From Spirochaetales bacterium (lineage in GTDB: Bacteria > Spirochaetota > Spirochaetia > Treponematales > UBA12059), in the NCBI GenBank assembly GCA_016926955.1, contig JAFGNN010000068.1, positions 1-35,769 of the forward strand: a DNA stretch of 35,769 bases, written 5' to 3'. This document shows, piece by piece, positions 1 through 35,769 of this stretch. Each line of letters starts with the position of its first letter. Positions within the stretch are counted from its first letter, which is position 1. A model generated the notes under the pieces. The model ran no database searches and was not told the origin of the DNA. It saw only the letters and a list, made by a program, of their open reading frames with translations. Both the position numbers and the translations under genes were made by a program.

Positions 1-1
1 A

Positions 2-133
2 CGCCTGCTGACACGCCGCGGCCGAGAGCTTTTCATCCGCTTCTCGCGCTACGTGCCGCCTGTTGATCGCCTCAACAAACTGCTGCACTGCATCGAGATG
101 CAAGGCCCCGAGGAACCCGGCTTGATCGGCTGA
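2..133 (+). CDS. C-terminal end of an unidentified protein (partial)
   Basis: This is an open frame entering from the left edge and ending in TGA. The 43 visible residues read like a real C-terminus: mixed hydrophobic and charged, with the segment RELFIRFSRYVPPVDRLNKL near the start. A strong hairpin follows 21 bases after the stop, which supports a genuine gene end on this strand. I do not recognise a family in so short a piece. The gene converges on the HEAT-repeat gene transcribed from the right. The function is unknown and the reading frame itself is only moderately secure. Confidence 0.5.
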   Translation, partial: RLLTRRGRELFIRFSRYVPPVDRLNKLLHCIEMQGPEEPGLIG

Positions 134-154
134 CGCGGAAAAACGGCCCATGGA

Positions 155-187
155 AAACCCGCGCCCTCGAGGCGCGGGTTTCCTTTT
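155..187. terminator. Intrinsic terminator between convergent genes
   Basis: A perfect 11-bp stem pairs 155-165 (aaacccgcgcc) with 171-181, with a 5-base loop. On the plus strand it is followed by tccttttcc. On the minus strand the stem ends in a run of four T. It lies between the stop of the partial plus-strand gene (133) and the stop of the HEAT-repeat gene (230), so it probably ends transcription from both sides. Confidence 0.85.
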
Positions 188-229
188 CCCCGAAATCCTT
201 CCTTTTCGGACACTCCCCGGGCCAAGTCC

Positions 230-1615
230 CTAGAGGTCTCCGAGTACGTCGGCCGCCCGCCGGCGGACCGCCTCCGACGCGTCGGACTCGGCAACGGCCG
301 CTATGGCGGCGCGGAGCGATGCCGCACCGTTGCGTCGCGCCCATTCGAGGGCGGCGGATCTGTTCCCGATATCCGGGTCCGAAAGCAGGGGTTCCACAAG
401 AGGAGCAAGGAGAGGATCGTCGACGGCGAGGAGCTCCCGAACCAAAGCGGCCCGAAAGGTCTTTTCGCGCGGAGTCGCGGTCGAGGCGAACACTGCGGGA
501 GCTTTATCCAGAACTTCGGACCGGTCGTTCGCGGCGAGCGCGCCGAAAGCGAGCGCGCGGAGACCGGCGTCCGCTTTCGGGTCAACGAACAAGTCGGACA
601 GCCAGCGCGACGCTTTGGCGCCGCCGAGCTTGCCCAGTGACTTTATGGCCGCGGTCTTGACGGCTCGCTCGGGATCACGTGAAGCCTTGTACTCCAGCGC
701 GTCGATGGCTGCGCTAACCCCCGCGACGGCTACGGCCTCCACGGCCGCGATCCTCGCCTTCGCGTTCGGGTCGCGGAGCCCCTCCATGAGGGCCGCCTCT
801 ACCGGATCCGCGCCGGCGGCCGCCCCTACGAGTCCGAGGGCTTCGTAGACGGCTGCCCTGAGGTTGGGATCCTCCGAAGCGACCGTATCTGACAGCACCG
901 CGGCTGAGCGCGGCGAGGCGATCTTTCCGAGCGACTGCGCTGCGTAGATCCGTGTGGCCGAACGCTCTTCGCCATCCGCGAGCAAGGCCTCGAGTCGCTC
1001 GAGCGCGGCCGTGTCGCCGAGGGCGCCGAGGGCGCGCGTCGCGCGTTGTTTCAGGTCGTCGCCGGACTCGTCGTCATCGATGAGTTCGCCGAGCAACTCC
1101 GCTTCCGCGCTTCCGCCCGCCGCCCCGAGCAGGGTGACGGCGCTCTCGATCCAGTCCTTCTCGCGGTCGCCTACGGCCTTCCGCGCCTCTGGCAAGGCGG
1201 CCTCCGACTCGATGGCGGCCAGGTAGGCGAAGGCCGCGGCTACGAGTTCCCGCTCGCCTTCGTCGCGGGTCTCAAGGATGCCGACGGCAAAAGACTCGGC
1301 CGCCTTCCCTTTCGTCTTCGCGAACCAGGCGAGTATGCCGGATTTCAGCTTCACCGAACGGGAGGACGCGAGCAGCTCCGAAACAGTCCTGTCATAGCGG
1401 TAATCCTTCGCGGCCTCGAGCTCGTCGAGCAGGGCGAGCACCTCCGATTCGATGCCGTACGCGAGCACCGCGCGCCTCGACGCGTCGAGGCTCTCGGCGT
1501 CGTCGGCAGACGCCGGACCCGCGAAGGCGAAGAGCAGGGCTAAAAGCGCGACGGACAGGTTGGGAGCGGCCGAGGATCCCACCCCGCGCCGGCACCTACG
1601 CGTTACGGGCCGCAT
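230..1615 (-). CDS. Secreted HEAT-repeat protein
   Basis: A protein of 461 residues if started at the ATG at 1615. An N-terminal hydrophobic segment (SVALLALLFAFAGPASADD) looks like a signal peptide with cleavage after ASA, so the protein is probably periplasmic or surface-facing. The rest is a string of roughly 30-residue alpha-helical HEAT/PBS-lyase-like repeats, rich in Ala, Leu and Glu, of the kind LGALGDTAALERLEALLAD. Such solenoids usually serve as binding scaffolds and no catalytic motif is visible. It overlaps the 3' end of tgt by 20 bases, so it is probably translated by coupling as the last gene of the rpsO-to-tgt operon. A longer start at 1657 is possible but would overlap tgt by 62 bases and put 14 polar residues before the signal. 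No clear ribosome binding site precedes either start. The partner is unknown. Confidence 0.8.
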   Translation of the reverse strand: MRPVTRRCRRGVGSSAAPNLSVALLALLFAFAGPASADDAESLDASRRAVLAYGIESEVLALLDELEAAKDYRYDRTVSELLASSRSVKLKSGILAWFAKTKGKAAESFAVGILETRDEGERELVAAAFAYLAAIESEAALPEARKAVGDREKDWIESAVTLLGAAGGSAEAELLGELIDDDESGDDLKQRATRALGALGDTAALERLEALLADGEERSATRIYAAQSLGKIASPRSAAVLSDTVASEDPNLRAAVYEALGLVGAAAGADPVEAALMEGLRDPNAKARIAAVEAVAVAGVSAAIDALEYKASRDPERAVKTAAIKSLGKLGGAKASRWLSDLFVDPKADAGLRALAFGALAANDRSEVLDKAPAVFASTATPREKTFRAALVRELLAVDDPLLAPLVEPLLSDPDIGNRSAALEWARRNGAASLRAAIAAVAESDASEAVRRRAADVLGDL

Positions 1616-2729
1616 ATCGCGCGAGGAACGCCCGCTTGAACGAATCGAAGCTTCCATCTTCTATACTATATCGGATCTTTTTGACGAGATCATGCAGGAA
1701 GGCCAGGTTGTGGTAGCTCGCGAGCATGGACCACAGGATCTCGTCCTGCTTGAACAGGTGCCGGAGATACGCCCGTGAATGGTCGCGGCACACCCTGCAG
1801 GAGCACGAGGGGTCAGGCGGCAGGAAGTCCCGCTCGAAGCGCGCGTTCTTGATGGCGATGGGGCCGTCCGCGGTGAAAAGGAGGCCGTTTCGCGCCACCC
1901 GGGTGGGGAAAACGCAGTCGAACATGTCGACGCCGTTCGCCACCGCCTCCAGGATATACTCCGGGGTGCCGATTCCCATGACGTAGCGGGGCTTTCCCTC
2001 GGGAAGCAAGGCCGACGTATGGTCGAGGAATTCCGCGAAAACCTCGAAGGGTTCCCCCACCGAAAGTCCCCCGATGGCGATGCCCGGCAGGTCGAGCTCG
2101 AGGATGTCCTCCGCGCTCCGGACTCGCAGGTCCTTGTAGAAGTTTCCCTGCACGATGCCGAACAGGTTCCCCCGGAAATCGCCGCGCGTGTCCAGCCAAC
2201 GCACCTTGGAGCGCCGGGCCCAGTCCTTGGTCAGGCGCACCGCGTCGTCGGCTTCCTTCCGGTCGGCGCCCCAGGGGGCGCAGATGTCGAGCTGCATGAA
2301 CACGTCACTGGCGAGCGCCGTCTGGACATCGACCGCGTCCTCCGGCGAAAGGAAACGTTTGGAGCCGTCATGGTGCGAACGGAAACTCACTCCCTCGTCG
2401 CTGATTTTCCTGAGCTTCGAGAGGCTGAAAACCTGGAAGCCCCCCGAATCGGTCAGGAAATTGCGTTTCCAGCCGGTGAAACCGTGGAGCCCGCCGGCCT
2501 GGCGGATCAGCTCGTGCCCGGGTTTCAGGAAGAGGTGGTAGGTATTGGCCAGGATGATCTCGAAGCCGAGCTCCTCGAGGCTTTCCTTCGACACGGCCTT
2601 TACCGTCGCGTTGGTTCCGACGGGCATGAACACCGGCGTTTCCACCCGGCCGTGCGGCAGGTCGACGAACCCGGTCCGGGCCCTGGTTCCCGAGCCGTCG
2701 CGAGCCTTGAGCGTGAATATGCTTTCCAT
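1596..2729 (-). CDS. tgt: tRNA-guanine transglycosylase
   Basis: Queuine/preQ1 tRNA-ribosyltransferase, 377 residues. It exchanges guanine 34 in GUN-anticodon tRNAs for the queuosine precursor in the cytoplasm. Visible motifs are the substrate-pocket segment LTDSGGFQVFSLS (general-base Asp about residue 94), GIVQGNFYKDLR, GIAIGGLSVGEP, the nucleophile segment GVDMFDCVFPTRVARNG (about 266-282), and a C-terminal zinc site CSCRVC followed by His (SRAYLRHL). Length is normal for the bacterial enzyme. I chose the ATG at 2729 because AAGGAG (2739-2744) sits 9 bases upstream; a GTG at 2750 would extend it by seven residues but has no site. It lies between lptG and the HEAT-repeat gene on the same transcript. 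Confidence 0.96.
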   Translation of the reverse strand: MESIFTLKARDGSGTRARTGFVDLPHGRVETPVFMPVGTNATVKAVSKESLEELGFEIILANTYHLFLKPGHELIRQAGGLHGFTGWKRNFLTDSGGFQVFSLSKLRKISDEGVSFRSHHDGSKRFLSPEDAVDVQTALASDVFMQLDICAPWGADRKEADDAVRLTKDWARRSKVRWLDTRGDFRGNLFGIVQGNFYKDLRVRSAEDILELDLPGIAIGGLSVGEPFEVFAEFLDHTSALLPEGKPRYVMGIGTPEYILEAVANGVDMFDCVFPTRVARNGLLFTADGPIAIKNARFERDFLPPDPSCSCRVCRDHSRAYLRHLFKQDEILWSMLASYHNLAFLHDLVKKIRYSIEDGSFDSFKRAFLARYAARNA

Positions 2730-2753
2730 GTGACAAGACTCCTTGAACACCTG

Positions 2754-3836
2754 TCAGGATTTGGCCCGCGCGGTCAGGACGGCACCGGCGAGCACGAAGA
2801 CGGCCAGCGGGAGGAAGGCTCCCAGTTCCGGCGAGATAGAGCCGTCCTTGGCGAGCAGCATGGAGACCATGCGTACGATGTAGTATCCGGTCGCCGCCAC
2901 GAGGCTCGCGAAGAGGCTCGCGAGCAAGGAGTTCCGCCCGAGCCGTCCTCCGAGCGGAACCGCCATGAGCACGACGACGAAGGGAGCGAGGGCGAAGGCG
3001 ATGCGTTCGTAGCGGGCGGCGAGTTCGCCGCCGTACGGCAGGCCGCTGCGCTTGAGGAACTCGACGTAGCCGGCCAGTTCGGCGTTGGTCATGCCGTCTA
3101 CCGAGTCGGCGCGCGCGCGGAAGCTCTCGGGCGGCTCCACGAGCTCCGGATCCGTAAACGTGGCGTGGAAGCGATCGACCGGATCGCCGGAGACCTCGTC
3201 GATCCAGTACCGGCGCGCGTTCGTGAACACCCACGCGGCGCCGTCCCAGACTCCGCGCTGCGCGTCGACGCGCGAAACGAACCGTCCCTGCCCGTCACGC
3301 GTGATGACGCGGACGCCGCTCAGCGTTTTGGAGGCATCATCGTAGAATTCGACGTCCCAGACCCTCCGCCCGCCGTCTGTCATTATGGTGGCCTGGGAAC
3401 GCGAACGCGTCACCGCCCTGCCGAGCGCTGCCCGCGAGGCCGATTCCTTGGCAGCGACGCTCGGAATCACGACGGCGTCGTCGAACCAGAATCCGAAAAC
3501 CGAGAGCGCCAGGGCGACTGCGAGAAGGGGCGCGGCGAAGCTTCCCAGGCTCGTTCCCGAGCCGAACACCGGGATGAGCTCGTTCCGGGCGGCGAGCGAG
3601 CCGAACGCGTATGAGGCCGAGAACAGGAGCGATACGGGAAGCGCGTAGGAAAGGTTTCGGGGCAGACCGAGCGCGATCAGGCGCAAGATCGTCGCAGTCG
3701 GCAGTTCAGCCTGAAGGTAGCCCACCATGTTCGCCAGGAGGTCGAACAGGCCGAGCAAAACCACGAAGAACGATATCGCGATGGAGAAAATGGGTATGAA
3801 TTCTGCGAGCAGGTAGAGCCTGAGTCTGTTTGGCAT
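2754..3836 (-). CDS. lptG: LptG-type lipopolysaccharide export permease
   Basis: Integral-membrane subunit of the YjgP/YjgQ family, which with LptF and the LptB ATPase extracts lipopolysaccharide or a comparable lipid from the inner membrane. It has 360 residues, the usual LptG length. Three N-terminal membrane helices start at about residue 8 (LAEFIPIFSIAISFFVVLLGLFDLL is the first), a soluble periplasmic domain fills the middle (WDVEFYDDASKTLSGVRVIT), and three helices close the C-terminus (IAFALAPFVVVLMAVPLGG). I used the ATG at 3836, two bases after the lptF stop, with GAGG upstream; the longer frame to 3911 would run inside lptF. Assignment as LptG rather than LptF rests on position after the longer paralogue and on length. 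Confidence 0.88.
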   Translation of the reverse strand: MPNRLRLYLLAEFIPIFSIAISFFVVLLGLFDLLANMVGYLQAELPTATILRLIALGLPRNLSYALPVSLLFSASYAFGSLAARNELIPVFGSGTSLGSFAAPLLAVALALSVFGFWFDDAVVIPSVAAKESASRAALGRAVTRSRSQATIMTDGGRRVWDVEFYDDASKTLSGVRVITRDGQGRFVSRVDAQRGVWDGAAWVFTNARRYWIDEVSGDPVDRFHATFTDPELVEPPESFRARADSVDGMTNAELAGYVEFLKRSGLPYGGELAARYERIAFALAPFVVVLMAVPLGGRLGRNSLLASLFASLVAATGYYIVRMVSMLLAKDGSISPELGAFLPLAVFVLAGAVLTARAKS

Positions 3837-3838
3837 GG

Positions 3839-5128
3839 CTAGCGCCTCAACGCCCGGCGTCCGATCGCCAACGCGATCGCTCCCGCAAGCACGGCGATGT
3901 TCGGCGCCCACATCGACCAGAAAGGCGAGGCGTCGAGTCTCGTGGAGACGAGGGATCCGCCGGAAAGCAGTCCCCAGTACACCACCGCGACAAGAAGTCC
4001 GAGAGCGAATCCTACCGCCCTTCCCGAACGTCGGGCAAGGGTGCCGAGCGGCGCGGCGAGGAAGACGAAGAAGAAGGCACCCGCCGGTATGCTGAATTTT
4101 TTCCAGAATTCCATCCGGTAGACGCGAAGCGAGCGGTCGGTCGGTGGTTCGCTCGCCAACCTCTCCAGTTCCTCGCTGCGCGGACCGAGACGCGTCAACG
4201 CGGACCTTCCGGATTCCCCCGACTCGAGCGCGAGCCGGTATTTTTCCAGCGCCTCCGCCCGCCTGTCCTCGACTTCCCGCTCGCGAGCCTCGATGCGCTT
4301 CAGGAAGCTCTCTTCCTTGGCGCGTATCGCCAGGGCGACGTCGACGCTGCTCATCTCGCGGGGTCCCGCGGCGCGCGACCCGTCCGAAACCTGTTTTACC
4401 GCTACGGTATAGTCGAGCGAGGACGCTTCGGCGAAATCGAAACGGTCGGGCCTGCCCGCGTCGGTGGTCTGGATGAAAACGCCTTCGAGCTCGAGCACCA
4501 GGGCCGCCGCGGGATCCTCCGGGACGCCGAGCCGCGCGCGTTCGGCTCCTATGACCCGCGCCTTGCCGTCCTCGGTGCGATCCATGATGAGTACGTCCCG
4601 CAGCCAGTCCCCTTCGACCGGACCGGTCACTATGGTCGCATCCTCGTAGCGCTTTATCGTCCAGGCGCCGAGCTCGAGGGCGGGTGTCGTGGTGGCCAGT
4701 CGCCGGTAGAGTTTTCCGTAGTTGATGGTTCCGACGGGCAGGAGCACGTCGTTGGCGCCGAAGGAGATCACCGAGAACAGGAGGCCGAGCACGACCATCG
4801 GGAGATAGACCCTGGAGCGCGGAATGCCGGACGCTTCCATGACCAGGAGCTCGCGGTCGCTGGAAAAGCGACCGATGGCCATGAGGGCGCCGACGAGGCT
4901 CGCGAAGGGCACCGACATGGCGATTATGGCCGGCGTCGCGTAGAAAACGAGGAGGAGAACCTGGCCCGGAGGCGCCTTGCTCTCGAGGATGTCCGAGGCC
5001 ATGACCAGGAGCTGGTTCACGAAAAACACGACGAAGAAGAACGCGAAGGCGACGCCGAAGGAGGAAAGGAACTCCACGGCAATATAACGCGAAACCTTTC
5101 CGTAGCGAGCGCGCCCTTCCCGCCTCAT
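3839..5128 (-). CDS. lptF: LptF-type lipopolysaccharide export permease
   Basis: YjgP/YjgQ-family permease of 429 residues, partner of the following lptG in the LptB2FG exporter. N-terminal membrane helices include [17 protein letters not shown], followed by the family segment [21 protein letters not shown] (conserved R-x-S-x-D-x-E-x-x-x-x-x-x-S/G pattern). A periplasmic jelly-roll region and three C-terminal helices ([16 protein letters not shown] onward) follow. It is about 60 residues longer than enterobacterial LptF. The excess is a charged, probably coiled-coil stretch rich in Glu, Arg and Lys just before the fourth helix (roughly 4130-4340). Its ATG overlaps the dut stop as ATGA, implying coupled translation. 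Confidence 0.88.
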
Positions 5129-5568
5129 CGCGACCCCGTCGACCCGAAGCCGCCCTCCCCGCGCCGGGTTGCGTCCAGGACGTCGACCGCGGAGAAGCTC
5201 GCGCGAGAAACCGGCGCGACTACGAGCTGGGCGATGCGCTCGCCGTCTTCGATGACGACGTTATCGGAACCGAGGTTGACGAGTATGACGGATACCTCCC
5301 CTCGGTAGTCCGCGTCGATGGTGCCGGGCGTGTTCAGGCAAGTGACGCCTTGCTTGAGCGCCAGTCCGGAACGGGGACGCACCTGGGCCTCGAAGCCGGG
5401 CGGGAGGGCCATGCGGATTCCGGTCGGGACGGCGGCGCGCTCGCCGGGGGCGAGTACGAGAGGAGCATCGATGCGGGCTCTCAGGTCGGCGCCCGCGGCT
5501 AGAGGGCTCGCGTATTCGGGCGCGCGCGCGCCTTCGGAAAGCATGATCTCGACGACGGGTCCGTTCAT
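5125..5568 (-). CDS. dut: Deoxyuridine 5'-triphosphate nucleotidohydrolase (dUTPase)
   Basis: Homotrimeric dUTPase, 147 residues, hydrolysing dUTP to dUMP and pyrophosphate so that uracil stays out of DNA and dUMP is available for dTMP synthesis. All five family motifs are visible: AGADLRA (25-31), RPRSGLA (64-70), [10 protein letters not shown] (82-91, catalytic Asp and uracil-contacting Tyr), GERIAQLV (109-116) and the P-loop-like C-terminal [10 protein letters not shown] (136-145). The ATG at 5568 overlaps the stop of the M16 peptidase gene as ATGA, and its own stop overlaps the lptF start the same way. An upstream frame extension to 5748 is antisense-like low-complexity Arg/Pro and is not part of the gene. 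Confidence 0.97.
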
Positions 5569-6866
5569 CGCCCGGCCCTTCCCGAGATGGCGGTCTCCAC
5601 CCTGGATCCGACGCGTCCCCAGGCCAGGCGGCGCTCGAGGGACGGATCGATCCGTCTCCGGACGGACTCGTTGACGCGCTCGAGCCCGCTTCGTCGCAGG
5701 GCGCACACCGAAGCTTCGACGCTCTCCGGGTTCCCGTCGAAAAACCATTGGCGAGCGAGGCGCCGCATGCGGAATTCCATGTCGTCGGCGCCTACCTCAG
5801 TCGAACCGGCCAGGTGCGACACCGCGTCGGCGAATTCCGCCGCTTCGAGGCCGCCCGTGGCGAAGCGCTCGAGCTCCTCGTCATAGAGCTCCGCGAGTTT
5901 CGGGAAGGACGCGGCGCGCGTCGAGGCGAAAACGCTCCAGAGCCCGGCGTCCCGCGAAATTCCCGCTCCCGACCACACCGAGTAGCAGAGCCCCGCGCGC
6001 TCGCGGAGCGCGAGGAAGAGCCGAGAGCCCATGGCTTCGCCCCAGGCGGCGCTCGCGATCGAGAGGGCCCAGTAGTCCTCGCGGTCGAATGGCGGCTCGA
6101 GGGGGATGCCAGCGTAGAAATGCGTTTGCCTCGCTTTGCCCGCCTCGGCCGCACGGAAGGGGGCGGCCGCTACGGGACGCGGCGACGGACGCGGAGCCCG
6201 GGCCGCCGCGTCGCGCGGCAGGGAGCGCTCGAGGGCGCGCAGCGCCTCGTCGGGATCGAAACCGCCGGCTATCGACACCACGAGCCGGGAAGGACCGAAA
6301 TGCTCGCGCCAATAGCCGACGAGGCGCTCCCGTTCGATGGCGGCGACATCCTCCGGCTCTCCCTGGATCTTGCGCCCCATGGCCTGGCCCGGCCAGAGCC
6401 GCGCGAGGAAGGCGTCCTGTCCCGACTCCTCGGGGTCGTCGAGCGCGGCCCAGGCCTCGTTCGCCACCACTTCGCGCTCGCGTTCGAACTCCTCAGGGTC
6501 GAACACGGAGCGATGCGCCATGTCGGAAAGCAGGTCGATGGCGAGCGGCAGGGCCGAGCCAGGCAGCGAGCAGTGGAAGCAGGTGGCCTCGCGCTCGGTG
6601 AAGGCGTTGAGCCAGCCGCCCACCCGGTCGGCTTCGCGCGCGATGTCCTCGGGGCCGCGCGTCGCGGTTCCCTTGAAGACCATGTGTTCGACAAAGTGGG
6701 TGTAGCCTTTCTGGTCGTCGGCCTCGTCGCGCGAGCCGGACGGGTACCAGAACCCGACGGCGGCTCCCCGCGCGCGCGGCTCGACGTCGAGCAGGGCGAG
6801 CGCGCCGCCCGGCAGGTCCCTGACTATCCTGACGCCCTCAGCGGGCGTCCGCTCTCTTCCCGCCAT
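5565..6866 (-). CDS. M16-family zinc metallopeptidase
   Basis: Pitrilysin/processing-peptidase family protein, 433 residues. It carries the inverted zinc motif HFVEH (57-61) and the distal zinc-ligand Glu about 76 residues later (NEAWAAL, Glu137). The C-terminal half has the family segment [16 protein letters not shown]. Proteins of this size and position next to pnp are the bacterial M16B peptidases; the natural substrate is not evident. There is no signal peptide, so a cytoplasmic location is likely. The ATG at 6866 has GAGG four bases upstream and begins a typical N-terminus ([18 protein letters not shown]). An in-frame ATG at 6962 overlaps the pnp stop as ATGA, but the added 32 residues are Arg/Pro/Gly-rich and run through a strong RNA hairpin, so I prefer 6866. 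Confidence 0.88.
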
Positions 6867-6882
6867 GATGCCTCGATGAAGA

Positions 6883-6920
6883 GGGCCCGGCGGCGGGAAG
6901 TCCTCCCGGCCGCCGGGCCC
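6883..6920 (-). other. Strong RNA hairpin in the pnp to M16-peptidase spacer
   Basis: The arm 6883-6898 (gggcccggcggcggga) pairs with 6904-6920, giving 16 base pairs with one bulged base and a short loop. It lies in the 92-base gap after pnp on the minus strand. No good U-tract follows (only CTCTTC), so it looks more like an RNA-stability or processing element, or a weak terminator, than a full stop. Confidence 0.55.
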
Positions 6921-6958
6921 GGTATGCGCGCGGCGACCGGAAGGCCGCCGCGACGGGC

Positions 6959-9064
<2,106 letters not shown>

Positions 9065-9092
9065 TTTCGATTCTCCGATCGCGCCTCAATAC

Positions 9093-9129
9093 GAAAGAGC
9101 CCGAACCGGCGCGCGCGGGTCGGGCTTTC
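9093..9129 (-). terminator. Terminator-like hairpin between rpsO and pnp
   Basis: On the minus strand, gaaag-cccga in one arm pairs with tcgggc-tctttc in the other (9120-9129 with 9093-9104, one unpaired base), with a GC-rich loop that can extend the stem, followed by TCTTTCGTATTG. The U-tract is short and interrupted. It sits between rpsO and pnp and so could attenuate pnp or act as an RNA-processing site, as in the enterobacterial rpsO-pnp operon. Function here is inference. Confidence 0.6.
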
Positions 9130-9147
9130 GACATATCTCGCCTTCGC

Positions 9148-9417
9148 TCACTTGCGGATGCTGAGCTTCTCGAGCAGGGCGCGGTAGGCCGCGAGGTCCC
9201 GGCGCTCGAGGTACTTGAGGAGCCTCTTGCGCTGGCCGACCAGCATGAGGAGGCCGCGGCGGGAGTTCGAGTCCTTCTTGTGGCTGCGGGCGTGCTCGGT
9301 GAGCTGCTTGATGCGCTCGGTGAGCAGGGCGATCTGGGTCTCGGTGGACCCTGTGTTCTTCTCGTCCTTCCCGTGCTCGAGGACGATGCGGGCCTTGTCT
9401 TCCTTGGTCATGGCCAT
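9148..9417 (-). CDS. rpsO: Small-subunit ribosomal protein S15 (uS15)
   Basis: An 89-residue primary 16S rRNA-binding protein of the 30S platform. It is recognisable throughout, with [33 protein letters not shown] and [15 protein letters not shown], the classic helix regions contacting the 16S three-way junction. The start at 9417 has AAGGAG eight bases upstream; the second Met, two codons in, is less well placed. It heads the second minus-strand transcription unit, downstream of its own promoter and a structured 5' leader. Confidence 0.98.
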
Positions 9418-9468
9418 TCGGAATGCTCCTTGTATCTCTTCTCAAAACCTAATTGGTGTCGTGTTCAG

Positions 9469-9510
9469 GGTTTCCGCGCGCTCCGCGAACGGACGCGGGA
9501 ACCGGAAACC
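9469..9510 (-). promoter_or_regulatory. Structured 5' leader of rpsO
   Basis: An 8-bp outer stem pairs 9469-9476 (ggtttccg) with 9503-9510 (cggaaacc). An inner stem-loop (9478-9485 with 9490-9496, one bulge) has a UUCG loop when read on the minus strand. It starts at about the first transcribed base and lies some 50 bases before the ribosome binding site. S15 represses its own mRNA through leader structures in several bacteria, so this is a candidate regulatory RNA. Confidence 0.5.
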
Positions 9511-9518
9511 GTCGCGTC

Positions 9519-9546
9519 ATTGTACCCAAAAACGCGGAAAAGTCAA
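9519..9546 (-). promoter_or_regulatory. Promoter for rpsO-pnp operon
   Basis: On the minus strand TTGACT (9541-9546) and TACAAT (9519-9524) are separated by 16 bases, a close match to the housekeeping sigma consensus. It sits just after the truB stop and about 95 bases ahead of rpsO. It gives the downstream genes a start independent of the rimP-truB unit. Confidence 0.75.
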
Positions 9547-9558
9547 TGACGCCGGGCG

Positions 9559-10485
9559 CTAGCCCATGACCGCCAGGTAGGCGAAACGCGCGCCGGAGCG
9601 CTCGACGATGGCGAGGAGCCGCCCGTCCGCGTCGAAAACGGCGCAGGCTTCGGCCCCCTTCCCTTCGGCCGCATCCTCGGCGGCGCCGGGGTCGCCCGCG
9701 GCGCCGGCCGCGACGAAATCGCGCGGATGCAAGCGCCCTCCGGACAGGACCCGCTTCCCGGCGTCGCCCTCGGCGCGCAGGGTGACAAGCCCGAGGGCGG
9801 CGGCCTCTTCGACCTGCAGGGAGCGCAGGGCTTCGGGCGTCACGGCGTCGGGCGCGTGCCCTGAGTCGGCGAGGAAGGGTCCGGACGAAAGGCGCCTGAG
9901 CGCCACGAGGTGTCCACGGCTGCCGGCGGCCAGCGCCAGGTCGCGGGCCAGGCTCCGGATGTAGGTGCCCTTGGAGCAACGGACCAGGATGACGGCGTCG
10001 CGGCCGTCGAAGGACTCGAGCTCGAGGGAGTGTATCGTGATTTCGCGGGCCGCGGGCGCCACGTCCTCGCCGTCGCGGGCGCGCTGCCAGGCCCGCTTCC
10101 CGTCGATGTGCACGGCGGACCAGGCGGGCGGCGCCTGCATGATCGTGCCGCGGAAGGATGGCAGCGCCGCCTCGAGCGCCTCGCGCGCCGGGAGGGGCCC
10201 TTCGCCCACGATCTCGCCCGAAGGGTCGAGCGTGGAAGTCTCGGCGCCGAAGCGCACGGTGCCGCGGTAGGTCTTGTCGCAACCGGTGAACCAGGGCGCC
10301 AGGCGCGCGTAACGGCCGACGAGGGCCACGAGGGTGCCCGTGGCGAAGGAGTCGAGCGTGCCCGCGTGGCCGATCCGCCCCGTTCCGAAGACGTGGCGGA
10401 GCGGCTTGAGCGCGTCCGAGCTGGTGATCCCGGCGGGCTTGTCCAGAAGCACAAAGCCGTCCGGGGAGTCGGGATTCCGCTTCAA
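9559..10485 (-). CDS. truB: tRNA pseudouridine-55 synthase
   Basis: TruB, 308 residues, converts U55 of the T-loop of tRNAs to pseudouridine. It has GFVLLDKPAGITSSDAL, the catalytic segment GRIGHAGTLDSFATGTL (nucleophilic Asp in GTLD), TYRGTVRFGAETSTLD, and RCSKGTYIRSLARDLA in the second half, followed by a PUA-like C-terminal region. The start is a TTG at 10485 that overlaps the rbfA stop (TTGA). No ATG fits the family N-terminus, so translation is presumably coupled to rbfA. Order rbfA-truB-rpsO-pnp is common in bacteria; a ribF gene, often found between truB and rpsO, is absent here. Confidence 0.96.
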   Translation of the reverse strand: MKRNPDSPDGFVLLDKPAGITSSDALKPLRHVFGTGRIGHAGTLDSFATGTLVALVGRYARLAPWFTGCDKTYRGTVRFGAETSTLDPSGEIVGEGPLPAREALEAALPSFRGTIMQAPPAWSAVHIDGKRAWQRARDGEDVAPAAREITIHSLELESFDGRDAVILVRCSKGTYIRSLARDLALAAGSRGHLVALRRLSSGPFLADSGHAPDAVTPEALRSLQVEEAAALGLVTLRAEGDAGKRVLSGGRLHPRDFVAAGAAGDPGAAEDAAEGKGAEACAVFDADGRLLAIVERSGARFAYLAVMG

Positions 10486-10829
10486 GGCAGGAGGCCTTTG
10501 AGCTTCTCGGTCATCTCGAAGCCCTCGCGGATGCCGCGGTCGGCCTCGAAGACGAGCTTCGGCGTGCTCCGGATCCGGAGCCGCTTGCCCACGGCCCCCT
10601 GGATGAAGCCCGCGGCGCGGTTCAGCCCCGCGGCCGCCGCTTCGAGGGTGGAATCGTCGCCGATGACGGAGACGTGGACGCGCGCGTAGCTCGCGTCGCG
10701 TGCCACCTCGACCCGCGTGATCGACACGAGCGTGCCGACCCGCGGATCCTTGACATCGCCGCGGAGGATGAGCGCCGCGATCTCGTCGCGAAGCTCGTCC
10801 TCAACCTTGCGGCGCCTTAACTCGTCCAT
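10482..10829 (-). CDS. rbfA: 30S ribosome-binding factor A
   Basis: A 115-residue KH-fold protein that binds free 30S subunits and helps mature the 5' end of 16S rRNA. It is recognisable by the N-terminal RRRKVEDELRDEIAALI, the central DPRVGTLVSITRVEVARDAS-type strand pair, ARVHVSVIG, and the C-terminal RIRSTPKLVFEADRGI. Length is typical. It starts three bases after the infB stop and overlaps the truB start. Confidence 0.96.
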   Translation of the reverse strand: MDELRRRKVEDELRDEIAALILRGDVKDPRVGTLVSITRVEVARDASYARVHVSVIGDDSTLEAAAAGLNRAAGFIQGAVGKRLRIRSTPKLVFEADRGIREGFEMTEKLKGLLP

Positions 10830-10832
10830 TCC

Positions 10833-13800
10833 TCAGGCCTCCGCGTCCGGGGAGGCTTCTCCCTCCGCGGCGGGCTCGTCAACGGAGGCCTTGGCGTCCT
10901 CGGCTTCTTTCGCGGCCTTGGCTTCCTTGGCTTCCTTGGCTTCTTTGGCTTCCTTGGCCTTTGCGGCTTTCTCGGCCTTCGCCTTCTCGGCCTTCTCGGC
11001 CTTGTCGACGTCGCCGAGCTTGCGGGTCACGGCCACCTGCTCGAAAATCTCGAGCACGTCGCCGACCTTGAGGTCGTTCCAGCCGTCGATGCCGATGCCG
11101 CACTCGTAGCCCGCGGCGACTTCCTTCGCGTCGTCCTTGAAGCGCTTGAGCGAGCCGAGTTTGCCCTGATGCACCTCGATGCCTTCGCGTATGACCCGGA
11201 CGCCGGCGGCGCGCTTGACGACGCCCTCGAGGACGTAGCAACCGGCGATGACGCCGATCTTCGGTACCTTGAAGAGCTCGCGGACCTCGACCTGGCCGAT
11301 GTCCTGTTCCTTGAATTCGGGCGCCAGCATCCCTTCCATGGCCGTCTGGATCTCCTCGACGGCGCGGTAGATGATGTTGTACTTCCGGATGTCGACCTTC
11401 TCCTGGTCGGCAAGGAGCTTGGCCTTCGGGGTCGGGCGCACGTTGAAGCCGATGATGATGGCATCCGAGGCGGAGGCCAGCATGATGTCGTCCTCGTTGA
11501 TCGCGCCGGCCGCCGCGCGGATGGCGACGAGCCGGACTTCCCGGGTGGAGAGCTTCTCGAGCGAGCTCTTGAGCGCCTCGACGGATCCGGTGACGTCGCC
11601 CTTGATGACGACCTTGAGCTCCTGGACGTTGCCTTCGTGGATGGTGTCGTAGAGGTTGTCGAGCGTGACCTTCTTGAGGGTCTTGGCGACCTCGGAGCGC
11701 TTGAGTTCCTGGCGCTTCCCCGCGATCTGGCGGGCGAACTTCTCGTCCTCGACCGCCTCGAAGGGGTCGCCGGCGTTGGGCATGCCCTCGAAGCCGATGA
11801 CCTCGACCGGCTGCGAAGGATTGGCCACCTCGACCTTTTCGCCGCGTTCGTCGAACATCGCGCGGACCTTGCCCGGGAAGACTCCGGCCACGAAGCAGTC
11901 GCCGACGCGGAGCGAGCCGCGCTCGACGATGATGGTGGAGACGATGCCCCGCCCGTGGTCGATCTTGGCCTCTATGACCTTGCCCTCGGCGCGGGTGTCG
12001 TAGTTCGCGGTCAGCTGGAGCAGCTCGGCCTGCAGCAGGATGGCGTCGAGCAGCTCGTCGATACCCTTCTTCTGGAGGGCCGAGATCTGGCAGAAGATGG
12101 TCTCGCCGCCCCAGGCCTCGGGGGTCAGGCCCCGCTCGGCGAGCTGGGTCATGACGCGGTCCGGGTTGGCCTCGGGAAGGTCGATCTTGTTGATGGCGAC
12201 GATGATCGGAACCTTGGCCGCCTTCGCGTGGTCCAGGGCCTCGAGGGTCTGGGGCATCACGCCGTCGTTTGCCGCGACGACCAGGACGACGATGTCCGTC
12301 ACCTGCGAGCCGCGGGCGCGCATCTTGGTGAAGGCTTCGTGGCCCGGGGTGTCGAGGAAGGTGATGCGGCCCTTGGGCGTGCTCACCATATAGGCGCCGA
12401 TATGCTGGGTTATGCCGCCGAATTCTCGGCTCACCACGTCCGTCTTGCGGATGGCGTCGAGCAGCTTGGTCTTTCCGTGGTCGACGTGGCCCATGACCGT
12501 CACGATGGGCGGACGGTGGACGAGGCTCTCGGGCGAGTCGGTTTCCTTCTCGATGACGGTCTCGTCGTAGAGGCTCACCACCTTGACCTCGCAGTTGTAT
12601 TCACCCGCGAGGATGGTGGCTGTATCCGCGTCGATCTGCTGGTTGATGGTGGCCATCACGCCGAGGCTCATGAGCTTTCCGATGAGCTCGCTCGGCTTGA
12701 TGTTCATCTTCCTGGCCAGGTCGGATACGGAGACGGTCTCCATGATGTCGACGCTAGAGGGAATGGCGTTGAGGTTCGCTCCGGATTTCTTCTTGAACTG
12801 GAGCGCCTTCTCCATGTTCTCGTCGCGCTTGGCGTAGGAACCTTTCTTTCCCTTGGCTTGCCGCTTTCCGGCGGGGCGCGACGGACCGGGAGGAGGACCG
12901 CCCGCGCCGGGCCGGCCGCCGAAGCCGCCGGGACGCCCTGGGCCGCCGGGGCCGCCGGGTCGAGGCCCGTAACCCGGTCTTCCGCCGGGTCCGCCCGGCC
13001 TGCCGGGTCCGCCCGAGTAGCCGCCGGGACGGCCGGGACCACCTTGGTATCCGCCGGGACGGCCGGGGCCGCCCGGACCGCCGGAGTAGCCGCCGGGACG
13101 GCCCTGGTAGCCGCCCTGGCCGCCGGGAGCGCCGCCGGGACCGCCGGAATAACCGCCGGGACGGCCCTGATAACCGGAACCGCCCTGATAGCCGCCGGGA
13201 CGGCCCTGGTAGCCGCCCTGGCCGCCCGAAGAGGGAGCGCCGGGACCGCCGGAGTAGCCGCCGGGACGACCCTGGTAGCCGCCCTGGCCGCCGGGCCCAC
13301 CCTGATAGCCGCCGGGACGGCCCTGGTAGCCGCCCTGGCCGCCGGGAGCGCCGGGGCCTCCCTGATAGCCGCCCGGCCGGCCCTGGTAGCCGCCGGATCC
13401 GGAGCGATCATAACCGCCGACCCGGCCCTGGACCGAGTTGGGACGCTGGGTGTCATAACCGCCGACCCGGCCCTGGACCGAGTTGGGGCGCTGGGTATCG
13501 TAGCCGCCGACGCGGCCCTGGACCGAGGCGGGACGTTGCGTATCCGAGGACGCCGGCCGACCCTGCGGCGGAACCGGGCGCTTCGGCGCGTCGGCTGAAG
13601 GCGCGGCCGCGGAAGGCGCGCTGTCCGCAGGCGCTTCGGTCGGGGCGGCGGCGGCAGTCTCGTGACGCGGAGCGCGGGCGGGCTCCGCCTTCGCCTCCTC
13701 GCCGTCGTGATGCGCGACCACGCGGGCCTGGGGCTTCCTTACGACGACCTTCTTCTTGACGACCACGACCTTCCGCTTCTCCGCGGAGTCCTGGTCCTCG

Positions 13801-13898
13801 GCCTGAGGGGCGGGCGCGGGCGCGGGCGCGGCCGGAGGAGCCTTGGGCTGCTTTATGAGATGGGCCTTGGCTTTCTGGTTCTCGTTGCTGTCAGACAT
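10833..13898 (-). CDS. infB: Translation initiation factor IF-2 with repeat-rich N-terminus
   Basis: GTPase that delivers initiator fMet-tRNA to the 30S subunit, 1021 residues. The first 115 residues are Ala/Pro/Lys-rich. Then come three 15-residue repeats ([15 protein letters not shown] type, about 118-163), about 170 residues of Tyr/Gly/Arg repeats (YQGRPGGY appears six times) and a Lys-rich linker. The IF-2 N-domain starts near 376 ([20 protein letters not shown]). The G domain starts near 466: GHVDHGKT, the [10 protein letters not shown] switch, [12 protein letters not shown] and SALQKKG. Domains II, III ([20 protein letters not shown]) and IV follow. The last 60 residues are an unusual Lys/Glu/Ala tail beyond the normal end. 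The core is standard; both ends are elaborated. Confidence 0.98.
12898..13410 (-). repeat. Tyr/Gly/Arg-rich coding repeat block in infB
   Basis: In-frame degenerate repeats encode a low-complexity segment built from [18 protein letters not shown] and GGPGRPGG units. Six exact YQGRPGGY copies are present, and the block drifts to GRPGGPGG towards its end. Copies differ at synonymous positions (ggataccaa versus ggctatcag-type choices), which argues for selection on protein rather than recent slippage alone. Confidence 0.9.
13411..13545 (-). repeat. Three tandem 45-bp coding repeats in infB
   Basis: Three adjacent 45-bp units begin at 13411, 13456 and 13501 and encode TQRP(N/A)[10 protein letters not shown] three times. 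The first two copies are nearly identical at the DNA level and the third has drifted, which suggests recent duplication within the gene. Confidence 0.92.
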
Positions 13899-13920
13899 AC
13901 TCCACCTTCAGGCTGGCCGT

Positions 13921-15363
13921 TCAGGCCTCCTGGTCGTCCTCGTACTCGAAACTGAGCTCGACGCCGCAGCTCGGGCATTTCGTCATTTCGGTCGTGATGC
14001 GGGCGCCGCAATCCGGGCACTCGTACTCTTCTTCCCGCGCGGCTTCTTCGCCCGTCGCCGCCGTATCATCCGTAACAATTTCCACGTTCTCGTCGATGAG
14101 CGCGCGCAGCGTGGCGAGCTCATCCTCAGGCAGTCCCTCGATGGAGGCGAGTTTCGCCTCGTCCATGGCGAGGAAGTCCTCTATGAACTCGATTCCGGCG
14201 GCCGCGAGCGCGGCGACAGCGGCTTCGGGCGCGTCCGGCAACTCCGAGAGCCTGGAGATTTCCTCTTCCTCGATTTCGCCGAAGAGGGCGGAGACCGCCT
14301 CTTTCGCGCCGCTCGTGAGGTCCATCTGCTGGAACTGTTCTTCGGTCTTGACGTCGATGTTCCAGTCGCAGAGCCGGTTCGCCAGACGGACATTGAGGCC
14401 TTGCTTTCCGATGGCCACGGAGAGCTGGCCCTCCGCGACCACGGCCAGCGCCAGGCGACGGCCTTCGTCGAGGACGTGGACGTCGAGCACCTCGGCCGGC
14501 GAGAGCGCGTTGCGGATGAAGCGCTTCGGGTCGATCTCGTACTTGAGCACGTCGATCTTCTCGCCTTCGAGCTCGCGGATGATGGACTGGATGCGGATGC
14601 CCTTAAGGCCCACGCAGGCGCCGACCGGATCGACGTCCTCGCGCTTTGAGTAGACGGAGATCTTGGTCCGGTAGCCCGGCTCGCGGACGATCTTGAAGAC
14701 GTCCACCGTGCCGTCGTAGATCTCCGGCACCTCGAGCTCGAGGATCTTCTTGACGAACTCTGCGTGCGAGCGGGAAAGCACGATCTGAGGACCGGTCTTG
14801 GTCTTGTTGACCTCGACGATATAGGCCTTGATGCGGTCGTTCGGGTGGTAGGTCTCCCGCGGCGACTGGTACTTGCGGGGAAGCACGCCTTCGACGCGCC
14901 CGAGATCCACGTAGATGTTTCCGTTCCGCTCTCGCTGGTAGTACCCGATGATGATCTCGCCGACCTTCGAGTGGTATTCGGCGTAGAGCGTATCTCGGGA
15001 AATCTCGCGGAGGTTCTGGCGGGTGGTCTGCTTCGCGAGCATGACCTCCTGCAGGTCGAACTCTCGCGGATCGATGGGGAGCTCGAGTATGTCCCCGACC
15101 TCCGCCTCGTCGGACCACTGCTTGGCCTCGGAGAGTTCGATCTCCAGAACCGGATCGTCGAGCTCCTCGACAATGGTCTTGCGCGCGAGGATCTCGACGC
15201 CCTCATAGTCGTCCTTGAAGCGGACGACCGCGTTCTCCGAGGTGCCGAAGCGCTTCTTGTAGGCGGCCATGAGGGACTCTTCGACCGTCTTGAGCACGAG
15301 CTCCTCGGAGATTCCCTTCTCGTATATCAGCTGACGGATAGCCTCTGCCATCTCTGACGACAT
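13921..15363 (-). CDS. nusA: Transcription elongation/termination factor NusA with C-terminal zinc ribbon
   Basis: RNA-polymerase-binding factor of 480 residues that modulates pausing, intrinsic termination and antitermination. An N-terminal polymerase-binding domain (LVLKTVEESLMAAYKKRFG) is followed by an S1 domain (IYVDLGRVEGVLPRKY), then KH1 (GACVGLKGIRIQSIIREL) and KH2 (VAIGKQGLNVRLANRLC). After these come an acidic linker and one helix-hairpin-helix-like segment (FIEDFLAMDEAKLASIEGL). The last 32 residues hold Cys449-x2-Cys452 and Cys463-x2-Cys466, a zinc-ribbon pattern not usual in NusA. Start at 15363, seven bases after the rimP stop; GGAGGGG lies about a dozen bases upstream. Second gene of the rimP-nusA-infB cluster. 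Confidence 0.96.
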   Translation of the reverse strand: MSSEMAEAIRQLIYEKGISEELVLKTVEESLMAAYKKRFGTSENAVVRFKDDYEGVEILARKTIVEELDDPVLEIELSEAKQWSDEAEVGDILELPIDPREFDLQEVMLAKQTTRQNLREISRDTLYAEYHSKVGEIIIGYYQRERNGNIYVDLGRVEGVLPRKYQSPRETYHPNDRIKAYIVEVNKTKTGPQIVLSRSHAEFVKKILELEVPEIYDGTVDVFKIVREPGYRTKISVYSKREDVDPVGACVGLKGIRIQSIIRELEGEKIDVLKYEIDPKRFIRNALSPAEVLDVHVLDEGRRLALAVVAEGQLSVAIGKQGLNVRLANRLCDWNIDVKTEEQFQQMDLTSGAKEAVSALFGEIEEEEISRLSELPDAPEAAVAALAAAGIEFIEDFLAMDEAKLASIEGLPEDELATLRALIDENVEIVTDDTAATGEEAAREEEYECPDCGARITTEMTKCPSCGVELSFEYEDDQEA

Positions 15364-15370
15364 GGTTTTC

Positions 15371-15817
15371 TCACCCCTCCCGCGCGCCGTCGAGGCGCGC
15401 CTTGACTATTTCGGAAATCGGCACCGTTTTCTCGCCTTCCCCGGTGGAGAGGGTGACCGTGTCGCCTTCGGCGCCGACTATGACGCAGGGCGTCCATTCT
15501 GTTTCCCCGAGGAAGATCGCCTTGATGCCGCGGCCGGCGAAAGTGGCGTATTCGCGGCCTTCGTGAAGCAGACGCTCGGTTCCGGGGCTCGCCACTTCCA
15601 GGTGGAAATCCTGGAGATCGAGCAGCACCTGGAGCCGCGGCTGGATCAGGCGATGCGCCTTGGCGCACTCGTCGATGCCTGTACCGCCCTTGCGGTAGAC
15701 CGTCGCGCGCACCGAAGCGCCGCCTTTTCGGCGACTGATGAAGAGATCGACGAGCGCAAGGCCCGCGCCCTCGAGAAGCTGTGCCAGTTCCTGGCGTATC
15801 GAATCGGTTTCCGTCAT
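15371..15817 (-). CDS. rimP: Ribosome maturation factor RimP
   Basis: A 148-residue protein for 30S subunit assembly. It shows the RimP pattern: N-terminal alpha/beta domain (GLALVDLFISRRKGGASVRATVYRK), the conserved stretch around DFHLEVASPGTERLL (family S-P-G-x-x-R), and a C-terminal SH3-like domain (TVTLSTGEGEKTVPISEIVKARL). The start at 15817 has AGGAA directly upstream. It is the first gene of the rimP-nusA-infB-rbfA-truB unit, a conserved bacterial order. A terminator-shaped hairpin ends only nine bases before its start codon. Confidence 0.93.
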   Translation of the reverse strand: MTETDSIRQELAQLLEGAGLALVDLFISRRKGGASVRATVYRKGGTGIDECAKAHRLIQPRLQVLLDLQDFHLEVASPGTERLLHEGREYATFAGRGIKAIFLGETEWTPCVIVGAEGDTVTLSTGEGEKTVPISEIVKARLDGAREG

Positions 15818-15825
15818 TTCCTGCC

Positions 15826-15857
15826 AAAAAAAAAGAGCCGCGGGAACGACTCTTTTT
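15826..15857 (-). terminator. Terminator/attenuator in the rimP-nusA-infB leader
   Basis: On the minus strand an 11-bp stem (plus positions 15847-15857 with 15830-15840, one G-U wobble) encloses a 6-base loop. It runs into nine consecutive T (15826-15834). The wobble pair is stable only in the minus-strand transcript, pointing to that direction. The T-run ends eight bases before the rimP ATG, and a strong promoter lies upstream, so the hairpin is inside the operon's own leader. It may also stop transcripts arriving from mutS-comF. Confidence 0.88.
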
Positions 15858-15882
15858 CATTCTCGCTCTGTATGTCGCTTCG

Positions 15883-15911
15883 ATACTACCGGAACGCTCC
15901 GGGGGTGTCAA
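15883..15911 (-). promoter_or_regulatory. Promoter for the rimP-nusA-infB operon
   Basis: On the minus strand a perfect -35 TTGACA (15906-15911) and TAGTAT (15883-15888) are separated by 17 bases. The predicted start of transcription is near 15876, giving a leader of about 60 bases that contains the hairpin at 15826-15857. Confidence 0.8.
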
Positions 15912-15970
15912 TACGCCCCTTCCTGGAGCGGGAGCTTGGACGCGGCTCCGGGCAGAGACGCGGGGCGGTC

Positions 15971-16723
15971 TCAGTCCGCGGCGAGGGCGAGCGCGTCGAC
16001 CCGCAGGGCTCCGGAGGCCTTCAGGGCGCGGGCGCAGGCCGAGAGCGTGGCGCCGGTGGTCATCACGTCATCCACGAGGAGCACCCGCTCGGGAACCTGG
16101 CCGCGCACGGAGATGGCGTGTTCCAGATTGGTCTGGCGGTCCTCGTGGCCGAGCGTCTTCTGCTGGATTCCCGGCTTCCGTTCAAGGAGGCGCATCGTCC
16201 GGAAGCCCAGACGCCCCAATTCCTCCACGAGCAAGGCGGACTGGTCCCAGCCGCGCTTCCTGAGCGACGCGGGGGAGCAGGGTGCGGCGACCGCCACCGC
16301 GTCCGGGAAGCGCGCGGCCCCTTCAGCGAGGCGCCAGGCGAGGAAAGGAGCAAGGGAACGTCGCCCGGCGAATTTGTAGGCGGCGACCAGAGCCGCGGCG
16401 GGACCGGCGTATCGCCACAGCGGCCACGCCGAGTCGAAGGAGAAATCCGCAGCCCGACAGCGGAGACAGAGCCCGCATTCGGAGAGCAGGGGAATGCCGC
16501 AACGACGGCAACGAGGCGCCGGCGCCGGCGCCAGGCCCGACGCGCATTCCGCGCAAAGCGGCGGATCGTAATCTGGCGCGGGGCGATACCGGGCAAGCGC
16601 TCCGGGGGGAAGATCGCGCGGAGGAGCGAGGCTCGGGCTCAGCGGAGCGCCGCAGAGTACGCAGACACCCGGGAGGAGGAGGGACCGGAGACCTGTCGCG
16701 GCGCGATGAACGGTCTTGACCAT
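15971..16723 (-). CDS. ComF-family phosphoribosyltransferase with zinc-ribbon N-terminus
   Basis: A 250-residue protein of the ComF/GntX group. The N-terminal third holds paired cysteine motifs: CVLCG (21-25), CAEC (57-60), CRRCG (72-76) and CGLCLRC (83-89). These form a double zinc-ribbon arrangement. The C-terminal half is a type I phosphoribosyltransferase fold with the PRPP loop VLLVDDVMTTGAT. In naturally competent bacteria ComF helps bring in or process single-stranded DNA; elsewhere the role is uncertain. It follows mutS on the same strand after 70 bases, which suits a link to DNA metabolism. Start ATG at 16723 with only a weak GGGA upstream. Confidence 0.88.
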   Translation of the reverse strand: MVKTVHRAATGLRSLLLPGVCVLCGAPLSPSLAPPRDLPPGALARYRPAPDYDPPLCAECASGLAPAPAPRCRRCGIPLLSECGLCLRCRAADFSFDSAWPLWRYAGPAAALVAAYKFAGRRSLAPFLAWRLAEGAARFPDAVAVAAPCSPASLRKRGWDQSALLVEELGRLGFRTMRLLERKPGIQQKTLGHEDRQTNLEHAISVRGQVPERVLLVDDVMTTGATLSACARALKASGALRVDALALAAD

Positions 16724-16793
16724 GTCCCGCTACCGCGGCGCGACCGCGCGCCGCTTGCGCCCCGCCTCGCGTTCGCGCGGGGATGTCCGGTCC

Positions 16794-19388
16794 CTACAGC
16801 AGCTTCCGGAGCGCGGCCAGGCGATTCAGGGCCTCGAGCGGCGTCATCCGTTCGGGGTCGAGGGCGCGGAGCTCCCCGAGGACAAGCTCCTCGTTCGCGA
16901 ACAGGGCGCCCTGGGCCTGCTCCGCCAGTCGCGGCCGGGAGGCGACCGAGTCCGGCAAGCCTCGTTCGCGCTTTTCGAGCTCGGCCTGAATTTCCCTCGC
17001 GCGGACGAGCACGGGCTCGGGCACCCCCGCGAGCCGGGCCACGTGCACGCCGTAGGAGCCGGTCGCCGGTCCAGGGACGACCCTGCGGAGGAAAGCGACC
17101 TCCCCGTCCCTCTCTTCAACAGACATCGACAGGTTCACGAGCCCCGGCCGCTTGAGGGCGGTAAGTTCGTGGTAGTGCGTCGCGAAGAGGGTGCGGCAGG
17201 CCGAGGCGTCGAGCAGGTACTCGGAAGCCGCCCAGGCGATGGCGAGCCCGTCGACCGTGCTGGTGCCCCGTCCCACCTCGTCCATGACGACGAGGCTCCG
17301 GGCCGTGGCCTCGCGGAGTATGTGGGCCGTCTCGTGCATCTCGACAAGGAAGGTGGATTCCCCGCGCGCCAGGTTATCCTGGGCGCCCACCCTGCAGAAC
17401 ACCCGGTCGGCGACGCCGATCCGCGCCTCGAGCGCCGGCACGAAGGAACCGGCCTGCGCCAGGATGACGATGAGCGCGGTCTGCCTGAGATAGGTGCTCT
17501 TGCCGGCCATGTTGGGTCCGGTGATCAGGGCGAAGCGCGCGCCCTCCGCGTCGAGCTCGGTCCCGTTCGGCACGAAGGCGCCGGAGGGGAGATGCGCCTC
17601 GACCACGGGGTGGCGGCCTTCGACTATGCGGAGGACGCCAGAGCGGTCCACGACGGGTCGGTTCCAGCCCCGTTCCGTGGCGACCCGCGCGAAGGAGGCC
17701 AGGCAGTCCACTCGGGCTACGGCGGCCGCGAGGGAGGAAATCGCGCTCAGCGCCAGCTTGACGCGCTCTCGTATCTCGAGGAAGCGCGCCCGCTCGAGCT
17801 CGACCAGACGCTCGGCCGCGGAATTGAGCTCGGTCTCTATGGCGGCGAGGCGTTCCGTAGAGAAACGCTCGGCCCCGGCCATCGATTGCCGTCGGACAAA
17901 GCGGGCCGGCACCCTATCTGCCGAAGCCCGGGTGGTTTCGAGAAACCAGCCGAGCACCCGGTTGTAGCGGAGTTTGAGCGCGGCAATGCCCGTGGCCGCC
18001 CGCTCCTCCTCCACATAGGTTTCAAGCACCGTGCGCGCGTCGTCCCTCAAGGCCCTGAGCCGGTCGATCGTTTCGTCGAAGCCCTTCTTTATCAACCCGC
18101 CTTCGTGCAGGGCAACCGGCGGCTCCTCGGCGATGGCGCTCTCGACGAGCTCTCGTACCTCGGAGAGCCCTTTCCGCTCGGCGTCGTCGATCGAGAAGTC
18201 GAGCAAGGCGGCGCGCCCGGCGAGCGCCGAACAGGCCGACTCCGCGGCCAGCCCGGCCTGGATCGCGTCGCGGAGCGCGAGCAGATCCTTCGCGTGGGCC
18301 TTGTCGAGCGCCACGCGCGCGCCGAGCCGTTCGAGGTCGAGCACGCGGCCGAGCTCGGCGCGCAAGCGCTCGAGCGTCCTCTGTTCGCGATACAAGGCAT
18401 CCACGGCGGCATGGCGCGCGCCGATCGCCTCCGGGTCGCGCAGCGGCGAGAGCAGCCACTGCCTGAGCAGGCGCGAGCCCATGGAGCTGCGCGTCGCGTC
18501 CACCGCTCCGAGCAGGCTGTAGGCGCGACCGCCGTCCTGCAGGCCGCGGTCGAGTTCGAGGTTGCGCTGCGTCGATTCGTCCAGCAAGAGCCGGTCGCCC
18601 TCGTCAGGGCGCGAGATCGAGCGAAGGTGCGGCAGGGCATGGCGGGCGGTCTCTGCGACGTAGGAAAGGAGGAGACCCGCGGCTCCGACGGCCGGGTCTT
18701 CGTCCTCGAAACCGAAGCCCTTGAGGCTGGCGACGCCGAAGCGTTCCTTGAGTTCCTCCGCCGCGCGCCGTCCGTCGAAGCTCCAGTCAGGATACGCGTT
18801 GATCACGATCCCTTCACGGTCGCCGATCGCGCGTGCCAGCTCCGCGTCGTCCAGCAGGCTCTGCTGGACCAGGGCCTCCCGGGGAGCCAGGCGGTAGAGC
18901 TCGCGTCGGAGCCGGGGGAGATCGAGGGCCGGAAAGGAGAGCGCCCGGAACTCGCCGGTGGAGACGTCCGCGTAGGCCAGTCCGAGCGCAGATCCTGCTG
19001 ATGACGAGCGTCCGATCGCGACGAGCCAGTTGTTGGCCCTCGCCTCGAGGTAATCCTCTTCCACGGTGGTGCCGGGCGTCACCACCTCGACGACCTCGCG
19101 CTCCATGATGCCGCGGGCGGAAGCGGGATCGCCGACCTGTTCGCAGATGGCGACCTTGCGTCCGAGCCGGAGGAGCCTGGCCACGTAGGAGCGCGATGCA
19201 TGATAGGGGATGCCGCACATCGGCCGTTCCTGTCGCTTTGTCAGCGTCAGGTTGAGGAGGGCCGATACCTCCACGGCGTCGGAATCGAACATCTCGTAGA
19301 AGTCGCCGAGGCGGAAGAAGAGGACCGCGTCGCGGTTGCGTTCCTTGAGTCGTCGGTACTGGTCCATGAGGGATGTCTGCTCTGGCAT
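16794..19388 (-). CDS. mutS: DNA mismatch repair protein MutS
   Basis: Mismatch-recognition ATPase, 864 residues, initiating methyl-independent or methyl-directed mismatch repair. The N-terminal mismatch-binding motif is Phe30-x-Glu32 within RLGDFYEMF, followed by KRQERPMCGIPYHA. Connector, lever and clamp domains fill the middle. The C-terminal ATPase has the Walker A GPNMAGKSTYLRQ (about 624-636), Walker B LVVMDEVGRGTSTVDG (about 697-712) and the FATHYHEL signature. Length is normal. The ATG at 19388 has no Shine-Dalgarno sequence and lies only a few bases after the predicted transcription start, so the mRNA may be leaderless. It diverges from the STAS gene. Confidence 0.98.
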   Translation of the reverse strand: MPEQTSLMDQYRRLKERNRDAVLFFRLGDFYEMFDSDAVEVSALLNLTLTKRQERPMCGIPYHASRSYVARLLRLGRKVAICEQVGDPASARGIMEREVVEVVTPGTTVEEDYLEARANNWLVAIGRSSSAGSALGLAYADVSTGEFRALSFPALDLPRLRRELYRLAPREALVQQSLLDDAELARAIGDREGIVINAYPDWSFDGRRAAEELKERFGVASLKGFGFEDEDPAVGAAGLLLSYVAETARHALPHLRSISRPDEGDRLLLDESTQRNLELDRGLQDGGRAYSLLGAVDATRSSMGSRLLRQWLLSPLRDPEAIGARHAAVDALYREQRTLERLRAELGRVLDLERLGARVALDKAHAKDLLALRDAIQAGLAAESACSALAGRAALLDFSIDDAERKGLSEVRELVESAIAEEPPVALHEGGLIKKGFDETIDRLRALRDDARTVLETYVEEERAATGIAALKLRYNRVLGWFLETTRASADRVPARFVRRQSMAGAERFSTERLAAIETELNSAAERLVELERARFLEIRERVKLALSAISSLAAAVARVDCLASFARVATERGWNRPVVDRSGVLRIVEGRHPVVEAHLPSGAFVPNGTELDAEGARFALITGPNMAGKSTYLRQTALIVILAQAGSFVPALEARIGVADRVFCRVGAQDNLARGESTFLVEMHETAHILREATARSLVVMDEVGRGTSTVDGLAIAWAASEYLLDASACRTLFATHYHELTALKRPGLVNLSMSVEERDGEVAFLRRVVPGPATGSYGVHVARLAGVPEPVLVRAREIQAELEKRERGLPDSVASRPRLAEQAQGALFANEELVLGELRALDPERMTPLEALNRLAALRKLL

Positions 19389-19397
19389 CGCGGTTGC

Positions 19398-19427
19398 ATT
19401 GTACCGGATGATGGTCTACGATACAAT
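19398..19427. promoter_or_regulatory. Symmetric divergent promoter for mutS and the STAS gene
   Basis: An inverted pair ATTGTA (19398-19403) and TACAAT (19422-19427) reads as a promoter on both strands. Plus strand: TTGTAC (19399-19404), 17 bases, TACAAT. Minus strand: TTGTAT (19421-19426), 17 bases, TACAAT (19398-19403). Each -10 overlaps the -35 of the opposite promoter, so polymerase could serve only one direction at a time. Confidence 0.65.
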
Positions 19428-19451
19428 CCAAGCCCGGTCGGAGAGGTACGA

Positions 19452-19955
19452 GTGGAAGAGGCCTTGTTCATCAGGGAAGATCCAGAGGTCGTGTATATCA
19501 AGGCCCGCGGCCACATGACGGCCGCCCTGTGTCCCGAGCTCAAGGAGAGGGTGATCGCCCGCCTCGAATCGCCGCCGCCCCTCCAGCGTATATACCTCGA
19601 CCTGCGCGACTGCGAGTACATGGATTCCACGTTCATGGGCCTGATCGTGGGATTCAACAAGCGCCTGCAGCGCTCGGCCTCGCGGGCGATAACGCTGCTC
19701 CACGTGAACGACACCTGCATGGGGCTGCTGAAGACCATCGGCATCGTCAGGCTCGTGGAACTCTCCGACAGCGAGATCCCCTTCCCCGCCCCGATGGAGA
19801 ACCTCGCGGGCGCCGGGAAGGCGACGGCCGGCTTCATCCTCGACGCGCACGAAAACCTGATGGAGTTGTCGGACGACAACCGCAAGCGCTTCACGACCCT
19901 CTACCAGGTGCTGAAATCGCAACTGGACCGCGGCTCCGGCGGCGATAAGGGATGA
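19452..19955 (+). CDS. STAS-domain protein (anti-sigma-factor antagonist type)
   Basis: A 167-residue cytoplasmic protein. Residues 1-115 form a STAS domain: VVYIKARGHMTAALC, IYLDLRDCEYMDSTFMGLIVG with Ser59 at the position phosphorylated in SpoIIAA-like antagonists (here DSTFMG instead of DSSGLG), and ITLLHVNDTCMGLLKTIGI. A C-terminal helical extension of about 45 residues (AHENLMELSDDNRKRFTTL) is of a kind I associate with spirochaete STAS proteins. It probably takes part in a partner-switching pathway with a serine kinase and phosphatase not present in this window. I chose GTG 19452 because GGAGAGG lies five bases upstream and the frame before it has no credible start. Confidence 0.85.
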   Translation: MEEALFIREDPEVVYIKARGHMTAALCPELKERVIARLESPPPLQRIYLDLRDCEYMDSTFMGLIVGFNKRLQRSASRAITLLHVNDTCMGLLKTIGIVRLVELSDSEIPFPAPMENLAGAGKATAGFILDAHENLMELSDDNRKRFTTLYQVLKSQLDRGSGGDKG

Positions 19956-19983
19956 AAAAAGGGCGCCGGTTCGCCCGACGCCC
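19955..19983 (-). terminator. Intrinsic terminator of the tamB-bamA-skp operon
   Basis: On the minus strand a 9-bp GC-rich stem (19975-19983 with 19961-19969, one U-G pair) closes a GCGAA loop and is followed by six T (19955-19960). It starts 21 bases after the skp stop. Its T-run touches the stop codon of the convergent STAS gene. Confidence 0.92.
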
Positions 19984-20004
19984 TCCGATCCCCGCGCTTC
20001 GGTC

Positions 20005-20553
20005 CTATTTTGCCTTGCCAACCAGCTCGAAGATGACCTTCTCGCTTATGTCGACCGTGGGGCTGTACCAGAGCACGGCGGTGCCCGTACCGTCCATCTG
20101 CTGGGCTGAGACGACCAGGCTGTACCCTTCAAGTTCGGCGACCTTCTTGATGGCGGCCGCGGCGAGCGCTGCGAACTCGGAGCTGTCGGAGAGCTTCTTG
20201 GCTTTCTCGTCGAGCTCCGCCCGCTTGATCTTGTAGTACTCCGAAAGATTGACCGCTTTCCGGCCGATCTCGGCATCGATGGTGGCGATCAGCTCCTTGT
20301 CGTCGGCGGAAATGGCCTCGGCCTTCCTCCGCTGCAGTTCCTTGATCTCCCCCGTCATGCGGTCGACCTCGGCCTGCACCCTGGCCTTCTCTTCCTCGAA
20401 GGCCCTGACCGGCGCGGAATCCTTCGCGTAGGTCATGTAGACCTTCTGGAGGTCGACGACGGCGACCCGGCCGAGCTGCTGCTGCTGAGCGGCGAGGGTC
20501 CCGAATGCCAGGCAGGCCATCAAGGCCAGCGCGATCATCCTGCGTGCTTTCAT
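20005..20553 (-). CDS. OmpH/Skp-family periplasmic chaperone
   Basis: A 182-residue exported protein. The N-terminal signal peptide (MIALALMACLAFGTLAAQ) is followed by the family opening GRVAVVDLQKVYMTYAKDS. A long charged helical hairpin comes next (FEEEKARVQAEVDRMTGEI through ELDEKAKKLSD) and a short C-terminal beta region (YSLVVSAQQMDGTGTAVLWYS). Skp-type trimers hold unfolded outer-membrane proteins for delivery to BamA, matching its position 28 bases downstream of bamA. I chose the ATG at 20553 with GAGAGG nine bases upstream. It is last in the operon, before a strong terminator. The symbol skp would be an orthology guess, so I leave it blank. Confidence 0.88.
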   Translation of the reverse strand: MKARRMIALALMACLAFGTLAAQQQQLGRVAVVDLQKVYMTYAKDSAPVRAFEEEKARVQAEVDRMTGEIKELQRRKAEAISADDKELIATIDAEIGRKAVNLSEYYKIKRAELDEKAKKLSDSSEFAALAAAAIKKVAELEGYSLVVSAQQMDGTGTAVLWYSPTVDISEKVIFELVGKAK

Positions 20554-20581
20554 GTATGCGTACCTCTCGGGTTCCGGCGGC

Positions 20582-23107
20582 TCAATAGAGCGGCTGGGTG
20601 ATGCTGATAACGAAATCAAGCCCTTCGTCCGCGGGCCAATCGATGCTCCAGTCGTCGCCGAGCGAGAAAGTCTTGGCGAAGTAGAAGCGGAACGGGAACT
20701 GAGGGATGGCGAAGCGGAAGCCGAAGCCGAGGCTCAAGGCGAGATTGTCCGGCGACAGCGAGGAGAGGGAGCCCGTCGAGTCCCAGTAGCTGTCCCCGCC
20801 GGCGTTCGGCACCAGGAGACCTTCCGCGTCCGAGGCGAGGACCGCGGCGTCGAAGAACCCGTCAAGGGAAATGATGCCGGCCGCGAGCGGGACGCGGAGC
20901 TCGAGCCAGTTCTCCCAGAGCCCGGTGCCTTCCTTGGTGGAAAGCGCGGAACCCCAGCCTCGTCCAACGAAGGTGCCGTCGATGCGAAGCGAGTTGGTGG
21001 AGCCGGATTCGAATCCGTTCCAGTTGGGCAGCAGGTACGACAGGCCCGAATGCGCGCCGAGCACCGCCTTGAAGGACCAGGCGTCCGAAACCGGCAGGTC
21101 GACGAGCGTCAGGTAAGCTTCCAGCTTCGTGTCGGAGCGTATGAACTGCTGCACCTCGATCGGCAGAATACCCTTGAAGGTGAAACGCTGGCTCGCGTAA
21201 TAGCCGGCCGACGGATCGTACCAGAGGTCGAGCGCATTGAGGTAGGCGCGGGTAAAGAAGGAGTTGGCCCAGAGCCAGGTGTCGTGATTGGCCGCGACAA
21301 CAGGGTCGTAGGGCCGCGCGCCGTCCGAGTAGGTGTCGAGCGTAAGGCCCGACGATATACCCGTGCCGACGCCGACGTCGCCCAGGGGGGTGCGGAAGCG
21401 GTAGCCGGTCGAGACCCCGAGCGAGATTTCCCATTCCTGGTACTGCATGAAGAATTCGTCCGGGACGACCTGTCCCGCGGCAAGGTACTCCTCCATGCTC
21501 GAGTACGGATCCGGGACCCGTCCCGGATCATCGTAGCCGAACACCGGACCGTACGAGTCCTGCAGCGTCTTGATCGTCTTGTGCGAGACCGAAAGGTCCA
21601 CGCCGCCCGACCAACGCTGTCCGAGAAGCCAGGGCTCGACGAAGGAGAACACGAGGCTCTGCTCGGTCGGCGAGGCGTTGAGGTCGACCGAGAAGGTCTG
21701 GCCGTTGCCGAGGAAATTGCGGTCGTTCCACTTGACCAGGCCCGAAAGGGGGAAGGCGCCCGGGGTGCCGAGGCCGGAGAGGGTCACGCCGAACTGTATG
21801 TCCGCCGTGCTCTGCTCTTCGACGTTGACCACGAGGGCCATGAGGCTTTCGGCGGAGCCCTGCATCATCTCGGGCTCGATGGCGGAAAAGTACTGCAGGT
21901 TGTAGAGGTTCCGCAAACCCTCCATGATCTTGGTTTTCGAGAACACGTCGCCGACCTCGAGCGGCAGCTCGCGGGCCAGCACGTGCTCGCGGGTCTTCTC
22001 GTTGCCCCTGAACTCTATGCTCTCGATATGGGCGCGGCCGCGCTCGGTGATCGAGACCACGTAGGAAACCACGCCGCGCTCGGCATCGCGCGACTCGCGC
22101 AGCTCGATGCGGTTGAAGATGTATCCGCTCTCATAATAGAGGTCGTCGATCCGGCCCTTGTCGGCGAGCAGCTTCGGATAGTCAAGGATGTCATCCGGCT
22201 CGAGGCGAACGAGCGAGCCGAGCTTCCCCGAGTCGAAGATGCGGTTGCCTTCGAAGGAAACGCCGCCGAAGCGGTACTGCCGGCCTTCGACGACGCGGAA
22301 GGTAAGCGCCAGGTCCGTGCGGCCGGAGGCCTCGTCGACGACGAGCTCGCGGGCCACGTCGGGGATGGTCGCGTCTATGAAACCCTTGGAGCGGTAGTAC
22401 TGCAACAGCTTGAGCCGGTCGGACTCCAGCTTGGATTCCTGGAAGGCGCCCGCCTGGAAGAGGCCGCGCTCCTTGAGGTCCATAAGCCCTTTGAGGGTGC
22501 TCGCGGAGAAGGACGCGTTGCCGTCGAACAGGATGGAGCCGATGGCGACCTGTGCTCCCTCGTCGACGATGAAACGCAGGACCACCGATTCGGCGGTCTT
22601 GCCGGGCGCTGCCTCGCTCGACACCCGAACGTCGGGGTAGCCCTTTTCAAGGTAGCGGGCGCGGATGGCGATCTCGTCGAGCCGGACCCGGTCCTCCCTG
22701 TAGATGTCCCCGGACTTCGTGACGGCCGCGTCGAGCACCTCGCTCGAGCGCAGGCCGGAATTGCCCTCGACGCGTACGGCCTCGATCCATGGCTTCTCCA
22801 CGACGGTGAAGCGGACGAGGACGGAGCGGTACTCGGGATCGCCGGGCTCAGCCATCGGGCTGATCTCGTCGAAATAATCGAGCCCGTATCCATAGACGGC
22901 GGCCTGGAGATCGATCCAGAGCTCGTTGGTGAATTCCTTGCCCACGAAAGGCCGTACGAGTCCCTGGAGCTCGCCGCGGTCGACGTGGACGATCCCCGAA
23001 AAGGCGATGTCGCTGATCGGCTTGCCGAGGTACCAGTCGGGACTTGCCTGCGCCCAGGACAGGGCGGTCGCGAGGAGGAATGCGGCGAGGATGCTGAAAC
23101 GCTTCAT
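20582..23107 (-). CDS. bamA: Outer-membrane protein assembly factor BamA
   Basis: Omp85-family insertase, 841 residues, that folds beta-barrel proteins into the outer membrane. The signal peptide (FSILAAFLLATALSWAQA) is cleaved at about residue 21. Five POTRA-like repeats fill roughly 28-435, each with the pattern VRVEGNSGLRSSEVLDA, ILFDGNASFSASTLKGL, VSFEGNRIFDSGKL or IEFRGNEKTREHVLARELP followed by a glycine-rich strand. The remainder is a 16-strand barrel starting QSTADIQFGVTLSGLG; GRGW in TFVGRGWGSALS may be the counterpart of the VRGF motif. The last residue is Tyr (ISITQPLY) rather than the common Phe. Start at 23107 with GGAG six bases upstream, 14 bases after tamB. Confidence 0.95.
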   Translation of the reverse strand: MKRFSILAAFLLATALSWAQASPDWYLGKPISDIAFSGIVHVDRGELQGLVRPFVGKEFTNELWIDLQAAVYGYGLDYFDEISPMAEPGDPEYRSVLVRFTVVEKPWIEAVRVEGNSGLRSSEVLDAAVTKSGDIYREDRVRLDEIAIRARYLEKGYPDVRVSSEAAPGKTAESVVLRFIVDEGAQVAIGSILFDGNASFSASTLKGLMDLKERGLFQAGAFQESKLESDRLKLLQYYRSKGFIDATIPDVARELVVDEASGRTDLALTFRVVEGRQYRFGGVSFEGNRIFDSGKLGSLVRLEPDDILDYPKLLADKGRIDDLYYESGYIFNRIELRESRDAERGVVSYVVSITERGRAHIESIEFRGNEKTREHVLARELPLEVGDVFSKTKIMEGLRNLYNLQYFSAIEPEMMQGSAESLMALVVNVEEQSTADIQFGVTLSGLGTPGAFPLSGLVKWNDRNFLGNGQTFSVDLNASPTEQSLVFSFVEPWLLGQRWSGGVDLSVSHKTIKTLQDSYGPVFGYDDPGRVPDPYSSMEEYLAAGQVVPDEFFMQYQEWEISLGVSTGYRFRTPLGDVGVGTGISSGLTLDTYSDGARPYDPVVAANHDTWLWANSFFTRAYLNALDLWYDPSAGYYASQRFTFKGILPIEVQQFIRSDTKLEAYLTLVDLPVSDAWSFKAVLGAHSGLSYLLPNWNGFESGSTNSLRIDGTFVGRGWGSALSTKEGTGLWENWLELRVPLAAGIISLDGFFDAAVLASDAEGLLVPNAGGDSYWDSTGSLSSLSPDNLALSLGFGFRFAIPQFPFRFYFAKTFSLGDDWSIDWPADEGLDFVISITQPLY

Positions 23108-23121
23108 TGATGCTCCATCCT

Positions 23122-26100
23122 TCAGAACGACAGTCTCCAGGAGAACGTGAACGAGTTATCGCTCAGGAAAAGGTCCTCCGGGTGCTTGGGACTCAGGCGC
23201 CAGTCGAGGAGGAAAAAGGGCGTGTCCCACTCGAGACCGAAGCCGGAGTCTACCGTCAAAACATCCCTGCCCGCAAGAGGTTCCACCTGAAGCGACAACG
23301 CCGCGTCGAAGAACACCTTTTCCCCGATATACTTGCCGGCGAAGACCGCCGTGCCGTCGAGAAGCGAGGCCAGCGAACTCGATTGGGTTTCCGCGGGGTC
23401 CGGCAGGGACAGGTCCAGGAGCAGGCGCTGAACCGCCTCCGTTCGCAGGTAGAAAAGGTCGAAGCCAAGCAGCTTTCTGACGTTCTCCTCGAACAGGGTC
23501 ACGAAATTGAGTTGCGGGATGGCTTGCGTGCCGGCTATGACAGCCTTCCTGACGTCGAACTCGCCGCCGCCCTCCGAACCGACCAGGCCGAGGCCGAGCA
23601 GGGCGGCGATCTCCTCGCTCGAGCGGGGCGGCGACGATTCCATGGTGATGTCCAGGACGGTCAGCCGCGTGTTTTCGGCCCGGAGCGTCACGCGCACGGG
23701 GCCGAGCGCATCGCTCGTCCTGAGTTCGGCCTCGAGGGTCGCGAGCGGATCGAAATTCGTCTCGGTCTCGTTGAAGACGATGCTCGCCTTCTTCAGGAAG
23801 AAGTTCCTCTGTATATAGAAGAGGTTTCCGCCGCGTAGCTCTACGGTTCCCTTGATGCGCAGCCTCGATGCCGCCGTGTCGACCGAAATCGACAGCGCGC
23901 TCGACGGATCAGCCTGTCCCGTGATTATGGGAAGGTTCTTCGAGGGGAAGTAGACGCGCACGCCCTTTCCGAGCCTGATGTCCAGATTGGCCACGAGGGC
24001 CACATCCCCGCCCGCGCCGTCCTTTCCGCCCGAGACGAGAGAGGGATCGAGGACCACCTCCGCCGCGGGCACGTCTATCCGCCCGGAAATCTCGACGGCT
24101 CCCTGCCCGACGCGGATATCGAGGTCGAGTTCTCCCGCCCCCTCGGCGGCGATCCCCGCGATGTAGGTATCGATCGGAACCTGGGTCTTCTCTATCGTTG
24201 CCGCGCGGATGGCGAGTTCCGTCGGCAGCCATCCGGACATCAGCGCGGAGAGGCTCACGTACATGAGGGCGGAGCCGGCTGGCGTGCGGGGCTGCATGAA
24301 GCTGGCCCTCCGTCCGTCGAAGTCGAGCACCCCGCTCACCGGGCCGATGGTCTCGGGCGTGTAATCTGGCACGCGGACCTCGAGGCCGGAGACCAGGAGG
24401 GATCCGGTGAAGTCGGGGTCGGTGGCTGGCCCCTCGATCCGCAGGCGGCCGCTGAAGGTCCCTCCCAGCAGTTCGACGACTGGCAGCGGTACGATGGAGA
24501 CCAGCGGTTCTATTTCGCCTTCCAGGTCGTCGAGGTTGAGTACGAGCCCCGAGTCGTCCAGGCGGCCGAGGGCGGTGAAGCGGAGGGGAAGCGGCGCGCG
24601 CGCGGTTACGCTGAAGGCGCCGTCGCCGAGTATGCGCACGGAGATGTCCTCGCGTTCGCCGGAGAACGCCCATCCGTCCCCGTCCCGCGCGCCCGAGAAG
24701 CCCCAGCGGTCGACCTCGAGATTCCCTATGCGCAGCCCGGAAAGTGATCCGCGAACGGCTACCGGGTCCTCGAACAGCGAATCCCCAGGCGTCACCGCGT
24801 CCGCCGCGAGCTCGATCGACGCGCCGGACCCTCGCGCGGCCGTCCAGTCGGCGCGGAGCTCCGCGCCGCCGCGCCCCAGGTCGAGCCTGGCGACTATCCT
24901 GTCGAAGCGGTTTCCGGCGTAGCGACCCTTCGCCTCGGAAATCTCGAGGATTCCGTCGAGCCAGGAGATCCGCGCGTCGACGGAAAAGTCACGGTCGCCG
25001 TAAAGGCCGTCGGGAACCGAAACGAAGGCGTTCACCGCGAGGCGGTCCGGAGTCCCGGCGACGCTGGCCCGCCCGCTCGCTCCCCCCCGGAGACCGGCGG
25101 AGGGGACGCGGGAGAGAGGAGAAGCCTCGAATTCCAGGGCGGCGCCCAGGACCTTGCCGTCCCAGGAGCCGTCGAGCCGGTAGCGCTCGGCGTCGGCGCC
25201 CGAGAGCTCAAGCGCCAGCGCCACGGAAGGGTCGCGGCCGAAGGTCCATGAGAGCAGCGCCTCGCCCTCGAGCGATGAAACCGCGTCGGACACCTCGAGG
25301 TCGCGGATCGCCGCCCCGTCCTGGTCCACGAAGGCAGTGCAGGCTATCGTCGGCACGAAGCGGGATTCGAAGTCAGCGGGATCGAACGTGAGGCGTTCCA
25401 CCATCAAGGACCAATCGCCGGGTCCCGTCCAGACTCCCTCCGCCTCCAGGGCGAGCAGACCGGTTCCGAAGGGAAGCGGAAGCGGCATGGCCTCCACTGA
25501 AACGGAGGTCTCGGCGCCCAGTGGTCCGTTTCGCACGGAGAGCGAAAGGCCGTAATCGCCGCGCAGATCCAGGCTCCCGTCGGCGAGCGCGCCTTCAAAG
25601 GCGTAGGGAATCTCCTCGAGGATGAAATCTGCCGCGAAGGTGGGATCGCCGCGGGCGGGAAAGTCGAAGCGCCCCGTACCCGACGCCTGGTATCCGGCGA
25701 AAGAGAGCTCGGACGAGCGGAGCTCGACGTGCTCGAGTCCTCCAGCCGCGGCCAGCCGAGCGGAAAAATCGATCGAGGGCGCGACCGCGACGAAATCGCC
25801 CGTGGACCACGAAAGGCGTTTGAAGTCGGTGGCCAGCGCCACACCGAGCGAGAGCACGAGATCGTCGGGAAGGAGGGCTACGGAGCTTCCCGCCAATCCT
25901 TCGAGCAATGGTCCGAACGCGCGCGCCTCGAGCCTGCCGAGCGAGGCTCCCGCTTCAAGGTAGGGAGCGGCGCCGAGATTCAAGGATCCCTCGATCTCGA
26001 GTCGGGAAATCGCGGGATCGCCATCGCCCGCCAGCTCGGAGTCGACAGGCGCCGCGCCGACGGGCAGGTCGAGACTCGCCCTGAACAGGGCGGTTTCGCC

Positions 26101-27417
26101 CACCACATCCGCCTTCGCGACCAGGGTGCCGAGGGTCACGCCGCCGACGGATATTCCGTCCGCGAGGGCGAAGTATGCGCCCGAGGCGCCGAGCGCGCGC
26201 ACCGTCGCCTTGACCGGCACCGCGTTCCTCATGCCCAGTTCCACCTCCGCCTCGAGGTCGAGGCCCAGGGTGCCGGGAAGGACCGTGCCCGAGACGGCGG
26301 CGTTGAAATCGGGAGCCGATACCGACAGGGATCGCACCGTGAGCGATTCCGGCCCTCCCGAGGCGTCGACGCTGAATCGTACGCCCGCGCCGGCGATCGA
26401 AGCGGGCGCGCCGCCGGCGATCCGCACGGAAAAGCGGGGTTCGGAGAAGCCGGCGCCGAACTCGAAGGAGGCGTCTCCGTCGTAGGTTCCGCCGAGCCAG
26501 GGCACGAGATCGGCAGGAAACGCCCGAGGGACGAAACTGCGCCTCGGCGTGAAGCGCTCGAAGCGGGCGCTGGCCCGGAAGGAACGGTCGGGGGCGAGGA
26601 GAAGCGTAAGGTCGAGGGGAATGTCGTCCCGGAGGCGCCTGGCTTCGATCGATCCTCCGCGGAGGAGCAGGGCGAAACGTTGCGCCTCGAGCATGCCGAT
26701 CGGCGTATCCACCGAAATCTCGGCCTCCCATCGTCCCGTCGTGAAGGAAGCGTCGCTCCGGCCGGATACTGAGAATGCGGCAGACGATCCGGAAAGCGCT
26801 CCGAGCGCCGGGGAGCTGGCCCCGAGCCGGCCGGAAAGCGCGGCGTCGACACGGCCCGCGTCGAGGGCGGCCTCCGCGCTGCGGCCGTCGAGGAACCAGG
26901 AGCCGCCCTTTCCGTCCACGATGTTTACGGAAAAGCGGCGTGCGGATATCTCGAGTCGCTCGGTCCGCGCGTCCGTCCGACGCCCGCGGCCGGCAAGTTC
27001 GGCCATCCGTTCGAGGAGCGGCGCGTCCCGCTCGAGATCGAGGTCCAGCCGCACGCCCGAGAGCTCCACCCTTTCGAGCGCGTTCCCGGAGCCTCCGGAT
27101 ACGAGAGCGATGCCGTCGAAAACTATTGATGCCTTTTCCGCGGACAAAAGGGGAGCGTCGCCCGGGCGCCTCGCCTCGAGTCCCCGAACCGTGAGCGTGC
27201 CGAGCACGGACGGCGAGGCGGATTCGTAGGAAAGCTCGAGGCCGAGCGGTTCTCCGAAGTCGGAGAGCGCTTTCTCAAGGTACAAGGCCGACGAGCGCTC
27301 GGCCAGCGCAGCCAAGGGCGGCCCCGAGAGCGCGGCGAGAGCGCCCGACAGGATGAGGGCGGCGACCGCGGCCAGCCTCCGCCGCGGAAGGCCGCCCCGC
27401 GCCGGGACAAATCGCAT
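23122..27417 (-). CDS. TamB-family translocation and assembly protein (DUF490)
   Basis: A very long envelope protein, 1431 residues, anchored by one N-terminal hydrophobic segment (LAAVAALILSGALAALSG, about 15-32). Most of the protein is repeating beta-strand material (AsmA/TamB-like, for example AAVSGTVLPGTLGLDLEAEVELGM). It ends in the conserved DUF490 domain (IKGTVELRGGNLFYIQRNFF, RSSEEIAALLGLGLVG, LNFVTLFEENVRKLLGFDLF) and terminates in Phe. Such proteins form a hydrophobic groove between inner and outer membranes, implicated in lipid transport and outer-membrane protein assembly. First gene of tamB-bamA-skp. I chose ATG 27417, with GGGAG close upstream, over a GTG at 27468. The sequence TATGCT about 25 bases upstream could be a -10 element but has no good -35. 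Confidence 0.9.
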   Translation of the reverse strand: MRFVPARGGLPRRRLAAVAALILSGALAALSGPPLAALAERSSALYLEKALSDFGEPLGLELSYESASPSVLGTLTVRGLEARRPGDAPLLSAEKASIVFDGIALVSGGSGNALERVELSGVRLDLDLERDAPLLERMAELAGRGRRTDARTERLEISARRFSVNIVDGKGGSWFLDGRSAEAALDAGRVDAALSGRLGASSPALGALSGSSAAFSVSGRSDASFTTGRWEAEISVDTPIGMLEAQRFALLLRGGSIEARRLRDDIPLDLTLLLAPDRSFRASARFERFTPRRSFVPRAFPADLVPWLGGTYDGDASFEFGAGFSEPRFSVRIAGGAPASIAGAGVRFSVDASGGPESLTVRSLSVSAPDFNAAVSGTVLPGTLGLDLEAEVELGMRNAVPVKATVRALGASGAYFALADGISVGGVTLGTLVAKADVVGETALFRASLDLPVGAAPVDSELAGDGDPAISRLEIEGSLNLGAAPYLEAGASLGRLEARAFGPLLEGLAGSSVALLPDDLVLSLGVALATDFKRLSWSTGDFVAVAPSIDFSARLAAAGGLEHVELRSSELSFAGYQASGTGRFDFPARGDPTFAADFILEEIPYAFEGALADGSLDLRGDYGLSLSVRNGPLGAETSVSVEAMPLPLPFGTGLLALEAEGVWTGPGDWSLMVERLTFDPADFESRFVPTIACTAFVDQDGAAIRDLEVSDAVSSLEGEALLSWTFGRDPSVALALELSGADAERYRLDGSWDGKVLGAALEFEASPLSRVPSAGLRGGASGRASVAGTPDRLAVNAFVSVPDGLYGDRDFSVDARISWLDGILEISEAKGRYAGNRFDRIVARLDLGRGGAELRADWTAARGSGASIELAADAVTPGDSLFEDPVAVRGSLSGLRIGNLEVDRWGFSGARDGDGWAFSGEREDISVRILGDGAFSVTARAPLPLRFTALGRLDDSGLVLNLDDLEGEIEPLVSIVPLPVVELLGGTFSGRLRIEGPATDPDFTGSLLVSGLEVRVPDYTPETIGPVSGVLDFDGRRASFMQPRTPAGSALMYVSLSALMSGWLPTELAIRAATIEKTQVPIDTYIAGIAAEGAGELDLDIRVGQGAVEISGRIDVPAAEVVLDPSLVSGGKDGAGGDVALVANLDIRLGKGVRVYFPSKNLPIITGQADPSSALSISVDTAASRLRIKGTVELRGGNLFYIQRNFFLKKASIVFNETETNFDPLATLEAELRTSDALGPVRVTLRAENTRLTVLDITMESSPPRSSEEIAALLGLGLVGSEGGGEFDVRKAVIAGTQAIPQLNFVTLFEENVRKLLGFDLFYLRTEAVQRLLLDLSLPDPAETQSSSLASLLDGTAVFAGKYIGEKVFFDAALSLQVEPLAGRDVLTVDSGFGLEWDTPFFLLDWRLSPKHPEDLFLSDNSFTFSWRLSF

Positions 27418-27520
27418 GACTCCCGATAAACTAGCATATCCCGCCCGGATTGGCCATTCCCGTCGCACACGCCCGTCTGCGCGACCCCAGTCTCCCCGCG
27501 CTCCGCCTGCCCGCGCCCCG

Positions 27521-27550
27521 TTTACCCGGTCCGCCGCTCCGGGTTATGCT
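27521..27550 (+). promoter_or_regulatory. Candidate promoter for tmk
   Basis: TTTACC (27521-27526) and TATGCT (27545-27550) are spaced 18 bases apart, four of six consensus matches each. Transcription would begin at about 27557, two bases before the tmk ATG. The rest of the 141-base gap between tamB and tmk is C-rich and shows no other element I can support. Confidence 0.45.
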
Positions 27551-27558
27551 CCGCGATC

Positions 27559-28218
27559 ATGGCAGGCAACGAAATCGCCTTTGGCGCCACCACACTGGAA
27601 CGCTTTGTCGCGTTCGAGAGCATAGACGGCGCCGGCACGAGCACACAGCTGGCATTGCTTCACAAACGGCTGTCAAGCGCCGGGATTCCGCACTGGATCA
27701 CCGCGGAACCCACCGCGCTCCCAACGGGACGACTCATACGCGAGGCCCTACGCGGTGACTTCCCCGCGGAGCCCGGAACGATCGCGCGTCTTTTCGCTGC
27801 GGATCGCCACGAACATCTCCACGGCTCCGGGCAGGTGCTCGAGCGCCTCGCGCGCGGAGAATGGGTGCTCACGGACCGCTACCTGTTCTCGTCTCTGGCC
27901 TATCAGGGCAGAGCCTGCGGCGACGACACCCCGTGGGAACTCAATCGGGGCTTTCCCCTCCCCGCCCTGGTGCTTTACTTCGAGATCGACCCCGAAGTAT
28001 CCCTCGCGCGCATCCACTCGAGACCGGGCCGCGACATCTACGAGACCCTCGAATTCCAACGCTCGCTCGCGGCGGCCTACGAGGACGCGTTCGCTCGCTG
28101 GGGCGCTGGCAGCTTCCGCCTCGAACGCGTCGACGCCTCAGGCACTCCGGACCAGGTGGCCATCGAGGTCGCGCGCGCGCTCTCGAAGGCGGGGCTCGTC
28201 TTCCCGGCCTCAGCGTAA
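27559..28218 (+). CDS. tmk: Thymidylate kinase with altered P-loop
   Basis: A 219-residue dTMP kinase (dTMP to dTDP). The frame carries the family landmarks: FVAFESIDGAGTSTQ at the P-loop, EPTALPTGRLIREAL, FAADRHEHL, the DR motif TDRYLFSSLAYQG (about 105-117) and a LID segment RPGRDIYE (155-162) with two Arg. The P-loop reads G-A-G-T-S-T: the normally conserved Lys is Thr27 (codon acg, checked in the sequence), and the Gly before the Asp loop is Ser21. Activity may rely on the LID or other basic residues, or may be reduced. There is no Shine-Dalgarno site before the ATG. It diverges from tamB and is followed by a secreted protein. Confidence 0.88.
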   Translation: MAGNEIAFGATTLERFVAFESIDGAGTSTQLALLHKRLSSAGIPHWITAEPTALPTGRLIREALRGDFPAEPGTIARLFAADRHEHLHGSGQVLERLARGEWVLTDRYLFSSLAYQGRACGDDTPWELNRGFPLPALVLYFEIDPEVSLARIHSRPGRDIYETLEFQRSLAAAYEDAFARWGAGSFRLERVDASGTPDQVAIEVARALSKAGLVFPASA

Positions 28219-28247
28219 GGCTTCATCGCGCCGATATTCGAAGAGTC

Positions 28248-28847
28248 ATGAAACGCGCACTGCTCGCGATCGCGCTCCTCGTACTCGCGCTTCCGCGCGC
28301 GGCCTCGTCATACCCTGTGTATTTTAAGGAACAGTACTACAGGCTGTTCCACACGCATTACATCCAATACCCCGACGACAGCATCGAGAACATCTACTGG
28401 CTCGAGCGCGCGCAGAAGGCGGACTTCGCCAATCCCCTGTACGCGCTGGCCCGCATAGAAACCGAGCGCGAGTGGGAGCGCTACCGCTACCTATTCAACA
28501 TGCACCTCGAGCTCAAGTTGATCGAGCAGCACCTCCGGCTCGGCTCGAAGTACGACAAGCGCGTCGCCTACTTCTACAACGCGCCATGGAAGGACCAGAA
28601 CCTCGAGAGCCTCGCCTTGGCCGAGACGGCCTACCGCGCCGCGCTCGCCTACTGGCCCGCCGCCGTCGAGTGGGCCAGAAAGGCGCAAGACTTGCGCTTC
28701 GTGCACCTGGAGGAGGTGCAGGCCTGGTCCGACGAGGCGGCCCGCATCGAGTCCGGCGAACTCGATTACGATCGCATCATCGCCTCGGAGCTGGACCGGG
28801 TCGCGCGGGTGCGCGCCGAGTTCGAGGCGATGGACTTCACCTACTGA
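28248..28847 (+). CDS. Exported protein of unknown function, helical
   Basis: A 199-residue protein with an N-terminal signal peptide (RALLAIALLVLALPRAASSYP). The mature part is rich in Tyr, Glu, Arg and Trp, and starts PVYFKEQYYRLFHTHYIQYP. Regularly spaced amphipathic helices follow (YALARIETEREWERYRYLF, ALAETAYRAALAYWPAAVEW), resembling TPR-type helical hairpins. No catalytic motif is visible. It begins 29 bases after tmk with GAAGAG just upstream, so it is probably co-transcribed. I have an impression of a conserved treponemal hypothetical family at this place but cannot name it. Confidence 0.8.
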   Translation: MKRALLAIALLVLALPRAASSYPVYFKEQYYRLFHTHYIQYPDDSIENIYWLERAQKADFANPLYALARIETEREWERYRYLFNMHLELKLIEQHLRLGSKYDKRVAYFYNAPWKDQNLESLALAETAYRAALAYWPAAVEWARKAQDLRFVHLEEVQAWSDEAARIESGELDYDRIIASELDRVARVRAEFEAMDFTY

Positions 28848-28872
28848 AGATCGACCGCGGCGCCGACGCGAA

Positions 28873-28928
28873 GGGGGAGGAAGGGACCGCGTCCCATCCT
28901 CCCCCTCCCTCTCTTTCCTCTCTTTTCA
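28873..28928 (+). terminator. Intrinsic terminator after the tmk operon
   Basis: The 9-bp arm 28873-28881 pairs with 28897-28905. After one mismatch the stem continues with gggac/gtccc around a 3-base loop, giving 14 pairs. A pyrimidine-rich tail with several T runs follows (28906-28928). It lies in the 125-base gap between the convergent exported-protein gene and the SPOR-domain gene. Confidence 0.75.
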
Positions 28929-28972
28929 GGCACTCGCGTCGCGCTTCCGGGGGGAGCCCGCCTTGCTTCGCC

Positions 28973-31090
28973 TCAGCTCCCCTTCTTGAGGAAGGCGTCG
29001 CGGAATCCCAGCGATTTGGCGCGAAGCAGGGCTACGCCGCTCTCGTCGCGTCCGAGCGGCCCGAGCACGAGCCGCCAGGTGGTCCTTCCGTCCTTCCCCG
29101 GCGTGGTCTCGGCAAGGAGGCTTCCCAGGTCGGAGACGCGGGCGGCGGCCGTCTCGAGGGCGCCCAGGTCGGCGTAAGCGCCCAGCTGGATGTAGAAGGA
29201 CCCTTTTTCGAGGCCCGCGACCACGAGGACCGAACCGGTGACGTCGCTCGTCCCGTAAGCTTTCGAGGCAGAGGGCAGGGATGGCGGAACAGAGGACACC
29301 GCGCTCGGCGGCCTGGGAGAGGTCGGTTCGACCGAGACGACGACCGGACCGGCGGGCGCGGGGGGCGCGATGGCGGCCGGAACGCTCTCCGGCGCGCCTG
29401 AAGGTGTTACGGGCGCGACTGCGACTGGGCTCGCGACGGGGGCCGCGGCCAGGAGCGCCGGATCGGCGAGCTCGGCCGATGCCAGCTCGCCGGCCGGTGC
29501 CGGAACCCGATCGGAGTACACAGGCGCGGCGAGCACGGGTTCGGACAGACCGGGTTCTGCGATGGACGGGAACGGATGGAGCACGCGCCCCGAAGCCATC
29601 AAGGGCGTTTCCTTTCCGGCCACGTCCGGGTCGTGCAGGGCGAAGTCACCGAGCCATCCGTCCTCGGGCGGAGGGGCGTCAAAAACGTGCAGACCGGCGA
29701 ATTCGCCTTCCTCTATCCGGATCACGCCCTCATCGAGGGCAAGTTCGGGAATTTCCATTGCCAAGGCGGGCGCGGCCACGAGGTCGTGGACACCGGGTAT
29801 CTCGCCGGGCGCCAGGCCCGGCTCCGCCAGGAAGGCCGCCAGCTCGGGTGAGACCGGCTCTGGCTCCTCGATGCCGTAGGCAAGCGCGCGCTCGATGCCC
29901 GGGGCGTCGGGATCATGCAGGAAGACGGCCGCCGGGCCTTCCTCGCGCCCGGCGCGCAGCATCTCGTGGGCGAAGGCGAGCTCGCCGGGGCTCAGGTCGT
30001 ACGGAGGATCGTAAAGCGAGGCCGAAGCCACGAAGGATTCCAGACCTGGCCGTTCGAGCGCCATGACGAGAGCCAGCTCCTCGGGGGTGATCTGGAAACG
30101 GGCGTCCATGAGCTCGGCGGAGACCTCGACGCCTTCCTTTCTCGCCCGTTCCAGCGCGAGCAGGAAGGCCCGGTCTTCGGGGACCAGCTCCGGCACGGCC
30201 GCAGGCAAGGGAGGCTCGGGATCGGCGTGGAGGGCGAATGGCAGGCTCGTAGCCGCCATTCCCGGCCACGGCACGCCGGCGAACACCGACGGGACTTCGG
30301 GAGGAGCGAGGGGTTCGACCAGCGAGGACGCGAGGAGCGATTCCGAAACCGACGGTATGCGCGGCGCCACGAATACCGCGGGCGGACGCGGAGACTCCGT
30401 CGCGGGTACGACGGCCTGGGCGGGACTGACGGCGGGCTTTGCAGGAGCCGGGACCGGCGACGGCAAGGGGGCGCCCGCGGGTTTCGAGGCGATGGCCTCG
30501 GGTACGGGATCGGCGGAAACGAGCTCCGGGGGCGATTCCCGAGCCGGAGGCGCCGCCACGACCGGCGTTTTTGCGACGACAGGGGGCTTTGTCGGTTCGG
30601 GCGTGACGGGAGTGGGCGCGACCGGAGTCGACACGACGGAGCTTGCGGCGGGTCCGGCCGAAGCCGCGCCGCGCGCCGCGGCCTCGGCCGCGGCCCTCTT
30701 CGCCAGGACCGAAGGATTGAAGTCCGGATCCGCCGTGTCGCCTCGCGAGGCAGGGGACCCGAGCTCGCTCACCGACCTCGGGGAAGAAACCTGGACGCGG
30801 GCCACCGCCCCGGGGACTATGTCGAGGGCGCCCGCGGCTTCGGGGGAAAGCACCATGAAAATGCCCGTACTCGACAGCCCCTGGGTCACGATGACCGTTA
30901 TGATGCGGTCGTTCTCCAGGTTGCGGACCTCGACCGCGGTGTTCCGGTCGAAGGAATTACACGCCGCGAAGAGTCCGGTGGACGGGAACTCGCCGTAGCT
31001 TCCCATCATCGCCGAGCCTTCCCAGGTGGAGGAGGACAGCGAGGCGGCGACGATGAGGATCAGAAAAAGCGCGGATGCGATACGTTTCAC
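28973..31090 (-). CDS. Exported protein with degenerate RlpA-like domain and C-terminal SPOR domain
   Basis: A 705-residue protein started at GTG 31090, which overlaps the upstream stop as GTGA and has GGGAGGG five bases before it. A signal peptide (RIASALFLILIVAASL) is followed by an RlpA-like double-psi beta-barrel at about 22-105 (SYGEFPSTG, TAVEVRNLENDRIITVIV, LSPEAAGALDIVPGAVARVQV). The D-R-G-P active-site segment of RlpA is replaced by TQGLSS, so lytic activity is unlikely. About 500 residues of Pro/Ala/Val/Glu-rich linker follow, with degenerate HDPD-containing repeats. The last 77 residues are a SPOR domain (SFYIQLGAYADLGALETAAARV), which binds glycan strands stripped of stem peptides at division sites. 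Probably a cell-wall or division-site protein of the periplasm. Confidence 0.8.
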   Translation of the reverse strand: MKRIASALFLILIVAASLSSSTWEGSAMMGSYGEFPSTGLFAACNSFDRNTAVEVRNLENDRIITVIVTQGLSSTGIFMVLSPEAAGALDIVPGAVARVQVSSPRSVSELGSPASRGDTADPDFNPSVLAKRAAAEAAARGAASAGPAASSVVSTPVAPTPVTPEPTKPPVVAKTPVVAAPPARESPPELVSADPVPEAIASKPAGAPLPSPVPAPAKPAVSPAQAVVPATESPRPPAVFVAPRIPSVSESLLASSLVEPLAPPEVPSVFAGVPWPGMAATSLPFALHADPEPPLPAAVPELVPEDRAFLLALERARKEGVEVSAELMDARFQITPEELALVMALERPGLESFVASASLYDPPYDLSPGELAFAHEMLRAGREEGPAAVFLHDPDAPGIERALAYGIEEPEPVSPELAAFLAEPGLAPGEIPGVHDLVAAPALAMEIPELALDEGVIRIEEGEFAGLHVFDAPPPEDGWLGDFALHDPDVAGKETPLMASGRVLHPFPSIAEPGLSEPVLAAPVYSDRVPAPAGELASAELADPALLAAAPVASPVAVAPVTPSGAPESVPAAIAPPAPAGPVVVSVEPTSPRPPSAVSSVPPSLPSASKAYGTSDVTGSVLVVAGLEKGSFYIQLGAYADLGALETAAARVSDLGSLLAETTPGKDGRTTWRLVLGPLGRDESGVALLRAKSLGFRDAFLKKGS

Positions 31091-31617
31091 GGTTTCCCTC
31101 CCGGCGTTCGGAACGGGTCGAGCTTCGCGATGCACCCCTTGGCCGCGACGGCGCCGAGCGCCCGCGAGCTGTCGGCGAGCTTCGCCACAAGGTCCGGAGA
31201 ATCGGGAGGACCCGCTACGGATCCGCTTTCTAGGACCGCTCCGTCCGCCACGCGGACAAGGCGCCAGGAAAGCGTTCCGGGTATCGCCGGAGTCTCCCTC
31301 GGCTCCCCCTGCCTATAGCTTACGAACAGGAGGACGAGGAAATCCACCCAACCCTCCCGCGCGTCCTTCAAGGCGAAGGCGGGGTCGATCCAGGCAGCCC
31401 TCGGCGCGCGAAGGACAGGAGAGCCGACGGCGATCTGTCCCGCGTCGAAAAGTGCGTCGAGCGCGCCCGTGGACAGGGCTTCGGACGCGAGGGCGCTGTC
31501 CGCGAGGGCCAGGACCGGCAGGTCTTCCTCGACGAGCACCACGCCCACGGTGTGGGCCCAGGCGGCCAGGCTGAGAGCGAGCGACAGCGCGACGAGCGAC
31601 GCGATACGTTTCGACAC
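31087..31617 (-). CDS. Exported protein of unknown function upstream of the SPOR protein
   Basis: A 176-residue protein started at GTG 31617, with GGAAGG nine bases upstream; a GTG at 31641 is possible but would place the ribosome site inside the gene. A signal peptide (RIASLVALSLALSLAAWA) is followed by HTVGVVLVEEDLPVLALADS and a single compact domain with a strand-rich middle (WVDFLVLLFVSYRQGE, SWRLVRVADGAVLESGSVAG). I recognise no family. The GTGA overlap with the following SPOR-domain gene implies coupled translation and perhaps a joint role in the envelope. Both genes open with a similar KRIAS-plus-hydrophobic leader. Confidence 0.75.
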   Translation of the reverse strand: MSKRIASLVALSLALSLAAWAHTVGVVLVEEDLPVLALADSALASEALSTGALDALFDAGQIAVGSPVLRAPRAAWIDPAFALKDAREGWVDFLVLLFVSYRQGEPRETPAIPGTLSWRLVRVADGAVLESGSVAGPPDSPDLVAKLADSSRALGAVAAKGCIAKLDPFRTPGGKP

Positions 31618-31660
31618 TGCGATACACCTTCCCTCCTTCACCTATCGGCCTTCCGGGGCC

Positions 31661-31698
31661 GCGGGATTAGCCTTCGCCGGCGGGATTAGCCTTCGCCG
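31661..31698. repeat. Perfect 19-bp tandem direct repeat
   Basis: Two abutting identical copies of gcgggattagccttcgccg occupy 31661-31679 and 31680-31698. The second runs into a perfect inverted repeat CCTTCG-c-CGAAGG (31690-31702). They lie in the 187-base gap between the divergent exported-protein and NusG-like genes, about 75 bases upstream of the latter's -10. This is a plausible operator or regulator-binding region. Confidence 0.85.
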
Positions 31699-31770
31699 AA
31701 GGAAGCGGCGACAGGTCCCTTTGCCCCCTCCGGCCAGGAACGGGGCCGCTTCCGGCCCGGCGCCGTCGCG

Positions 31771-31779
31771 TGGTATAAT
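31771..31779 (+). promoter_or_regulatory. Extended -10 promoter for the NusG-like operon
   Basis: TGGTATAAT is a perfect extended -10 element (TGnTATAAT). No good -35 hexamer stands 16-18 bases upstream, which fits an extended -10 or an activated promoter. Transcription would start near 31786, and GGAGG lies ten bases before the ATG at 31805. Confidence 0.75.
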
Positions 31780-31804
31780 GGACTGACCCGGAGGATAGAG
31801 CTGC

Positions 31805-32356
31805 ATGGTGTACTTCGCCGCCCAGGTCCGGACCGGAAAGGAAGAAGACGTCGCGCGGATCATCGGCATGCGCGTCGATCCGGCCCTCGCCGGCCCCTTC
31901 GTCCCGACCCGAGTGCTCCAGATCAGGAAAGGCGGCAAGACCCGGAAGGAAGATCGTCCCGTTTTCCCGGGTTACGTATTCATCGGTTCCCCCTGCGACT
32001 CGCTTCCCGCCGACGCCTACTGGATCATCAAGCGGGTGGACGGGTTCGGCCGCTTCCTTCCGAGCAACATCGACCGCAAACCCCTGTTCGGCAGGGATCT
32101 CGAGTTGCTCTCGCATTTCATGTCCTTCGGTCGCCGCGCCGATATATCGAAGGTGAGCTTCGACGAGAACGACCGGATAGTCGTCCTCGAGGGGCCCCTC
32201 AAGGGGCTCGAAGGCTCGATCGTCCGGGTCGACAGGCGCAAGGGCCGGGTCAAGGTTCGCCTGGCCATGTGCGCCGATTCCTTCGCGGTCGACCTGGGCG
32301 CCGAGTTCGTCGAACGCTTGCCGAGGGGTTCGGATGACCAGCATGGACGGACGTGA
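31805..32356 (+). CDS. NusG-family specialised antitermination factor (LoaP-like)
   Basis: A 183-residue paralogue of NusG/RfaH. An N-terminal NGN domain (VYFAAQVRTGKEEDVARII, then VFPGYVFIG for binding the polymerase clamp) is joined to a C-terminal KOW domain (VLEGPLKGLEGSIVRVDRRKGRVKVRL). It is not the housekeeping NusG: it lacks the secE/rplK neighbourhood and heads a sugar-modification operon. LoaP proteins do this in Firmicutes and spirochaetes, promoting full-length transcription of long polysaccharide or antibiotic operons. Probable target: its own operon. The downstream gene starts 23 bases before this one stops. The symbol loaP is likely but unproven. Confidence 0.85.
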   Translation: MVYFAAQVRTGKEEDVARIIGMRVDPALAGPFVPTRVLQIRKGGKTRKEDRPVFPGYVFIGSPCDSLPADAYWIIKRVDGFGRFLPSNIDRKPLFGRDLELLSHFMSFGRRADISKVSFDENDRIVVLEGPLKGLEGSIVRVDRRKGRVKVRLAMCADSFAVDLGAEFVERLPRGSDDQHGRT

Positions 32357-33830
32357 GGAAAGCCGCATCTACGTGATCGGGGCCGGGTTTGCCGGCCGGG
32401 CCATCGCGCGGGAAATAGCCCGCAAGCGCGTGATAGGCACCGTCGTCGCCTTCCTCGACGACGATCCCGCCAAGATCGGCCGCCGCGTCGAGGGCGCGCC
32501 CGTGCTCGGTCCCGTCCGCGACGTGCTCAAGCTCATATCGCTCACCCCCGCCGACGAGGCGATAATCGCCATTCCGAGCGCCTCGCGCGAGCTTCTCCGG
32601 AGCCTGCACGCCCTGCTCACCTCGGCAGGCTTCGCTCGGATCCGGATCATACCGGGCGTCGCCCAGATCCTCGAGGGCGACCCTCACATCATCCAGGCGC
32701 GCGAGATCGACCCGCAGGACCTGCTCGGCCGCGACCCCGTCAAGGTCGGACTCAAGGAAAGCCTCGCGTGGCTGCGGGGAAAACGCGTTCTGGTCACGGG
32801 CGCCGGCGGCTCGATCGGTTCGGAGCTGGCTGGCCAGCTGCTCTCGGCAGGAGTCGAGCGGCTTTACCTCTTCGGCCACGGCGAAAACTCGATCTACCGC
32901 GTGGACAGCCACCTTCGGCTGCTGCAGGAAGAAGGGGTCGGCGAGCGCACCTCCATCGTCCCCGTCATCGGCGAGCTCAAGGATCGCGACTACGTCCGCT
33001 TCATCCTCAAACGGCTCAAGGCCGAGGTAATCTTCCACGCGGCGGCGTACAAGCACGTCCCGATGATGGAGGAGAACCCCGTCGCCGCGATCGAGAACAA
33101 CGTGTTCGGTACGCTCAACCTGGTCGACGCTGCCATCGAGGCGGGCGTCGGGCGCTTCGTGCTGATCTCCACAGACAAGGCCGTCGAGCCTCGCTCGGTG
33201 TACGGGGTCTCGAAACAGCTTTCGGAGCGCATCGTACGCCGCGCGGCGCCCGCGGTCGAAGGCGGGGCGTCCTTCATGGTGGTGCGCTTCGGCAACGTGC
33301 TCGGATCGAGGGGCTCGATCATCCCCCTCTTCGAAGCGCAGATAGACAAGGGCGGTCCGGTAACGGTCACGGACCCCGACGCGACCCGCTTTTTCATGAC
33401 CATCCCCGAAGCCTGCTCCCTCGTTCTCAAGGCTGGAGGCGTCGGGAAAGGCGGCCGCACCTACATCCTGGACATGGGCGATCCGGTCAACATCCGCGAG
33501 CTGGCCGAGCAGATGATCCGCTTCCGCGGCCTGGAACCCGGCCGAGACATCCAGATCCGCTACATCGGGCTCCGCCGCGGCGAGCGCCTCCACGAGAAGC
33601 TGGCCTCGCCGGACGAGCGCATCGTCGCCACGCCCTTCCCCCGTCTCAATGTGCTCGAGCGCGTGAAGGACGAGGCTGACGATCTCGAAGCGCTGCTCTC
33701 GGAGCTGCGGGCAACCTGCTCTCCGGACGAGACGCGCCCCGGGGACTATCGCAACCGACGCCGCCTGCGTGCCATCCTTCGCGCGCGGTATCCCGAACTC
33801 GAGGTGCTTGAGCATGAAAGCGAGTACTGA
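32334..33830 (+). CDS. CapD-type nucleotide-sugar 4,6-dehydratase/epimerase
   Basis: A 498-residue polysaccharide-biosynthesis enzyme. Residues 10-140 form a first Rossmann-like domain (YVIGAGFAGRAIAREI, then FLDDDPAKIG). The catalytic short-chain dehydrogenase domain starts with VLVTGAGGSIGSELAGQ (about 153-169), has HAAAYKHVPMMEENP, the STDK segment (279-282) and Tyr290-GVS-Lys294. It ends with MGDPVNIRELAEQMIRF. This layout is that of FlaA1/PglF/WbpM/CapD enzymes that make 4-keto-6-deoxy UDP-sugars, but without the N-terminal membrane helices of the long forms, so it is cytosolic. Its product would suit the aminotransferase encoded next. ATG 32334 has GAGGGG five bases upstream. Confidence 0.9.
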   Translation: MTSMDGREESRIYVIGAGFAGRAIAREIARKRVIGTVVAFLDDDPAKIGRRVEGAPVLGPVRDVLKLISLTPADEAIIAIPSASRELLRSLHALLTSAGFARIRIIPGVAQILEGDPHIIQAREIDPQDLLGRDPVKVGLKESLAWLRGKRVLVTGAGGSIGSELAGQLLSAGVERLYLFGHGENSIYRVDSHLRLLQEEGVGERTSIVPVIGELKDRDYVRFILKRLKAEVIFHAAAYKHVPMMEENPVAAIENNVFGTLNLVDAAIEAGVGRFVLISTDKAVEPRSVYGVSKQLSERIVRRAAPAVEGGASFMVVRFGNVLGSRGSIIPLFEAQIDKGGPVTVTDPDATRFFMTIPEACSLVLKAGGVGKGGRTYILDMGDPVNIRELAEQMIRFRGLEPGRDIQIRYIGLRRGERLHEKLASPDERIVATPFPRLNVLERVKDEADDLEALLSELRATCSPDETRPGDYRNRRRLRAILRARYPELEVLEHESEY

Positions 33831-34980
33831 TTTCGTTCCCTTCGCGCAGCCTTCGATCGGGCCCGAAGAGGAAGAGGCCGTCCTCGAGGTAATGCGTTCC
33901 GGCTGGCTGACCACGGGCAAGGTCACCCTCGCCTTCGAGCAGGAGTTCGCCGCTCGCCTGGGCGTGGAACGCGCCCTCGCGGTGAACTCGGCCACCAGCG
34001 GGCTCCACCTCGCGCTCGAGGCGCTCGGAGTCGGTCCCGGCGACGTCGTGGTGACCAGTCCCTATACCTTCGCCTCGACGGCGGCGGTCGCCCGGCAGCT
34101 CGGCGCAGAGGTGGTCTTCTGCGACATCGAGGAAGAGGGCTACAACCTCGATCCGGAAGCCCTCGGGGCGGTTCTGGCGCGAACCCGCAACGTCAAGGCG
34201 CTCATAGCCGTCCACGTAGGCGGCCTTCCCTGCAGGCTCGACCTGATCGCGCCGCTCTGCGAGCGCTACGGGGTCGCGCTCGTGGAGGACGCCGCGCACG
34301 CCTTTCCCTCGAAACTGCCCCAAGGCTACGCCGGAACGATCGGGGATGTCGGCGTATTCTCGTTCTACGCGACCAAGACCATAACCACCGGCGAAGGCGG
34401 CATGGTCGTCGCCCGGGACGGGCGCGTGCGCGAGCGCATATCGCTCATGCGCTCTCACGGCATCGATCGGGCGGTATGGGACCGCTACACCGCCAGGACC
34501 GCGGCCTGGAGCTATTCCGTCGTGGAGGCCGGATACAAGTACAACCTGCCGGACCTGCTTGCGGCCATCGGCCGAGTACAGCTCTCGAAGGCCGAGCGCT
34601 TCCTCGCCGAAAGGGAGGCCATCGCCGCGCGCTACGACGAGGCCTTCGCGGAGCTCGCCGGCATACGGCTGCCGCCGCGCGGGCCAGGACACGCCTGGCA
34701 CCTGTACGCCCTCTCGGTGGACGCCAAAGCGCTCGGCTTCAGCCGCGACGAGTTCATCGAACGGCTCAGGGCGGAGGGCGTCGGCGCCTCGGTCCACTTC
34801 ATTCCCCTGCACCTCATGCCGTACTGGGCAGGCCGCTACGGCCTCGTTCCCGATTCCTTCCCGCGCGCGCTGGCTGCCTTCAATGCCGAAGTTTCCCTGC
34901 CAGCCTCGCAGGGCCTCGACGCGGCCTCCGTCGAACGGGTGGCGGCGTCGGTCCGGAAGATCGTCGGAGCTGGCGCCTGA
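33814..34980 (+). CDS. DegT/DnrJ/EryC1-family sugar aminotransferase
   Basis: PLP-dependent enzyme of 388 residues that transfers an amino group to a keto-sugar nucleotide. N-terminal SGWLTTGKVTLAFEQEFAA, cofactor-binding NSATSGLHLALEAL, VEDAAHAF, and the Schiff-base lysine Lys188 in FYATKTITTGEGGMV are all standard, as is YKYNLPDLLAAIGRVQL. With the preceding CapD-type dehydratase it would make a 4-amino-4,6-dideoxy sugar such as a bacillosamine precursor; the exact sugar is inference. It overlaps the upstream gene by 17 bases; GAGG lies nine bases before ATG 33814. An in-frame start at 33769 lies further inside the upstream gene and is less likely. Confidence 0.93.
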   Translation: MKASTDFVPFAQPSIGPEEEEAVLEVMRSGWLTTGKVTLAFEQEFAARLGVERALAVNSATSGLHLALEALGVGPGDVVVTSPYTFASTAAVARQLGAEVVFCDIEEEGYNLDPEALGAVLARTRNVKALIAVHVGGLPCRLDLIAPLCERYGVALVEDAAHAFPSKLPQGYAGTIGDVGVFSFYATKTITTGEGGMVVARDGRVRERISLMRSHGIDRAVWDRYTARTAAWSYSVVEAGYKYNLPDLLAAIGRVQLSKAERFLAEREAIAARYDEAFAELAGIRLPPRGPGHAWHLYALSVDAKALGFSRDEFIERLRAEGVGASVHFIPLHLMPYWAGRYGLVPDSFPRALAAFNAEVSLPASQGLDAASVERVAASVRKIVGAGA

Positions 34981-35769
34981 TGGGCGTATCGAAGCTGGCC
35001 GAGGTATCGAAGACGCCCCTGTCGGAACTCCGCGTCCCGGGGATGCTGCATGCCGTCGCGGTCCGCTCGCCGGTCTCGAGGGGCGCGCTGCTCGGCGTCG
35101 ACCTGCCCCGCCTCGGCAAGGATTACCGTGCCGTGCTCGCGTCCGACATACCGGGGCGCAACGCGGTGCGCTCCTTCGGCGTCGCCGTTCCCCTCCTCGC
35201 CTCCGACCGGGTCCGTTACCTGGGCGAGACGGTGGCCCTCCTGGTCGGTCCGGACCTCGAAGCTCTCGAGGAGCTGCGCGATCGCGCGGTCGTGCGCGTC
35301 GAGGAGGAAACGCCCTTCCTGGATTTCGAACGCTTTTCTTCCGACCAGGTCCTCGCGCGCAGGACCCTCTCGCTCGGCGACAGCGAGCTGGCGTTCTCCG
35401 TCGCCTCACGCATAGTCGAGGGTGATTTCACGGTCGGTTCGCAGGAACACTGGTACGCGGAAGCCCAAGGAGCCTTCGCGGGCTTCGATTACGACAAGCT
35501 CCTTGTGGTGTGCGGCACGCAGTGGCCCTACCACGTCCGCGACACCGTCGCCGAGGCGCTCGCCGTGCAGAACTGCGAGATCATCGTGCGCCCCGGTCCG
35601 TCCGGTCCCCACCTGGACGGCCGGATCTGGTATCCCTCGATGATGGCCGCCCAGGCTGCCCTCGCGGCCTGGCTTTCCAGGCGGAACGTGCGCTTCCTGC
35701 TGCCCCGCGAAGAGGATTTCCGCGTCAGCCCGAAGCGGGCCCGCTATAGCGCGTCCTACCGGGCCGCCC
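34980..35769 (+). CDS. Molybdenum hydroxylase large subunit (xanthine dehydrogenase family), partial
   Basis: Open frame of 263 residues running off the right edge. The start overlaps the aminotransferase stop as TGATG. The first 120 residues resemble the aldehyde oxidase/xanthine dehydrogenase a/b hammerhead domain (LRVPGMLHAVAVRSPVSRG, LASDIPGRNAV, VRYLGETVALLVG). Then comes the molybdopterin-binding part: EGDFTVGSQEHWYAEAQGAF, VVCGTQWPYHVRDTVAEAL, and PHLDGRIWYPSMMAAQAALA followed by REEDFRVSPKRARYS. The usual glycine-rich GGGFGGK loop is here PGPSGPHLDGR, which I associate with a divergent anaerobic branch of the family. Substrate unknown. Its coupling to sugar genes is unexpected. Confidence 0.82.
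   Translation, partial: MGVSKLAEVSKTPLSELRVPGMLHAVAVRSPVSRGALLGVDLPRLGKDYRAVLASDIPGRNAVRSFGVAVPLLASDRVRYLGETVALLVGPDLEALEELRDRAVVRVEEETPFLDFERFSSDQVLARRTLSLGDSELAFSVASRIVEGDFTVGSQEHWYAEAQGAFAGFDYDKLLVVCGTQWPYHVRDTVAEALAVQNCEIIVRPGPSGPHLDGRIWYPSMMAAQAALAAWLSRRNVRFLLPREEDFRVSPKRARYSASYRAA

Follow-up and report, generated by a model that had tools for sequence, protein, structure and literature searches.

A likely transcription attenuator of the rimP-leader kind ahead of rimP-nusA-infB in the Spirochaetota

The leader of the rimP-nusA operon in a spirochaete of the order Treponematales is, judging from comparative sequence evidence, very probably a rimP-leader-type transcription attenuator, a promoter followed at short distance by an intrinsic terminator that the operon transcript has to cross. 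We analyzed a stretch of 35,769 nucleotides (the window) from a spirochaete MAG of 3.38 Mb in 94 contigs, together with the leaders of relatives in the same order and throughout the phylum. The original prediction of an attenuator at this place is well supported, since the module is conserved phylum-wide, its internal spacing is constrained and a second promoter past the terminator is mostly missing.

Promoter and hairpin in the window

The operon lies on the minus strand and begins with rimP (15371..15817; Pfam RimP_N, 1.5e-12), followed by nusA (13921..15363; NusA_N, 1.5e-28, and KH_5, 3e-27), which encodes the candidate regulator, and infB for IF-2 (10833..13898; IF-2, 1.4e-40, and GTP_EFTU, 2e-37). 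Next come rbfA and truB, with pnp farther downstream. Records related to the window rimP come from spirochaete MAGs and Rectinema. Upstream, on the same strand, is a comF-like gene (15971..16723; Pribosyltran and DZR_2), whose stop falls 59 nt before the -35 hexamer. The NusA of the window ends in an acidic linker and a C-terminal zinc ribbon (CPDC...CPSCGVELSFEYEDD), and this ending is present in all eight same-order relatives with a readable C-terminus (L119 to L125 and L127). A literature text search returned no paper combining NusA, zinc ribbon and spirochet.

On the minus strand, between 15911 and 15817, the leader consists of TTGACA, 17 nt, TAGTAT, ca. 25 nt, AAAAAGAGTCGTTCCCGCGGCTCTTTTTTTTT, GGCAGGAA and the ATG. 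The -35 hexamer TTGACA occupies 15906..15911 and the -10 hexamer TAGTAT 15883..15888, both also recognizable in nearly all leaders of the order, and transcription is predicted from the promoter position to start about 7 nt past the -10, at 15876. The terminator hairpin, AAAAAGAGTCG(T) TCCC (G)CGGCTCTTTTT, spans 15830..15857, with its 5' arm at 15857-15846 and its 3' arm at 15841-15830; it is visible in the sequence, in the RNA fold and in the covariation among relatives. The T9 tract (15826..15834) is partly shared with the base of the stem and ends 8 nt before the rimP ATG (15817). Promoter, 17-nt spacer, hairpin, T run and distance to the start codon are thus all where the original prediction had placed them. 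Its 11-bp stem with nine T was borne out and can be refined, as a closing U-G adds a twelfth pair, and in the fully closed stem only four of the nine T stay unpaired, the other five being paired with the A-run. The G-U pair it described (T15849/G15838) does form only in the minus-strand transcript and becomes an A-C mismatch in RNA of the opposite strand. RNA terminated here would measure ca. 50 nt.

Taken singly, these features are suggestive, not conclusive. The promoter matches 10 of 12 positions, and a scan of 12 kb returned no other promoter-like site; 0.9 would be expected there by chance, so that the promoter is not significant by itself. The 62-nt leader RNA folds at -19.3 kcal/mol (z -3.5), with 1 of 200 shuffles equally good, and a simple terminator scan of the 12 kb did not pick up the hairpin, apparently because five T lie inside the stem. 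The evidence that sets the module apart from chance is its conservation among the leaders compared.

At the rimP start (15817-15834), the window and most of its family have no well-spaced Shine-Dalgarno sequence, and the T run and hairpin lie inside the expected ribosome footprint. The hairpin might therefore also affect rimP translation.

Conservation in the order and the phylum

Comparison of leaders in relatives, which the original prediction had proposed as a check on the hairpin and its T run, bore out both. We compared 39 leaders of this order and of close relatives, and in 37 of them an intrinsic terminator precedes rimP, with a T run of 6 to 9 in every order relative that has the terminator. 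A promoter of the form TTGA..-17/18-TA...T, with TTGA.. at the same place as in the window, is found in 35 of these 37, and 46 to 65 nt separate its end from the T run. The gap between T run and start codon is 6 to 11 nt in most of the window's family and ca. 24 to 240 nt in most other families. The commonest stem is AGAGTCG...CG(A/G)CTCT, and the others (GGAGTCG, GGGC or GGACTCG) are related to it. In the alignment of relatives, the stem is paired in 99.2% of the cells, two pairs have changed on both sides, and the covariation score exceeds all 500 shuffles, a result inflated by the kinship of the sequences. An open frame in the window (ATGAAAAAGAGTCGT...) was rejected as a leader peptide, since frames and starts differ among relatives.

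The phylum set comprised 111 leaders, namely the order set and the leaders of a further 72 genomes, in which most genera are represented once or a few times. The terminator scan was positive in 91 of them, against 9 of 555 dinucleotide shuffles (1.6%) and, in the antisense control, 13 of the 111 (12%). Of 96 leaders, 58 have a promoter-like site (at least 10 of 12 positions) in the 70 nt preceding the hairpin, compared with 2.1% of shuffles; of the 40 leaders with room between hairpin and ATG, only one has such a site there. The distance from the -10 to the end of the hairpin is constrained (median 54 nt), while that from the hairpin to the start codon varies from 6 to 299 nt. GAGTCG or GAGTGG occurs in 60 of 97 hairpins.

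We also built a covariance model of the leader from 26 order leaders. Its single match in the window's genome is the rimP leader site, the only one found as well by a pattern search allowing up to three mismatches, and a multi-copy terminator or regulon was thus rejected. Among 247 phylum genomes searched, 42 matched, at least 20 of them just upstream of rimP by coordinate comparison; most of the remaining matches lie near the threshold and are probably ordinary terminators.

Constrained spacing between promoter and terminator, variable spacing between terminator and gene and the rarity of a second promoter point to an attenuator instead of a terminator of comF. That the hairpin merely ends comF, with rimP driven from another promoter, is highly improbable: comF is indeed the adjacent upstream gene in the window and has the same orientation, and one incomplete MAG (L012) keeps the hairpin with no recognizable promoter between comF and hairpin, but nearly all order relatives have a promoter in that interval at a constrained distance, promoters past the hairpin are rarely found, and in the window merely 8 nt separate the T run from the ATG. 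We also consider it very unlikely that the module serves to make a stable small RNA of ca. 50 nt acting in trans, with readthrough incidental. Such a role would agree with a hairpin and promoter-terminator spacing that are kept while the distance to rimP varies; however, the first 25 nt of the leader RNA are poorly conserved between genera, the covariance model places its one genomic match at rimP, and the window has no other recognizable rimP promoter. The attenuated RNA could still have a secondary role.

Some leaders speak against the attenuator. Besides L012, the draft genome L019 keeps the promoter and an upstream U-rich element as in L036 while its terminator hairpin is not detectable, possibly through loss or an assembly variant. 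The module is also absent from three Borrelia-like leaders (L047, L053 and L054) and from L040, a Treponema-like genome of 1.1 Mb, the identity of all four being deduced from genome size.

Effector and possible antitermination

Under the attenuator reading, RNA polymerase would initiate at the TTGACA/TAGTAT promoter just past comF and within ca. 50 nt reach the intrinsic terminator, and the fraction reading through would become rimP-nusA-infB mRNA. By sequence, the promoter stands upstream of the terminator, so the operon transcript has to cross the hairpin; initiation, termination and readthrough themselves we infer. NusA is the likeliest regulator, and by analogy with other bacteria we lean slightly toward it as the effector: more NusA would mean more termination, and hence negative feedback on the operon. 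The feedback loop of the original prediction fits what is described for Bacillus subtilis (Mondal 2016, as cited in PMC12288461) and what was suggested for the rimP-leader (PMC2965389).

Somewhat less probable is an attenuator with another effector (RimP, IF2, a ribosomal protein or NusG), or a terminator of fixed strength that keeps operon expression at a steady low level. The conserved stem sequence, with GAGTSG in the proportion of hairpins given above, suggests a recognized signature and does not single out the binder, and the RNA fold makes the terminator look factor-independent. With a strong hairpin and an unbroken U run, termination could be feasible without NusA, which may therefore not be limiting. 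Against this, the effector published for B. subtilis is NusA, as reported in PMC12288461, and for the rimP-leader in general NusA has been named as the candidate (PMC2965389).

A more elaborate version, which we regard as rather doubtful, is that the Spirochaetota leader is a true termination/antitermination switch, its spirochaete-specific stem read by a NusA that in this order carries a zinc ribbon, and that the window's genus has lost the antiterminator. An upstream U-rich strand (e.g., GAUUCUUUUUA or GGUUUUUCUUA) would pair with UAAGRAGAGUC and sequester the 5' arm of the terminator. Pairing of this kind with the 5' arm is found in L017, L018, L010, L008, L022 and others, with alternative folds of -7 to -12 kcal/mol against ca. 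-13 for the terminator. The leaders of 12 of 25 relatives beat shuffled upstream parts (P < 0.05), although the sequences are related and a combined P value would be too small, and covariation in the relatives' upstream helix did not exceed that of shuffles or column composition. An antiterminator in several relatives is thus plausible, a lead and not a result. For the window's genus it was not supported and was rejected: the alternative of -9.7 kcal/mol in partial transcripts was not better than shuffles (P ~0.4), longer RNA gave P values of 0.12 to 0.19, and the alternative was not kept in L002 or L003.

Relation to known leaders and significance

This kind of leader has already been described, a precedent that the original prediction did not mention. 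When Naville and Gautheret (2010, PMC2965389) presented the rimP-leader, they described it as the most ubiquitous attenuator, and the spirochaete leader shares with it the short length, an intrinsic terminator before rimP-nusA-infB, a conserved stem and the lack of a large riboswitch-like element. Published rimP-leader terminators sit 4 to 130 nt from the start codon. The main text of that paper does not contain the word stem "spirochaet". Its hairpin stem is GGGc...gCCC, a description of most members and not a stated requirement, whereas the window has GAGTCG...CGGCTC and the phylum GAGTCG, GAGTGG, GGGCCG or GGACTCG. Four order relatives (L024, L028, L029 and L030) have GGGC-type stems, between the spirochaete GAGTCG and the published types, and given these the window stem looks like a lineage variant.

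The gammaproteobacterial Rfam family RF01770 (rimP) likewise has a terminator preceding rimP, and in Escherichia coli GGGCTTTAGGCCC-T8 stands 17 nt before the gene. Unlike the window, RF01770 extends over 102 positions and has two terminators in tandem; no match above the gathering score was obtained for the window and no relative reached the cut-off, while the E. coli leader, used as a positive control, matched with 102 bits. No credible match to a known Rfam family was found at gathering or relaxed thresholds, PrrB_RsmZ (19.8 bits against a cut-off of 44) being most likely due to chance.

The nusA gene of B. subtilis is autoregulated through leader termination that NusA stimulates (Mondal 2016, as cited in PMC12288461 and PMC6200986). 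The two systems share the operon, a leader terminator and a proposed negative feedback by NusA, but NusA dependence is demonstrated in B. subtilis, according to these citing papers, and is what we infer for the spirochaete leader.

The spirochaete leader is hence a version of a brake known for this operon in other bacteria. What is new, on the stem sequences compared, is a lineage-specific GAGUSG/CSACUC in place of GGGc/gCCC, together with a plausible antiterminator in several relatives that has no support in the window's genus. The rimP-nusA-infB attenuator is extended to the Spirochaetota, where it has a stem sequence of its own and a compact architecture. That leader terminators recur on the NusA-encoding operon suggests either an ancient origin or repeated evolution of feedback on the termination machinery, and comparison with the divergent stem is a natural way to find what the regulator recognizes.
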